Shown here in pieces: positions 1-64,000 of a DNA stretch of 64,000 nt; positions within the stretch are counted from its first letter, which is position 1; each line of letters starts with the position of its first letter. The notes under the pieces were generated by a model, which did no database searches, was not told where the DNA came from, and saw only the letters and a list, made by a program, of their open reading frames with translations. The stretch is from Moesziomyces globuligerus (taxonomy: Eukaryota; Basidiomycota; Ustilaginomycetes; Ustilaginales; Ustilaginaceae): the NCBI GenBank assembly GCA_030849465.1, contig JARVLF010000019.1, positions 124,001-188,000 on the forward strand. The letters run 5' to 3'. A program made the position numbers and the translations under genes.

Positions 1-1106
1 TGCAGACGCTGGTGGCGAATGCGGTGTACTACATTGCGGCGCCGGCGGCGCGCGGACGAAGCGAGCGGCTCGAGGTGGAGGCGAGCGTGCTGGCGGTGGT
101 GGGCGAGGTGGTGCGGATGCCGGGCACGCTCAAGGCGTGGAGGAGCACGGTGGCGGAGCTGCTGTTCGATGCGCGCTTCTTCAGCATGAGCGTGCGGGCG
201 GCGGAGGGGTGGAAGCCGATTGTGGTGGCGCTCATGACGCAGGACAAGGAGCGGCTGGGCGAAGTGCTTGCGCGTGTCTCTGCGTCTTCGACCGCGGCGG
301 CCAACCTGTTTGCGAACCGGGAGCTGGAGATGGTGGCGCGTGCGCTGAGTCTGCGGCGACTGTCGTTTGCGCTCTTCTCGGGCGAGCGGGATGCGTTTGT
401 GACGCAGCTGGCGCAGATCCAGGAGAAGGTGGTGGATCTGCTGCGCTCTGCGGCGAGCGAGGTGCTGCAGGCCGAGGTGTACCTGTGCCTGCGCGTGGTG
501 CTGGTGCGGTTCTCTGCGCGCCACCTGACGAGCATCTGGCCGGTGTTGATGACGGAGCTGATGCGGCTGTACGAGCGCGTGGGCAACGAGCCCGAGGCGG
601 TGGAGCAGAGCGCGGATGCGCGGCACCTGGTGCTGTCGACGCTCAAGCTGCTGGATCTGCTGGTGGTGCTGCAGCCCGAGGAGTTCCAGATGAACGAGTG
701 GCTCTTCATCACGGATACCATCGACGCCGTGTATCCGTCGGACGATTTCCAGGCCGAGACGCTGCTGGATGGGCTGGCGACGACGTTTGGCTCGACGGCC
801 AACGCCGGCCGATGCGCAGGCGGAGCGTCGAGGCAGCGAGGCGAGACCAACGAGGCGGGCGAGGCGGGCGGAAGCGCGAGGCAGCTGCGGCGGCTGCAGC
901 TGGGGCGGGTGCGTGCGATCGGATCGCTGGGCGAGGTGGTAGCGTTCCTGCACTCGGTGTCGCAGAACGCGTTTGAAGCGCACTACGAGGCGCGGGGGGT
1001 GGATCTGGTGGATGTGGAAGCGTGCTTGCTCGCCGATATGTTTGACAGCGACGATGGCGATGCTGCCGATGCATCGGGAGCCGATGGAGCGCGCCCCGCG
1101 GCGTGA
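1..1106 (+). CDS. DOP1: DOP1 (Dopey) family protein, C-terminal part
   Basis: The reading frame is open at the left edge (codons from base 3), so only the last 368 or so codons are in the window; it ends in TGA at 1104-1106. The visible part is mostly helical and contains SIWPVLMTELMRLYE followed by LLDLLVVLQPEEFQMNEWLF, which I recognise as the conserved C-terminal region of Dopey proteins. Dop1 is a very large peripheral protein that works with Mon2 and the flippase Neo1 in endosome-Golgi traffic. A poorly conserved Gly/Arg/Ala-rich insert sits at about residues 265-295, and the last 20 residues are acidic and Ala-rich. The family is assigned from memory of the C-terminal motif only; the N-terminal Dopey domain is outside the window. 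Confidence 0.8.
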   Translation, partial: QTLVANAVYYIAAPAARGRSERLEVEASVLAVVGEVVRMPGTLKAWRSTVAELLFDARFFSMSVRAAEGWKPIVVALMTQDKERLGEVLARVSASSTAAANLFANRELEMVARALSLRRLSFALFSGERDAFVTQLAQIQEKVVDLLRSAASEVLQAEVYLCLRVVLVRFSARHLTSIWPVLMTELMRLYERVGNEPEAVEQSADARHLVLSTLKLLDLLVVLQPEEFQMNEWLFITDTIDAVYPSDDFQAETLLDGLATTFGSTANAGRCAGGASRQRGETNEAGEAGGSARQLRRLQLGRVRAIGSLGEVVAFLHSVSQNAFEAHYEARGVDLVDVEACLLADMFDSDDGDAADASGADGARPAA

Positions 1107-2946
1107 CTGTGCGAATCGAAATCTCACAAAGCAACGCAAAGTGGAACCGGCGATCTGCACTTGATCTACCTGGGTAAAACTGGCCTAGTCACTAGTCAGG
1201 GCGGACGACGCGGAAGAGGGATGACCGAGTCTAGAACGGGCGTGCATGTGTGCTTGCGGGGGGGAGGAGGGTTGCGACGGATAAGCCGGGTCGGGGCGCG
1301 CGCGGGAAAGGCGGGTAAAGGTGGAATTTCGCAACCTTTGCAGATGAGGAGCGAGGCGAGGTGAGACTGTGAGCATGTAGGAGAAGGATTCTTTGGGCGC
1401 TGGACGCGTTTCGGCTAGAGGGCGGCTGCATAGCGCGACGAGGGCGTGCATCGTCGAGTCGTCGAGTGAGTCGAGGGTCAAATGGATTCGGAAACGAGAT
1501 CCGATACCGACCCGCAGCCACTCTACGGAATAATACAAAAAGCAAAAAGCCAAGATAGAGTGCAGCCAAAGTGCGTAAATGGAGGAGCTTGGCAAGGCAA
1601 AGGCACTCAACCGAACGTCGCTTGCGTGCAGCTGGGAGAGAGATCGACGTCGGCGCCTGCAGCCCGCCAGACTTGCTCCTGACCTGTCCAGCAGCCCGCA
1701 GCGAGCAGCCCGCAGCGGTGGAGTCGAGTAGCAAACTGATCGCCATGCCGATGACGGCGGTTGCGTACGAGGTGATCGACCGTTGCCTGCTCTGGTAGAG
1801 GCCTGGACCCTTGAGGTCGTTTGGGGCCGAGGCGGCTGCTGACAGGGCCGACCGACAAACAAACTGCACGCGACCTGCCAAGCGCAGCAGTCGACATGAA
1901 GAGAGGGCAGCTGTCAGCGGAGGTGCGAGTGCGCGAGATGCGAGATGCGAGATGCGCCTCGGCGATGAGCATGCCAAGGGCCCGCTGCGTCTAGCCCAGG
2001 AGCAGCGAGCCGAGGGGCGAGCCGAGGGGCGAGCGGAGGGGCGAGCGGAGGGGCGGAGCGTCGAGCGGTACAGTCGCGATGCGGTGGTCCATCCCGCGCG
2101 GGCCAGAGTGACAATGGACAATGGACCATGGTCAATGGACAAGGGACAATGCGAGAGAGTGGCAACGTGCACGGCTCGGATGAGACGAGCGGCGGGCGCG
2201 ACAGCGGGCCCTTGCAGAAGAGTGCAGCAGAGTGCAGCAGAGTGCAGCGAGAGTGCAGCAGGCGGCTGCGATTTGGTTCGCTTGGCCGCAACGTGCATGC
2301 GGCTGAGGGCGCTAAGACGCGCAGGAGCGAGCTCGCCTGGATCATCCGACTTTGGCGCGAGGGAAAAGTGTTGGTCTCGACTCGCACATCTCCGAGCGGC
2401 GACGCTCTCTTGCTCTTTTATCCCGTCACTTTATCCCTCTGGACCCTGAGCCTTTGGCGCGGTCGACTCGCTACGCTCACCTCTCGTCGGCGCTTCGGCT
2501 GGGATCCGCTTTGCAGCGGCGTCGCCTTTTTGGCAGCGCTCGACATCCGGAAGAGCCGCGCGCGACTGCGCAAACGCGAGCTTGCTCTGCTCGACTAGAC
2601 GCTTCTCACCCAAGCACCCCCAAGCACCGCACCCCACCCCTTGCGCCTCGCCTCGCCTCGCCTCGCCTTGCCTCGCCTTGCCTCGCTGCTCGAGCTGAGG
2701 AGCTTCTCTGCCGCTCGCCGCTCCCGCTCGCTCCCGTCTGGGCCTGCTTCTGCCAATCCCCTCATCAAGCTTGGCCTCCACCAAGCTCAGCCTTCGCTCA
2801 GCCAACGCTCAGCCTTCGCTCAGCCTTGGCTGCAATCCAATATAACCGTGCTCGTCGTCATCGATCCATCATCACCCTCCCTCCCTCGATTGCTCGCTCG
2901 ATTGCTCGCTCGCTCGATTGCTCGCTCGCTCGCTTGCTCGCTCACC
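1107..2946. repeat. 1.8-kb intergenic spacer with clustered short tandem repeats
   Basis: No gene is supported here. The spacer holds six separate short repeat patches: a 12-bp unit four times at 2005-2052; ATGGACA-like units at 2111-2151; a 10-bp AGTGCAGCAG-like unit four times at 2221-2261; a CGCCT pentamer at 2645-2686; a GCTCAGCCTTC-like unit at 2785-2829; and a GCTC/GATT pattern at 2886-2943 ending three bases before the next start codon. Long open frames on both strands here are made of these repeats and have no recognisable product. The last 350 bases are pyrimidine-rich and probably contain the promoter and 5' leader of the gene at 2947. Confidence 0.7.
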
Positions 2947-4941
2947 ATGTCCGCCTTTGTCACCTCCTTCGGCAGACTCCCCTCCATACGCAGGCGCGAG
3001 TCCAAGAACAAGCACGTCAAGCCCATCGACGTCGACGCCGCACAGCAGTACTCGGACGCCGGCCCTTCCTCGGCCGCTTCCACCCACCTCCTCACCCCCA
3101 GGCCTCACCACTACCGCACAAACACTCCCTCCCCCGCCACCCCCTCCGCCTCCATCTTCGCCTCCTCCTCCGCATCCTCCTCCGCTTCTTCCGGCCCCAG
3201 CAGCGCTCGCATCGTCTCCTCACCCACCTTCGTCTCCTCCTCCGCCCTCGCCGCGCCCGCAGCCACCGCCTTCTACGCCAACGACCTCGCCTCGCTCACC
3301 CCGCCTCTGAGCCCCGTGCATCCCAACAGCGCAGCAGCCATCCAAGCTACAAAGTCGCCCCTCCGTCGCGCCCTCTCTCGCTCCTTCTTCTTTGGCGCCA
3401 ACTCCACCTCCACCAACCACTCCTCCGCTCATGCTCCTCCACCACACCCTACGCATCTCCACGCTCGACCACACGCCACTCGTCCTGCACGCCCCGCACG
3501 CCCCGCACGCCCCGCCACCTCCCCAGCCTGGGGGGGCCTCAGCCCCACCCCGGACTCGTTTGGCTTTGCTCAGCCAACCCCCTCCTCCAACGCAATGACC
3601 CGCTCCCACTCCACCACCCCCGTCATCGCCGTCCACTCCGATCCCCTCACCACGCGCAGGCGCAGCCGCACCCTCATGCCCCCCCTCGCCGTCTCCCCCA
3701 CCACCTCGTCCGTCCACTTCTCCAGCAGCCCCTCCTCCCAGCCCCTCGTCCGCGGCGCAAGCACCGACTCGGCTACCACGCTCTCCACATCGCCTCCTAC
3801 CTCGCTACGCTCCATCCGCCAGATGCACGCACGCAAGTCCATCCACTCCATCTTCCGCCCCTGGTCACCCCAGCCCCCCACACAAGCCGCACAAGCCGCG
3901 CAAGCCGCGCAAGCCGCGCAGGCCCAAGACCAAGCCGACGCTGATGCGGCCACCCCCACCCCCGCAGCGCCCATCGCACTCCCAACCTCGTCTCGCCGTC
4001 GTCTCGCCCGCAGAGCCTCCGAAGAGTCCTTCCACTGCAGAGGTCCCGGCTTCGACGGCCCCCCCGCCGCCGACCCGCGTCCAAGCGTCCCCGACCTCCA
4101 CGTCCACGCCTTGTACTCTTGCCCCGCCGCGGCGCCCCGCTCCTACTCGATGTACGCCACCTCCTTGCCCTTCGCAAACGCCCCGTCGCACGGCCTAGGC
4201 GCTCGTCGCATGAGCCGCTTCACGCTCGACTCGTACCACGCCGCCAGCGCCGCCACCGAAGCCTCGGACATCGAGAGCGAGCTTGACCTGCTCGACTCGT
4301 CCCACGCGCTCGCCGGTCTCGGCCTGGTCGACGACCTCCCTGCCGCGCCGCGCGTCGCACCCAAGCGTCTCTCGGCCACCTCGCAGCTTTCGGCATCGTC
4401 CGAGAGCAGCCAATCGATTGCCCCCGCGCCCTCTTCTTCGGCGAGCTCGGCTGTCTCGTCGGGCGCCGCCGACGACGACGACGACGACGCCGAGTGGCCC
4501 GACATCCCCGCCGTCAACTCGTGGTTCTCCGCCTGTCCGCCCACGCCGCCTTCGAGCATCCGCCTCCAGCTCGAGTTCGCCAAGCTGCCTCGGGCGTCGC
4601 CCGCGCTTGTCGCCGAGCAGCGCGAGGCCAAGGCGAGGCCGCTCTCGGGCATCTTTATCTCGTCCAACTCGTCCGTCCTGGATCTCAAGGAGACCATCGC
4701 AGACAAGATGCGCGAACAGGGCTTCCGCCTCTCGCCCAAGAACCTCACGCTCACGCTCCATCTGCGCGAGGACCGCGCATCGCACGCCAAGAGCGCGCTC
4801 GGCCTCAGCATCGCCAGGAACGGAGCGGGCGTCGCTAGACTGCTCGACGACTCGAACAGCTTGCTCTTCGAAGAGGGCGCCCAGGAAGAAGATCTCGTCG
4901 TCGTCGATTGCGATCCAAGCCAGTTCCTATGGTCGATCTAA
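2947..4941 (+). CDS. Serine/proline-rich hypothetical protein with conserved-looking C-terminal domain
   Basis: A 664-residue protein of unknown function. The start is the first ATG after a pyrimidine-rich leader, in good context (CTCACCATG); the frame is open upstream but has no earlier ATG that I can support. Residues 1-30 are basic (RRRESKNKHVK), residues 40-400 are Ser/Pro/Ala-rich and probably disordered, with an (ARP)n stretch encoded near 3485-3520 and a (QAA)n stretch near 3890-3925. An acidic run of Asp precedes a folded-looking segment from about residue 505. That segment (SGIFISSNSSVLDLKETIADKM onward) has alternating strands, one helix and an acidic end, which could be a small beta-grasp-like or PB1-like domain; that is only an inference. 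It converges on RAD3. The strong C-ending codon use supports a real gene. Confidence 0.75.
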   Translation: MSAFVTSFGRLPSIRRRESKNKHVKPIDVDAAQQYSDAGPSSAASTHLLTPRPHHYRTNTPSPATPSASIFASSSASSSASSGPSSARIVSSPTFVSSSALAAPAATAFYANDLASLTPPLSPVHPNSAAAIQATKSPLRRALSRSFFFGANSTSTNHSSAHAPPPHPTHLHARPHATRPARPARPARPATSPAWGGLSPTPDSFGFAQPTPSSNAMTRSHSTTPVIAVHSDPLTTRRRSRTLMPPLAVSPTTSSVHFSSSPSSQPLVRGASTDSATTLSTSPPTSLRSIRQMHARKSIHSIFRPWSPQPPTQAAQAAQAAQAAQAQDQADADAATPTPAAPIALPTSSRRRLARRASEESFHCRGPGFDGPPAADPRPSVPDLHVHALYSCPAAAPRSYSMYATSLPFANAPSHGLGARRMSRFTLDSYHAASAATEASDIESELDLLDSSHALAGLGLVDDLPAAPRVAPKRLSATSQLSASSESSQSIAPAPSSSASSAVSSGAADDDDDDAEWPDIPAVNSWFSACPPTPPSSIRLQLEFAKLPRASPALVAEQREAKARPLSGIFISSNSSVLDLKETIADKMREQGFRLSPKNLTLTLHLREDRASHAKSALGLSIARNGAGVARLLDDSNSLLFEEGAQEEDLVVVDCDPSQFLWSI

Positions 4942-5187
4942 CGACTCGTTGACTTTGCCCCGTATACTCTCTCATTCACTTTGATATCCCCAGGCCCCGT
5001 CGCATAATCCACTTTATACCCAGTAATTCCACACAGTCGCACCCGATCCCACGAGAGCAGAGGCGCCAGGTGCGTCTATGCTCGATGCAATCTTTTCCGC
5101 CGCGTCGTTGGCGAAGCTGATCAGCACGTGCGAATCGAGGATGAGTTTGAGAGAGGGTTTGCATTGCGTTGTGCACGATGAGGGGGA

Positions 5188-7728
5188 CTAGGCAGGGATC
5201 ATGGGGTCGTCTTGGATGTGGGTCAAGTCGTCGCCGTGGCCGAACTCGGCGTCAAAGTCGTCGTCGTCGTGCTTGGGAGTTGGATCCATGTCGGTGTCGC
5301 TGTCGTTGCGATCGATGACTTGTCCGTTGGCGTCGACCTTGAGGTGGCCGTCCATGAGTTTCTTGAAGGTTTCTCTTTCCTTTGCTTGTCGCGATTCGAT
5401 GTCTGCGAGTTCCCAGAGGCTGACGCCGTTCTTGCCTTCTGGATAGGGTTGTGCCATGGAGCGGATGAAGAGTTTGGATTCGACGATGGCCATGTCGGTC
5501 GAGAGGTTGGCGTGGGTTTCCTTGATGTACTGTGCGATCCACTTTGGCAGCTTGTTCCTCTTGTCTGCTCTAGCAAACCTCTTGTCGGCAAAGACCATCA
5601 ATCCATAATCGGTCTTTCCTCGTAAAACTCGTCCGACACACTGCGCCGCATGTCGCATCGCATCAAACGTCAAAAAGTCATTCTCCCGAATCCGGAAATT
5701 GTCCCGTAGAAACTCGAGTCGTGCCTTGAGGATCCTTGACTCGGTATACTGATACGGCACTCCAAACATGATGACAGCCCGTCCATAGTTGTGGTCGAAA
5801 TCAATCCCTTCCGACACCTTTCCCCTCGCAACCGAAAGAAGTATCGCCCCGCGTCCATTGTCGCAAGCCCGTCGATAGTTTTCCAACGCAATGCTCGTCT
5901 CGGGCGCATCGGGCGTCTCGATAAAGATCAACTTGTACTTCCAAACCTCGTCCAAAATCCCCATATCGTGCCACGCAGCTACGATACTCTCCATATACAG
6001 GTACGAGGGGAAGAAAGCCACAATACCATCCGGAACGCACTTGGCATACTCGATCAAGATGCTGCCATAGTTCCTCACCACCGCCGGATCGTTGCGCACC
6101 TCGAAGCGCGAACTGATCGCCACCTGATCGCTCCCGCGCGTGATGACGAGCGGCAGGAAACACTGCCGCGTCAGCGTCATCGCATAGCTCTCCTGAACGA
6201 TGGCATCGAACTTGAGCATCTTCGGATACATGTCCAACGGACTGATGGTACCCGAGGTGATGATGACGCTCGAGAAGCGCTCAAACACGGGTGCGATGGC
6301 TAGACTCGCATCCAGACACGTAAAGTGGAAGATCGGATTGGGCACCGTCGCGTTTTCGGTCTCAAAGGGCTCGAGGATGAGCAGGAACCCCTTGTCGTAC
6401 GTGGCGACGAGCGTGGCGAACGCAGCCACCTTTTGCAGCGCCGAGAACTCGTCGAGGCGCGTGAGCTCGAGCGTGCCCACGAGCATGCGCAGCCGCTCTG
6501 CGCAGAAGCGCAGCGGCTTGCGCTCGATGTAGGTGATGTCCTTGAGATGCTGCAAGAAGCTCGCGGGCGTCTCGGCGACGACGTGGAGCACGCGCATGCG
6601 CGTCTTGAGGTACTCGACAAACCGCTTGAGGAAGGCGACAAAGTGCTCGGCTCGCCGGATGTTGCCCGGGATCGCCTCCTGCAGCAGATCGTCCGGCAGC
6701 ACGGGGTTGGCCATGAAGGTCTCTGACTCGCGCTGATCGCCCTGCTCCTGCAAGCCTTCGACGAGACGCGCGTACTCGTCCTGTAGCTTGGAGGCGTCGG
6801 TGCGCTTGATCTCGTCGACGCGCTCCGAGAGCTGGTTGATGCTGCGGTAGGCGCTGTCGAGCATCGGCCGCGTGAGGTCGATGGAGAGCGACTCGATGCA
6901 GACGTTGTCGATGTTGTGGGCCTCGTCGAACACGACGATGGCGTCCTTGCTCATCTCCTTGCTGACCTGCTCGGCGACCTTGGGATCGAGCAGGTAGTGG
7001 AAGCTGTAGACGATGATGTCGACAAAGGGGATCATGCGTCGGATGGCAAAGTAGGGGCAGATGCGCTTGGCTCGGGCATACTCCTTGACCTCCTCGAGCG
7101 TCCATACACCCTGGGGGATGAGCTGTCCGGGCTCCATCTTGCCGAGCTCCTCGTGAAAGTCGCAGAGCTCGACGCTGCCCGGGTCCTGGCGGCCCTTTTC
7201 GCACGCCCAGCTGCTGGTCATGTCGCGGCAGCGCGCATCGACGACCTTGCCCTTGCGCTCGCGGCTGACGTCCGGATGGATGCAGAGGTTCTTGCGCGAA
7301 CTGAGGCCGAGCGCGAGGATGTCCTCCATCTGACCGCCCGCGTTGCCGCGGCCCTTGATGTCGATGTCGTCGTCGGCGTGGGCGTTGGATGCGTGGGGCT
7401 CGGTGTTTGCGAGGTGAGGATCGTCACCTTCGGAGACGTTGTAGCGGGCGCGATACTCCATGAGGCGCTTGAGCTCGGCGAGCGCCTTTTCGATCTCGGG
7501 GACGGTACGCGAGCAGTAGATGAGCTTGCGCTTTGCGGGGTGGAAGAGCTGGTAGCTGACGATGAGGCTGAAGAGGGAGACGGTCTTGCCGGTTCCGGAG
7601 GGCATCTCGAGGACGCAGTGGCCGTTGGCATCGAGCGTCCTCTTGAGATCGGTCATGTAGGCATACTGCTCGGGGTAGATCTTGGGGTAGGGGAAGAGCA
7701 CGGGCAGCTCATCGATGTAGAACTTCAT
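5188..7728 (-). CDS. RAD3: TFIIH DNA helicase Rad3/XPD
   Basis: An 846-residue 5'-3' superfamily 2 helicase of TFIIH, used in transcription initiation and nucleotide excision repair. The start MKFYIDELPVLFPYP is the family's canonical N-terminus, and Walker A is PSGTGKT with Lys at residue 48, the same number as in yeast Rad3. Four cysteines for the 4Fe-4S cluster are visible (CIHP, DARC, WACEKG, RICPYF), followed by the DEAH box VVFDEAHN, then SVARGKVSEGIDF (motif V region) and QCVGRVLRGKTDYG (motif VI). No intron is needed. A hydrophilic insert rich in Asp, His and Asn (about residues 104-138) lies just before the iron-sulfur segment. The C-terminal 40 residues are strongly acidic. It is transcribed divergently from eEF3. 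Confidence 0.97.
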   Translation of the reverse strand: MKFYIDELPVLFPYPKIYPEQYAYMTDLKRTLDANGHCVLEMPSGTGKTVSLFSLIVSYQLFHPAKRKLIYCSRTVPEIEKALAELKRLMEYRARYNVSEGDDPHLANTEPHASNAHADDDIDIKGRGNAGGQMEDILALGLSSRKNLCIHPDVSRERKGKVVDARCRDMTSSWACEKGRQDPGSVELCDFHEELGKMEPGQLIPQGVWTLEEVKEYARAKRICPYFAIRRMIPFVDIIVYSFHYLLDPKVAEQVSKEMSKDAIVVFDEAHNIDNVCIESLSIDLTRPMLDSAYRSINQLSERVDEIKRTDASKLQDEYARLVEGLQEQGDQRESETFMANPVLPDDLLQEAIPGNIRRAEHFVAFLKRFVEYLKTRMRVLHVVAETPASFLQHLKDITYIERKPLRFCAERLRMLVGTLELTRLDEFSALQKVAAFATLVATYDKGFLLILEPFETENATVPNPIFHFTCLDASLAIAPVFERFSSVIITSGTISPLDMYPKMLKFDAIVQESYAMTLTRQCFLPLVITRGSDQVAISSRFEVRNDPAVVRNYGSILIEYAKCVPDGIVAFFPSYLYMESIVAAWHDMGILDEVWKYKLIFIETPDAPETSIALENYRRACDNGRGAILLSVARGKVSEGIDFDHNYGRAVIMFGVPYQYTESRILKARLEFLRDNFRIRENDFLTFDAMRHAAQCVGRVLRGKTDYGLMVFADKRFARADKRNKLPKWIAQYIKETHANLSTDMAIVESKLFIRSMAQPYPEGKNGVSLWELADIESRQAKERETFKKLMDGHLKVDANGQVIDRNDSDTDMDPTPKHDDDDFDAEFGHGDDLTHIQDDPMIPA

Positions 7729-8923
7729 GGTGGCAGCATGCGTCGAGCCAAGCTGGTGGCCCGACCGACGTCTCCGCTGTGCGTGCGTGCGTGCGTGCGT
7801 GCGTGCGAGATGCGCGAGGAGGTGGACGTGGTGGTGGTGGACGCAGGGTCCAAGGAGCGAGCTGAGTCCGAGTTGCTGTGACAGCGCCAACTGCGCCTTT
7901 CGAGAGAAGCGCATGTGGAGGCGAAGTGCTCGATCTGGCCCGATACTCGCGATCATGCCGATGTATATCGTGCGGGTGAGCGCGCATCCGAGTCGGGCCC
8001 GAAAAGGCCAAAAGATTTGGGAAATCTGGAAGATTTGAGTGGATGACGCGCGGGGATTTGACGGGCTAGGGCCGATCGGGCGCCGAGCAAAGTGGGCGTT
8101 GGTTGATGTTGAAAGTTCGAATTTTCCGTCCTCGCGCTTTGCTTTGCCACCTTGGGTCGGAACGTGGAAGCTCTGCCAGGAATACGGCGCTGGACCAGTG
8201 TCCTGTCTCGCAACCGCGATGGAAAAAAGTGACAGCAGCCTAGCACAGCGCGGCGTCTGCACTTTGGGCGCCCCTCGCTCCCTGGCGCTTTTTTTCGTCC
8301 CTTTCTCTCGGCTCGCACAGCGCAGAGCGATAACTAATTGTGTTGGACTCGGTCGGTGCGATCCAGAGTGCAGAGAGAGCTCAGCCAAGAATGCGCTCTG
8401 CTCTGCTGTCCGATGCGCTGTCCAGTGCACCGATCCAAGCCTTTGGCTGCTGCTGCTGCCGCTGCCCGCTGCCGGCCGCCGCCGCTGCCCGCAAAAATTT
8501 TCCCTCATATACGGCACAGACACTTTGGGTGCCCGACCCGATCACCTTACCTTTCCACCCACCACCACCATCCCCTTCCTCCCCTCCGCCTCACCTGGCA
8601 TCTCACAGAGCTATCACTAGCACTGTTCATACATCCTCTCGCAAAGAGCGACAAGCACGCTCTTTCCCTTTTCTTCTGCGAAGAAACCCAAAAAGTCGTT
8701 TCTTCGACTCGATTCCCCTAATCTCGGTCCCCGTAGCTGCGCAACTCGTCCACTCAGCGACGTTCCGTAGTCCGTTGACCTTCGCATCTCTTTTTCTCGT
8801 CTCACCGACCTGTAAGTCTCGCACCGAACCGCCTTGCTCTTCACCTCGTCCAACATCCAATCTGACCGCCGCCGCCGCCATCTCCTTTGACCCTCTGCAG
8901 AGATCAAAAGTAAAAAGGACATC
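7729..8923. promoter_or_regulatory. Divergent promoter region of RAD3 and eEF3
   Basis: About 1.2 kb separates two divergent start codons. A (GTGC)7 microsatellite lies at 7779-7806, right behind the RAD3 start. The eEF3 side has a CTG/GCC-rich block near 8445-8490, a CATATACGG element near 8508, and a long pyrimidine-rich leader, as is common for highly expressed translation genes. No coding gene is supported in it. Confidence 0.6.
8812..8900 (+). other. Probable 5'-UTR intron of the eEF3 gene
   Basis: GTAAGT at 8812-8817 is a perfect donor, a CTGAC branch-like site lies near 8863, and CTCTGCAG ends at 8900. The 89-bp length matches the other introns in this window. The predicted exon 2 starts 23 bases before the eEF3 ATG. 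This is prediction from splice signals only. Confidence 0.6.
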
Positions 8924-11900
8924 ATGGCTCCCGCACCCACCGCCGCCGGTGTTCCCGCCACCGTCCCCGCCAAGTCCGTCAAGGGCTCGGCTGGTGCCGC
9001 TGCCAAGAGCGGCGCCGCCGCCGAGAAGAAGGAGGCCAGCGCCGAGAACGACGCCCTCCTCTCCGGCGACAAGGACGCTGCCCAGGAGCTCACCAACCTC
9101 GTCAAGATCGAGGGTCCCGCCGCTCTCGCCAACCTCGGCATCGAGAACGTCATCCTCAAGGGCCTCAACGACAAGAAGAACGCTGCCGGCCGCGAGGGCG
9201 CCTGCGCTCTCCTTTCCAACCTCTGCGAGCAGGGCGTCGGTCACGAGGTCGAGCCCTTCATCTTCGACAAGCTCATCACCCCCCTCGTCGAGGCCATGGG
9301 CGACAAGGAGAAGGCCGTCCAGAAGGCTTCCCTCGACGCCCTCAAGGCTTTCGTCCAGGTCATGTCCCCCTGGGCCGCTCCCCAGCTCCTCAAGGTCGTC
9401 CTCGAGCAGGCCCGCTCCGCCGGCAAGTGGCAGGTCAAGACCGGCTGCATCACCCTCCTCGAGGAGATGGTCACCGCCTGCCCCGAGCGCATCGCCGCCC
9501 TCATGCCCGAGATCATCCCCGTCCTCTCCGAGGTCATCTGGGACACCAAGTCCGACGTCCAGAAGGCCTCGCGCGCCTCGCTCACCAAGCTCTGCGCCCT
9601 CATCTCCAACAAGGACATCGAGCGCTTCATCCCCGCTCTCATCAACTCGCTCATCCACCCCGTCGAGGAGGTCCCCAAGACCATCCAGCTCCTCTCGGCC
9701 ACCACCTTCGTCCAGGAAGTCGACAGCGCCACCCTCGCACTCATGGTGCCCCTCCTCTCCCGCGGTCTCAACGAGCGCCCCACCGCCACCAAGCGCAAGG
9801 TCGCCGTCATCATTGACAACATGACCAAGCTCGTCGACAACGAGCGCACCGTCCGCCCCTTCCTCGGCAAGCTCCTTCCCGGCCTGATCAAGATCGAGTC
9901 CACCCTCGCCGACCCCGAGGCTCGTGGCGTCGTCCAGCGTGCCATCAAGACCCTCCGCGAGGTCGGCAACGTCACCGGCGACGGCTCCGACGTCAAGCCC
10001 CTCGAGGACGTCAGCGTCCAGGCATCGCTCGAGCAGGTCAACAAGGCCCTCGGCGAGCAGAGCCTCCAGGCCCAGTCCAACCTCGCCGCCTACGTCGCCG
10101 CCCTGGTCGCCAACCTCTCCAACGCCCGCAACTTCGAGCTCACCGAGTGGGAGAGCGCCCTGATCCCTTACCTCACCCTCATCAAGGGCTCCAAGCCTGA
10201 GCAGGCCAAGGCCGTCTGCAAGACGCTCCTCACCGCTCTCGCCAAGTCCACCGGCGACTCGGTCGAGATCTTCGAAGACGAGGAGGAGGGTGAGGACCTC
10301 TGCAACTGCCAGTTCTCGCTCGCCTACGGCGCCAAGATCCTCCTCAACACCGCCACCCTTCGTCTCAAGCGTGGTCACAAGTACGGCCTCTGCGGCCGCA
10401 ACGGTTCCGGCAAGTCGACGCTCATGCGCGCCATCACCAACGGTCAGGTCGAGGGCTTCCCCTCGCCCGACGAGGTCCGCACCTGGTACGTCGAGCACGA
10501 CCTCGACGGCTCCGAGGGTCTCATGACCGTCCTCGAGTTTATCCTTGCCGACCAGCGCCTCAGCATGACCCGCGAGGAGGCCGTCTCGACCCTCCACGAG
10601 GTCGGCTTCGACGATGCTCGTCAGAACTCGCCCATCGCCGGTCTCTCCGGTGGTTGGAAGATGAAGGTCGCCCTCGCCCGTGCCATCCTCTTCAAGGCCG
10701 ACATTCTCCTCCTCGACGAGCCCACCAACCACTTGGACGTCGTCAACGTCAAGTGGATCACCGACTACCTCGTCAACCTCAAGACCGCCACCGCCATCAT
10801 CGTCTCGCACGACTCCAAGTTCCTCAACGACGTCTGCACCGACATCCTCCACCTCAACCGCTTCAAGATCAAGCGATACCCGGGTAACCTCGACGCCTTT
10901 GTCAAGCGTGTCCCCGAGGCGCGTGCTTACGCCGAGCTCAACACCGGCGAGGACTACTCGTTCAAGCTCCCCGACCCTCCTCTGCTGGACGGTGTCAAGA
11001 CCAAGGAGAAGTCGCTCATCAAGATGAAGGACGTCATCTTCCAGTACCCCGGCACCCCCGCCCCCCAGCTCAAGGGTGTCAGCATCCAGATCTCGCTCGC
11101 CTCGCGTGTCGCCATCCTCGGCCCCAACGGTTCCGGCAAGTCGACGCTCGTCAAGCTCGTCGTCGGTGACACCGAGCCCGGCTCCGGTGAGATGTGGAAG
11201 CACCCCAACTTGGTCATCGGCTACGTCGCACAGCACGCCTTCCACCACATCGACCAGCACCTCGACAAGACGCCTCTCGACTACATGCTCTGGCGTTACC
11301 AGACCGGTGAGGATCTTGAGGAGCACATGAAGTCCAACCGCGTCCTCACCGAGGAGGAGCAGGCCGCCATGAAGCAGGGCGAGGTCTACGTCCACGAGGG
11401 CGTCAAGCGCATCATCGACGAGATCGTCGCGCGTAAGAAGCTCAAGAACTCGTTCCAGTACGAGGTTTCGTTCAAGAACATGTCATCCGCCGACAACATT
11501 TGGATCCCAAGGGACGAACTCCTCAAGAGAGGCTTTGAGAAAAAGGTGATGGCCTTCGACAGCAAGGAGGCTCAGCGTCTCGGCATGAACCGTCCCCTCG
11601 TCCGCAAGGAGATCGAGAACCATTTCGAGGACTTCGGCCTTGAGCGCGAGTTCACCTCGCACAACACCATGCGCGGTCTCTCTGGTGGTCAGAAGGTCAA
11701 GGTCGTGCTCGCCGCCGCCACCTGGCGCCGCCCTCACGTCATCATCCTCGACGAGCCTACCAACTTCTTGGACCGCGAGTCCCTCGCCGCCCTCATCAAG
11801 GCCATCGAGTCCTTCCAGGGCGGTGTCGCCATCATCACCCACTCCAGGGAGTTCTCCGAAGGCACCTGCAAGGAGATCTGGGCCATGGACGATGGCGTCC

Positions 11901-12127
11901 TCGTCGCTTCCGGCCACGACTGGACCGAGTCCAACTCCAAGGGCACCAAGCTCGAGACCAAGGAGGACGACGACGACTTCATCGTGGACGCCTTGGGAAA
12001 CAAGGTTGCCAAGCCCAAGAAGGCCAAGAAGGAGAGCGCCTCGGACAAGCGTAAAGCTCGAAAGGCGCGTGCGACCGCGAAGAAGAACGGCACCTACAAT
12101 TCGGAGGACGAGCTCGAGGATCTCTAA
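8924..12127 (+). CDS. TEF3: Translation elongation factor 3 (eEF3), ABC-F-type ATPase
   Basis: A 1067-residue fungal elongation factor 3, which binds the ribosome and helps release E-site tRNA. Order: Ala-rich N-terminus, HEAT-repeat region (about 50-380), four-helix linker, ABC1 with Walker A GRNGSGKS (Gly491-Ser498) and signature LSGGWKMK, ABC2 with GPNGSGKS (Gly733-Ser740), the chromodomain-like insertion (about 830-880), signature LSGGQKVK, and Walker B VIILDEPTNFLD. The C-terminus is Lys-rich and ends in an acidic SEDELEDL. Codon use is extremely biased to C-ending codons and AAG, as for a very highly expressed gene, except in a patch at 11462-11560 and in the last 34 codons. The last 34 codons are repeated 5.8 kb downstream at 17831-17932. 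Confidence 0.98.
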   Translation: MAPAPTAAGVPATVPAKSVKGSAGAAAKSGAAAEKKEASAENDALLSGDKDAAQELTNLVKIEGPAALANLGIENVILKGLNDKKNAAGREGACALLSNLCEQGVGHEVEPFIFDKLITPLVEAMGDKEKAVQKASLDALKAFVQVMSPWAAPQLLKVVLEQARSAGKWQVKTGCITLLEEMVTACPERIAALMPEIIPVLSEVIWDTKSDVQKASRASLTKLCALISNKDIERFIPALINSLIHPVEEVPKTIQLLSATTFVQEVDSATLALMVPLLSRGLNERPTATKRKVAVIIDNMTKLVDNERTVRPFLGKLLPGLIKIESTLADPEARGVVQRAIKTLREVGNVTGDGSDVKPLEDVSVQASLEQVNKALGEQSLQAQSNLAAYVAALVANLSNARNFELTEWESALIPYLTLIKGSKPEQAKAVCKTLLTALAKSTGDSVEIFEDEEEGEDLCNCQFSLAYGAKILLNTATLRLKRGHKYGLCGRNGSGKSTLMRAITNGQVEGFPSPDEVRTWYVEHDLDGSEGLMTVLEFILADQRLSMTREEAVSTLHEVGFDDARQNSPIAGLSGGWKMKVALARAILFKADILLLDEPTNHLDVVNVKWITDYLVNLKTATAIIVSHDSKFLNDVCTDILHLNRFKIKRYPGNLDAFVKRVPEARAYAELNTGEDYSFKLPDPPLLDGVKTKEKSLIKMKDVIFQYPGTPAPQLKGVSIQISLASRVAILGPNGSGKSTLVKLVVGDTEPGSGEMWKHPNLVIGYVAQHAFHHIDQHLDKTPLDYMLWRYQTGEDLEEHMKSNRVLTEEEQAAMKQGEVYVHEGVKRIIDEIVARKKLKNSFQYEVSFKNMSSADNIWIPRDELLKRGFEKKVMAFDSKEAQRLGMNRPLVRKEIENHFEDFGLEREFTSHNTMRGLSGGQKVKVVLAAATWRRPHVIILDEPTNFLDRESLAALIKAIESFQGGVAIITHSREFSEGTCKEIWAMDDGVLVASGHDWTESNSKGTKLETKEDDDDFIVDALGNKVAKPKKAKKESASDKRKARKARATAKKNGTYNSEDELEDL

Positions 12128-12854
12128 GCCGTCGTAGACGGTAGCGACGGTCCCAGCCTCGTTCCCTTCTCCCTTCTCCCTTCTCCCTTCTTCCTTCTCC
12201 CTTCACCTGTTTCTTCTTTTGATTGGCCTGAATCGCTCTTCGCTTCTGTTCGTGGTCCAATTCCAATTCCAACTCCTCTTCTCCCATGTGAACGTGTCGA
12301 TTGCTTTGATCGCGTTGACCGCGTTGATGCCGATGACACTAAATGGCAGTCCGGCTGCTCGCTCGCAGCCATCAAACAACGCGCAACACGCAAGAGGAGT
12401 CGGCGTGACTATTTTTTGGCGTTACAACTTTCTGACATGGTTCATTTTTTCGGATAGGATGGTACTAATGTGTTTTGTGTACTACCGACGCGTGTGTGTG
12501 TGAGCGTGAGCGCGTGAATGTGAGACTGTGCAAGGATTACGTAAGGAAGAGTAAGCGATACGGATCGGGTCATTGGGGGCAGGATCGGATTATCGAATTT
12601 TTGTCTTTCGCCAATCTAACAAAGTCTCTGAGTGTCTTCTGTGTGGAGTATTCTGGAAGTGGGTCTGCGTGCGTTGCAGCATCTGAATCAACCTCTGTGT
12701 GCGCTACGCACCAGGCGAATGATAGCTGAGCTCGCAGCATCCCAGGGTGCGCAAAGGGCGACTCAGCCTTCGCATCCCACCACGACGCTCCTCATCTTCT
12801 TGCCCATCCTCTTGCCCATCCTCATCCCCATCGGCCCCCAATGATCAAGCGGCC
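12128..12854. other. eEF3 3' region and leader of NTPase-nuclease gene A
   Basis: A CTCCCTT-type heptamer is repeated several times at 12162-12203, just after the eEF3 stop. From about 12390 to 12640 the DNA is AT-richer than its surroundings. No ORF is supported except a six-codon upstream ORF next to gene A. Confidence 0.6.
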
Positions 12855-12858
12855 ATGA
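12841..12858 (+). promoter_or_regulatory. Five-residue uORF overlapping the start of gene A
   Basis: ATG at 12841 opens a frame of five sense codons (MIKRP) ending in TGA at 12856-12858. Its stop overlaps the in-frame ATG of the large gene at 12855 as ATGA. Such an overlap could allow termination-reinitiation or reduce translation of gene A, if the transcript starts upstream of 12841. Confidence 0.4.
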
Positions 12859-13490
12859 CAGCTGCCGGGACGTTCAGGTACGATCTCCGGGCTCTCCTGC
12901 GACAAGGAGTCGACTCCTCCACTTTGACAGCCCCAGACGATGCTCGCGACGCGCGGTGCGAGGACTTTGCTGTCGAGCTCTACGAAGCCCGTAAGCTAGG
13001 CACGCTTAACTATGACCTGGTGCTCCGCGCCTGCGCGCTGCTTCAGCACTGGTCGCCTCCTCCTCCGTCCTCGGATCCTCACACGCCGCCGCGTCCATCC
13101 CACGGCCCGCTTCCGCTCCTCCATTCGCCCACGCCCCAGCGCGCCACCGAGCTCGCGGTCAAGGCAGCTCAAAGTCTGGGACAAACAGCCTGGTCCGCTC
13201 TGATTCGTGCCGTCCAAGGCGTGAGAGTCGCTCACCACGCTGATGATGCCACCGCTCTCGAAACCTACCTCCTCACCCTCCTCTACCGCCTCAAGGGAAG
13301 CCGAACCCTCCTCGCAGCCCAGTTCCACCAGCTTGCAGACGCCGACTTGTCCGATAACCAGTGGCCGTACTACATTCCTCTGCTTCGAGACCTCTTTGCA
13401 AGGGTACTCGCCTGGCATCCCCGACCCGACGACGACCAGGTGATGGGCTACGTCCTCGCCAAGTTCCCATATTCGCGTCACCGGATCGCT

Positions 13491-13521
<31 letters not shown>

Positions 13522-15899
13522 GTGAAGCCGATCAGGATCTCAAGCACCACCTTCAGGACGCCATCCGAAGCGCCTACCGCGGCGACGCCCATCACCGCCT
13601 CCTCCGCTTCACCATCATGGTCAACCGCTCCTTCGCAAGCTCACCCAACAAAGTTGCGCCCTACTACAAGGGCACCCCCGTCGTCCAGTCCAGCGGCACA
13701 GGCAAGACCCGCCTCGTCCTCCAGCTCGGCAACATCGCCCCGCTCCTCTTTGTCTGCATCCGCCCGGCCGGCTCCGGCGTCGATGAGGGCTACCCTCTCG
13801 CCGACGACGCCGTCGTGAGCTTCCTCCTCTCCGATCCCGTCTATAAACACCTCGACGGCAACACCAAGGCGGCCGCCATCCTCGCCGGCTGGTTCGAGAC
13901 CCTCGCCCTCGACCTCGCCCAAGAGGACGACGTCGAAGCAAAGCATCGCCTCCTCCTCGACCTCAACGCCTACGGCACGCCCGGCCACGAGCAGAGGCGC
14001 AGCGCCTTCTTCCAACGCGTCGCCGACAGGGCAAAGCAAGTGGCCATGGAGTCACCTGCTGGCGCAAAGCACGACGTCGTGCTCCCCAGCGCCCTCGACG
14101 GGCCCGTCGCAGATCTGAGCTGCCAGCTCAAACCTGTGCAGCTCTACCTTGCCGCCAAGGCCAACAAGACTGAGGGCGACGCCGAGCTCCACGACGACGA
14201 CCCGCCGCACATCTACGTCGCCATCGACGAGTGCGTCAACCTCGGACCCAAACTCCTCGAGTGCTTCCGTCGCGCCTGGAACCACATCGGCACGCTCGAA
14301 GCGCGCAACGGCGCCGTCTGGTGGCTCCTCCTCACCAGCACCAGCAGCAGAGCCGCCAGCCCCATCCGCCCCTCTCGAGATGCTTCGTCGCTGCGCGAGG
14401 TGGGCATCCCTTCGATGCCCACCTTCTTCGCCGTCGGATTCGACACGCTGCGCGCCCAACAGCCGCGCCTGCAGCGCGCCATCGACGCCACCGAGCACGG
14501 CTACGTGGCCTTATTCGGACGTCCCCTGTGGTCCTCGTTGATCCATCGCTCCTTTTGGGCCACGGCGATGACCAAGCTGATCGGCGCCGAGGAGTTCCTC
14601 ACGGGCAACGTCGACATGAGCTTTAGCATTCTCGGCTCGCGCCTCGCGCTGCGCTTCGTGCCCACGCGCAGCGTCAGCAACGAGGTTCTTCTCCGGCAAG
14701 TCGCCTTTGCACACAAGGCGGTCGACCGTCACATGCGTCTCCTCACCGCGATCGAGTCCGACGCCGCGCTCCACATCAGCTCGCCCTCAGAGCCGGTGCT
14801 TGCCATCGCAGCCGCACTCTCCATGCTGCCCACCGCCGCCGAACGAGCAAAGGATGAGTCTGCGTACGAAAAGGCCAAGAATCGATACGGCTCCATCCTC
14901 GAGACGCTCCGACGCATGTGCTCCACCAGCCAGACCATCGACCTTATCAAGGGCACCCGCGGCGAGCTCGTTGCGCGGCTGCTCTGGATGACTGCCTCGG
15001 ATGCGGCCCTTGTCGCCCAACTCGACCTCACCCGCGAGCCCAGCCTGGACGTACGCGCTCGTCACCTCTTGCAGCCCGTCGCGGTCGACGTGCTCCTCGC
15101 CAGCCTTGTCCAGCTCGGCGCCGACGACCAGGCGCAAGTCCAGCGGCGCATCGACGAGGTCTGCCACTGCATCTCTGCCTCGGGCGATGCCGCGGGTGCC
15201 AAGGTGCGCGCCTGGACTCACTTTTCGCATTTCGACATTCTCGAGGTGGCCATCGACGAGATCTCGCCCCACTACCTGTGGTACTGCTGGAAGCGCGGCG
15301 TGGCCGTCCAGCTGGCGCACCAGCAGCACGGCATCGACGGCCTCATCCCCGTCTTTGTCGGCGATCTGCAGCAGCCGTTTGGATCGGCGGCGGCAGGCAG
15401 CCATGCCGACGAGGCCGAGGCGGCGCGCCACATGACCTACATTGCATGGGAGGCCAAGAACCGCAGCAAGACGTACGCTGCGCTCGCGCAGAGAGCCGCG
15501 GCCAAGGACAAACACGCCGGGCCCGCCATCCGGCGCCTCGCCGGCGGCGTGGGCGTGGACGTGGGCGTGGGCGACGAGCCGCTGACCCAACGCAGCCTCT
15601 TGACCGTGCTGGCCGATGTGGGAGCTGCGTGCGCCGAGACAAACGTGGCGCCGATCGGCGCGACGGGCGCGCTGCAGGTCTGGATCCGCGGCGTGGAGGA
15701 TGCGCACGTCTATCCGTGCCTCGACCAGCTCGACATCCGCGACGTCGTTGTCAACTTTACCACCCAGATCGCACAGCGCATCGAGTACGGGCCGGAAAAC
15801 ACGCTGCCCAACCCTATGGCGCTCGACCAGGCCGAGCTCCAGCCCGACGCCGACGCCCAGGAGCTCAGCCAGTCGCTTGAGGCGATGAACGAGGACTGA
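12855..15899 (+). CDS. P-loop NTPase fused to probable PD-(D/E)XK nuclease (paralogue A)
   Basis: A 1014-residue intronless protein. No named fungal gene is recognised. The start is the first in-frame ATG. Residues 1-200 are helical. A P-loop VVQSSGTGKTR (Gly281-Thr285) is followed by strand PLLFVCIRP, then a Walker B YVAIDEC (Asp458-Glu459) and a strand ending in LLLTSTSSR that may be a sensor. Near the C-terminus, WYCWKRGVAVQ leads to HGIDGLIPVF (Asp828) and YIAWEAKNR (Glu866-x-Lys868), which fits the D...E-x-K core of PD-(D/E)XK nucleases. NTPase-nuclease fusions of this general type are known among mobile-element-derived and Crinkler-like effector families; membership is not proven here. 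It lies on the same strand as eEF3, 728 bp behind it, and is homologous end to end with the protein at 18568-21645. Confidence 0.75.
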
Positions 15900-16062
15900 A
15901 TGAGTTTGTGTGGGAGGGGGCCCAGGGGGGTGGGGGCATTGGGGGTTGTCTGGTGCACTTACTTTGCACCCATCATGAATACGCATTCTTGTTTGCATTT
16001 GGCCCCATCATCTGTGTTTGCTGCCTCATTGCCTGTCCCCACCTTGACTTGTTTGGCGCCCG
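15900..16062. other. Short spacer between gene A and transporter remnant
   Basis: The spacer is G-rich just after the gene A stop and then unremarkable. None of the three missing C-terminal membrane segments of the neighbouring transporter is found here on the minus strand. Confidence 0.6.
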
Positions 16063-17345
16063 TCAGCCGCAGGCTGGACATTGAGGTGATCCTTCTACTT
16101 GTTCAAGCGATGCAAGGGCAAGGCGAGTGAGCAAGGAACTGGAAGCAAGGCTGAGCAAGTGAGCAAGGTTTGAAGCAGGGCGGCATTGGGAAGAGGCATC
16201 CATGCGGAGCAGGTACCTGCCCGTGCGGTCCAGCACACCGAGCATGCAAGCGAAGAAGACCACTGCAATCGACGATGCGGCCGCAAAGTGGAACACTCGC
16301 TCCTTGCGGAAATCAGACGAGAAGCAGAAAGCCAGGATCGCCACCAGTGCGACCGCGTAGATCGGCGCGGTCATGTACTGAACGTGGAAGTCCTTGTAGC
16401 CCATCGACTTGACGAGTTCGGGCACAAAGTACTGGATCGTCTGACTACCGGTCGAAAGCATGTAGAGCACGACGAAGCACCACGTGCGCCAGTCGCAGAA
16501 GGCCATCTTGGCAGCCTGAGTGTGGGTGATGTGCTCGTCGCCTCCCTGAGCGCTTCCGACCGAGTCGAGGGCAAGGCGCCTGGCGGCAAGGTGCCTTTTG
16601 CGGGGAGTAAGCCATTTGGTAGTGGTGGGGAAAACGGGGAGGACAAAGACGGAGGCGATGGCGACATCACAGGTTGCAGCACCCTCGATGATGAAGAGCC
16701 ACTTCCAGGCGGCGATGCCGTGAGCACCGTCCAGCTTCTGCAGCAGGCCACCGGCGATGAGACCACCGAAGATGCCCGAGATGGCAACGGCAGAGTAGTA
16801 GAGAGCGTATTGTCGGGCCAACTTGCCGCGCTTGTACCAGCTGGACAGGAGGAAGAGCACGCCCGGGCAAAGCCGGCCTCGAGGGCGCCGAGGACGACAC
16901 GGAGGGCAGCAATGGTCTGCCGGTTCTTGGCGGCGGCAAAGCCGATGGACAGACCACCCCAGAGGAACATGAGCGTGGGCAGGTAGATACTGGGCCGGAC
17001 TCGGGTCAGGAGCATGTTACTGGGCACCTCGAAGACGACGTAGGTGGCGAAGAAGACGAGGAGGACGATGCTGTAGTGGTTCGAATCCATGTTGAGGTCC
17101 TTGCCCATGCCTCCAGTGTAGGCGTTACCGATGTTGCTGCGGTTGAGGTAAGAGAAGAGGTACATGAGCCAGACGCAAGGGACGAGGCGCCTGTCAATCT
17201 TGCGCAGGAGTGCCTTCTCCTTGGCCTCGGCCTCAGCGATAGAGATGGTGGCGTTCGCATCATCGATGGCGAGGGATGGAGGGCGCATGGCAGCGTCGTA
17301 GGTGTCGTGAGCGACGGCGTTGTTCTTCTCGGCAGCCGAAACCAT
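16063..17345 (-). pseudogene. Broken MFS transporter of the anion:cation symporter (allantoate permease-like) type
   Basis: The ATG at 17345 opens a frame (MVSAAEKNN) with RRLVPCVWLMYLFSYLNRSN, the typical first membrane segment of Dal5-like symporters, and continues to GALEAGFA. There one base is missing from a C run (plus-strand GGG at 16865-16867). Restoring the length would join the frame to LFLLSSWYKRGKLARQYALYY in the next frame. About nine membrane segments are visible over the two frames. Similarity ends at VLDRTGRYLL (near 16207), and the last three segments are absent: the frame runs into unrelated sequence to a stop at 16063. With both a frameshift and a missing 3' end, a functional transporter is unlikely. 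The frameshift alone could be a sequencing error, but the 3' truncation could not. Confidence 0.8.
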
Positions 17346-17830
17346 GGTCAGGGGACAAAGGCCTATAGCCTGGCGGAAACGTGGGTGGCTGTGTTGTTGT
17401 GGCAAGGATGTGCCTGGTGGGGATGCGGATGGGAGCAAGGAGGGATGAAGTAGCGTTGCCGAGGATCTTGCGATGGGATGGAGATGTCAAAGGATACTCG
17501 GAAAGCAGGAGTACTTATGTGGATCAGGCGGGCGCGATGGTATGGTTCAAGCGGAGGACTCGTTCACGCGTGAGGTCATGACCTGGGAAGTGCAGGTAGG
17601 CGCATGAACGACGATGGGCTGAGACGTGCTAGGCAAGTGTAGTCTCAGGGACGCCCGTCGGTCGACGCGGTTGATCGTAGAGATGGGGGGAAGACCAGTG
17701 CAACGACACTGTTCCTGAACGTGTGGCACAAAGCGGGGATGCGACGATGCGGAGGAGGCGGAACTGACGCTCCGAAGGGGCTGCGTGTGGGGTGTGGCAG
17801 TCGTGTGCTACGCAAGGGATGCGAGTTGCG
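17346..17830. other. Former promoter side of the transporter remnant
   Basis: No gene is supported. This 485-bp stretch separates the transporter start from the displaced eEF3 tail. It contains no recognisable eEF3 sequence 5' of 17831. Confidence 0.55.
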
Positions 17831-17932
17831 GCCAAGAAGGAGAGCGCTTCGGACAAGCGCAAGGCCCGAAAGGCGCGCGCGAACGCCAAGAAGAAGGGCA
17901 CCCACAAGTCGGAGGACGAGCTTGAGGACCTT
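17831..17932 (+). pseudogene. Second copy of the last 34 codons of eEF3, without its stop codon
   Basis: Codon for codon this matches 12023-12124 of the eEF3 gene: 13 of 102 bases differ, 9 silently; the four changed residues are Thr/Asn, Asn/Lys, Tyr/His and Asn/Lys. It encodes AKKESASDKRK through SEDELEDL. The eEF3 stop TAA is TCA here (17933-17935), and weak similarity seems to go on for about 25 bases. An ATG at 17819 happens to be in frame and opens a 74-residue ORF to 18043, but nothing suggests that this is a gene. Direct orientation relative to eEF3 and the absence of any upstream eEF3 sequence show that it is an isolated tail fragment. Confidence 0.92.
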
Positions 17933-17935
17933 TCA

Positions 17936-18567
17936 GCTCGTACGATGGTAGCAAACGGCGGTGGCTCAGCTTGTCGACCCTCTCTCCTTTGCTTCTGCCT
18001 TGCCCTCCTTTGCCCTCTTTTTCTTCTGCTTTCATCGGGCTGAACTGCTCTGCCCTTCCAGTATCCACCTGTTAGCTCGCCGCTTCTCCCCTTCCCTCTT
18101 CCAATCCAATGTCTCTTTCACCTCCGTCTTTGCGCATGCGATGTGCGGTGTTGCAAGTCGTGAACGCCGACACGATGCGGTCTTGTCGTCGAACCTTTTA
18201 CCACATGTCGTATTCAGCTGATACGGTTCTGTACATTGTGAATGTGATTCGTGCTTGAAATGCTTTACGCGTCCATGCTGGCGTTTTGAATCAGCGGCTG
18301 CCACGGTATGTTGAAGCCTCAGTAGTTGAAGTGTAGCAACGCTGGCAGATTCTCCTGGCGAGCATTGAGATTTGACGCGCTGAGAGTCGGACAAGCCTTT
18401 CAGCGCTCCTCCTGACAAAGTCTTCCTTTGGCGGCGCTTTGCCAGCCTAGCAACCGTGAATTTGCCTGTTGACAGTCTGACAGCTGCGTCAATTGACCAT
18501 CAGATCGAAAGACTGCACCACGTTGAGCTGAATTTCAAGACGAGCAATCTGGCACTACTGTGCGGAG
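17936..18567. other. Spacer between displaced eEF3 tail and paralogue B
   Basis: The first 150 bases are pyrimidine-rich (TTTGCCCTC, CTTCTGC) and vaguely resemble an eEF3-type 3' UTR. The remainder is AT-richer and has no supported ORF. It includes the likely 3' UTR of paralogue B. Confidence 0.5.
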
Positions 18568-21500
18568 CTATTCGATCTCCATTCCATCGCCGCGCGACGA
18601 GGCAGTTGGGCCCGGTACCGCGTCCGGCTGCAAAGCCGAGGCGAAGGGCTCTCGCTCCTCGTCGTCCAGCGCCAAGTCGAGATCCATGGGGTCCGGCATC
18701 TGGTTCGATGTGTCGTAGCTCTTGTGAGCCGCCACGGTCCGCAGGAAAGTTGCCATGATGGGCCGGATCCGCAACGCATCCAGGCAAGGGTAGCTGCCCT
18801 CGAGGCCGCGGATCCAGAGCTGAGTAGAGTCGGTCTCCTTGATCGGTCGGAGCCGGGCGGAGCCCTCCTTGGCGCCCATATCGGCCAGCAAAGTGAGCAT
18901 GCCGTGCTTGGTGAGTGCAGGTTGGCCCGCGTACCGGCAATTTCGCTCGTGCCGAAGCTCGGGACCGGCATGCGCCGGCTTGTTGGCCGCATCGTCCGCC
19001 CGAGACTGCGACGTGGTTGCGCGATTCTTGGCCTCCCAGGCCACGTAGGTCATCTGCCTACTCGCCGGCGCCTCACCCTCGTCGCCACCAAACTCCTGTG
19101 AGAGGTCGCCCACAAAGACGGGCAGGATGCCATCGATGCCGTGTTGCGGATGCGCCATCTGGATGGCCACGCCGCGCTTCCAGCAGTACCAGAGGTACTC
19201 GGGAGAAATCTGCTCCACCTGCACCTTGAGCAGGTCGAAATGCGTAAAGTGCGTCCACGCCTGGACCTCAGCTCCTGGCGGCGATCGACTCGCAATCACA
19301 TTGCACACCGCTCGGATCCGTTCATGCACCGTATGCTTGCCTTGTTCGTCGAGCTGGACGAGCCCTGCGAGGATGTCGTCCAGCGCCACCGGCTTGGCGA
19401 GGTGCTCGGCGCAGCGGTTGTAGTTTGCGTCGGGCGCATTGACGAGCTTGGCAGCGTCCCATGCGGTCATGAGCAGCATGCGCGCCAGCAGCTCGCCGCG
19501 AATGCCTTTGAGCACGTCGACATCCGCCGAAGGCAGGCACATGTCCTTGAACGTCTTGAGGATCGAGCCGTATCGGTCGCTTGAGATCTGGCGGGGCGCG
19601 TCCATGCCTTCGGGCTCCCCATCGGCGCTGCCCATCATGATGAGCGAGGCGGCGATGGCCAGCACGGGTTCGGAGGGCGAGCAGATGTGCATCACGGCAT
19701 CGCTATCGACGCGATGGAGGATGCGCATGTGGCGATCCACAGCGTCGCGCGCAAACGTGGCCTGCTGGCCAAAGAGGACGCCGTCTGTGCTGCGCGTGGG
19801 CATGTACTGCAGCGCGAGACGCGAGGCGAGCATGTTGAAGCACATGCGACGATTGGCACGCTCAAAGGGTTCGCCGCCCAGCAGCTTGAAAATCGCCGTG
19901 TACCAGAAGCGTTCACGCAAGAGCGACGTCCAGAGCGGCCGGCCGTAGTACTGGTAGTGCTCGAGCTGGGCGACATGGCTCGCACTGCGGAGCGGGGCAA
20001 GCTCGACGCGAAGGACGTCAAAGCCTACGCCAACAAAGGTGGGCAGAGGCACGGCGTTTGGATAGCGGGTCGACGTCTGCTCGGACTGGGGGCGGACGAG
20101 GGTGGAGGCGCTGCTGTTGGTGCTGAGGAGAAGGAGCCAGAAGCAGACGAGCGGGTCCTTGTCGAGAAGGTGTTTGCCAGCGGCTTGGCCGTGGGTTTGG
20201 GCACCTTGACGTAGTCTGCGTTCGCTGTCCTCAAGCTCGGTGATCCAAGCCCAGGCGCGGCAGATGCCGTTGAACAAGGGGCGGCCGAGCTGAACGCATT
20301 CGTCGATGGCGACGAAGAAAGGCACGTCCCTGGCTAACGCTCGTCCGTGCGACTCGAGGTGGACGTGCACCTGGCGGATCTGCCGACTGAGGCGGCGGAC
20401 GGGGGCTTCGAGGTGTTGGAGGAAGATGGCGTCCGATTCTCCCGTCACGGGCTCAAGCAGCAAGGCGACGCAAGCCTTGGCCTCGACGTCGAGGAAGAAA
20501 TGCTTGCGCACGCTTTCGTGCTGCTCGTTGCCAAAGCCATTGAGCTGCTTGAGCTTTTCACATTTGGCCTCGGCGTCGGCGAGCGGTTCGAGCGTGTCGG
20601 CGAGCGTGCTGAACCAGGTGGCGAGCAGGAGGGCGGCCTTGTGGTCCTCGGAGCCCGTGTAAGAGGCGAAGCGTCGGACAAGATCGGTGAAGGGCTTGTC
20701 GCCTAAGGGGTAGCCGTGGCGGGCCGACGTGGTGTCAGGACGCATGCAGACGAAGAGGAGCGGCGTCATTTGGCCGAGTTGGTGGACCATGCGGGTCTTA
20801 CCGGTGCCGCTGGATTGGACGATGCTGGTGCCCTTGTAGTAAGGGCGGCGTTCTTCCGGAGCGTTGTGAAAGAAGTGGGCGTGTGTGCTCGAGACAAAGT
20901 CGAGCAAACGACGGTGCGCATCGCCCTGGTAGGTGTGCTGGAAGCTCTTGGCCAGATGCCGGCGGAGAGGGTCTTCGGAGGGTACCGAGTCCTCTTCTGG
21001 CGCTACGAGTGGGAGGCGGGCGATGACGTAGCACAGTTGGACGTCGTTGTTGAGTTGCGTGGGTTTGGCGAGCATTTCGTCCACGGCCTGGCGAATTGGT
21101 GTGAAGAGTTCGCTGCGCTGCGCCGGGTCGGCAGAGAGGGCGCGAAGGTGAGGAAAATGGGGCACCAGGGCCCATTTTTCCTGGTACAGGAAGAAGAGGA
21201 GTGCGCCGATACGTAGCCGGACTGTCCGCTCGGCCTCGCCAACCGTGATGCTGCGGATGACATCCGAGTAGATCGTTGAGACATCTGCCAACAGCAATCC
21301 GAGGGTACCGGAGAGGCGAGCTGCAAGCCGCATAGCCTCATTGGAACGAGGCGAGATTTCGATGCTGGAAGGCGAAGAGGAGGAGTGGGATGCAAGAGTG
21401 GGCGTGAATGGCGAGGAAGGTAGGATGCGCTCGAGGGCGGTGATGGAACGAGCCAGGACGTCGAGGGCGGGTGGACGTTGGAGATTGGCGCCGAGCAGGT

Positions 21501-21645
21501 TGACGATGGTGCTGAGCGTCTCTGTGACGAGCGGATCATAGGCAGGATGGCGCGCCGATTGCGCCACAGCGTGTGCGCGCATTAGGGGCGCCAGAACCTC
21601 TCGCTCGATGGCAGAGGACGTGTCGGCGTCGCGGGGCGAAGTCAT
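18568..21645 (-). CDS. P-loop NTPase fused to probable PD-(D/E)XK nuclease (paralogue B)
   Basis: A 1025-residue intronless protein, homologous over its whole length to the protein at 12855-15899 but in opposite orientation. The first ATG (MTSPRDADTSS) is taken as the start. Key motifs fall at nearly the same positions: IVQSSGTGKTR (Gly280-Thr284), PLLFVCMRP, FVAIDEC (Asp448-Glu449), SSPSEPVLAIAA, WYCWKRGVAIQ, HGIDGILPVF (Asp838), YVAWEAKNR (Glu871-x-Lys873). Shared blocks look 50-60 percent identical by eye, with weaker N-termini. This suggests an old duplication or two separate arrivals, with both frames kept intact. The putative role is NTP-driven DNA binding or cleavage; host defence, effector and selfish-element roles are all possible. 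No signal peptide is evident. Confidence 0.75.
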   Translation of the reverse strand: MTSPRDADTSSAIEREVLAPLMRAHAVAQSARHPAYDPLVTETLSTIVNLLGANLQRPPALDVLARSITALERILPSSPFTPTLASHSSSSPSSIEISPRSNEAMRLAARLSGTLGLLLADVSTIYSDVIRSITVGEAERTVRLRIGALLFFLYQEKWALVPHFPHLRALSADPAQRSELFTPIRQAVDEMLAKPTQLNNDVQLCYVIARLPLVAPEEDSVPSEDPLRRHLAKSFQHTYQGDAHRRLLDFVSSTHAHFFHNAPEERRPYYKGTSIVQSSGTGKTRMVHQLGQMTPLLFVCMRPDTTSARHGYPLGDKPFTDLVRRFASYTGSEDHKAALLLATWFSTLADTLEPLADAEAKCEKLKQLNGFGNEQHESVRKHFFLDVEAKACVALLLEPVTGESDAIFLQHLEAPVRRLSRQIRQVHVHLESHGRALARDVPFFVAIDECVQLGRPLFNGICRAWAWITELEDSERRLRQGAQTHGQAAGKHLLDKDPLVCFWLLLLSTNSSASTLVRPQSEQTSTRYPNAVPLPTFVGVGFDVLRVELAPLRSASHVAQLEHYQYYGRPLWTSLLRERFWYTAIFKLLGGEPFERANRRMCFNMLASRLALQYMPTRSTDGVLFGQQATFARDAVDRHMRILHRVDSDAVMHICSPSEPVLAIAASLIMMGSADGEPEGMDAPRQISSDRYGSILKTFKDMCLPSADVDVLKGIRGELLARMLLMTAWDAAKLVNAPDANYNRCAEHLAKPVALDDILAGLVQLDEQGKHTVHERIRAVCNVIASRSPPGAEVQAWTHFTHFDLLKVQVEQISPEYLWYCWKRGVAIQMAHPQHGIDGILPVFVGDLSQEFGGDEGEAPASRQMTYVAWEAKNRATTSQSRADDAANKPAHAGPELRHERNCRYAGQPALTKHGMLTLLADMGAKEGSARLRPIKETDSTQLWIRGLEGSYPCLDALRIRPIMATFLRTVAAHKSYDTSNQMPDPMDLDLALDDEEREPFASALQPDAVPGPTASSRGDGMEIE

Positions 21646-21775
21646 AGTGTCACGGGCGAGGCGGGAGCGAAGCCCGATAGCGCGGTGAGAGTGCGATCGA
21701 GTGCATGCACAGGCTGCAGAGACGGCACGGTCAAGTGAATTGCGGTGCGTGCAGAACGATGGTGGAGCTCGATGG

Positions 21776-21825
21776 ATGGATGGATGCTGGATGGATGGAT
21801 GCTGGATGGATGGATGCTGGATGGA
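21776..21825. repeat. 15-bp minisatellite, three copies
   Basis: The unit ATGGATGGATGCTGG is repeated three times without mismatch, then followed by a partial copy. It lies about 130 bp upstream of the start of paralogue B. Confidence 0.9.
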
Positions 21826-22440
21826 TCAACAAGTCGGGCTCAGCGAGGCGGAACTCAGCATTCTTGGATTTTTGGTTCGCTGAGCGCGCACCGACATGCA
21901 AGGCAACCTCCTCCACACGCGGTGAAATGTCGACCAGGCCAACAGAAGCGAGGACAGCGAGTGGGAGCTGCGATGATTTGTTAGACCATCGAAATGTCAC
22001 AGCATCTGAGCCCGCGCGTGCGGTGCGCGCCCCGCGGTCGGCCACCGTGGGTGGTTGACAGTTGGCGCTAGACGGCGCTTGCTCGGCTATCAAGACTGCC
22101 TTTACGGTTTGCGGGGTACAGTAGAGCGCGGGCATCGCCTCACCAACACGAGAGCCAGCCGGGTCCAACGCAGCTGTCATCGCCGGGCTGAGCAGGGTGG
22201 CCCAAGCAACCCGAGCCATCCAAGAGACCGCGGATCTTGGCAGCCATACGAGTCGGTTGTGGATGCGCCCACTCGATGACTTCGTGCAGGGCCGCCCGGC
22301 CGGACCACACGCGAGCTCAACGGACCTCGCCCGGCCCATTTACGCCTGCGCACGCCTGCACACGCCTGCACACGCCTCGGCCCGCGGTATGCTTTGGTGG
22401 CTCGCCCGCGCCTTGACCACCGAGTGTGGCTGGCCATCCG

Positions 22441-22446
22441 TATAAG
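22441..22446 (+). promoter_or_regulatory. TATA-like box upstream of the amidohydrolase gene
   Basis: TATAAG lies 112 bp before the start codon at 22558, in an otherwise GC-rich stretch. Spacing and sequence fit a core promoter; no transcript evidence is available. Confidence 0.4.
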
Positions 22447-22557
22447 AAGGTCGACGCACCGACAGCCTTGAGGGTTCCGTCACTCTTCACCACTGTACCG
22501 ACTTCCTTGTGTCCTCGTCCGACCATCCCACGCTCAACACCCCGCTTGATTGCCAGC

Positions 22558-23632
<1,075 letters not shown>

Positions 23633-23688
23633 TGGGACCAGGCGAGGCCAACTTTGATCTAGAAATGCGATCTGCTTGCGGCCGTGTG

Positions 23689-24258
23689 CTACTGCTTGTG
23701 ATGTGCGGTGTGCTGGGTGCTGCCGAGCTGCTTCTCCATGCATATCGACGTGTCGACGCCGGCGTAGTAGCCAAAGTTGGGGATGACCGTGTATCCGTTT
23801 CGGCTGTAGAAGCGTTGCGCCTCGGCGAGCTTGTCGCCGGTCTCGAGGAGGAGGCGATGGATGTTGAGCTCCATCGACTTGTTCTCGAGGAAGCCAAGCA
23901 CAGCGTTGGCAGCGCCCGAGCCGCGAGCGCGTTTTGCGACAAACATGCGCTTGATCTCTGCCGAGTCTTTGTCGAGCCTTCTCAGGCCGCCGCAGCCTAC
24001 GGGCCGATCGTGCTGGTAGACGACGCAGAAGCAGGTCATGTCGTGGACGGTCGGGGGTGTGCCTGGCTCCGAGTCGACGCGCTCGTAGAGAAGGGCAATG
24101 TCGTTGCGCTGCTGCTGTCGTAGCTCGATGGCATCGGGATGGTCCCATTCCACCTCTTGGACTCGTAGGCCTGCCAAGTGTTTTGTGGGATCCAGTCAGT
24201 CCAGGGCTCAAAGGCGCACGCGGCTCTTCGTCGTTGCGAGTTGACACATACCAGACAT
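23689..24258 (-). CDS. GNAT-family N-acetyltransferase
   Basis: Two exons: a 7-base first exon (24252-24258, ATGTCTG) and 23689-24170, with an 81-bp intron having GTATGT donor, CTGAC branch and GGCAG acceptor. Without this intron the frame has no ATG at its beginning. The product has 162 residues: a fold of one small alpha/beta domain with CFCVVYQHDRPVGCGGLRRL (strands 3-4), IKRMFVAKRARGSGAA (acetyl-CoA loop, a variant of R/Q-x-x-G-x-G/A) and AQRFYSRNGYTVI near the end. It resembles small bacterial-type GNATs of the kind that acetylate amines or small molecules; the substrate is unknown. It is divergent from the MATE gene, 377 bp between the starts. Confidence 0.85.
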
Positions 24259-24635
24259 TTTGCTGTTTGATGCTTGAGCCAGACCTGACGAAGAAGGGGG
24301 CAAGGTAGAGAGAGAGCACAAAGAGCGAATCGCTGTCAAGGATCTCGGGCATTTGAGCGGCAACTAGAGAGCGTGCGAGAGCGTCCTCCTGGAATTGCGA
24401 GCAATCCTGTTTACGAAAGTCTAACAAGCCGAGACTGAACGGGTGCTGCGCTGCACAAAACTTCGGCTGCATGGTGGCGAAACGTGAATCTGCCGATGAG
24501 GTTGAGTCGCAGATTCGCAGATTCGCAGATTCTCCCGGTTCGGCAGGCGGGGTTCGAGATGCATCATCGACTGTGACCGCCCTTCGCCAAGTGCCATCAT
24601 CATCATCACCTCTGCAGCACTCTTCCCGGTCGACC

Positions 24636-26840
24636 ATGAGCTTCACTCCCCGCTACGGCTCGTCCGTAACGAGGGATTACACGTTGCTCCAAGGCCATCC
24701 CAGCTCCTATCAACACTTCGGCGCCCTCGCCGCTGGCCAGTCGCGTCCAGCGCACACCGACGACCAAGACGCGCTCAGCATCTCGGCAGCCGACCACGAC
24801 GAAGACCAAGGCGACGACGCGAGTGCCTCGGTCTCGTCGATCCACCATGACGACTCCACCGATAACGGCCTCAGCAACATCTCGCTCCCTCCCAACCATC
24901 TAGCCGTGCCCAACTCGCCCGCCTTTGGCCGCACCAACCGACTCGCCTCGACCGCCCCCATCGCTTCGCCGCGCAATCGTCGTCCCAGCGTCAATGCCTA
25001 TCCCCAAGTCGCAGGCATCCCCTCGGAATACCTCCTCGGCGGCTCCGCCGTGCCCCCGACCCACCAATCCGGCCTCGCCGCTTCCAATATCACGCTCGGC
25101 GCCACGCTGGGCGTCCCGCACAAATCACCGCGCCGGACAGATCACGACGACGTAGAGCAGAACGGCGACGACTTCGACGCGTCCGAATCCACTGCGCTTC
25201 TCCGCGATGCGCTTCGGCTCCCTGCCTCGAGCGCAGCAGCAGCGGCCGCCTCCTCGTACGGCGCCGTTCGCCGATCCTCGATCGACGGCGCCAGCATCGT
25301 CAGCGGCGGTCCAGGCGTCAGTGGCTGGGCCGCCGCCAACTTGATCCGCGAGCCACCCCTGCCCGGAGTCGAGCAGGTCGAGGCCATCGCTCGCGAGCCG
25401 CACGACCACATTGCTTGGCGCGAAGCGCGCGTCCTCGTCGGCTACACCATCCCCATCTTCGCCACCCACATTCTCGAACTCTCGCTCTCCGTCGCCTCGG
25501 TATTCTCGCTCGGCCATCTCGGCACCGTCGAGCTCGCCGCAGCCTCCCTCTCGAGCATGACCGCAAACGTCTCGGGGTACAGCGTCCTCTCCGGCTTCAT
25601 CTCCGCCCTCGACACTCTGCTCCCTTCCGCTTACACTCAGCATCCCAAGTCGGTCGGCTTATGGACACAGCGAATGGTCGTCATCCTCATCGCCATCCTT
25701 CCCTTCATCCTCGCCATCTGGCTCAACGCCGAGACCATCCTCATCCGCATCGGTCAAGACGCCCAGGTGGCCTATCTCGCCGGCCGCTACCTCGCCGTGC
25801 TCGCCTACGGCCTTCCGGGCTACGCGCTCTTCGAAGTTTGCCGTCGCTACCTCCAGGCGCAGGGTCTCATGCACGCGCCCACCATCGTCCTTCTCTTTGT
25901 CTCGCCTCTCAACGCCCTCGCCAACTACCTGCTCGTATGGGGTCCAGAGTCCATCCGGCTCGGTTTCATCGGTGCGCCTATCGCTTCCGCCGTCTCCATG
26001 TGGGTCATGGCCGTGCTCTGCTTCTTCCAATGCGTGCTCGCCCCACGCGACGCCTGGGACGGTTTCACCACCGCTGCCTTCAAGTGGGATGGCATCCGAC
26101 CCGTCCTCTACCTCGGTTTCGCTGGCATGGTCAGCCTCGCCGCCGAGTGGTGGGCCTGGGAGATCGTCGGCTTGGTCACCAGCCAGCTCGGCGTCGTCGC
26201 CTTGGCCGCGCAGTCGGTCTTGCTCGTGAGCTCCTCGGTGACCTACCAGCTCCCATTCGGCGCCTCCGTCGCCACCTCGGTGCGCATCGGCAATCTGCTC
26301 GGCGCCAACCGACCGGAAGAGGCCAAGATCTCGAGCAGGGTCAGCCTCATCCTTTCGCTCGCCATGGGCGGCCTCAACTCGGCGCTCTTCATCATCTTCC
26401 GAAAGCAGTGGGGATGGCTCTTCAGCTCGGACATCCAAGTCATCAAGCTCGTCGAATACATCTTGCCTCTCCTCGCCTTCTTCCAAGTGGCAGATGGCAT
26501 CTGCGGCATCGCCGGCGGTGTGCTACGAGGAACCGGAAGGCAAGCTGCCGGTGCAGGCATCAACATGGTCTCCTACTACATCATCGGCATCCCCGCCGGG
26601 CTCGTTCTCACCTTCACTCGCATCGACCTCGGCCTCGCTGGCCTCTGGTGGGGCCTGACGATCGCGCTGCTCTTTGGATCCGCCGGGATGATCTGGCTCA
26701 TCAGCATCACCGATTGGGAGTGGGAGGTCAAGAAAGTGCAGCTGCGCATGGCCGTAGACGACCCGTCCGACCCTGCTCTCAGCAGCTCGATCCCCTCGTC
26801 TTGCCCACCCGAAGCTGTCGGCGGAGCAACCGGTCGATAA
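24636..26840 (+). CDS. MATE-family multidrug/toxin extrusion transporter
   Basis: A 734-residue membrane protein that by family should export organic cations or drugs in exchange for protons. About 230 hydrophilic N-terminal residues (Ser/Asp/His-rich, likely cytosolic) precede twelve hydrophobic segments, from ARVLVGYTIPIFATHILELS to GMIWLISI. Family hallmarks include SVASVFSLGHLG in the first segment, LPSAYTQ after segment 2, and the second-half repeat with LPFGASVATSVRIGNLLGAN. Start chosen at 24636 (CGACCATGAG, good context). An in-frame ATG at 24471 would add 55 residues, but these read like leader sequence. Intronless. It resembles vacuolar and plasma-membrane MATEs such as yeast Erc1. 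Confidence 0.92.
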   Translation: MSFTPRYGSSVTRDYTLLQGHPSSYQHFGALAAGQSRPAHTDDQDALSISAADHDEDQGDDASASVSSIHHDDSTDNGLSNISLPPNHLAVPNSPAFGRTNRLASTAPIASPRNRRPSVNAYPQVAGIPSEYLLGGSAVPPTHQSGLAASNITLGATLGVPHKSPRRTDHDDVEQNGDDFDASESTALLRDALRLPASSAAAAAASSYGAVRRSSIDGASIVSGGPGVSGWAAANLIREPPLPGVEQVEAIAREPHDHIAWREARVLVGYTIPIFATHILELSLSVASVFSLGHLGTVELAAASLSSMTANVSGYSVLSGFISALDTLLPSAYTQHPKSVGLWTQRMVVILIAILPFILAIWLNAETILIRIGQDAQVAYLAGRYLAVLAYGLPGYALFEVCRRYLQAQGLMHAPTIVLLFVSPLNALANYLLVWGPESIRLGFIGAPIASAVSMWVMAVLCFFQCVLAPRDAWDGFTTAAFKWDGIRPVLYLGFAGMVSLAAEWWAWEIVGLVTSQLGVVALAAQSVLLVSSSVTYQLPFGASVATSVRIGNLLGANRPEEAKISSRVSLILSLAMGGLNSALFIIFRKQWGWLFSSDIQVIKLVEYILPLLAFFQVADGICGIAGGVLRGTGRQAAGAGINMVSYYIIGIPAGLVLTFTRIDLGLAGLWWGLTIALLFGSAGMIWLISITDWEWEVKKVQLRMAVDDPSDPALSSSIPSSCPPEAVGGATGR

Positions 26841-28278
26841 GCACGTGCACTTGCCGCCGGATCGTTCGGCTGCGCTGCTTCGCTGCTCGAGCGTGTAGAA
26901 GAGCTCCGAGATCTTGTTCCTCTCTCGCATGGTAGATAGCCATCCGGCAAACCTTCTTTCGGCCTTTCCACTTTATTGCAACGTGAATTGCTGTTCCGCA
27001 CGTTCCGCAGCCTGACCACCGGGAGCAAGGATCCCGCCTTGTTAATCTGCTGCCACCATCTGAGATGCTCCTCTCTTCCTGCTGGATACCCGCATCGCTG
27101 ATAGACTTCGTCTTGCTGAAGGTTCAGGTGGGCCTCAACGCCTTTCTGCACCTCAAGGAGCACCACGATGCTAACCTCGAGTGGGACGAACTCGTCCGTG
27201 TACCAGCCAATGAAAGGTGCTATCATCTTGACGAGGCGATGGCTGCACACAATGTGTGCCTTGTTCCGAGTATGATGAAGAGGTCCATGTTTCATGAGGC
27301 GCATGTCGGCGACGAAGGTGGACTTGACCTGGGTGAGACAGTTGGGAGATATTCATCCGCACAGACGCTATCTCTCAACGCCACCATCGATCCATCGAAA
27401 GAGCCTCCATCAATTCGACCTTCTGAGCCTCTGAGATTGAAAATTGACGATGTTCTACCATTCGCCAGCTAGCTGCAGGTGACGACGAGCAAAAGCTGGA
27501 CCGCTGCAATAGTTGTCGACGTGTCGCCACGCTGAGTTCGCAAATCACGGCGCAACGCTCGGGATACACCAGCTTGCGCATTCGGAACTCGTGCAGGGGA
27601 GATGACTGCCTGGAACTTGGCCGAGCGAAAGAGGCGCCAGTCCGACCTCTGTGCCTCACAGATGCTCACACAAACCTCGGCCCGGGTCCTTGCTGCCGCG
27701 ACACCTCTGTCCAAGACTCCTGCGGCATCGAGGTCTACCATGCCTGACCACGGCTGGACGCGCGACGTGATCTACACAACGCGCCTCTTCTTCGAGCTTG
27801 GCCGCTTCCGGCGCACGTCGGCTCGAGGCCATCGACGGCTCACTCAAGTGCCGCGACGTCCATGTCTCGATGCTCACAGGCATTGATCGTTCATCAAAGG
27901 TGACATTGAGATTCGGACTCTGTGAGCAGACTGGCGACGACTTAACACACGGCACCAATTTGACAATGTGAGGCTCAAAATAATTCAAATTCCGCAAATC
28001 TCCCAAATCGAAAAATAGACATGTGTGGATGGGTGAGTGCGGCGGCGTGGCAGCGTGGCGGACCGCGGCGGCGGGCGTCAGTCCAAGAGACCCGCCGGGC
28101 TGGACTGGCGAGCTGCGCGCGTGCAGCCCCTCTCTGCAGATTCAATTCAATTTGACTCGAATTCACAGCAAGAGGCAAAACACGAGTGCTCTGCCGCCTG
28201 CTGCGCGATGTCCTCCCCGCCGGCGCTGGCGGCTCGCGCGTCTGGGGATCAGGCGAGGCTTCACTTCGAGGGGCTGTG

Positions 28279-28317
<39 letters not shown>

Positions 28318-28559
28318 AGAGCTGACACCCGATAGATCGTCGTCGCGCCGCATCCTGTAGCCTTGCTCCCACACCACCATCTCCAGTAGCGCTTCCCTCT
28401 TTCCACGTTTCTCCCAGACAGCTCGACTCACCCTTTGCAACCGCGGAAGGAATCACCCCCACACCCGCACGCGAACCACTTCTCGCGCTCGCCACGCGCA
28501 GCCCTCGACAAAGGCCGCGCATCCCCTCTCCGCCCACTGCACGCATACCCGCCTAGACC
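26841..28559. other. 1.7-kb intergenic region with no convincing gene
   Basis: Base composition falls toward AT between about 26940 and 28020. A minus-strand ORF begins at ATG 27304 and runs about 110 codons before entering the MATE 3' end. It contains fragments such as PFIGWYTDEFVPLEV and LRWWQQINKAG and could be a decayed exon, but I cannot assign it. A plus-strand ORF at 27065-27472 covers the same bases. The right part is the pyrimidine-rich leader of ROT1 and has a CTG microsatellite. Confidence 0.45.
28281..28316. repeat. (CTG)12 trinucleotide microsatellite
   Basis: Twelve uninterrupted CTG copies about 245 bp upstream of the ROT1 start codon, probably in the promoter or leader. Confidence 0.95.
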
Positions 28560-29180
28560 ATGTTGAGGCTGCTCTCGTCGATACTCGTCGCCTCCTCCGC
28601 GCTACTTGCTGCGCGCGTCGGCGCACAAACGACGTACGGAATCGGAGTGCCCAACAACGTGACCTCGTTGCAGGGCACCTGGAGCACTGGCGCAGGGCAT
28701 GTGCTCACCGGCCTCAACTTCTACGACCCGGTCAACAACAGCTTCATCTACCCGGCCACTGCAGGCCAGTCGTACAGCTTCACCAACGACGGATACTGGG
28801 AGCAGGCGCTGTACCTCTACAACACCAACCCGGCCAAGCCCAACTGCGTCTCGGCGCAGCTCATCTGGCAGCACGGCACCTACATCCTCAACAGCAACAA
28901 TACGCTCACCCTCAACATCTTCAAAGGCGACGGCCGCCAGCAGGTCTCGGACCGATGTGCCGAAAAGTCCAACTACGTCCAGTCGTACGACCAGATCGAG
29001 AACATGAACGGCTTTGAGATCCACCTCGACACTCACTTTAACAAGCCCACTTATACTCTGAAGCTCTATGCGTTCGACGGCGCTCCCAAACCCCTCATGT
29101 ATCAGGTGTTCGACCCGCCACAGATGCTGCCGACGCAGCCATTGCACGAGGAGATCATCGGCGAGCTCAACAGCTCCTGA
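28560..29180 (+). CDS. ROT1: ROT1-like endoplasmic reticulum chaperone
   Basis: A 206-residue protein with a signal peptide (residues 1-22, MLRLLSSILVASSALLAARV then GA). It is followed by the Rot1 core: LQGTWSTGAGHVLTG, FYDPVNNSFIYP, SYSFTNDGYWEQALY, NPAKPNCVSAQLIWQHGTY. Rot1 is a fungal ER chaperone needed for N-glycoprotein folding, O-mannosylation and beta-1,6-glucan synthesis. Two NNS-type N-glycosylation sites are visible (NNVTS, NNSF). Yeast Rot1 is somewhat longer and has a C-terminal membrane anchor; this protein ends at GELNSS with no such anchor. Either the anchor is absent in this lineage or a 3' exon is missed; I see no good splice donor just before the stop. Confidence 0.92.
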   Translation: MLRLLSSILVASSALLAARVGAQTTYGIGVPNNVTSLQGTWSTGAGHVLTGLNFYDPVNNSFIYPATAGQSYSFTNDGYWEQALYLYNTNPAKPNCVSAQLIWQHGTYILNSNNTLTLNIFKGDGRQQVSDRCAEKSNYVQSYDQIENMNGFEIHLDTHFNKPTYTLKLYAFDGAPKPLMYQVFDPPQMLPTQPLHEEIIGELNSS

Positions 29181-29382
29181 AACCGCCCAACCAAAGACCC
29201 CGCCGCCGCTTTGGGCCCTCCAGCACGCTCCGTCCGCATTCAAATCTTGTCCGATCGGTCGGATCGTGCTTCTGCCTTTCTTCTCGCACACTCCTTCTTA
29301 TTGCATCGACGGACAATCCTTTTTCTTAGTATCGTCAGCATCGACGCGGTGCGGACACGCTTGAAGTTCCAAGCTTGAAGTT

Positions 29383-30485
29383 CTATGGGAGATCGAAGAG
29401 CCAGCGGGTATTGTAGGTTGCGGCGTCGGCCACCTCTTGGAACGAGACCTGTTTGACGCCGGCGACGGTGGCGGCGATGAGACCGATGGTGCACGGTTCG
29501 TTGCGGCCCTTGACCATGGATTGGGCGGACCACTTCTCCTTTTTGAGCGCGCGCGGCTGGTAGCGCGCATGCAGATCGGCGTTGGAAGCCTTGAAAGCCT
29601 GGATGTAGGCGTGCGATGCGTGTGTTGGGCGCGGATCGCACCAGGGCGCATCTGTGCCGACCCAACGCCGCCGAGGATCCGCGAACAGGTCGAAAGGGGA
29701 TGAGCAAGGAGGAGGAAAACGCAGCTAGGAGGCAAAGCAAGCAGAGGAGACCTACCTGTTTCGAGCATGAGGCGGGAGAGGGGGATGCGGTGTAGCACAG
29801 CCAGGTTGTCCTGGGTCTTGAGCGAGCAGCCGTTGATGCCGATGAAAAGGCCGAGAGCCAAGAGTTGGTCGACCTCGTGAATGGTGCCGGTGAAGCTGTG
29901 TACGACGCCGACGCGCTTTGCGAGCGGGTCGAGCTGGTGCGGTTGTGCGTCCTGGCTGAGCGCGGAATGGAGATCGTGGATGCTCGGACTCAGGATGTCT
30001 ACAAAGTCGGCATGCGCAGCTCTCGAGTGCAGGAAGAGGGGTAGCTTGACCTGGATGGCAAGCTCGAGCTGCGTGGCAAAGTGACGCTTCTGCACCTCGG
30101 CGGGCGAAAAGTGGAGACGATCGTAGTCGAGGCCGCATTCTCCGACGGCCCTGATCTTGCGCGCAGTGTCTCCGAGGATGAGCTGCCTGATCTTGTCGAG
30201 ATAAGCGTCTGCGCCATGCTCGTGTGCTTCCATCTCAGAGGTGCGGGTCGGGTGGCATCCTGCGGTGGAGTAGAAGCAGTCTGAGCGACGTGCGAGCTCC
30301 AGCGCTTCGCGCGACTCGGCGAGGTTGCCGCCTGTGAGGAGCTGCGCCACGACGCCGGCTTCAGCGGCTCGCTGGCAGACCACGTCGAGATCATCCTCAT
30401 GCGCCTGCTTGCCGTGGTAGGAGCCGCGGAAGACCGGGTCGGTGAGATTCACGCCGATGTCGATAAACGAGGGCGGCGAGGTCAT
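29383..30485 (-). CDS. TatD-family metal-dependent deoxyribonuclease
   Basis: Two exons, 29756-30485 and 29383-29651, with a 104-bp intron (GTAGGT ... GGCACAG), give 332 residues. Motifs: FIDIGVNLTD at the start (in place of the first HxD), GCHPTRTSE, AVGECGLDYDR (metal-binding Glu), PLFLHSRAAH, VVHSFTG, and across the splice junction LMLETDAPWCDPRP (catalytic Asp). This is the eukaryotic TatD/YBL055C group of 3'-5' DNA exonucleases linked to DNA fragmentation and repair. An upstream in-frame ATG at 30581 would add 32 residues rich in Arg, Leu and Ser with no Glu, resembling a mitochondrial presequence. The shorter form is given because MTSPPSFIDIG is the conserved beginning. It converges on ROT1. 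Confidence 0.92.
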
Positions 30486-30581
30486 CGTGCCGAGAGCGCG
30501 TGACACGCCGAGTGCGCGTCGTGTCCAGCAGGGCGAGTCGACAGGAACCGATACGAGGGTACGAAGCGAGAGCCTCAGCAT

Positions 30582-31490
30582 GCAGCCCAATCGTACCTTG
30601 AAGCGGGAGTTTGTCGGCAAGAAGGCATCGTCGGCGAGGGTCTCGTGCCTCCACACCAACAGCATCGGAGGACGGTCGAAGCATGTTACACTCTGGTATG
30701 CAGACAATGTTGATCTCATCTCCTCTGCCATATTCTCTCGGACGGAAAGGCGCTTCGCCTCGTCGCGGATGCGCGTCTTCGAAACCGCTCTTAAAGCCAG
30801 CATCGGTGCGAGAAGAACATGCAGCGTCCAGGCAACAGAAAAAAAAAGTGTTGGGAAAGCGTGCAAATTTCCCGCCTGGATTTGAAATCTGCGTGGATCT
30901 TCTGGAATCGCAAAGAGGCGCGAGGCTTCGCATCGACACAGCCATGCTGCGCCATTCTGTGCTTGCAGAGGCGAGCGGCTGCCATCGACTTGGAATCGGC
31001 GTGGCATCCGGCCGGTGCAAGCCCAAGGTGTCGCCGAAAGCGTCGCCCAAAGCGTCGCCCAAGCTAAGCTCCAAAGTCGCCGCTGCGCTCGCGCGCTCAC
31101 GGTTGGTGGGTGCGGCGCTTCGGCCCAGCCAGGGCTCAGCCAGGGCTCAGCCGGGGCTCAGCCGCTTCTCCACTCGGCCAGCACGCTGCGACTTTGAACA
31201 TTTCACATTGGCTTCCTCGTTCTTCCGGCCCCGTGCGCGTCGAGCCTCGAGCCTCGAGCCTCACGCTTTGAGCCTCCCCTGAACCCTTGCGCCTGCGTCC
31301 TTCCACCACCTCAACTTCCGTCACGCCTGTCAAGCGCCTCCTTTCCATCCTCCACGCTCGCATTCGCACTACCAGCACGCATCTTCGAGTACTACACATA
31401 CACACCCCATCTCCTCTTCTGGTGGCTTCGCCCTCTTCGTGAAAAGCGCGCCGGCAGACGCCTCTTCTCGGCACGCCCCGCCCTTCCATC
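30582..31490. promoter_or_regulatory. Divergent promoter of the TatD gene and LETM1, with short tandem repeats
   Basis: About 0.9 kb without a supported gene. Repeats include GCGTCGCCCAAA-like units at 31030-31064, three 11-bp CAGCCAGGGCT-like units at 31126-31158, and CGAGCCT units near 31238-31262. The final 200 bases are the pyrimidine-rich LETM1 leader. Confidence 0.55.
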
Positions 31491-33821
31491 ATGGTCGCTC
31501 CCAGCTCCTCCTCTTACCTCGCAACGAGGAGCTTGGCCTGGGCCAGCGGCTCCCTCGCCGCTGCAGGTCGAGCGCGGCCCTCGCTCCGTCCCGCCACTCA
31601 GCTCGATGTCCTCCACGTCTTTGTGCCCGGCCTCCGTCCTCCCGCATCGGGCATTTCCACCGCCATCACAAAGCATTACCACCAACGACGCAAGGCTGAG
31701 GAGACACACGCTCTCATCCGACGCAGCTTGGCTCGAAATCAATCCACAGACTCCCAGCATCGCTCCGATCCAGCCTCCACCCCCTCTTCGTCGGCACACA
31801 ATCGCACCTACCCTCCTCCCGGCTCTTTGTCCAAAGACGGCAGGCCTCCTAGCTCCGCCGACTACCAAGGTCAATCCGCAGGCGCTCCTCCCAAGCCACC
31901 CACCATCAACCCGCTCCCGGCCTCCAACAACACCGCCGCCGAGTTGGGCTCGCCCGCGAACCAGATCGCCGCCTCCCAGTCTCTGATCGTCGAGCAAAAG
32001 GCCAAGGAGGCGCGTGAGCTCGAAGCGAAAAAACCAAACGGCCCGCTCGGCGCCCGCATCTGGGCAAAGGTCAAGGAGGAGGCGCTTCACTACTGGCACG
32101 GCTCCAAGCTCCTCGCAAAGGAAGTCAAGATCTCTTCCCGCTTGCTCCGCAGACTCATGCTCGGCTACAGCCTCACCCGCAGGGAGAAGCGCCAGCTCAA
32201 GCGTACCTTTGCCGACCTTCTCCGCCTCATCCCCTTCATCCCCTTCATCATCGTCCCCGCAGGCGAGCTTCTCCTCCCCGTCGCCATCAAGATCTTCCCC
32301 AACATGCTTCCTAGCACCTTCGAGAGCAAATTCTCCGTCGAGGAGAAGCGCAGAGGCCTCATCAAGGTCCGCCTCGAAATGGCAAAGTTCCTCCAGGAAA
32401 CCATCAAGGAGGGCGGCCTCCAGGCCACCGACAAGGTCAAGACCTCCGAAGAGTTCAAAGAGTTCTTCCGCAAGGTCCGCTCCACCGGCGAATCGCCCAG
32501 CAACGAGGACATCATCAAGGTCGCCCGCCTCTTTGAAGACGACCTCACCCTCGACAACCTCACAAGACCCCAGCTGGTCAGCGTCTGCCGCTACATGCAG
32601 ATCAACGCCTTCGGCACCGACAACTACCTCCGCTACCAGATCCGACACAAGCTCGGCCGCATCCGACAGGACGACATCGTCATCTCCCACGAGGGCGTCG
32701 ACAACATGTCGCAGTCCGAACTCGTCAGCGCCTGCCAGAGCCGCGGCATCCAGACCGCCAACCTCTCCGAGGACCGTCTGCGCCAGGAGCTCCAGCAGTG
32801 GATCGACCTTCACGTCCGCAACAAGATCAGCGGTACCCTCCTCGTCCTCAGCAAGGCCTTCAACTACGTCGCCGCCGGCAACAACGACGTCAACGCACAG
32901 TCCCACCTCCGCAGCCTCGAGCTCACCCTCAGCAGCCTGCCAGACAACCTTGTCAACGAGGCCGAGCTCAGCGTAAACAGCGAAGGCGCCACCAACAAGC
33001 AGCGCCTCGAGGTCCTCCAGCAGCAGGAGGAGCTCATCGAGGACGAGGCAGAGCAGGAGCAGGAGGAGGCCGCCGCACGCGAAGTCGAAAAGGAGCGTCG
33101 CGCCGCCGAAAAGGCTCGACTCGCTCGCGAAGAGGAGGAGGCCCGCTCTCTGCTTCCCAAGAAGGAGACCGACGCGACCCTCGAAGACGCACGCATGACC
33201 AACGAGCAGCTCACCGAGCTCGGCGAGGCGCTCAGCATCCTCTCGGCCAAATCCTCCGTGCTCAAAGAGCGCGAGGAGCTGGCGCAGCTCATCAAGGAAG
33301 TCAGCAGCTCCGACGCTGCCAAGGACACCTCGGCGGCAGCCTCTTCGGATAGCGCTGCGGCGACCCAGGACCGCTCAACCACGACACCGGAGGCCGGCGG
33401 CGAGACTAGCGTGCCGTCGTCCTCATCTTCGTCGTCTACTTCTCGCAGCATGGCCAAGCGCATCAAGTCGATGCTGGAAAAGATCGACAACCAGCTGGAA
33501 GAGTACGATCGCGACGTGGGCTCCCGCATGCACCTTATCGAGGCCTCGCACACGGGCAAGATCTCGGTCGACGACCTCGAGCAGGCGCTGCGCCTCATCA
33601 AGCATAAGCCCGAGGACGAGGTGATCGAAAAGATTGTCGACAAGCTCGACGTCGACCACGACGGCCTCGTCCCGCTCGACGACGTGCTCGAGCTCGCGCG
33701 CGCAGAGACCGGTCTCGGCATCCTCCGCGACGAGGGCGTCAAGCAGATCCACGCTCAGGGACAGAAGATCCGCAATGGCGAGGCCCTCAAGCCCAAGAAG
33801 AGCGACATTGTCGAAGTCTGA
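31491..33821 (+). CDS. MDM38: LETM1/Mdm38-family mitochondrial inner membrane protein
   Basis: A 776-residue protein of the mitochondrial inner membrane, implicated in K+/H+ (or Ca2+/H+) exchange and in membrane insertion of mitochondrial translation products. The N-terminus (MVAPSSSSYLATRSLAWAS) is rich in Ser, Ala and Arg and free of acids, as for a presequence. The LETM1 core begins at LGARIWAKVKEEALHYWHG; the single membrane segment is LLRLIPFIPFIIVPAGELLL (about 243-262) followed by FPNMLPSTFE. A ribosome-binding-like domain follows with FQxIN-type sequence ACRYMQ-like CRYMQINAFGTD. The C-terminal third is coiled coil, with Ser-rich and EF-hand-like DVDHDGLVPLDDVLEL (about 719-734). The EF-hand part is present in animal LETM1 but not always in fungi. 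Intronless. Confidence 0.95.
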   Translation: MVAPSSSSYLATRSLAWASGSLAAAGRARPSLRPATQLDVLHVFVPGLRPPASGISTAITKHYHQRRKAEETHALIRRSLARNQSTDSQHRSDPASTPSSSAHNRTYPPPGSLSKDGRPPSSADYQGQSAGAPPKPPTINPLPASNNTAAELGSPANQIAASQSLIVEQKAKEARELEAKKPNGPLGARIWAKVKEEALHYWHGSKLLAKEVKISSRLLRRLMLGYSLTRREKRQLKRTFADLLRLIPFIPFIIVPAGELLLPVAIKIFPNMLPSTFESKFSVEEKRRGLIKVRLEMAKFLQETIKEGGLQATDKVKTSEEFKEFFRKVRSTGESPSNEDIIKVARLFEDDLTLDNLTRPQLVSVCRYMQINAFGTDNYLRYQIRHKLGRIRQDDIVISHEGVDNMSQSELVSACQSRGIQTANLSEDRLRQELQQWIDLHVRNKISGTLLVLSKAFNYVAAGNNDVNAQSHLRSLELTLSSLPDNLVNEAELSVNSEGATNKQRLEVLQQQEELIEDEAEQEQEEAAAREVEKERRAAEKARLAREEEEARSLLPKKETDATLEDARMTNEQLTELGEALSILSAKSSVLKEREELAQLIKEVSSSDAAKDTSAAASSDSAAATQDRSTTTPEAGGETSVPSSSSSSSTSRSMAKRIKSMLEKIDNQLEEYDRDVGSRMHLIEASHTGKISVDDLEQALRLIKHKPEDEVIEKIVDKLDVDHDGLVPLDDVLELARAETGLGILRDEGVKQIHAQGQKIRNGEALKPKKSDIVEV

Positions 33822-34020
33822 TTTTACCCTTATCCCACGCGCTCGGTCGCACAACACCGCTCCACTATTCTTTCACGAACACTTGGGTCCCTCCTGCTTG
33901 CTTGCGACTCTCGGCAACGTCTCGTCTCTACATGCACCACTACCGAAGCAATCACACACTCGCGGGTCTTCATCGCGCAGCTGACTGGCGCTGGCAAAGC
34001 CGCATTTTGCAAGGGAAGCT

Positions 34021-34036
34021 GGGGGGGGGGGGGGGG
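34021..34036. repeat. G16 homopolymer in the SPT8 3' flank
   Basis: Sixteen consecutive G on the plus strand, 15 bases after the SPT8 stop (C16 in the sense of that gene). Its length is uncertain because such runs are often misread. Confidence 0.85.
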
Positions 34037-34051
34037 CGTTTGAGTCTCGGA

Positions 34052-36961
34052 TCAGAGCGGTTTGATGTCGTGGATGATGACGGCCTCGGTGCTTGTGCCC
34101 ATCCAGCCGCGATCGCCCGAAGCGGTGAAGAGGAAGGAGCACGAGGCGTCGACGAGGAGGCTAGAGAGGTTGGCGCCGTGGTGACCAGCGACGATTTTGA
34201 AGGGGACCTTGATTTCGCCTGCGGTCTGTTCCGGGGTGAAGCCGGTGTCCCAGAGACGGACGTTGTCGTAGCTGCCACAGACAATGTGGCGCGAATTGGG
34301 CATGGATGCCAACGAGTACACTGGGCCCGAACCAGAGGGAAGGCGGAGTGAACGAATGTGAGTGGGTGAAGGCATTCGGAGGTCCCAGTGATCGACGCAC
34401 TCGTTGCGACGACCTACAAAGACGCTATCACCTCGCGCGTTGAAGACGGCCGATTGACACCACGGCGGAACCTTGCTCGGAAGCGGAAGCGAGTGGACGC
34501 CCTTGGCTCGACCATCGACCATGTAACTCGGGCAACGAAGATCCCAGAGGATCACCTGACCCGATAACGACGTGGAGAGCATCACGTCGCTGCTGAACGA
34601 CGAGACGGGCGCATCGTACGACGACGCGACGCTGAAGCCGCCAAAGGCAGGTTTGGGCAGCGCCTTTTTCGGCCCATCCAGAACGGCTGGCCGCGCAGCG
34701 GTCGTCTTCCCATCGGGTTTGGTCGGCTTGCTGACGGCTGGAGTGCCTTTGGAAGGAAGCGCGATCGAGAGGCTTGGCGATGCTCCTCCACCGGTCTCGG
34801 ACGCGACGAGCGCGCTCTGCGACGAGGCATTCTTGACCATCACCCGCCCCGCTAGCGGCATATCCTCATCCGACGAGCCATCAGCATCGTCTGCCTCCTC
34901 TTCCGCCTCGACATTGAGATCCGCATCGACGTCCGCATCTGGATCCCCATCCGCATCCGCATCCGCATCTGCCTCCATGTCCGCATCCCCTTCCGCGTCT
35001 GCATCCGCATCCCCGTCCGCATCCTCGTCGCCATCGCCAAACAGCGAGTCGTCTCCGTCGCTGTCAGCATCCGCGGCCTTCTCTTCGGACCTGCCGTTGG
35101 CTGTTCGCGTGGCATCCTTGCCCTGCGCACTGGTCGGGGGCGTGTCGCCGCCAAAGAGGTCGTCGTCGCCCCCATCGGCGTCCAGATCCTCGTCGGCGCC
35201 AGCCACCATGAGGCCGCCAGCGGTGGTGCCGTTGGCGCCCACTGTGACGCGGTCTGGGCGCGAGCCATCGGCCTTGGTGCCTCCGCTTCCATCCAGCGCC
35301 ATGCCCAGACTCGCATTCAGCTCCGCCTCGAACGCGAGCTCTTCCTCGGTCGGATCGTCGCCAGCTGGCGCCGCCCCGGGCGCCGATGATGGTGCAGAGG
35401 CGTCGGCTTCCTTCTTGATCGTTGTTGCGCTCAACTCCGTATCGGCTGATGCGGCAGCTGGCGCCGGCGGCGCGCCCTCTTTCGTTGCCTGGCCTAACGC
35501 ATCCGAGCCGTCAGCTTCCGATGCGTGGGTGCTCTCAGCCTGCGCCTTTTGGTCGGATGCGTTCGCACCTTGCTGCGCGGATGGACCGCCTTCGCTGAGC
35601 GTGCTCGCGCTCGCCGCAATTTGCACGATCGCAGTCGAGGCAGTCGCATCTTCCTCCAGCTTGGCATCCCCGTGCGACGCGTCGGCGGCTCCGGCACCGC
35701 TAACTGCGCCTAGCCTGCTGTTCGCCTCGCCTCGCCCGGCAGCCTGGTCGGCGGGTGCATCGGCGAGTTCGCCTGGCCCACTGGAGTTCGTCGTCGAATC
35801 CGGATCTCTGCGTTCCGGTTTGTCGGCTTTGTATTCGGACGAGCGTGCATCGGGACGAGGAGGCTTGTCCAAGCTGCTTTCGTCGCCGCGCGTGTGGTTG
35901 CTTTCGGCGGCCGCGGGGTGTATTGACACGTCGAGCGAGCTCGGGGAGGAAGGGGACGCCGCAGCACTGACGTACGGCCGGAACGAGAGGCTGGATATTT
36001 GGCCTGCGTGGCCGGGCAACGAGCGGACGACGGAGCCCGTGTTGAGGTCCCACTGATGGACGCCGCGATCCCAGCCGCCCGAGATCATGCTGGATTCGTC
36101 CGAGGTCAGCGCGAGTGCGGAGACGGCGCCCTTGTGCTTTCGAAAGACATGTCGAGTGATGCCTGGGTCATGGCGGAGGGTATAGAGATGGATGCTGCCA
36201 GACTCGGAGCCGCTGACACCCCAGAGCGCGTCTTGCTGCATAGCCAGGCTGTGCACGACGCCAACGAGGCGGTCCTTTTCGAGAACGGACGAGGAGGCTA
36301 CGGCGGAAGCAGAAGGAGGACCGTTGGTGGGAAGGTGCTCTTCGTGAGGCCAGAAAGCGGTGAGGGTGCCTCCGCGCGTGATGCCTTCGACAAAGCCGTG
36401 ACGGACGTTTTGAGTGAGCATGGACTTGCCATTCATGGTGGCATGGACGTCGTACTTGCGCACGAAGCCATCGGAGCCGCCAGTGAGAAGGGTCTGGCCG
36501 TCTAGCGAGAGCGCCATGGCGTGGATGTGGCTGGAATGGGGCGCAGCAGCCATGGGCTCGATGTGGTAGCCTAGAGTCGTGTCGACGCACGCAGAAGGGG
36601 GACGGAAGAGTTTGCGGCGCTCCTGAACCTTGCGGAGGTAGGTGGCATGGGAGATGGCATCCTCGTGTGCCGAGCGACGCAGGCCGTTGCGAGAGGCAGC
36701 GACAGAAGCATCGTCGTTGTCGTTGTCGTCGTCTGCATCGTTGTCCTCATCCTCATCATCGTCGTCGTCCGCCTCGTCGTCATCGTCTTCATCGTCGTCG
36801 TCGTCATCTTCGTCGTCATCATCGTCATCCTCGTCGGCGTCTTCGTCGTCATCGACGTCTTCCATCTCGTCGTTGTCTGCATCCTGATCGTCAAAGACGG
36901 TGTCGTCGACCTGCTCGTGCTCGTGCTCGTGTTCGTCGTCCATCTCTACATCGTCGTCCAT
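34052..36961 (-). CDS. SPT8: SAGA complex subunit Spt8, WD-repeat protein
   Basis: A 969-residue protein. Spt8 is the SAGA subunit that contacts TBP. Residues 1-90 are almost only Asp and Glu, then DAISHATYLRKVQERRKLFRP-like sequence leads into WD repeats: GGSDGFVRKYDVHATMNGK, GSESGSIHLYTLRHDPG, GGWDRGVHQWDLNTG. A low-complexity insert of some 435 residues (about 335-770), rich in Ala, Asp and Ser with a DADADGD hexad pattern, splits the propeller. The rest returns with LSGQVILWDLRCPSYMVDGR, VFVGRRNECVDHWDLRMP and VCGSYDNVRLWD. The first ATG is 36961; a further 27 codons upstream are open but have no ATG back to 37418. Divergent from VMA8. Confidence 0.93.
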   Translation of the reverse strand: MDDDVEMDDEHEHEHEQVDDTVFDDQDADNDEMEDVDDDEDADEDDDDDDEDDDDDDEDDDDEADDDDDEDEDNDADDDNDNDDASVAASRNGLRRSAHEDAISHATYLRKVQERRKLFRPPSACVDTTLGYHIEPMAAAPHSSHIHAMALSLDGQTLLTGGSDGFVRKYDVHATMNGKSMLTQNVRHGFVEGITRGGTLTAFWPHEEHLPTNGPPSASAVASSSVLEKDRLVGVVHSLAMQQDALWGVSGSESGSIHLYTLRHDPGITRHVFRKHKGAVSALALTSDESSMISGGWDRGVHQWDLNTGSVVRSLPGHAGQISSLSFRPYVSAAASPSSPSSLDVSIHPAAAESNHTRGDESSLDKPPRPDARSSEYKADKPERRDPDSTTNSSGPGELADAPADQAAGRGEANSRLGAVSGAGAADASHGDAKLEEDATASTAIVQIAASASTLSEGGPSAQQGANASDQKAQAESTHASEADGSDALGQATKEGAPPAPAAASADTELSATTIKKEADASAPSSAPGAAPAGDDPTEEELAFEAELNASLGMALDGSGGTKADGSRPDRVTVGANGTTAGGLMVAGADEDLDADGGDDDLFGGDTPPTSAQGKDATRTANGRSEEKAADADSDGDDSLFGDGDEDADGDADADAEGDADMEADADADADGDPDADVDADLNVEAEEEADDADGSSDEDMPLAGRVMVKNASSQSALVASETGGGASPSLSIALPSKGTPAVSKPTKPDGKTTAARPAVLDGPKKALPKPAFGGFSVASSYDAPVSSFSSDVMLSTSLSGQVILWDLRCPSYMVDGRAKGVHSLPLPSKVPPWCQSAVFNARGDSVFVGRRNECVDHWDLRMPSPTHIRSLRLPSGSGPVYSLASMPNSRHIVCGSYDNVRLWDTGFTPEQTAGEIKVPFKIVAGHHGANLSSLLVDASCSFLFTASGDRGWMGTSTEAVIIHDIKPL

Positions 36962-37686
36962 CTTGACTTGAACGGCAGCGCTGCCAAGCGCCAATCCAGC
37001 AGCGAGGGAGAGGGCTCCAGAGCGCTTGCTTGCGGTGGACAAGCAAGACTGCCGGCTTTTGCAGCGGATTTGTCCGAGGAACGTGTGCGAGGATCGGGTG
37101 CTTGACCTGTTGCAGACGGTTGGACGAGAGGCAGGTTGGCAGCAGATGTGCCGTCAAGGGTGGGCAAGAGGGAGGGGGCTCGGAAAGCTCGCTCTGCAGG
37201 CGGAAGCGATGGATGGCTGTGAGGGGCAGCCGATGTGGTGGATGGAGAAAGTGGAAGAGAGCAAGAGTGGAGCTCAATGTGTTGGTCGGGTATGGACTGT
37301 GGAGCCGGGGCCGGCCTCCAAAGTGCCAACGTCTCGAAGGATGCGGCGGCGTTCAGACGCGTTTTGGGCTTTCTCACCGTGGGGGGTTGGATGCACTTTA
37401 TCGGGGCAGCCCAACGCATCGGGCTTTGTTGTCTCGTCTCCATCTGGATTGGGGGGGGGGGGGGGGGGGGGCTGACGCGCATGGCCCAAGCTCGAGCTCA
37501 GCGCCCGGGCGTGCAACAGATCGCATCGGCCAAGCGTGGAGGCAACGCAGCGCTCGCAACAGGGGGCCCTGCAGACTCAGCCTGGCCCGGCACTCGCACT
37601 CTTGGACCCAGCGTTTGCTCTCCATCTCTTCTCACCACATTCGAGCTCGACCGCACATTTAGCTACTCGCTGCCGCCAACACCACC
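36962..37686. promoter_or_regulatory. Divergent promoter of SPT8 and VMA8
   Basis: A 725-bp region with no supported gene. It holds a G21 run at 37451-37471 and a pyrimidine-rich leader before VMA8 ending in ACACCACCATG. Confidence 0.55.
37451..37471. repeat. G21 homopolymer upstream of VMA8
   Basis: Twenty-one consecutive G, 215 bp before the VMA8 ATG. With the G16 run at 34021 it brackets SPT8. True length is uncertain. Confidence 0.85.
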
Positions 37687-38643
37687 ATGTCGTCCGGCAA
37701 AGGTCAGAGGGAGGCCGTCTTCCCCACGAGACAGGTGCTCGGAAGCACAAAGACCCGTCTCAAGGGCGCGCAGACTGGCCACTCGCTGCTCAAGAAGAAG
37801 GCGGATGCGCTCACCAAACGCTTCCGCACCATCACGCACAAGATCGACGAGGCCAAGCGCAAGATGGGCAAGGTCATGCAGCAGGCCTCTTTCAGCTTGG
37901 CCGAGGTTCAGTACGCCACCGGCGACATTGGCTACATTGTCCAGGAGTCGGTCAAGTCGGCCAGCTTCCGCGTGCGCGCCAAGCAGGAGAACGTCTCGGG
38001 TGTGCTTCTCCCAGCCTTTGAGGCCGATATCAAGGACAAGTCCAACGGCGCTTCGGGGAGCGGTGGCGAGTTTGCGCTCACCGGCCTCAGCCGTGGTGGT
38101 CAGCAGGTGAACAAGGCGAGGGAGACCTATACCAAGGCGCTCAAAGTGCTCGTCGAACTCGCCAGCCTCCAGACGGCGTTCGTCATCCTCGACGAAGTCA
38201 TCCGCATGACCAACCGCCGTGTCAATGCCATCGAGCACGTCATCATCCCACGCCTCGAAAACACCATCAGCTACATCGTCTCCGAGCTCGACGAGGCGGA
38301 CCGTGAAGAGTTCTTCCGCCTCAAGAAGGTCCAGGCCAAGAAGAAGGAAAAGGCGCAGGCCAGCGATCGTCAACGCGCCAAGGCCGAGCAGGACAAGCTC
38401 GGAGAAGACGCCGACGACGACCAAGACGATGACGAGGGGGAAGAGGAGGAGGACGACGGCTCGGATCCTGCGTCCAACGCCAAGCAGGCAGCTGCGCCCG
38501 GATCGGCAGCCTCGGCGGGCCAGAAACAGAAGAAGAAAAAGAAGAAGAACAAGTCGACCAACAAAGTGGCGGCGTCGGACGATGCCGACCAGGGAGGCAA
38601 AGACCTGCTCTCGGGCGGCAAGGACGAGGACGTCATCTTCTGA
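37687..38643 (+). CDS. VMA8: V-type H+-ATPase subunit D
   Basis: A 318-residue subunit of the central rotor stalk of the vacuolar proton pump. The N-terminal helix has the family pattern [19 protein letters not shown] and [17 protein letters not shown]. The middle contains [15 protein letters not shown], and the second long helix is [20 protein letters not shown] then [19 protein letters not shown]. Typical subunit D is about 250 residues; here about 70 extra C-terminal residues form an acidic run followed by a Lys run ([15 protein letters not shown]). The ATG has the context CACCATGTC. It converges with SHE9, 125 bp apart. No intron. Confidence 0.97.
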
Positions 38644-38768
38644 GCATCGCTCTTTGCCCGCCCGCCGCGTCTTTCACGTTTCGATCCGCTTTCGTCCATT
38701 GCACTCGTGCCACTTTCGATCCATCGTGTTGTCACAAAAGACTGTTCGGAGAGATGCATTGCACGGAT

Positions 38769-40232
38769 CTAGGACCAACAAGCGCCGATGAGCAGCGAGA
38801 GTGCCGCACCCACGACCACGCCGATGGTCGAAGCGAAAACTAGGCGTTCCTCGTCGAGCTTGCGGATGCGATCGGGATCAACAGCTGCGTCTGCAGCGCC
38901 TCCAGCAACGGGAGGCGGGGCGATGATGGCAGGTTGTTGCTCGACGGTTTCCGGTGCGGGCGCCGGCGAAGTCTCAGGAGTCTGGGCGGCAAGCGCGGCG
39001 TCGAGCGAGTGCTGGAAGTGCTCGACGCTGGCGAGGATGAGCTGTCTGGACTGCTCCTCGGCGGCGACGAGGCGCGACTCGAACGTCTGAGCGAGCTTCT
39101 TGCGTTTGTACGGCTCTACCAGCAGGATGGCGAGAATGAAGAGGAACGCTGTTGACAGGCACGCAGGGGTCAGTCGAGAATGGTCCATGCAGACTGTTCA
39201 TGCGAAGAGGGACGGAGGAAGCGACGTACCGTTGAGACCGGCGACGATCAAGCTGCCGTAGGTGCTCATGCCGCGCATGCGGTCGGACCAGAGCTGCTCC
39301 TCGTGGTAGCGGACCATGACCGCCTTCATGAGCTCGTCGAATGCGGCCTGAACCTCGGCCTCGGTCTGATCGAGCTGCTTCTCCGTCTCGGCCTCGTGTC
39401 TGCTCATGGTGTGTTCGGTGCGAAGCAGCTCGGTGTAGCGGCTCAGGTCGGCTTCGGTCCACGAGTTCTTGCGCGACAGCAGATCGTTGGTTTCGCGCTG
39501 GCTTGCGCTCCGGCTCTGTACCGAGGCGAGGTAGGAGCGCTTGGCCTGCGAAGCGAGCGCACGCTTGGCTTCAAGCTCCGACTCGAGCTGTGTGATTTGG
39601 AGCTTGAGCTGCTCGATGGCGGCATACCCAGAATAGTCGTTGTACTGAGCTGCGAGCGCCGAAAGACGGGTACGCAAGCTGCTTGCCAGCGTGCGAGTGC
39701 GCTCCGTCGCCACCGAGACGGCAGAGGACAGAGATGCTGTGGAAGTCAAGGCATCGAAAGAGGGCAAGGATGCACCGACACCGCGCAAGCGTGCCAGCAG
39801 GTCCGACTGAGCGCTTGTCTGCGCGTTCGTCCGTGTCTTTGCGAAAGCGTCGGATGTTGGTCGTGACTGTTCCGGCTCCTCAGCGACCGAGGTTGCTTCT
39901 ATTGATGGTTTCTCAGCATCTGAGGCATGTGCGTGGGGATCTTGTTCGGCATGGGGATCTTGTATTGAAGTACGAGCCTCGTCGTTGCTTTGCGGCGGTC
40001 GATCAGCTCCCGGCGGGCTGCTCGGATCTTTCAAGTGGCCGTTCTGCGAGGCTCGGCATGAGCTTGTAAAAGCACGAATGGATGTGACCGGGCCGGGTGC
40101 AGCTGTCAACGCCCAGTATGCTGTGACGGAGGGGAAGCGGAAGCAGGATCTTGGCGACGCTCGGGTCGTGGCCGCCTCTACTGTGCAGCGGGCCAGCGGC
40201 GATAGAACAGCACGCACGAGGGGTGGTGCCAT
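38769..40232 (-). CDS. SHE9: She9/Mdm33-type mitochondrial inner membrane morphology protein
   Basis: Two exons, 39230-40232 and 38769-39148, separated by an 81-bp intron (GTACGT donor, CTGAC branch, CAACAG acceptor), code for 460 residues. The N-terminus (MAPPLVRAVLSPLARCTVEA) is basic and hydrophobic with FTSSCRAS near residue 55, as for a mitochondrial presequence. A long coiled coil (about 200-310) carries WTEADLSRYTELLRTEHTMS and VMVRYHEEQLWSDRMRGMST, the strongest family blocks. Membrane segment 1 spans the splice junction (IVAGLNAFLFILAILLVEPY) and segment 2 is near the C-terminus (FASTIGVVVGAALSLLIGA). Mdm33 proteins act in inner membrane fission. The gene is divergent from RPA3. Confidence 0.93.
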
Positions 40233-40595
40233 TGCAGATGCGATGTGCCAAGGTGAATGGAGGAGCGGTGTTGCTCAGCGCCGTCAGTGAGTGACAGTTC
40301 TGAGTGTTGGCATCAGAAGATCACACGCAAGCAGCTGAGTGTCACTTTTGCCGCCCGATGCCGTCACCATCGGGCCGCTCAGCCATTTACGCGTCGGCAG
40401 AGCCGAGACGACGCGCTCTTCGCTTGGCTCAGTCGGAGGCGGAGAAGCAACACTCGCCGAAAGAGGCATCAGTAACACACTCTTCCGCAGCGGGTCTAGG
40501 AGCCAGCGCCTGCTTCCGCTCCATCACCTTCCTCTTGCCCACACTGTCCCTCTCTTTCTTTATTTGAACCGATCCGTCCCATTCAATCGAACATC
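40233..40595. promoter_or_regulatory. Divergent promoter of SHE9 and RPA3
   Basis: 363 bp with no ORF of note; the right part is pyrimidine-rich and leads to AACATCATGG. Confidence 0.5.
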
Positions 40596-41022
40596 ATGGA
40601 GAAGCCAACGCCGATGATCAACTCGTCCATGCTCTCGCAGTACGTCGGCCAGACCGTGCGCGTCGTCGGCAAGGTCCAGAAAGTCACGGGCCAGACGCTC
40701 CTCCTCCAGACCTCGGACATGGGCAACGTCGAGGTCGCACTCAACCCTGACTCGGAAATCTCGGGCAGCTCCTTCGTCGAAATCACGGGCAAGGTCTCGG
40801 ATGGCGGCTCCGGCTTGGACGGCAACCTCATCCGCGAATTCACCACAGTCGACTGCGGCGAAAACGTCGGTAAGTACGCTCGAGTCGTTCACCGCTCGCC
40901 ACTGCGTCGCGATGCTCGCAATGCTGAAATGCTTGCTCTTCCCCTTTGCAGACCTGGCCCTCGTCGAGAACGTAGTCCAAATCTCCGCCTCTTTCCCCGC
41001 GCTCTTCTCCGATTCGGCATGA
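40596..41022 (+). CDS. RFA3: Replication protein A subunit 3 (RPA14)
   Basis: Exons 40596-40869 and 40952-41022 with an 82-bp intron (GTAAGT donor, GCTGAAA branch, TTTGCAG acceptor) give 114 residues, as expected for the smallest RPA subunit. It is a single OB fold: MINSSMLSQYVGQTVRVVGK (strand 1), VTGQTLLLQTSDMGNVEVAL, FVEITGKVSDGG, and a C-terminal helix DLALVENVVQISASFPALF that packs in the RPA trimer. RPA binds single-stranded DNA in replication and repair. An unspliced reading gives a longer product without the trimer helix, which is why the intron is preferred. It converges on the DUF1365 gene. Confidence 0.93.
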
Positions 41023-41231
41023 GCCGCGCCACTTCCCTCTCGTCTCAACGCATCCATTCCCGTGTACAAAAATCTGCATCGTTCGCTCCGATCCGTCTGC
41101 CTGTGCTGGCCCGTCAACTGCTTCATCTCATCTCTCGCGAGCCCGCATGGGAACAGGCACGACGCAAAGCTCGTACGAATCTGCATGTTCCATTGCATCA
41201 ACGCCGATTCTACGGGGCCATAGCGGAGCTC

Positions 41232-43661
41232 TCAGACACGGCGCACACTACCCAGCCGCGTGTCCCAGCCAGCCTTGTCGCCGGCCTCGTCTGAGCGCTT
41301 GCCAAGCGCCTCGATGTGCGCCAATCCACGCGAGAGCTCGAGCCACGGCTCGGTACCTGCCACGTATCGTGCGCCCAGCATGGCGAAGGCCCCCTTCTCG
41401 GCCCTAGCCGCCAGATGGCTCGATGCGAGCGCCATGTGCTCCCTCCATCCCTGTGCCCCTGTTCGACTATGATCTTTTCCTGCCGTTGCCATGGTGATGC
41501 CAAATTGTCGCAGCAGCTGCAGCGCCTCTTCGCGACCCTGCGCTGGTGCTCGTGCGAGATGCGAGGCGAGCAGAAAGTCAAACTGTCGTTTGCGAAGCCC
41601 ATGCAGAGCCACTGGCTGGCGTGCTGCAAAGAAAGCATCAAACGCATCCACCGAGCTCACGCCCCACCTACGTCCTGCCACGCTGCCGACCAGCAGAGCG
41701 AGCCGCGCTGGAGCGTACATCATCAGATCGACGTAGACGCCGTACGATCGTGTGAACAGCACCAGTCTGTGTGGGGTGCAATCCGATGCCGAGCTAGAAA
41801 CCTGGATGCCGGCGTCGGCTGGATCGGTCGACTGGATCGATACAGTCCACGCCTCGCTCTTGTCTTTCTCGAGCTCATGCACGCGCCGTGCGAGGAGTGC
41901 GCGCACGTAGTCCTTGGCCACCGTCTCTACCCAACCAGGCTCGGGATACACGAGTCCGACGCTCGCATCGCCGACGCCCGCTCCAGCCCGTTGCCGATGC
42001 GGCTGAATCAGGTTGAGCGGAGGCGGCAGGCCCGTGCCGTCGTAAGCTTCATGCACATCGTCGGCGCGAACAGCCTCGCCAAGCTGCACCATGTCCGGCC
42101 TGCCGAACGCATCCAGCCGCTTCGCAAAGTGGAGCTTGCCAGCCTCCCACAGGATCCTGAAAAAGGTGAGGAAGAGATCCGTCGGTTGACGCAGCAATGC
42201 TGCGTACAAGGTGGCCGACGACAACGGGCGCACGCATCTGCCTGTCGGTGCTGCATCGGAAGCTTGCGCCTTGGCAGACGGCCGCGGAGGCGAGATCGAA
42301 TCGAGCGTAGCCATGAGTTTCTTGACGAGCCGGGGTGAGCGCTGCCCATCGGTACTGGCTGTGCCATCTTCAGCTTCGACTAGAAGGAGGAGTCGAATTC
42401 CGAGCTTGAACGTCTCGAGCCCCTCTGGCTCGCCCACCTTGCATGCAAATGGCTCTTTGAGGAAGAGGCGGTAGTAACCCCCGCGGTCGTTGAACGGCGA
42501 GACGTGGAAGGATCGGGGGAAGGTCCACTGGTGATGGTACCCCTCTCGCTTGCCGCTGGCCTCCGTGTCGCCGTCCTGCGAGGGCGTCGAGCCATCTTCG
42601 TTGCTGCCGGCCTCGAGCACGTAGATGTGACGTTCGCTGAACGTGTTGTGCACCTCGAGAACCACGAGCCAGAAGTCGCCTCGCTTTTGCTCGGCGGCGT
42701 CGCCCTTCGCCACCAGGATGCGGCTGCGCGCGTCTTTGACGAATCCATGAGGGCGGTAGCAGTAGTGCACGGTGAGCGGATTGATGCCCGTGATTCCAGC
42801 GACACTTGGCATGGTTACTGTCCACACATGTCCGAGCTCGGAGCGCCAGTGCGCACCAGCAGCATCCGAGTCCTGAGGACCCACCGAGAGGAAGCCTCGC
42901 TCGCGGAGCTCGAAGGCGAGCTTGAGCAGCACCGATCCTGAGATCCACGCTGCCTTGGCGTCATTGGAGGCATGCTTCGTACTTGAGTTGTCCGGCGCTC
43001 CGGTCTTCGCATAGGTGGAATCGAGCGGGATGTGGGTGCGGAGGTACGAGCTCGGGCGCAGCGAGGTAAGCGACCACGTATACCTGTCATTGCGCGCCCG
43101 CTTTTCCTCCAGACGGCGTCTCTCGATGCGCTCGGCTGCACGCATCTTGGCCTTCCAGTCCGATTTCTCCTGGATCGCTGTAGAAGCGCCCAAGGAGGGC
43201 TCAACATGGCGATGGTCGGAAGCAGGCGTGACGCCTCGGCGGTCAGCGAGCGCAGCCTGATCAACGAATTCCGGTTCGAGCACGGGTCCCTTCCATGCGA
43301 AGGCGTGACCGGTGTCGAGCTTGCGCGTCTCGAGTCTGTCGAGTCGGAGAGCTAGGTAGAGCGTGTTGTAGCGAAAGGCATGCTTGGACTCGATGGGCAA
43401 GAAGCGGGCGTGTCTCGTTTCCGCGGGCACTACCCACGCTGCGGTGTGGGCGGAGGCACGAGGCGTGAAGAAGCGCTCGAGCAGCGTCGGGAGCCGCTGT
43501 ACAAGCCAGAAGCCCAAGAGAAGATAGAGTGGAGCTGCTTTGCGCGAGGCCAGCCAGTCGATGCTCAGCCACGAGGAGAAACCCGAGGCCTCGCTGAGGC
43601 TGCCGAAGCCGCCGAGCCACGCTGTCGCTGCTCGGTTGCCAAGCGACGATGCGTTGCTCAT
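41232..43661 (-). CDS. DUF1365-family protein with N-terminal hydrophobic segment
   Basis: An 809-residue intronless protein. DUF1365 blocks are clear: RHARFLPIESKHAFRYNTLY (about 84-103), ITGINPLTVHYCYRPHG (near 290-306), VVLEVHNTFSERHIY (about 332-346) and RSFHVSPFNDRGGYYRL (near 383-399). Bacterial DUF1365 proteins are usually encoded beside cyclopropane fatty acid synthase genes and are suspected to act on lipids; the biochemical role is not known. A hydrophobic stretch PLYLLLGFWLVQRLPTLLE (about 44-62) may anchor it in a membrane. An insert of some 150 residues separates the first two blocks, and about 350 extra residues follow the domain; the protein is much longer than the bacterial form of 230-270 residues. 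No CFA synthase gene is seen nearby. Confidence 0.8.
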   Translation of the reverse strand: MSNASSLGNRAATAWLGGFGSLSEASGFSSWLSIDWLASRKAAPLYLLLGFWLVQRLPTLLERFFTPRASAHTAAWVVPAETRHARFLPIESKHAFRYNTLYLALRLDRLETRKLDTGHAFAWKGPVLEPEFVDQAALADRRGVTPASDHRHVEPSLGASTAIQEKSDWKAKMRAAERIERRRLEEKRARNDRYTWSLTSLRPSSYLRTHIPLDSTYAKTGAPDNSSTKHASNDAKAAWISGSVLLKLAFELRERGFLSVGPQDSDAAGAHWRSELGHVWTVTMPSVAGITGINPLTVHYCYRPHGFVKDARSRILVAKGDAAEQKRGDFWLVVLEVHNTFSERHIYVLEAGSNEDGSTPSQDGDTEASGKREGYHHQWTFPRSFHVSPFNDRGGYYRLFLKEPFACKVGEPEGLETFKLGIRLLLLVEAEDGTASTDGQRSPRLVKKLMATLDSISPPRPSAKAQASDAAPTGRCVRPLSSATLYAALLRQPTDLFLTFFRILWEAGKLHFAKRLDAFGRPDMVQLGEAVRADDVHEAYDGTGLPPPLNLIQPHRQRAGAGVGDASVGLVYPEPGWVETVAKDYVRALLARRVHELEKDKSEAWTVSIQSTDPADAGIQVSSSASDCTPHRLVLFTRSYGVYVDLMMYAPARLALLVGSVAGRRWGVSSVDAFDAFFAARQPVALHGLRKRQFDFLLASHLARAPAQGREEALQLLRQFGITMATAGKDHSRTGAQGWREHMALASSHLAARAEKGAFAMLGARYVAGTEPWLELSRGLAHIEALGKRSDEAGDKAGWDTRLGSVRRV

Positions 43662-44017
43662 TGCGCTCGAAGATTCAACTGGGCGAGCTTCTGTGCTTCT
43701 TCTACGGTACGATCATGCCTTGACCGTGCGCAACCGCTGTTCCTGTTGGGTCGGGATGGTGCTCGAGGAGAAGGACGAAGGATGGGAACGGGCCGCCTCC
43801 ACAACTCGTCGAGGCTGAGCCCCTTTGAAACGCGGACTATGACATCGTGTCAGACCGTCAAATTCTCGACACTCTACGAAAAAATCACAAATGTGAATGG
43901 AAGAAGTTCAGGGTCCAAGGCTTTCGATGCCTTTTGATGGTGTCAAACGATGCTTTCCTTTCTGCGCTCATCTGTCACCTCCTCTTCGCGGCGGATCCAA
44001 AAGCCTGGCACTCCAAC
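43662..44017. promoter_or_regulatory. Divergent promoter of the DUF1365 and SET genes
   Basis: About 350 bp. It is open in the SET frame with an in-frame ATG at 43937, so its right end may be coding; otherwise nothing stands out. Confidence 0.45.
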
Positions 44018-45262
44018 ATGGCCGACAGACACAGTGCCACAGTGCCTTCGTATCGGACTGTCGATGCGGTTGGAGCCGATGCGGGGATGAATGCGCTCCG
44101 CAACGCCTCGCTGTCTTCAACCCATTCGCCCTCGCCATCGCTAACCTCGGTCGTTAACACAAAGGCTGGCCACGCGGGGCCTTCGCACCTCAAGCACCGA
44201 GAACGACGCATAGGCGCATCAGATGCATCTCAAGCTTATCGCCTCCAGGCTCCTTCGAACTGGCCGAGCGACGTAGTCTACATCACGCAAAACTTGGTGG
44301 CCGCATCCGTTCCCGACTCCCTGGCCCAACGATACGTGCTCCGACCCTCTACGACGGCGCTATCGGGCGACGCTCCTTCCGTTGAGTTAAACTCGACAAG
44401 CACCCTTCCCAAAGCCACACACAATGCCGGGCGCCCGCAAACTCTTTACGTCACTTCGATTCAGCATCAAGTGCCCCTGGTCATTCTTCCGATCGATCGC
44501 ACAACGCCATGGTGCCCGGATTCATTCCACTCCACAAGTCGTCAGCTCAGCTGTCATCCTGCGGCTGGATCGCATGGTCTCTTTGCAGCCCAAGACTTCG
44601 AAGCGGATACCTTCCTCCGCCCCTATCTGGGTGTGCTACACACCAAGCAGGATGCCGACTTCTACTCCACCTACGATCTCAGCCTCTGCCACGATCCTCG
44701 GCTTCTCGACGACAAGTCCACGCCCGCCGCTGGCGAACCGGGTGCAGATCCATCCATCTCGCTCAACGATGCCGTTCAAAACTTGCAGCTCGACGACAGC
44801 GCTGCGAACAGCAGCGAGGAGGCAAATCCAACCGCCCTCTATCTGGACAGTCGATACTGGGGCAACGAATCGCGCTTCGTCAACGACTATCGTGGCATCG
44901 CCCAGAAGCCCAACGTCGAGTTCCGCTCTTTCATCCAGTTGTCTCCGTCCGAAGGCGGAACCGAGGAGCACAGAGAGGTGTTCCAGATGGGCCTCTTTGC
45001 CACGCGGCCCATACGCAAAGGCCACGAACTCGTCGTCAACTATGGCAAAAGCTACTGGCTTCATCACGAGCAACTCGAACAGCAGGAAGCCGGCCTGGCC
45101 GCAACCCGATCCGCTAAGCAGAGCCCGGTGCCACCATCCAGCCGTTCAGTCGAGCCCAAAATCGATCCGATCCAGGCCATGCTCCACCGCAGTCGAATGC
45201 GCGTCTCCCGCACCGCAGTCCATCCGCAGCGTCCGCCACAGCCTCCCTCACCGAATCCGTGA
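44018..45262 (+). CDS. SET-domain protein (putative lysine methyltransferase)
   Basis: A 414-residue protein with one SET domain. The substrate is unknown. HPAAGSHGLFAAQDFEADTF (about 178-197) corresponds to the first SET motif, SRYWGNESRFVNDYRG (about 277-292) with KPNVEF is the fungal variant of the RFxNHxCxPN motif, and RKGHELVVNYGKSYW (about 330-344) is the ELxxDY motif with VNYG. No pre-SET or post-SET cysteines are visible, so it is not a classic histone H3 enzyme. The first 130 residues and the last 60 are disordered (Ser/Pro). The start at 44018 is in good context (CCAACATGG); an in-frame ATG at 43937 would add 27 residues. It converges on RRP12 with 103 bp between the stops. Confidence 0.85.
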   Translation: MADRHSATVPSYRTVDAVGADAGMNALRNASLSSTHSPSPSLTSVVNTKAGHAGPSHLKHRERRIGASDASQAYRLQAPSNWPSDVVYITQNLVAASVPDSLAQRYVLRPSTTALSGDAPSVELNSTSTLPKATHNAGRPQTLYVTSIQHQVPLVILPIDRTTPWCPDSFHSTSRQLSCHPAAGSHGLFAAQDFEADTFLRPYLGVLHTKQDADFYSTYDLSLCHDPRLLDDKSTPAAGEPGADPSISLNDAVQNLQLDDSAANSSEEANPTALYLDSRYWGNESRFVNDYRGIAQKPNVEFRSFIQLSPSEGGTEEHREVFQMGLFATRPIRKGHELVVNYGKSYWLHHEQLEQQEAGLAATRSAKQSPVPPSSRSVEPKIDPIQAMLHRSRMRVSRTAVHPQRPPQPPSPNP

Positions 45263-45365
45263 ACACCAGTCGTGTACAAGATCTGTAACAAGCATGCGCT
45301 GCAATCGAGGTAACAATCAATCTGGCATATGTACAATCAAACCACGGCGGCGCTCACAGCCGGCG

Positions 45366-48300
45366 TCAGCGGCGCTTTCGGCTCTTGTCGCCCTTGCCCG
45401 TGTACGACACGTTGTCGCTGTTCTTGCCCGCCTTCTTGCCCGCCACCTGGCTGAGTGGCACGTAGGCGTAAGGGCTCTTGCCGTTTCGGATCACATCGCC
45501 GCCGCCACGCTTGGCGCGGAACTCCTTGCCGATGGTCTCCTTGACGCGCTTCTTCTTGTCTGCCTGGGCCGGCTTGCCGCCCTGCACCTGTCGTGCGCGG
45601 TCCTGCGCATCCTCCGCCGCGATCTGCTCCAGCTCCATCTCCCGCTCCGCCTCGCGCGTACGCTTGTTGTTCTTGTTGAACTTGACCGCTCCGCCGCGCA
45701 CCTGAGACATACCGTCGATTCCTCGGCCCTGGTTGACATAGGCCGTTCCAGCACCCTCCACGTCGACCGCCCCGCCGTCGGCGCCTCCGTCCGCAAACGA
45801 GACTCGCTTGCCGGGCATCGCGCCTGGCTTGCCTCCCGTCGCCTCGTCATCGTCGATGAGCATGCGTCCGGTCGCCTCGTCCAGCGCAAACTTGCTTGCC
45901 TCCTGGCCCGGCTGCCTCTTCTTGTTGCGACCACGACCGGCGTCCGTGGCGTTCGGGTTCGAGAGCGAGATTCGCGCGGTGGCGCTGCGATCCAGCAGGT
46001 CCATCGGCACATCGTCGTCGTCGTCTGCCTCAATGTAGGCCTCGTCCTGCTGCTTGGCGCGGCGACGGTTGCCACGGCCACCCTTGTCGTCGGCATCTCC
46101 GCCATTCTTGCGCTGACGGTTGCGGTTGAGTGCCGCGGCCGTACCGCCCTTGCGATCGTTGGCGGCCTCGTCGTCATCGACATCGTCATCTTCCGAATCA
46201 GAGATGTCGGATTCCGATCCGTACACCACCTCCTCGAACGCGTCGTTGCCGCCCTTGGTCTTGAGGATGCGAGGTGCGAGTCCAGGCTCGTCGTCGTCAT
46301 CCTCGCCAAGCGCACCGGCCTCGCGATCGGCAGCTGCGCTGGCCCTCTTGCGCTTGGCACGCTCCTTGCGCTTTCGGATGTTGTTGATCAGCTTGCGGTT
46401 GTCCTCGTCAGTGAGCTGGTAGATGCGCTCGAATCCGAAGCGGCGCAGCAGGCGCTCAAAGATGTGGCGAACCTTGACCTTGAAGTGCTGCTTGTGCTCG
46501 GTCGACCACCCGAGCAGCGCCGGGATGAGCTTGGGCAGGTGAGAGTCGATCAGGGTGGTGTTGAAGTCCACAATAGCCACCTTGACGAAACCGATGGCCG
46601 ACTTGACGATCTCGCGGTTGGCCGACCGCAGGTAGACCTCGATCGTGCTGAGCAGCTCGTCCAGCACAGCCTGCTCCAGGCTCTCCTTGAACTCGTACAC
46701 CAGGCGCGAAAGCGCCGTGATGGTGGCGCTGATCATGTGAGGCGTGGTGCCAGCAAGACCAGCGGCGACCATGGTGAGATATTCGCTGATGGACGCGGAC
46801 ACGATGCCAGCATCCGCCATTTCGCTGTCGTCCGCCGCTTCCTCGTCGGCGCCAGGAGCAGCGCTGTGACCCTCAACGAGCGCACGGTTGATGACGCCGC
46901 CCTGGTCCATCTTGTATCCCATCTGCACGAGCAGCTCGTATGCGTTCTGACGCGTGAGGGCGTTGACCTCCTTGGTGGCAAGCACAGCCTCGGGGATGAT
47001 ACTGGGCAGGTGATGAAGCTCGTCAGACGGAATGTTGGGCACCAGCGTGGCGAGCAGGAGCACGCGGTCGCGCTTGGCTCCGAGTGCGACACTGACAGTC
47101 GATTCTCGGAGCTTGTCGAGCAGTTCTCCGACTCGGTTGGCAGCTTTGACGCCTTGGCTGGACGAGGCGAGCAGAATCTGCTTGCCGGCATCGCCCTCGA
47201 GCAAGCGGCTCAAGATGCGGTAGCTCTTCTTCTGCACGGTAGAGTCGTGCGAACGGAGCACACTGTCTTTGCAGATAAGCTCAAAGAGGTCGGCCGCCGA
47301 GCTGTTGGCGCTCTTGTCCAGGTGGGGGATGAGGGCCGAGATGAGGTCGAGCATCGTGTAGGGCACCGGCGGAGGAGTGTTGGGATTCTCCTTCTGGTTG
47401 CGCTTCTGCTTGGTGGGAAGCGTGGGCAGCGACTGCTCGAGGGTGGTCTTGACCTTGTCATAGGTGTTCTGGATGTCCTGAGGGGACATGACGCGGAGGT
47501 AAGCGACGATCGTGTCGTAGACGAACCCACGGCCCTCGCCGGGCGACTGGGAGAAGACGTTGAAAAGGACAGCCAGGAGGTTGGGCGCGATGGCCGAAAG
47601 ATGAGCGATGTTGGCCTTGCCGTCGGCCTGGTCGAGGCCGAAGGCATGCTTGAGCGAGTCTGAGGGAGCGCCGGACGAGACGAGCGCCTCGTTGCGATAA
47701 ACTAGGGCCTGGAGACCGCGGCAGATCGAGGGGCGCAGGTTGGATTGGGTGTAGAGCACGTTGGTGAGCAGCTCGGCGAACTGCCGCGTGAAGGCCGAGA
47801 GCAGGTCTCGAGGCATGGCACAGTAGGCGGGGAAAAGGGCCCAGATCTGCTCGGTGAGCGCCTCGTACATCTTTGCCTCGACGGGACGAGCGTCATTCTC
47901 CGCCTCCTGGCGCTTTGTGAAGATCCTCTCGGAGAGGGAGACGAGATCACCGGTAAAGTGACTGAGCTCGGTGTTGTTGATCTTTGTGCGGATGAGAGGC
48001 AGGAGCCAGGCACGACCGGGTCCATCGGCCTCACCAAAGAGGTTGAGAGGCAGGGCTTCGAGCAAGAGTCGCGGGCCGCAGACTTCGACGGCAGCGGCGA
48101 TGACGGTATCAGCGTACTCGCGGTGTTCAAAGTGAGGTTCCTGACGAAGTTCGGCGACGGTCTGGACGATGTGCATGGTGAGCGAGGCAGCGGCGGGATG
48201 AGGAGGCTGGGTCTTGGGCACGGTGTGGTACCTGAGACGAGCGATGAGAGAGGCAAGGACCGAGAGGATCTCGGCGCGCGCATGCATGAACTGGAGGGAG

Positions 48301-49829
48301 TCCTTGCCGAGCGCGTCCTCGATGGACTGGATCATGTTGAGCAGGGGAGCTTCGGTGGCCTTCTTCTTGGAGAAGGATGCCTTGATCGAGTCTTGAATCG
48401 CTGCATCGGGGACGCAGTAGCGGAGGAGGGCGATGAGGCAGTCGCGTCCGGCCGAGCGGACGGCGGGTGCGGTGCGGGAAGCATCCGACTTGGCCGACAT
48501 GGAGAGGGAGAAGACGTCGGACCAGACTTGGGGAGCAAGTCGCCAGGCAGGAGCGCCGTTGTCGAAGCGAGAGTAGGCGGAGACGGCGTGCTCGAGCGCG
48601 CGGAGGTAGGCGGGAAGGAGCTGCACGTCTGAGCTCGAAGGGACGAAGGCGGGCGATCGAAGCGAGTCGAGCAGGCTGGCGAGCGTCTTTTCTCCGATGC
48701 TGCTCGGGGAGGCGGTGATGTGCGACTGGATGAGAAGAGCGTCCGCCTGCGCGGCGCCAGAGGCGATGCTGGGCCTGCAGGCCTTGAGGAAGGCCTCGAA
48801 GACATCAAAGGCAGCGACTGTGAGGAAGGGATTCTGGAGTCCGGGGAGTCGGAGGAGGGTGGCAACGAGGTCGTCGACCTGAGCGAGAGGCAGGATGTTG
48901 ATGAGAGCCTTGGCAAAGCCACAGACCCAGATGCCGACGGAAGCGGTATCGCCCTGGTTCTGACGAAGGGCGGCGGCGGCCTGAGCCAGCTTTGCGGTGC
49001 CGGACTTCTTGTCGTACTTGGCATGAAGGGGGTCGTCCTTCTTGTTCTTGCTCTTGGACGACGAGACGGAGCCGGCGTCGGCCACGTGGGAGAGGGTGGA
49101 GATGATCCAGGCGAAGGTGAGCTTGAGGTAGGGGTGGTAGGGCTTCACCGAAGCGGCCGCCGTAGAGGGAAGGATGGAGGTGATGAGGAGCTGGGCGCGA
49201 CGGCGAACCTTGGGGCGGGAGTCGGCGCAAAGGTTGAGTGCTGCGGACCAGCAGGAGCGAAGAGGGCCGTCGGTTTCGAGCGCGGCCAGATCCGACTGGA
49301 AGGCGATGTAGATTGCCTGAAGGATGGCGAGAGCAGACTTGAGCGTCGAAGCATAGGTCTCAGCGGAGGTGGTGTCGTTGACGTTGAATGTGGTAGGATG
49401 AGGCGTGCTGAGCAGTTTGCCGACGGCGGGAACGATGGAGGCGAGCTTTGCGCGCAAGATGCCCGGGGAGACGTGGGGAGCGACGATGGAGAGGAGGTAA
49501 AAGACGTTGTTGAGCAACGAGGGAGGGGAGGAGGGGGCCTTGGCGAGCTCGAGCATGGATTCGAGCGCAAGAAAGTACTCGGCGGGCGATCGGTTGGCTG
49601 TGGCGTGCTGGGAAGCGGCGGCGCCGGTCGCAGAAGCGGCGGGCTTGGAGGCATCCTGCTCGGCGAGGGTGGCCTCTACGGCTACAAGGAGCTGTGCGGG
49701 GCCTTTTTGGTTTTCGAGCTTGGAGTTGGTATGGTGACGGATCTTGGACAAGGCGCTGTGGAGGTTGTCGAGGCTGGCAGACGCCGCCGCTGCTGCCGCC
49801 GCCGATGCGTCCACGTCGATGGAAGCCAT
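45366..49829 (-). CDS. RRP12: Ribosome biogenesis and export factor Rrp12
   Basis: A 1487-residue HEAT-repeat protein. Rrp12 takes part in pre-40S and pre-60S maturation and nuclear export. Family features: SKIRHHTNSKLENQKGPAQL near residue 30, YFLALESMLE, LLNNVFYLLSIVAPHVSPGI, CADSRPKVRRRAQLLI, the NUC173 region around 340-640 (HITASPSSIGEKTLASLLD), and IVDFNTTLIDSHLPKLIPAL with HFKVKVRHIFERLLRRFGFE toward the end. The C-terminal 300 residues are acidic and then basic, with probable nuclear localisation signals (IRKRKERAKRKR and KGDKSRKRR at the very end). Yeast Rrp12 is about 1230 residues; the excess is in the low-complexity tail. No introns. Divergent from RKI1. Confidence 0.95.
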   Translation of the reverse strand: MASIDVDASAAAAAAASASLDNLHSALSKIRHHTNSKLENQKGPAQLLVAVEATLAEQDASKPAASATGAAASQHATANRSPAEYFLALESMLELAKAPSSPPSLLNNVFYLLSIVAPHVSPGILRAKLASIVPAVGKLLSTPHPTTFNVNDTTSAETYASTLKSALAILQAIYIAFQSDLAALETDGPLRSCWSAALNLCADSRPKVRRRAQLLITSILPSTAAASVKPYHPYLKLTFAWIISTLSHVADAGSVSSSKSKNKKDDPLHAKYDKKSGTAKLAQAAAALRQNQGDTASVGIWVCGFAKALINILPLAQVDDLVATLLRLPGLQNPFLTVAAFDVFEAFLKACRPSIASGAAQADALLIQSHITASPSSIGEKTLASLLDSLRSPAFVPSSSDVQLLPAYLRALEHAVSAYSRFDNGAPAWRLAPQVWSDVFSLSMSAKSDASRTAPAVRSAGRDCLIALLRYCVPDAAIQDSIKASFSKKKATEAPLLNMIQSIEDALGKDSLQFMHARAEILSVLASLIARLRYHTVPKTQPPHPAAASLTMHIVQTVAELRQEPHFEHREYADTVIAAAVEVCGPRLLLEALPLNLFGEADGPGRAWLLPLIRTKINNTELSHFTGDLVSLSERIFTKRQEAENDARPVEAKMYEALTEQIWALFPAYCAMPRDLLSAFTRQFAELLTNVLYTQSNLRPSICRGLQALVYRNEALVSSGAPSDSLKHAFGLDQADGKANIAHLSAIAPNLLAVLFNVFSQSPGEGRGFVYDTIVAYLRVMSPQDIQNTYDKVKTTLEQSLPTLPTKQKRNQKENPNTPPPVPYTMLDLISALIPHLDKSANSSAADLFELICKDSVLRSHDSTVQKKSYRILSRLLEGDAGKQILLASSSQGVKAANRVGELLDKLRESTVSVALGAKRDRVLLLATLVPNIPSDELHHLPSIIPEAVLATKEVNALTRQNAYELLVQMGYKMDQGGVINRALVEGHSAAPGADEEAADDSEMADAGIVSASISEYLTMVAAGLAGTTPHMISATITALSRLVYEFKESLEQAVLDELLSTIEVYLRSANREIVKSAIGFVKVAIVDFNTTLIDSHLPKLIPALLGWSTEHKQHFKVKVRHIFERLLRRFGFERIYQLTDEDNRKLINNIRKRKERAKRKRASAAADREAGALGEDDDDEPGLAPRILKTKGGNDAFEEVVYGSESDISDSEDDDVDDDEAANDRKGGTAAALNRNRQRKNGGDADDKGGRGNRRRAKQQDEAYIEADDDDDVPMDLLDRSATARISLSNPNATDAGRGRNKKRQPGQEASKFALDEATGRMLIDDDEATGGKPGAMPGKRVSFADGGADGGAVDVEGAGTAYVNQGRGIDGMSQVRGGAVKFNKNNKRTREAEREMELEQIAAEDAQDRARQVQGGKPAQADKKKRVKETIGKEFRAKRGGGDVIRNGKSPYAYVPLSQVAGKKAGKNSDNVSYTGKGDKSRKRR

Positions 49830-50244
49830 CCTGGCGGATCCCTAGACACGTGACGGGGCTCCAGGATGAGGACTGCACGTGTGAGATGCAGTCGGTTGGG
49901 AGGAGAGATGCTACTCTCTTCCGAAGCGTAAAGGATGGAGGGGAGAGAGGTACAGGTGGGACGGGAAGGCAGCGCTGGGTGTGGAGCCGGTTTGCTGATT
50001 TTTGGGCGGTGCTTGACATCTCCTCTCTCTCCCTCTCCTGCCTCTGCACCTTTCAAAAATTCTCCACGAAGCAACCAGGCTCGACAAAAAATTCCAGCCT
50101 CGGACCCTGGCGAGGCGAGCGTTTGCTTAGAGCAGATGACATAAGCATGGTGGTTCTGTCGACCGTCGTGAGTCGACGTCAGCGTGCACCGGGCTCGTGC
50201 GCTTGAGCGAGGATCTGCAGAAGGCAGCCTCGCCTCCATCGCGG
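49830..50244. promoter_or_regulatory. Divergent promoter of RRP12 and RKI1
   Basis: 415 bp without a supported gene; it contains TCTCCCTCTCCTGCC-type pyrimidine tracts in the RKI1 direction. Confidence 0.5.
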
Positions 50245-51385
50245 ATGGGCTCACTCAGTCTTGGATCTGGACCATCTCGAAGCTTGTCGATGCGCTCTTT
50301 TCTGCTTTCTCCCCTCTCCACCGCAACGACGATTCTTGGCCGCCTTCCTCTCCCTGTCTCGGCTCGCTTGCTCGTCGCTCCACGGATCGCACCTCTAGCT
50401 TGGCAGAACTCGACCGGACGCACCTTGTCGACGCTTCGATCCAGTCCGCGCAACATGGCTTCTTCCACTCCTGCCAGCGCGGCGCACGCTGCCAACTCCA
50501 ACTCTTCCGCGTTCAAGAGCACGGATCTGCCCCAGCTCTCGGGTGTCGAGGCTGCCAAGCGAGCGGCCGCCTACGCTGCCGTCGACAACCATGTCAAGCC
50601 ACATCACGAGATCATTGGCATCGGTTCGGGTAAGTGCGCGATCGCAGGTCCACTTTGCGTGTGTATGGATGAGCTCACGCGGTGCTGACACGCTCTGCGC
50701 TCTCTCAGGTTCCACGGTGCCCTATGTGGTCGAGCGCATCGCTCAGCAGGGCGCTGCGCTGAATGCCAAGCGCTGGTTCATCCCGACCGGGTTCCAATCG
50801 CGAGAGCTCATCATCCACGCCGGTCTTCGGCTCGCCGATGTGGACAGCTTCCCGTCGATCGATGTGACCATCGACGGTGCCGACGAGGTGGACAACGCGC
50901 TGAACTGCATCAAGGGTGGCGGTGCATGCCAGTTCCGCGAAAAGGTGCTGGCCGAGGCGGCCGACGAGTTTGTCGTCGTCGCCGACTACCGCAAGAACGG
51001 CTCGCAGCTCGGCACAAAGTGGCTCCAGGGCGTGCCCATCGAGGTGGCGCCGTTCGCCTTCGCCAAGGTGCTGCAGAACCTCAAGAAGATGGGCTCGGAC
51101 AACGCCGTGCTGCGCATGGGCAAGGCGAAAGCGGGGCCCGTCGTGACGGACAACGGCAACTTTTGCATCGACGCGCCCTTCCCCGAGGCGCAGATGAAGG
51201 ACCCCTCGGACCTTCTCGTGCGGATCAAGCTGCTCACCGGTGTGCTCGAAGTGGGCCTCTTCTGCAACCTTTGCAAGTCGGCCTACTTTGGCAACGAGGA
51301 CGGCACCATCACCATCAAGACCGCCGACGGAAAGGTGCACGAGCGAGTTCATTTCGACGTCTCCAAACCTCCTGCCACCGCCTGA
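50245..51385 (+). CDS. RKI1: Ribose-5-phosphate isomerase, possibly with a mitochondrial presequence
   Basis: Exons 50245-50629 and 50709-51385, joined over a 79-bp intron (GTAAGT donor, CTGAC branch, CTCTCAG acceptor), give 353 residues from the first ATG. The enzyme interconverts ribose 5-phosphate and ribulose 5-phosphate in the pentose phosphate pathway. Motifs: HEIIGIGSGSTVPYVVERI across the splice site, FIPTGFQSRELIIHAGL, VTIDGADEVDNALNCIKGGG (substrate and catalytic Asp) and REKVLAEAADEFVVVADY. The conserved enzyme begins near the internal ATG at 50455 (CAACATGG), which alone would give 283 residues. The extra 70 residues have no Asp or Glu, with several Arg and Ser, and end in RTLSTLRSSPRN, a typical mitochondrial signal. 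Both forms may be made; the true start is not decided by sequence alone. Confidence 0.93.
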
Positions 51386-51958
51386 TGCTCGAAATCCGAC
51401 TCGACCTGCGCGCAAAACCCACACAACGTGCATGTTCACTCAGCCTTTCAAACTCCTTGGTCACACTTCCAAGGCAACTCTGAACACCAGCCACAGAATA
51501 GGCTTGGACCGAATTTGTCTTGCTTCCTGGCTTTGTGCGCCGAAACAAGCTCGAATGCTGAGGGGTAGACTTGCATCGTCTCTTGTCTGAATTAGACAGC
51601 AGACCAAAAGGATGAGCTGCGCCATACGTAGCTTAGTAGCTTGCGTCTCGAGTCACGCCAAATTTTATTCTGCCTTTTTGTTTTCTTAAATAATTTTATT
51701 TCTGAAAGGCCAAGCGTGAGTGGGAAGGATTGGCCCGAAGGTCTCGATGCAAGCAAGCATGCCAGAGTCGAGCTGAAAGCTCGAGATGCAGCCCAGCGCT
51801 GTGTTGGTGCGCTCCTCCTTCCTTCTTACCACTCTCGCGCCTTCCATCCGACGCATACCCCTCCTGCTATCACACCGTCTGCCTTTCGTCCGATCCGATT
51901 TCCCGCTGACTGCCCTCCTGATCATCAAGCATCCGACGACCGTCGATCCTCGTTCACC
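51386..51958. promoter_or_regulatory. LEU4 promoter and leader with upstream ORFs
   Basis: The centre (about 51655-51710) is AT-rich (TTTTATT, AATAATTTTATTT). Upstream ATGs lie at 51747 and 51786. No gene is otherwise visible in the 573 bp. Confidence 0.5.
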
Positions 51959-51971
51959 ATGGCGCCCATGA
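51786..51971 (+). promoter_or_regulatory. Leucine-rich 61-codon uORF overlapping the LEU4 start
   Basis: ATG at 51786 opens a frame of 61 residues with 11 Leu (for example [12 protein letters not shown]) that ends in TGA at 51969-51971, 13 bases inside LEU4 in another frame. A shorter uORF of nine residues precedes it at 51747-51776. Whether either is in the mature transcript is unknown; an intron in this region is also possible. Confidence 0.3.
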
Positions 51972-53860
51972 TCCCAGGCGACAAGTACAAGCCGTACACT
52001 CCCATCGATCTTCCCAACCGCACATGGCCCACAAAGGTGCAGAACAAGGCGCCCATCTGGACTTCGGTCGACCTTCGAGATGGTAACCAGGCCCTCATCA
52101 ACCCCATGTCCGGCGAGCAGAAGCTCAAATTCTACCAGAAGCTCGTCCAGGTCGGCTTCAAGGAGATCGAGGTCGCCTTCCCGTCCGCCTCCGACACCGA
52201 CTTTGGCTTCGTCCGTCACATCATCGAGAACAACATGATCCCCGACGACGTCTACATCCAGGTCCTCACCCCGGCTCGCGAGGAGCTCATCCGCAGGACC
52301 TTCGAGTCCATCAAGGGCGCGAAGAACGTCATCCTCCACATGTACAACGCCTCCTCCCCGCTCTTCCGCAACGTCGTCTTCAACAACTCGCAGGAGCAGA
52401 CCATCGACCTCGCCGTCAAGCACACAAAGATCGTCCGCGAGCTCGTCGACCTCTACTCCCAACCCGAGAACGGCGGCACCAACTTCAAGTACGAGTACTC
52501 GCCCGAGACCTTCACCCAGACCGAGATGGACTTCGCCGTCCGCATCTGCGAGGCCGTCCGCACCGCCTGGGGCAAGGCGACCCACACCCACCCCATCATC
52601 TTCAACCTCCCCGCCACCGTCGAAGTCGGCCCTCCCAACCACTACGCCGACCAGATCGAGTACTTCTGCTCCCACATCTCCGACCGCGCCTCGGTCATCG
52701 TCTCGCTCCACCCGCACAACGACCGCGGATGCGCCGTCGCCGCCTCCGAGCTCGGCATGCTTGCCGGCGGCGACCGTGTCGAGGGCTGCCTCTTTGGCAA
52801 CGGCGAGCGCACCGGCAACGTCGACATTGTCACGCTCGCCCTCAACATGTTCTCCCAGGGCATCCAGCCCGGCGAGCTGGACCTCTCCGACATCCAGAGC
52901 GTCGTCGACGTCGTCAGCGGCTGCAACGACATCCCCGTCCACCCGCGCCACCCCTACGCCGGCGACCTCGTCTTCACCGCCTTCTCCGGCAGCCACCAGG
53001 ACGCCATCAAGAAGGGCTTTGCGGCCCAGGCCAAGCGCATCTCCGAGGGCGACAACACCTGGGAGATCCCCTACCTGCCCATCGACCCCCTCGACCTCGG
53101 CTGCACCTACGAGGCGGTCATCCGCGTCAACTCGCAGTCGGGCAAGGGCGGCGTCGCCTACCTCGTGGCCCAGAGCCTCGGTCTCGACCTGCCCCGCAGG
53201 ATGCAGGTGGCCTTCTACCAGGTCATCCAGCAAGTCGCCGATCGCACGGGCAAGGAGATGACCACCGAGGACATCACCAGCATCTTCACCCAGACCTACC
53301 ACCTCGCCTCGCTCCAGGCCGGCCGCAACGAGGGCCGATTCGCGCTGCGCGGCTACTCGCTCTCGGACGACCTCTCGAGCAGCATCACCTCGGACGACGA
53401 GCACGGCTCGGGTCTGCAGACGCCGCGCCACCGTCGCTTCACGGGCAAGGTCCTGCACGAGGGCAAGATGCACGAACTCACCGGCACGGGCAACGGTGCG
53501 CTCTCGGCGCTGCTCGACGCCGTCGAGTCGTCGTTCGGTCTCAAGGCCGAGATCCGCGAATACAGCGAGCACGCCATCACAAAGGCGTCGAGCCTCCAGA
53601 CGGGCACCAACGCGTCGAGCGCCGGAGGCGCGCGCGGCAACGGCTCCAAAGCGCAGGCGGCCTCGTACGTCGAGCTCATCGATCCGGCGCAGAAGGAGCA
53701 GGTGGGCGAGAAGAAGGCCGAGGGCTTCTGGGGCGTCGGCATCGATGTCGACATCACCACCGCCTCGCTCAAGGCGGTGCTCTCGGCTCTCAGCAACATC
53801 TCGAAACCCGAGGCGGTCCTCTCTGACGCCGTCCAAGTCGCATCGTCCGGCAAGCAGTGA
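51959..53860 (+). CDS. LEU4: 2-isopropylmalate synthase
   Basis: A 633-residue enzyme that condenses acetyl-CoA with 2-oxoisovalerate, the first committed step of leucine synthesis. HMGL-like TIM barrel: [20 protein letters not shown] (Arg40, metal-binding Asp41), [36 protein letters not shown] and the metal-binding HxH pair nearby, [21 protein letters not shown] LeuA dimerisation (allosteric, leucine-sensing) domain occupies the last 150 residues, with a charged linker around [11 protein letters not shown]. The start [13 protein letters not shown] is the family's usual N-terminus; yeast Leu4 is about 620 residues. It is intronless with strong C-ending codon bias, pointing to high expression. 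It converges with SPO7, 149 bp apart. Confidence 0.97.
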
Positions 53861-54009
53861 GCCCGCGGTCTCCTCTCTTCGTCGTAGCATAGGCCCCACA
53901 TGCGTTCACGTCCGCTTCCAAAAGAAAAAAAAGAATAGCGTTGCAATCAAAGCGTCGCGACGAGTGCGTCCACGTTGATTTGGTCCGACACACGTCGCAT
54001 GGGCGGTCT

Positions 54010-55179
54010 CTATGTGAGTTCGTGCTCGTGACCGGATAGGGATGAGCCGGACGCCGCTGAGGGAGGATAGCCGTCGTCACTGAAGCCTTCCTCGCTGAGA
54101 TCGTCCGCCTGACCGCTGTGGTGCGAGGCGGCGTCGTCGACGGCTGCTGCAATCTCGCTACCGGAATCCAGCTTGCCCTCGGGCTGCGCGGAGCGTGCGG
54201 ATCGTGTGGAGCGATGCTTCGAGCTGCGCAAGGGGCGTGGATGCGACGAGCCGGCAGGCCGGGAGCTACGGGAGGGCACTCCCTTGGCTGCTGAGGAGGG
54301 GATGGAGACCGAGTCGGGAGCAGCTCCAGCCGGGCTGCGGGCTAAAAGGTAGTCGAACCATCGCTTCCACGACTGCGCACGCTTTGCAGCTATCTTTTCG
54401 GCGCGACGCCGCTCGAATGCGGCGCGATACCGCTCGTAGCCTTCCCGGAATTCGGAGCTGACCCGGTTGCTAAAGATGAGCTCGCCTCTGCTGTTTTGCG
54501 AGGGCGGAATGGAGGTGAGCGGCGCTCTGCGCGGACTGGACGCCCCGCCAGAAAGGTTGGCCTGGGTCGAGGCTCGTGAGGATGACTTGGAAGAGGCGTC
54601 GCCCTGGCTGAGCGCCCTGTCCACCATGCTGACCAACGAAGTGGGCTCGGAGGTGGAGGGCTTGGCGGTGGTCGCATCGGGTCGGAGGAGCCGACGGAGC
54701 GACCACCAGCGCGAGGCGGCCGAGGTGCGTGTGTTGAGGTACATGTTGAAGCTGCGCAAGCTTCGATTCGCTTGGGGCACAAACTTGTTGGCGGAGCGTA
54801 TGCGTTCGGCGTGCATGCCGCTGGCAAAGAAGAGGAAGAGGGTGGTGAGGCAGATCATGAGCACGGCGGCGAGGCTGTACTGCAGGAAGGGCGAAGAGCG
54901 CGGCGAGATGACGACGAGGTGCGCGAGGCAGAGGATGAAGGCGAGGAAGCCAGAGAGAAGGAGCTCGTACTTGCGCTTGCGAGCCTGCAAGCGCGCTGCG
55001 TTCTGCTTGAGGCGCTCCTCAAAGATGAGCAGGTCGCGAAAGGTGGCCGCATCCGCAGCTGGATGGAACGGCTCGCCATTCTCCTTTTCCCTCTCACTCG
55101 CCGAAGCCTGCGACGAGACGGACGAATTGCGTGCGTGCTGCGACCGTCCGCGGCCGGACGCAGCCGATTTGGGCGGCAT
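54010..55179 (-). CDS. SPO7: Spo7-like regulatory subunit of the Nem1 phosphatase
   Basis: A 389-residue membrane protein. Spo7 binds the phosphatase Nem1 at the nuclear envelope/ER; the complex dephosphorylates the lipin Pah1 and so sets lipid synthesis and nuclear membrane growth. The family core is FRDLLIFEERLKQNAARLQA then RKRKYE (residues 47-72), two membrane segments (about 73-91 and 101-120), and FVPQANRSLRSFNMYLNT. Beyond residue 160 the protein is Ser-rich, with one more conserved-looking stretch, FSNRVSSEFREGYERYRAAF followed by RRRAEK, near 255-285, as in other fungal Spo7. The C-terminal 100 residues are disordered and acidic. It is divergent from RCY1 with 384 bp between the starts. 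Confidence 0.9.
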   Translation of the reverse strand: MPPKSAASGRGRSQHARNSSVSSQASASEREKENGEPFHPAADAATFRDLLIFEERLKQNAARLQARKRKYELLLSGFLAFILCLAHLVVISPRSSPFLQYSLAAVLMICLTTLFLFFASGMHAERIRSANKFVPQANRSLRSFNMYLNTRTSAASRWWSLRRLLRPDATTAKPSTSEPTSLVSMVDRALSQGDASSKSSSRASTQANLSGGASSPRRAPLTSIPPSQNSRGELIFSNRVSSEFREGYERYRAAFERRRAEKIAAKRAQSWKRWFDYLLARSPAGAAPDSVSIPSSAAKGVPSRSSRPAGSSHPRPLRSSKHRSTRSARSAQPEGKLDSGSEIAAAVDDAASHHSGQADDLSEEGFSDDGYPPSAASGSSLSGHEHELT

Positions 55180-55563
55180 CTCGGCGATGCGATGCGATGC
55201 GATTGATCTGCAACCGGGGGGCGATGCACTGCGGCGCGCAGCCGAGCTGGCTCAGCTGACGATCAAAGGAGCGTTCCGGCGCATCGAGTCGGGTGCAAAG
55301 ACAACGTCGGTGGTGGCAGATCGAAAGCGCAATCGTGTGACGAAGCAAGCTTCGGGTCCAAGAGGGGAGCGAGCGTGTCCCGAGGCGGAATTTCCGACGC
55401 TCTCGGATGGCCCGCACGTCGGCGCACGCTCTTCCACGCTGCCAAAAGTGGAGGAATCTCGACCCCCATTCGACATCTCCAACGAGCATCACCACGGCTC
55501 GGATGCATACTGGCCATTCGGTGGAGCTAGGCGCAGCTCGTGCTCGTCGAATCGGCCCTCACC
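55180..55563. promoter_or_regulatory. Divergent promoter of SPO7 and RCY1
   Basis: 384 bp with no supported gene. The RCY1 frame is open for eight codons upstream of its first ATG, none of which is ATG. Confidence 0.5.
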
Positions 55564-58500
55564 ATGGACACAACGTGGGCTCCGCTGGTCCCAACATCGA
55601 AAGCGTCCGGCTCGGTCGGATTGACGGGCGTGCTCGGCAGAGAAAGGTCCAGCATCGCGGCAGGTCGCGGCAACGACAACAGCACCACGGAATCTGCAAC
55701 CGCCAAGGCAAACGACGCCTCTCTCGATCCCTTCTCCATCGGCGCGCTGCCATCGACGGTGGTGCAACGCATCCTCAGCTTCGTTCCGGTCTCGGATCTG
55801 CCGAGCTGTGCGCTTGCTGCTCGCTCCCTCGCTCGCTTCGTCGCCGACGAGAGGCTCTGGGCTCAGAAGCTGGCATCGCTGCAGTACAAGCAGGTGCCCG
55901 GTCGGCCCATTCGCTACCAGCCCGACCTCTCCACATTGGCTTCTTCGTCTCGCAAGACACTGGACGGATCCCCTTCCTTGGCTCGGAAACCCAGCACGCT
56001 CCACCGCTCGAGCGACAGCCGATCCGATGCAAACGACGACGACGAGTTCGGAGACTTTGAAGCTGCAACGATCACCAGCCCAGAGGATGAGAGCTTCGGC
56101 GGATTCATCTCGTCCAAGCCCGCCCAGTCCGGCCAGAGCTTCTCTTCGGCGCCTGTCTTCTCCTATCGCGCAGAGTCCAAACTGCCCATGCCCAGCGCCG
56201 AAACGGACTCCGCCTATCAAACCTTCAAGCGCATCGCACTCTCGCTCAAGCCCTTCGTGCAGAGTCTCCTCTTCGAGACATCTCCAACCGTGTCTCTCGT
56301 CTTCACCGATCCAGGCTTGTCGTCGCTGCCTTCACAGGCATACATGGTCTGCAATGTGGCTCGCTTTACCGGCCCGCTCGTGCTCGGCTCCTTTGCCAAG
56401 CCGCATGTCTCATCGAAAGACGCGCAGCACCGTGCGACCCAGGCGCATGAACAAGACGAATGGAGGCTGCGCATGTCCGTCCGCGAAGCTGCCGACTACC
56501 TTGAAGGCGTGCTCCTCTCTGCCTTCGAGGGAGCCGATGCTCGTCGCACAGACGCCATCCGCGCTGGCGAACGCGGCATCGACGTCACCAAAGCCATCGA
56601 ACGCGCAGAGAGCGACATGCAGGAGCACGCAACGCTCATATGGAACCTCGCAGTCTACACTGCCGAGACGTCGTCACATTCATCGAGCTATACGCTTGGC
56701 AGAGTCTCGAAGACAGGCGAAGCCGAGAACACCAACTTCCTCGAGCTTCTGGACCATCCAGGCTCGGCAGCTGCACTCGGCTTCCTCGACAAAAGGGATG
56801 TCCTCTTCAGGCCGACGCAACATCGACCTGAATCCAACTTCATCACCTCGGCTCCTCAGACGCGTCCGGCTTTGGACTTCACCGCCATGGACGCCTTCAT
56901 GTCTGATCTTTTGGCCACGTTGCACAACGAAGGCTCGCTCGTGGCACGCGTCTTTCCGCCAGAACAGCAAGTTCTGCTGACGTTCGCCAGCCGCATCGCC
57001 AACGAGGTCCTCGGCGAGTACATCAATGCAGTCCTCTCAAAAGCGCGCGCCATCGACATTCATCTCTATCTTCAATCGGCCGCCGCCACCTTTTCGCAAG
57101 CTCTCAAGGTCGTCGACGCGCTCGAGAAGATCGAGCCGCGCCATCCAGACACGGTCACAACGCCACGTTGCCGTGCCATCGTCTTGTCGATGTTCGAGGC
57201 ACACCTCGACGAGTATCTTCAGGAAGAACGCGACTGGGTGCGCAACGTCATGATGGACTTGTGTGCCGAAGGAGGCGACACATCCACATCCGAGTCCGCA
57301 GCACGTACCAGACCCACGGTCTCCCGGGTCAAGACCGCCAAAACCATGGACGTGGCCTTCCTGGCCAGCAACAATCCCGCGCAGGTGAAGAGAAACGTTC
57401 TCAGCGGCTTCAAGGATGTGCTCCTGATGCCGGTCACCGTGGTTCCCCGCGCAGCAGGTGCCGTCGGTGGAGCCGTGATTCGCACCGCGGGCAGTGGACT
57501 CAGCCAGCTCAATCCACTCAAGTGGCAGCAAGCCTCTTCGAGCGGTGCACGCGGCGCCAGCGCATCGGGCTCGGCGCTGGGTACGCCACAACGCCCGTCT
57601 ACGCCTGCCAACCTCTCCGCTTCGAGCGAGGCGGCAGCCAACAACGGCTACGTGGATTTCAGCAAGGAGGTGCTCGGCGGCCCAGATGGCCACGTCATCG
57701 GCGACGCCGACGACAGCGACCAAGAAGACAAGCCTGGGTTCTCGGCGAATGAGAAGCCTCAAGGTCTACCAGGCTTCCCGGATGACAGCTTTGAGAACGA
57801 ATGGAACGAGAAAGGCGCGGAGGTCAACGGACATGGATGGAACACGACCAACAAAGAATCGCAGCTCGAACCTCGAGCGGCGACCCCAACGACGGCCACA
57901 GCACCCGTCGCAGAGCTTCCGGCGAAAGCGGAGCGGACGAGACTAGGGCAGGAGAACAGGCCCGGAAGACTGCAATTGCTCTTATCGCTGGATGCTGCGC
58001 TTGCACTGATACAGGTGAACCGCGAGTCGCTCAAGAGGATGGAAGCGTTCAAGGTGTATCCCGCATCGTCCGCAAACGGGCGCCGGGTGACCGAAGAGAT
58101 GGAGGAAGTCTGCCTCTCGTTGTTTCAGGTGCTGGGTGATCAACATATTGCGCCCGGATTCAACAAGGCGACCGACCAGATCAAGCAGTGGAATCCACTG
58201 TCGGACGGAGATGGAACTTGCAGTGGTGTCCCGTCAAGCGCAGAAGGCGCGGCCGCGGACGGTGCATCGCCACCTGCGGCCGAAGTGCTGCCGCTGGTCC
58301 AGTTCTTCGAGCTCACGCACATCGCCGATACGATCTCGCAGCTTTGTTCGGTGTACTATTCGCAGACGCTGGTGCCGGTGATCAAGCTCGACGTCGACGA
58401 TTTCCTCAATCCGGTGGTGCGTGCCAAGAAGGCATTCGAAGGCAGCCTGGACGAGCTCGTCGCCGGCGGCCTGTCGGTCTCGGTGGACCTGTTGATGAAG

Positions 58501-59082
58501 AGGGCGGAATGGATCCTCTTCTCGCAGCGAGACCCCACGGACTATGCGGGTCAGGACGTGTCGAGCATGGCGGAACTGGATAGCTCGACGCGTGCGACTC
58601 GATCTACGATCGAGCTGCTGCGCTTCCACTGCTCCCTGTTGGTGGGGGCGACGGACCGAGAGATTCTGGATCTGTTCTACGCCGAGGTTGCTCTGCGACT
58701 GTTTGGCATTCTGACCAAGCATCTCAAATCGCTTCAGATCAGCCAGACCGGAGGATTCCAGCTCATCTCGGACCTCAACCACATCGCAGCGTTCATCGCT
58801 TCGCTCAAGTCCAAGGAGCCGGACATCCCGCGATTCTACAACTCTCTCAAGACGCTGGCCAACTACTACATCGTGGACGGCAAGGAGCTGATTTCGCTAC
58901 TCAAGAACAAGGATGCGGCGGCGACGTCGGCACGGGCTTCAGCACGCGAGGACGGCTTTGTGTTTGGACAGGAAGAGCTCTACGAGTTTCTCAAGAGCCG
59001 ATCCGACTTTCGGCAGATCGAAAAGCAGATTGATCACGAAATCTTTGGCTTCAAGGTGTCGGAGGACTGTACCATCTGCTGA
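55564..59082 (+). CDS. RCY1: Recyclin-1-like F-box protein (endosomal recycling, exocyst Sec10-like)
   Basis: An 1172-residue intronless protein. Rcy1 is an F-box protein that binds Skp1 and is needed for recycling from endosomes. The F-box is IGALPSTVVQRILSFVPVSD then LPSCALAARSLARFVADERLW (about 60-105). A disordered acidic segment (DDDEFGDFEAATI, about 160-175) has a DEFGDF motif that often binds clathrin-adaptor ear domains (inference). The long Sec10-like helical region runs from about 210 to 1130, interrupted by Ser-rich linkers around 580-800. The C-terminus is CTIC, a CAAX box for prenylation, as expected for recyclin. The ATG at 55564 has strong context (CTCACCATGG). Yeast Rcy1 is 840 residues; the extra length is in the linkers. 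Confidence 0.88.
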   Translation: MDTTWAPLVPTSKASGSVGLTGVLGRERSSIAAGRGNDNSTTESATAKANDASLDPFSIGALPSTVVQRILSFVPVSDLPSCALAARSLARFVADERLWAQKLASLQYKQVPGRPIRYQPDLSTLASSSRKTLDGSPSLARKPSTLHRSSDSRSDANDDDEFGDFEAATITSPEDESFGGFISSKPAQSGQSFSSAPVFSYRAESKLPMPSAETDSAYQTFKRIALSLKPFVQSLLFETSPTVSLVFTDPGLSSLPSQAYMVCNVARFTGPLVLGSFAKPHVSSKDAQHRATQAHEQDEWRLRMSVREAADYLEGVLLSAFEGADARRTDAIRAGERGIDVTKAIERAESDMQEHATLIWNLAVYTAETSSHSSSYTLGRVSKTGEAENTNFLELLDHPGSAAALGFLDKRDVLFRPTQHRPESNFITSAPQTRPALDFTAMDAFMSDLLATLHNEGSLVARVFPPEQQVLLTFASRIANEVLGEYINAVLSKARAIDIHLYLQSAAATFSQALKVVDALEKIEPRHPDTVTTPRCRAIVLSMFEAHLDEYLQEERDWVRNVMMDLCAEGGDTSTSESAARTRPTVSRVKTAKTMDVAFLASNNPAQVKRNVLSGFKDVLLMPVTVVPRAAGAVGGAVIRTAGSGLSQLNPLKWQQASSSGARGASASGSALGTPQRPSTPANLSASSEAAANNGYVDFSKEVLGGPDGHVIGDADDSDQEDKPGFSANEKPQGLPGFPDDSFENEWNEKGAEVNGHGWNTTNKESQLEPRAATPTTATAPVAELPAKAERTRLGQENRPGRLQLLLSLDAALALIQVNRESLKRMEAFKVYPASSANGRRVTEEMEEVCLSLFQVLGDQHIAPGFNKATDQIKQWNPLSDGDGTCSGVPSSAEGAAADGASPPAAEVLPLVQFFELTHIADTISQLCSVYYSQTLVPVIKLDVDDFLNPVVRAKKAFEGSLDELVAGGLSVSVDLLMKRAEWILFSQRDPTDYAGQDVSSMAELDSSTRATRSTIELLRFHCSLLVGATDREILDLFYAEVALRLFGILTKHLKSLQISQTGGFQLISDLNHIAAFIASLKSKEPDIPRFYNSLKTLANYYIVDGKELISLLKNKDAAATSARASAREDGFVFGQEELYEFLKSRSDFRQIEKQIDHEIFGFKVSEDCTIC

Positions 59083-60348
59083 CCATGACCACGATTGCGG
59101 AAATGCACACCATTGCGGGCCGGGAGCCCCTGGCAAACGTCGAGACCGTCTTATGCGAGCCGGTACCAGCACAAGCGAGGCCTGGATGGGGGCGCCGTAA
59201 GGTGATGCAAAGAGCTCTAATCGAGCGAGTGTGGCGTCGAGAGTCTGGATGGGCCCGCGCAACGCACCACGACGATCCCAAGAGGATCGCCAGAGTCAGG
59301 GCAGACGCAGCGTAAGCACGAAAGCGGTGGGAGGCGGGCGTCGCTGTTTCAGCTGTTTCAGCGTTGTCTCGCGTCGGTGCGTGAATCGACTTAGGACTGA
59401 CGAAAAAGAAGTCGACGTGGACCATCCGAGGCAGAATGCCACTCGGCGACCAATCACGAAAATCAGAATGCGACTCGACTCGACTCGACTCGACTCGAGT
59501 CCGGATGAGCGCCGCGTGCGGGCTGCAGCTGGGCAGCTCGGAGGAGGAGCTCCTGCAGCTCGGAGGTGGACGCTTCGAGCTCCTGCCAAATTCGGATTCG
59601 GATGTCGCGATTAATTGGGATTCAGGAGCACATCGTCTCTGTGCCCTGGCTTGCAGTCTGAGTGTTGGTCTTGGGCGCGCATGCGGGATCCAAGCTGCAG
59701 CTGCAGCCCCGTTGATCGCAGCGGCTCCTCTCTTCAAGACGATCGACCCACGACCCCGTTCGACGCCAACAGCCACCTTACAGTCGTGCGCCGCAAACAG
59801 TGGCTCTGCATCCAGTTGGCGCCTTCCATTGCGCCGCTTACGCCCTCTCGCTGCGGCCAACTCCACCGTGGCCTGCCTCGGAGCGCGTCTTTCAGCTTCG
59901 GCGCCCGTTGTGTCCGCTTACATCTCCACCTGTCCGCAAGCGGAAGCTGGCTCCTCCATTCGCGATCCGCCCACTGCATCCATCCTCAACCGCGACCGGC
60001 CATCTTCTCCGTCCCTCGACGTCAGCCTCCCAACTTGATCGTCGTTCGGTCAAGGCAGAGTGCATCTTCTTCTACACCGTTTCGGCTCGCACTCCTGCCT
60101 TCGCCATCTTTGCGCAACATACCCTCGTTCGCTCCTACTTCCACCAACCACCCGTCTACTCTACATCCTCGCCCGCCGATCAGTCGCGCTCATGCATATC
60201 CTCCTACCACCTCGCGTCGCACCCTCGTACTTGATCGCTCGACGCCCAACCCCACCAAGGCTATAGTCACGCGCTGGACATCAGAAGCGATCCCTCTGGC
60301 TCAAGGCACGCTGCTGCGCGGTGGACGACCACCGGCCCAAGCGCTGCC
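59083..60348. promoter_or_regulatory. 1.3-kb spacer and long pyrimidine-rich leader of the last gene
   Basis: No gene is supported. A (CGACT)5 pentamer lies at 59471-59498. From about 59860 to 60340 the plus strand is rich in CT and CAC runs, as in a long leader. Open frames here follow this composition only. Confidence 0.5.
59471..59498. repeat. (CGACT)5 pentanucleotide repeat
   Basis: Five tandem CGACT copies (last one partly altered to CGAGT) about 390 bp after the RCY1 stop. Confidence 0.9.
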
Positions 60349-63300
60349 ATGAAGTCGCCCGACCTCGAAGGCTCCAGCAGCCTCGCTGCCACCGCCGCTG
60401 CCTCTCCCACCTTGCCACCCAGCTCTCCTTCGCTCACACGCACTCCACGCTGGGGCAGCATCCGTCAGCGCTTCAGCAGCATCCAGTCACGCGATTCGCT
60501 CTCTGCCAACGTCGACAGCGTCGATGACGGCATGTGGGACAAGAACGACGCTGCTTTCCTGGAAGAGGTCGCCCGCTCGTCTCCGCTCTTGCTCCCCTCG
60601 CTCGACCGCTTTGAATCGCTCGCTCCAGTCCTCGAACATGGCATCGGCGCTGCCCCAGCTCACCCTTCGTCTCGCGCTTCCAACCCCGTCCGCACCAACG
60701 AGTTCGAAGATCCTGCTCAGTCCTCGTTTTATCGCAGATCCATGCAGCCACGCCCATCGTCCTCCTCCAGCTCCACCCCTTCCTCGGCAGCTTCCGCAAC
60801 TTCGGCCCTTTCGACTCCCTTCGTATCCCATGAAGATGTGTCCGGCGTCAGCCCGGCCCACGCATACTCCAAACCCTGGCCTCGCACCATGCGTAGGATG
60901 GCGTCGGCCACCGTTCTGCCCGACCTGCCAGAGCAAAATCGCGCCGACGACTTTCACTCCTTCCGACGCCCTTCCACCGCCTCTTCCTCGCGCTCATCGG
61001 CGCCGCATACATCTCCTCAGCTCTTGTCGCCCATCGGCCCTTCGCCCCCTTTCGCGTCGGACACTTTTGCGGCTGCTCATGGCTTACGATCTCCAGGCGA
61101 CAGGAGCACCGCTCATTCCAGCCTTCGCTCCAGCCCCAGCCTCTCCTGCAGCATCCACGCTGGCTCCGACAACGTGCGCTCCGCCCTCGCAGAGTATCCA
61201 CGATCACCCTCCATCCAAAGCGCATCCTCGTTCACCGCAACAGGCTTCACCGCGGGCTCGCTCGACGACCACTCGGTCAATCCAGACGGCCGCATTCGCG
61301 CCCAATCATCCGCATCGGTGTCCAGTTCCACGCTCGCACCCTCCCTCTCTGCGATGGATGGTCGCTCCAATCGCAGCGTGATCGGCAGCCCCCTGGCGCA
61401 AACCTCGTCCTTCTTCACATCGGCTCGTTCGAGCCCGCAAGCTTCGCGTCGCAATCTCGCGCGCCCGACATCCGTGCTGGACGGACCAGCCGCCCGCCAG
61501 ACGTCCTTCCCGTACGGCGCCACCGAACTCTTTCCGGCGAGCCAGGATCTGGAGACGAACGATTTCGGAAGTCAGAGCACCACAAATGCAAGAGGCAAGC
61601 GCGTGGCAACTTCCAGCATGAGAGGCGTGCCCGGCAGCCCTACCAAGAAGAGTTCCACCGCGGCCGCCCCGTCACACGACCATGCCACCTTCTCCTCAAC
61701 CGCAGCCCCTTCAGACTCGAGCGGCGCTGCCTCAAATACCCGCAAGCACACAAAGAACAAGAGCAGTCTCGTCTCGGGTCTACGCAGACTCATGGGCAAA
61801 AGGGAGCGTGAGGCAAGAGACATCGCTCAACCTGACAATGCCATGTCGCCGACATCACCTCTGCAAGCAAGTCTCCCGAGCGAAGCTGACACGGCCGTCT
61901 TCCGAGTCCCCAACCTCGCGCAGTCTCCACGTCCTGATGATCACTTGGCGACACTTCGTTCGCGAGCGATGAGCATGGACGGAGCACCGAGCCCCGGGGG
62001 GCTCAACCTGCTGGGCTTAGCAGACGACGCCTTCGGTCCGAGCATTGCATTCGAAGGCATGCGCGGCCACCATCAGTCAAGCCAGATCGACGCCGATGGC
62101 TGGGACGCAAACGTCCGCGCTTCTCCAAGCTTGGCACGGCGCTCTCCCTCTTTGGACCTCTTGCGAACACTCGGAAGCAAGATCGCCTCACCTCTTCCAG
62201 GCGCATCAGGGGAGGACGCGCCAGCTGCTGCACCCGCCTCGCCCCGCTCGCGCACCAAGAGCATCGATGGACTCACCAGACCGTTGCGTGATGTCTTGTC
62301 GCAGCGACCGCGCAAGGACTCGAGCAGTCGCGCCGCAAGCCGCACCAGCGTGATCGAGCATCTTTCGCACGACGAAGCGCGCAGGCTGACGGGATCCGCG
62401 GGACCGACAATCCTTCGAACGAAACGAGCTGTCGAGGAGCATCGTGCCGCGTACGCATCCTTTCCTTCCGAGATCGGTCTGCCAGACCGCGCCCACTTTG
62501 ACCTTCTTCAACCGGGCAACCCCTCCACGGAGTCGAATGGCACGGAGACCCGGAGCCTCTCGCCATTGATGCACGATAACGCGTCCCAGGCGGAGACGCA
62601 CAGACCGTCGCGGCCACAGCGACCAAACGACGCAGATGTGATCATGCAATCGCCTCAGGACATACTGCTTCCATCGTCGAACAGTTTACCTGCTGCGAAT
62701 GCCGCCAGCAACAACAGGGGCGGCGTCTCGTCTTCTGGCTCTTCGATCACCTCTGCAAGCTCTGCTGCGACCGACTCTCCCGCAGCGCTTCGGGCGCCGT
62801 TCTCGTTCCAGTCGCAGCCGTATCGGCCCTTGTCGCGTGATCTGCGACTCGATCAAAAAGCGATGGCTGACCGTCTGTCCAGCGATTCGGCTAATTTTGG
62901 TACGTTGGATGGCCTACATCGGCCCAGCCTGTCGACGGGCTCGCAGAATGCCTTCTCACCCTCTCGAGGAGTACCGGCTTTCAAGTCGACGCCGCAGGCA
63001 GCTTCAGCGACGATGCTTCCTCCGGCACGTGCTGCCGACGCGGCCGCGCGTGGCCACTCGAGCCGTCGTTCGCTCAACAGCCTTGTGAGCAGTAAGCCGT
63101 GGTCCAGTCTGCTGGGGTCTCCCATCCTCGGCGGCGGTATGGCACTTGGCTCTTCTTCGTCTCAGCGCAAGCGCGTTACGACCACGTCCATCTCGCGACC
63201 CATGTCGGTTTCGACCTCGGCCTTCTCCACCGATCTGCACGATCTGAGTTCCGATAGCGCCGATCTGACGCTGCGAGCGTCGGATTTGGCAGGCTCGCGC

Positions 63301-64000
63301 GCACGCGTGGATTCAACACTTTCGAATTTTTCGGAACCGTTGCACTCGCACTCGGATCTGGCATCGCAGGCGCGAGCGCAGCCGCCCCTCTTGGTTCCAC
63401 CCTCGGGCCCACTCAGCGTTGCCCTGACTCCACATGCAGCTACCGCTGCGTCGTCTGCTTCCTCGCACCACTCGCATCGTTCGCACCACTCGCAACCCAC
63501 GCACCACTCGCATCGGCTGGCACCCACCTCGTCCACCTCGGCATTGCGCCAGCCCGCCTTCGGCCAGCTCCAAAGACCTACCACTGGCGACGGCTATCCT
63601 CTCGACCACCAAGACCCATCAGCTCTCGTCGCAGGCGCTTCTTTGGCACGCTCGGACGGACCACCTTCTCTCAACCGCTCGTCCTCGCTCAAAGCACTTG
63701 ACGTCCGCTCCGCAGAAGCTTCCGCCTTCAGCTCGATAGTGACGTCCGCTGCGGCGGTCTCGACGCGATCGCATCCGCGCCCGCTTTCTTCCGGCGCAAG
63801 CTACCGCAACTCGGACGCAGGATCGGTGCTTGCTCATCGCAAACGCCCCTCCTTCGGTCTCGCCATCGAGCCCGCCGCTCACTCGGCTTTCGACAGCATC
63901 CCCAGCCCGCTCTTGCGCACGCGCCGTGGCTCGCTGGCCTTGCCCGACGGCGCCAGATCCGGCCGTCCCTTCTCGTCTTCTTCGGCATCGGCAGGTCGCA
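60349..64000 (+). CDS. Very long serine-rich hypothetical protein (3' end outside window)
   Basis: ATG at 60349 (GCTGCCATGAAG) opens a frame that stays open to the window end, at least 1217 codons, so it is 3'-truncated. No enzyme or membrane domain is recognised. The beginning has a small conserved-looking block, LTRTPRWGSIRQRFSSIQSR then DSLSANVDSVDDGMWDKND. The rest is mostly Ser, Pro, Ala and Arg with many SP and RxxS patterns, as in heavily phosphorylated regulatory or scaffold proteins. A basic patch, KHTKNKSSLVSGLRRLMGKR (about 465-484), might bind membrane or act as a nuclear signal. A His/Ser repeat (SHHSHRSHHSQPTHHSHR) sits near residue 1043. Codon use and the absence of stops over 3.6 kb support a real gene; function unknown. 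Confidence 0.8.
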   Translation, partial: MKSPDLEGSSSLAATAAASPTLPPSSPSLTRTPRWGSIRQRFSSIQSRDSLSANVDSVDDGMWDKNDAAFLEEVARSSPLLLPSLDRFESLAPVLEHGIGAAPAHPSSRASNPVRTNEFEDPAQSSFYRRSMQPRPSSSSSSTPSSAASATSALSTPFVSHEDVSGVSPAHAYSKPWPRTMRRMASATVLPDLPEQNRADDFHSFRRPSTASSSRSSAPHTSPQLLSPIGPSPPFASDTFAAAHGLRSPGDRSTAHSSLRSSPSLSCSIHAGSDNVRSALAEYPRSPSIQSASSFTATGFTAGSLDDHSVNPDGRIRAQSSASVSSSTLAPSLSAMDGRSNRSVIGSPLAQTSSFFTSARSSPQASRRNLARPTSVLDGPAARQTSFPYGATELFPASQDLETNDFGSQSTTNARGKRVATSSMRGVPGSPTKKSSTAAAPSHDHATFSSTAAPSDSSGAASNTRKHTKNKSSLVSGLRRLMGKREREARDIAQPDNAMSPTSPLQASLPSEADTAVFRVPNLAQSPRPDDHLATLRSRAMSMDGAPSPGGLNLLGLADDAFGPSIAFEGMRGHHQSSQIDADGWDANVRASPSLARRSPSLDLLRTLGSKIASPLPGASGEDAPAAAPASPRSRTKSIDGLTRPLRDVLSQRPRKDSSSRAASRTSVIEHLSHDEARRLTGSAGPTILRTKRAVEEHRAAYASFPSEIGLPDRAHFDLLQPGNPSTESNGTETRSLSPLMHDNASQAETHRPSRPQRPNDADVIMQSPQDILLPSSNSLPAANAASNNRGGVSSSGSSITSASSAATDSPAALRAPFSFQSQPYRPLSRDLRLDQKAMADRLSSDSANFGTLDGLHRPSLSTGSQNAFSPSRGVPAFKSTPQAASATMLPPARAADAAARGHSSRRSLNSLVSSKPWSSLLGSPILGGGMALGSSSSQRKRVTTTSISRPMSVSTSAFSTDLHDLSSDSADLTLRASDLAGSRARVDSTLSNFSEPLHSHSDLASQARAQPPLLVPPSGPLSVALTPHAATAASSASSHHSHRSHHSQPTHHSHRLAPTSSTSALRQPAFGQLQRPTTGDGYPLDHQDPSALVAGASLARSDGPPSLNRSSSLKALDVRSAEASAFSSIVTSAAAVSTRSHPRPLSSGASYRNSDAGSVLAHRKRPSFGLAIEPAAHSAFDSIPSPLLRTRRGSLALPDGARSGRPFSSSSASAGR

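What the first reader, a model, noticed from the sequence alone, without database searches (positions are those of the whole stretch)
12023..17932. Direct repeat of the eEF3 tail brackets an NTPase-nuclease gene: possible homing-type element inserted at the 3' end of an essential gene
Seen: the last 34 codons of eEF3 occur twice in the same orientation, 5.8 kb apart. The first copy ends the intact eEF3 gene. The second has no upstream eEF3 sequence and no stop. Between them lie NTPase-PD-(D/E)XK gene A and a broken transporter. Known: some mobile elements insert near the end of a conserved gene, bring a replacement 3' end so that the host gene stays functional, and displace the old tail downstream; this has been described for mitochondrial homing elements, and PD-(D/E)XK homing nucleases exist. 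Inference: gene A or its ancestor may encode the nuclease of a nuclear element that targets eEF3. The alternative is a partial tandem duplication of the eEF3 end followed by gene capture.
Basis: partly seen in the sequence, partly recalled or inferred. Interest (0 to 1): 0.92.

Follow-up and report, generated by a model that had tools for sequence, protein, structure and literature searches.

The report
eEF3 tail duplicated at recombination junction
A second copy of the end of an essential translation gene sits 5.8 kb downstream in a smut-like fungus, and its sharp edge is best explained by a chance join to a broken transporter-gene copy at a short matching sequence, not by a homing nuclease.

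Summary
108 bp from the end of eEF3 (12022-12129) recur at 17830-17937 at 87% identity without gaps. Homology continues about 120 bp into the 3'UTR. A search of the own genome finds only these two copies.

The homing reading is not supported. DNA left of the orphan tail (16208-17829) is an inverted, truncated 89% copy of a transporter promoter and gene on contig C6. Just past the junction, C6 matches eEF3 at 18 of 21 bp, and within eEF3 only where the repeat begins. That explains the breakpoint without a nuclease. At 4 of 4 other gene A family loci, no repeat pair straddles the family gene. The near-identical gene A copy on C10 carries no eEF3 tail.

The tails differ mainly at synonymous sites (9 synonymous, 4 amino-acid, plus stop loss). 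A tail neutral since birth is disfavoured (P 0-0.036). So the orphan tail probably belonged to a working eEF3 until fairly recently.

Most likely this is a microhomology-mediated join between two diverged eEF3-bearing chromosome copies. Which tail is native cannot be decided without DNA from relatives.

The parts
8924..12127 (+). eEF3 (elongation factor 3), intact 1067-aa gene; last 34 codons are tail copy 1
   Evidence: ORF, Pfam HEAT_EF3/ABC_tran, 92.6% aa identity to Moesziomyces antarcticus eEF3
12022..12246 (+). tail copy 1: last 34 codons, stop and start of 3'UTR
12855..15899 (+). gene A: 1014-aa protein of a smut gene family with P-loop and GID...WEAK motif (putative NTPase plus PD-(D/E)XK-like nuclease)
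   Evidence: translation; 37 relatives; motif conservation; no Pfam hit
16208..17829 (-). truncated, frame-broken copy of an MFS transporter (promoter plus about 379 of 502 codons; start codon at 17345), related to C6:1487828-1489447
   Evidence: 89% DNA identity over 1645 columns; ends and frames; Pfam MFS_1 on both ORF pieces
17830..18058 (+). orphan tail copy 2: 34 eEF3 codons without stop, plus start of 3'UTR
17820..17845 (.). junction between MFS upstream DNA and the eEF3 tail; the C6 counterpart matches eEF3 18/21 just past it
18568..21645 (-). gene B: 1025-aa member of the same family as gene A, opposite strand, closest in this genome to the C3 copy (63% aa)
   Evidence: translation

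Best explanation
The doubled tail is a scar of illegitimate recombination. DNA upstream of an MFS transporter copy (lying inverted behind eEF3 and gene A) was joined to codon 1034 of an eEF3 gene at a short imperfect match, leaving that eEF3's last 34 codons, 3'UTR and downstream neighbour (gene B) behind the join. Shown: the repeat, the identity of the DNA left of it, and the match at the junction as seen in the C6 relative. Inferred: that the two tails came from two working, diverged eEF3 copies (two lineages or haplotypes of the chromosome), so that one unequal, microhomology-mediated crossover or one-sided insertion made the arrangement; the orphan tail then began to decay (stop lost). Gene A is probably a passenger.
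For: The clear MFS homology runs up to the orphan tail. The C6 sequence past the junction matches eEF3 18/21; 0 of 3000 random window 30-mers and 2 of 4000 C6 30-mers do as well; in the eEF3 CDS the match occurs only at the breakpoint. Tails: 9 synonymous against 4 amino-acid changes plus stop loss; dS 0.59, dN 0.05; neutral since birth gives P 0-0.036 over ten settings, while both tails under constraint (omega 0.2) gives P 0.17-0.35 in four. MFS copy: dS 0.22, dN 0.035; neutral since birth gives 0 of 254 simulated runs with as few amino-acid changes, over four settings; of 27 amino-acid differences 15 are derived in the window copy, 7 in C6, 5 unclear. So pieces that had evolved as working genes were joined or broken late.
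Against: No DNA from relatives, so the two-lineage origin is not shown. The tail test rests on 14 differences and assumes equal rates on both branches; an orphan tail neutral for half its branch is not rejected (P 0.08-0.11). The MFS copy could have been a working paralog at this locus, in which case the join may be old and the tail test alone carries the claim of recent orphaning. The MFS and tail dS values differ (0.22 and 0.59), though the tail value rests on 22 sites. The junction match is read from C6, a relative of the fragment; the fragment's own lost sequence is unknown.
Confidence: 0.5

Rival explanations
1. Short-fragment (filler) duplication: during break repair between genes A and B, a copy of the eEF3 end and the transporter fragment were pasted in; the tail copy was never functional there.
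For: Two truncated gene pieces lie side by side and meet at microhomology, typical of template switching (recalled).
Against: Both pieces show synonymous-biased divergence that a fragment neutral from birth should not have: tail P 0-0.036, MFS 0 of 254 runs.
Confidence: 0.22
2. Relic of a second full eEF3 gene: an old tandem eEF3 copy lost all but its last 34 codons by deletion between MFS upstream DNA and codon 1034.
For: Explains the coding constraint of tail 2 and the microhomology junction.
Against: Needs a long-lived second working eEF3; the tail search found no further trace in this genome. Whether relatives carry two eEF3 genes was not tested.
Confidence: 0.15
3. Homing-type nuclear element: gene A (or its ancestor) cuts near the end of eEF3 and carries a replacement tail.
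For: Same general layout as mitochondrial gene hybrids (passages of PMC3630166; of PMC4466345). Gene A keeps P-loop and GID...WEAK motifs. Tail 1, the attached one, has fewer preferred codons than expected, 21 of 34 against 28.4, while codons 1015-1033 just upstream are near normal, 15 of 19 against 16.2; only 8 of 999 windows in the eEF3 body are as low, and that dip is larger than in 5 of 5 sense-frame control genes.
Against: The orphan tail abuts a transporter fragment, not gene A; the breakpoint is explained by an 18/21 match; at 4 of 4 other family loci no repeat pair straddles the family gene; the C10 copy of gene A has no eEF3 tail; no direct or inverted match longer than 4-5 bp between the first and last 40 bp of the block. 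A foreign attached tail would fit the best explanation equally well.
Confidence: 0.07
4. Assembly artefact joining two haplotypes or two species.
For: Two diverged tails at one place is what a haplotype misjoin looks like; no reads were available.
Against: The orphan tail has lost its stop, which an allele of a working eEF3 would not be expected to do; the exact shared stretch at the junction is only 10 bp.
Confidence: 0.06

Closest known systems
Mitochondrial gene hybrids made by mobile endonuclease ORFs (Allomyces atp6; Glomus atp6, atp9, cox2, nad3; also proposed for mtDNA genes of the smut S. scitamineum)
   Same: Attached tail, then an ORF with a (putative) nuclease, then a displaced tail; in Glomus atp6 the tails are 63.5% alike in DNA but 91% in protein (passages of PMC3630166; of PMC4466345)
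   Different: Nuclear; a 1.6-kb truncated transporter fragment lies between gene A and the displaced tail; junction explained by microhomology; no recurrence at the 4 other family loci examined
Microhomology-mediated rearrangements (end joining, template switching, unequal crossover)
   Same: Sharp breakpoint at a short imperfect match, truncated gene pieces side by side
   Different: The pieces look diverged as working genes before the join, which suggests two lineages rather than a local copy
Crinkler/RHS-type (CR) NTPase-nuclease proteins
   Same: P-loop NTPase motif with a C-terminal PD-(D/E)XK-like motif, several copies per genome, one next to repeats at a contig end; NTPase plus REase architecture described in passages of PMC5289972
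   Different: No Pfam Crinkler or RHS match among 32 members scanned; membership not shown

Membership tests
Homing-type tail-replacement element | Nuclease gene lies directly between replacement tail and displaced tail as one unit | tested here: not met
   16208-17829 is a truncated copy of the C6 MFS locus
Homing-type tail-replacement element | Attached tail is foreign, displaced tail is native | tested here: inconclusive
   Preferred codons: tail 1 21/34 (P 0.0007 against the body), tail 2 25/34 (P 0.053), a hint for it; protein tails do not separate; no relatives' DNA
Homing-type tail-replacement element | Same nuclease family beside other duplicated gene ends | tested here: not met
   BLASTN self-comparison of 4 other family loci (C10, C3, C9, C13; 16-22 kb each): no repeat pair straddles the family gene
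Homing-type tail-replacement element | Occupied and empty alleles with a precise site | not testable with these tools
   No related genomes are held for this one (note)
Homing-type tail-replacement element | Active site-specific nuclease | not testable with these tools
   Motifs only; structure prediction switched off
CR (Crinkler-RHS) NTPase-REase proteins | P-loop NTPase plus PD-(D/E)XK motif | tested here: met
   In 32 aligned members: GTGK positions 28-29 of the 29 with a residue there, D458 32 of 32, D828 30 of 32, E866 27 of 32, K868 29 of 32; a motif reading, fold not tested
CR (Crinkler-RHS) NTPase-REase proteins | Match to a curated family model | tested here: not met
   Pfam at E up to 1: 15 families, each matched by one member of 32, none Crinkler or RHS
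Microhomology-mediated junction | Short shared sequence at the breakpoint | tested here: met
   18/21 match, 0 of 3000 window and 2 of 4000 C6 controls as good

The most novel reading that the evidence does not exclude
A nuclear counterpart of the mitochondrial tail-replacing elements: family genes A and B both landed in the 3' flank of eEF3 in two lineages, and a cross between those lineages left an essential gene with a replacement tail and another tail stranded behind it.
Probability: 0.07. Interest if true: 0.85.

Novelty: new variant of a known kind. Interest (0 to 1): 0.38.

Why it matters
If the two-lineage reading is right, the locus is a scar of exchange between diverged smut lineages inside an essential gene, and shows how a layout that looks like homing can arise from a short chance match. 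If it were homing, it would be a nuclear element of a kind that the listings (10 of 11 papers shown; 10 of 31 shown) did not name.

Tried and rejected
Extending the repeat upstream of 12022/17830: rejected (local score reached by 688 of 2000 shuffles and 1120 of 2000 window segments; anchored extension zero).

Extending beyond 12250/18060: 6 tests (2 stretches, 3 scorings); as good or better were 21-218 of 300 shuffles and 5-213 of 300 window segments; the most lenient scoring comes closest (5 of 300 windows, 21 of 300 shuffles), so a faint continuation is possible but not accepted.

Tandem duplication of the whole 5.8-kb block: gene B, not gene A, follows the orphan tail, in opposite orientation and closer to the C3 copy.

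Using eEF3 proteins to decide which tail is native: the tree groups this genome with Moesziomyces at 65% support, with neighbouring nodes at 41 and 47; residues 1015-1033 are closest to Melanopsichium (14 of 19), the tail closest to Kalmanozyma (27 of 34), but both tails here are of that type.

Codon preference as a sign of a foreign tail: not explained by site conservation. In one search the script took the longest frame of each of 11 loci; only five are sense frames by length and strand (L044, L045, L050, L052, L053). Two of the five dip at the end (L045 21 of 33 against 0.78 in the body; L053 25 of 34 against 0.89), by 0.14-0.15; three do not. Tail 1 dips by 0.23, tail 2 by 0.12. A second low patch at codons 841-885 is as low (8 of 999 windows).

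Protein search with the transporter used a 230-aa piece, so the length filter excluded full-length relatives and gave only partial outgroups; some positions were polarised with one to three residues.

Alignment A1 held both window genes and 30 of the 37 relatives. Pfam at E up to 1 and the PDB profile search gave no credible relative.

First MFS simulation used a threshold of 29 from a path-averaged count; repeated with the matching count of 32. At half-neutral branch length one search gives 0, 0, 10 and 0 runs of 82, 85, 99 and 77 with as few changes.
Full report
OBSERVATION. The window comes from an 18.5-Mb genome in 24 contigs; eEF3 is 92.6% identical to that of Moesziomyces antarcticus and 92.4% to Melanopsichium, so the organism belongs to, or is close to, the smut family Ustilaginaceae; it is not named. 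The intact eEF3 gene is 8924-12127. Its last 108 bp recur at 17830-17937 (87%, no gaps) and similarity runs on to about 12246/18058, significant in the UTR part and not reliably beyond. These are the only two matches found in the genome. The second copy lacks detectable eEF3 sequence upstream and has TCA in place of TAA.

WHAT LIES BETWEEN AND AROUND. Gene A (12855-15899, +) and gene B (18568-21645, -) belong to one family. A protein search with gene A lists 37 relatives (only the 7996 candidates sharing most words were scored); 21 carry an organism name, 20 of them smuts and one a plant entry, Cichorium endivia. In the own genome a search with gene A gives 8 matches at 6 loci: A, B, C10 (two pieces), C3, C9 and C13. 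Motifs in 32 aligned members (both window genes and 30 of the 37 relatives): P-loop QSSGTGK[TS]R, a VAxDEC strand, and GID...WEAK resembling PD-(D/E)XK; the names NTPase and nuclease rest on these motifs alone. The C10 copy lies just inside repeats at a contig end and is almost identical to gene A over 14374-15853, about 95% over the 720 columns before, and 40-88% per 60-column block further up, a sign of recent ectopic exchange; the homology ends with the gene and includes no eEF3 tail.

THE KEY RESULT. C6 carries an intact MFS gene (open frame of 510 codons, 502 from the first ATG); the window copy has the promoter and about 379 codons, lacks the rest, and has one frame break. Clear homology reaches to the orphan tail. 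In C6, the DNA just past that point reads AAGGCAAGGAAGGAGAGCTCC; eEF3 at the breakpoint reads AAGGCCAAGAAGGAGAGCGCC: 18 of 21 match, which is why BLAST runs some bases into the tail. No random 30-mer of the window (0 of 3000) and 2 of 4000 from C6 match as well, and nowhere else in the eEF3 CDS does. The place where the repeat begins is therefore most simply set by a short shared sequence, and no cutting enzyme is needed to explain it. The match is read from C6, a relative of the fragment; the fragment's own lost sequence is unknown.

WHEN AND FROM WHAT. Between the tails there are 9 synonymous and 4 amino-acid differences plus the lost stop. If the orphan tail had been free of constraint since it arose, 9-11 changes of the second kind would be expected; 5 or fewer arise with P 0-0.036 in ten settings (8, 2). 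With both tails constrained (omega 0.2) P is 0.17-0.35. If the orphan tail was free for half of its branch, P is 0.08-0.11. The MFS pair tells the same story with more data: 49 synonymous and 32 other differences by the simple count, no in-frame stop in 377 codons; neutral since birth gives 0 of 254 runs with so few (66, 51, 64 and 73 runs); half-neutral gives 10 of 343. Of its 27 amino-acid differences, 15 are derived in the window copy, 7 in C6 and 5 unclear. Both pieces thus look like parts of working genes until a late stage. For an essential gene normally present once (recalled), the simplest source of a second working tail is a diverged homologous chromosome. One unequal join between a copy with eEF3, gene A and the MFS gene and a copy with eEF3 and gene B would make the whole arrangement. 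Potential for mating between species is reported for grass smuts (abstract of PMC3248468). This source is inference.

HOMING. The layout resembles mitochondrial gene hybrids, where an endonuclease ORF brings a replacement C-terminus (passages of PMC3630166; of PMC4466345, the latter on a smut mitochondrial genome). Against a nuclear case here: the fragment between gene A and the orphan tail, the microhomology, and the other family loci. In one search the self-comparisons show a tandem array beyond the gene on C10 (925789-929464; it includes a 270-aa ORF) and an inverted pair before it (920277-921965), short repeats on one side of the C3 gene (637946-640842), a palindrome inside the C9 gene, and nothing on C13: at 4 of 4 loci no pair straddles the family gene. 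The block ends share no direct or inverted match longer than 4-5 bp in 40 bp. For homing, or for any model in which the attached tail is foreign: tail 1 uses 21 of 34 preferred codons where 28.4 are expected, with the drop beginning near codon 1034 (codons 1015-1033 give 15 of 19 against 16.2). Two of five sense-frame control genes dip at their ends too, by less, and codons 841-885 of eEF3 are as low.

LITERATURE. One U. maydis gene of the family (um06505) is described near a chromosome end and missing from the matching P. antarctica scaffold (passage of PMC3933340), which fits an unstable family. The 2016 paper on Crinkler-RHS proteins was not held; it is known here only through passages of the review PMC5289972. 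The listings name no tail duplication of eEF3 in their titles or abstract openings; apart from the passages cited, only listings were seen.

VERDICT. A real and unusual scar, most likely of microhomology-mediated recombination between diverged eEF3 copies; the homing reading is unlikely but not excluded.

Noticed in passing
window 14374-15853 and G000:C10:923605-925084: Gene A and its frame-broken C10 copy near a contig end are nearly identical here, about 95% just upstream and much less further up: stepwise ectopic conversion or exchange.
   Followed up: partly
window 11444-11578: eEF3 codons about 841-885 (overlapping the Pfam chromodomain match) have a marked drop in codon preference, 27 of 42 against 36.1 expected, unexplained.
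   Followed up: partly
window 17819-18043: A 74-codon ORF starts at an ATG 12 bp before the orphan tail's first codon and reads through it in frame.
   Followed up: no
window 18306-18465: About 160 bp with 68% relatives at C19:79038-79198 and C15:690981-691141: a possible small dispersed repeat.
   Followed up: no
L011, G000:C10:920277-921965: ORF 920525-921571 lies between inverted repeats of about 157 bp (72%); looks like a DNA transposon next to the gene A copy, family not tested.
   Followed up: no
window 21773-21826: 15-bp tandem repeat TGGATGGATGGATGC just upstream of gene B.
   Followed up: no
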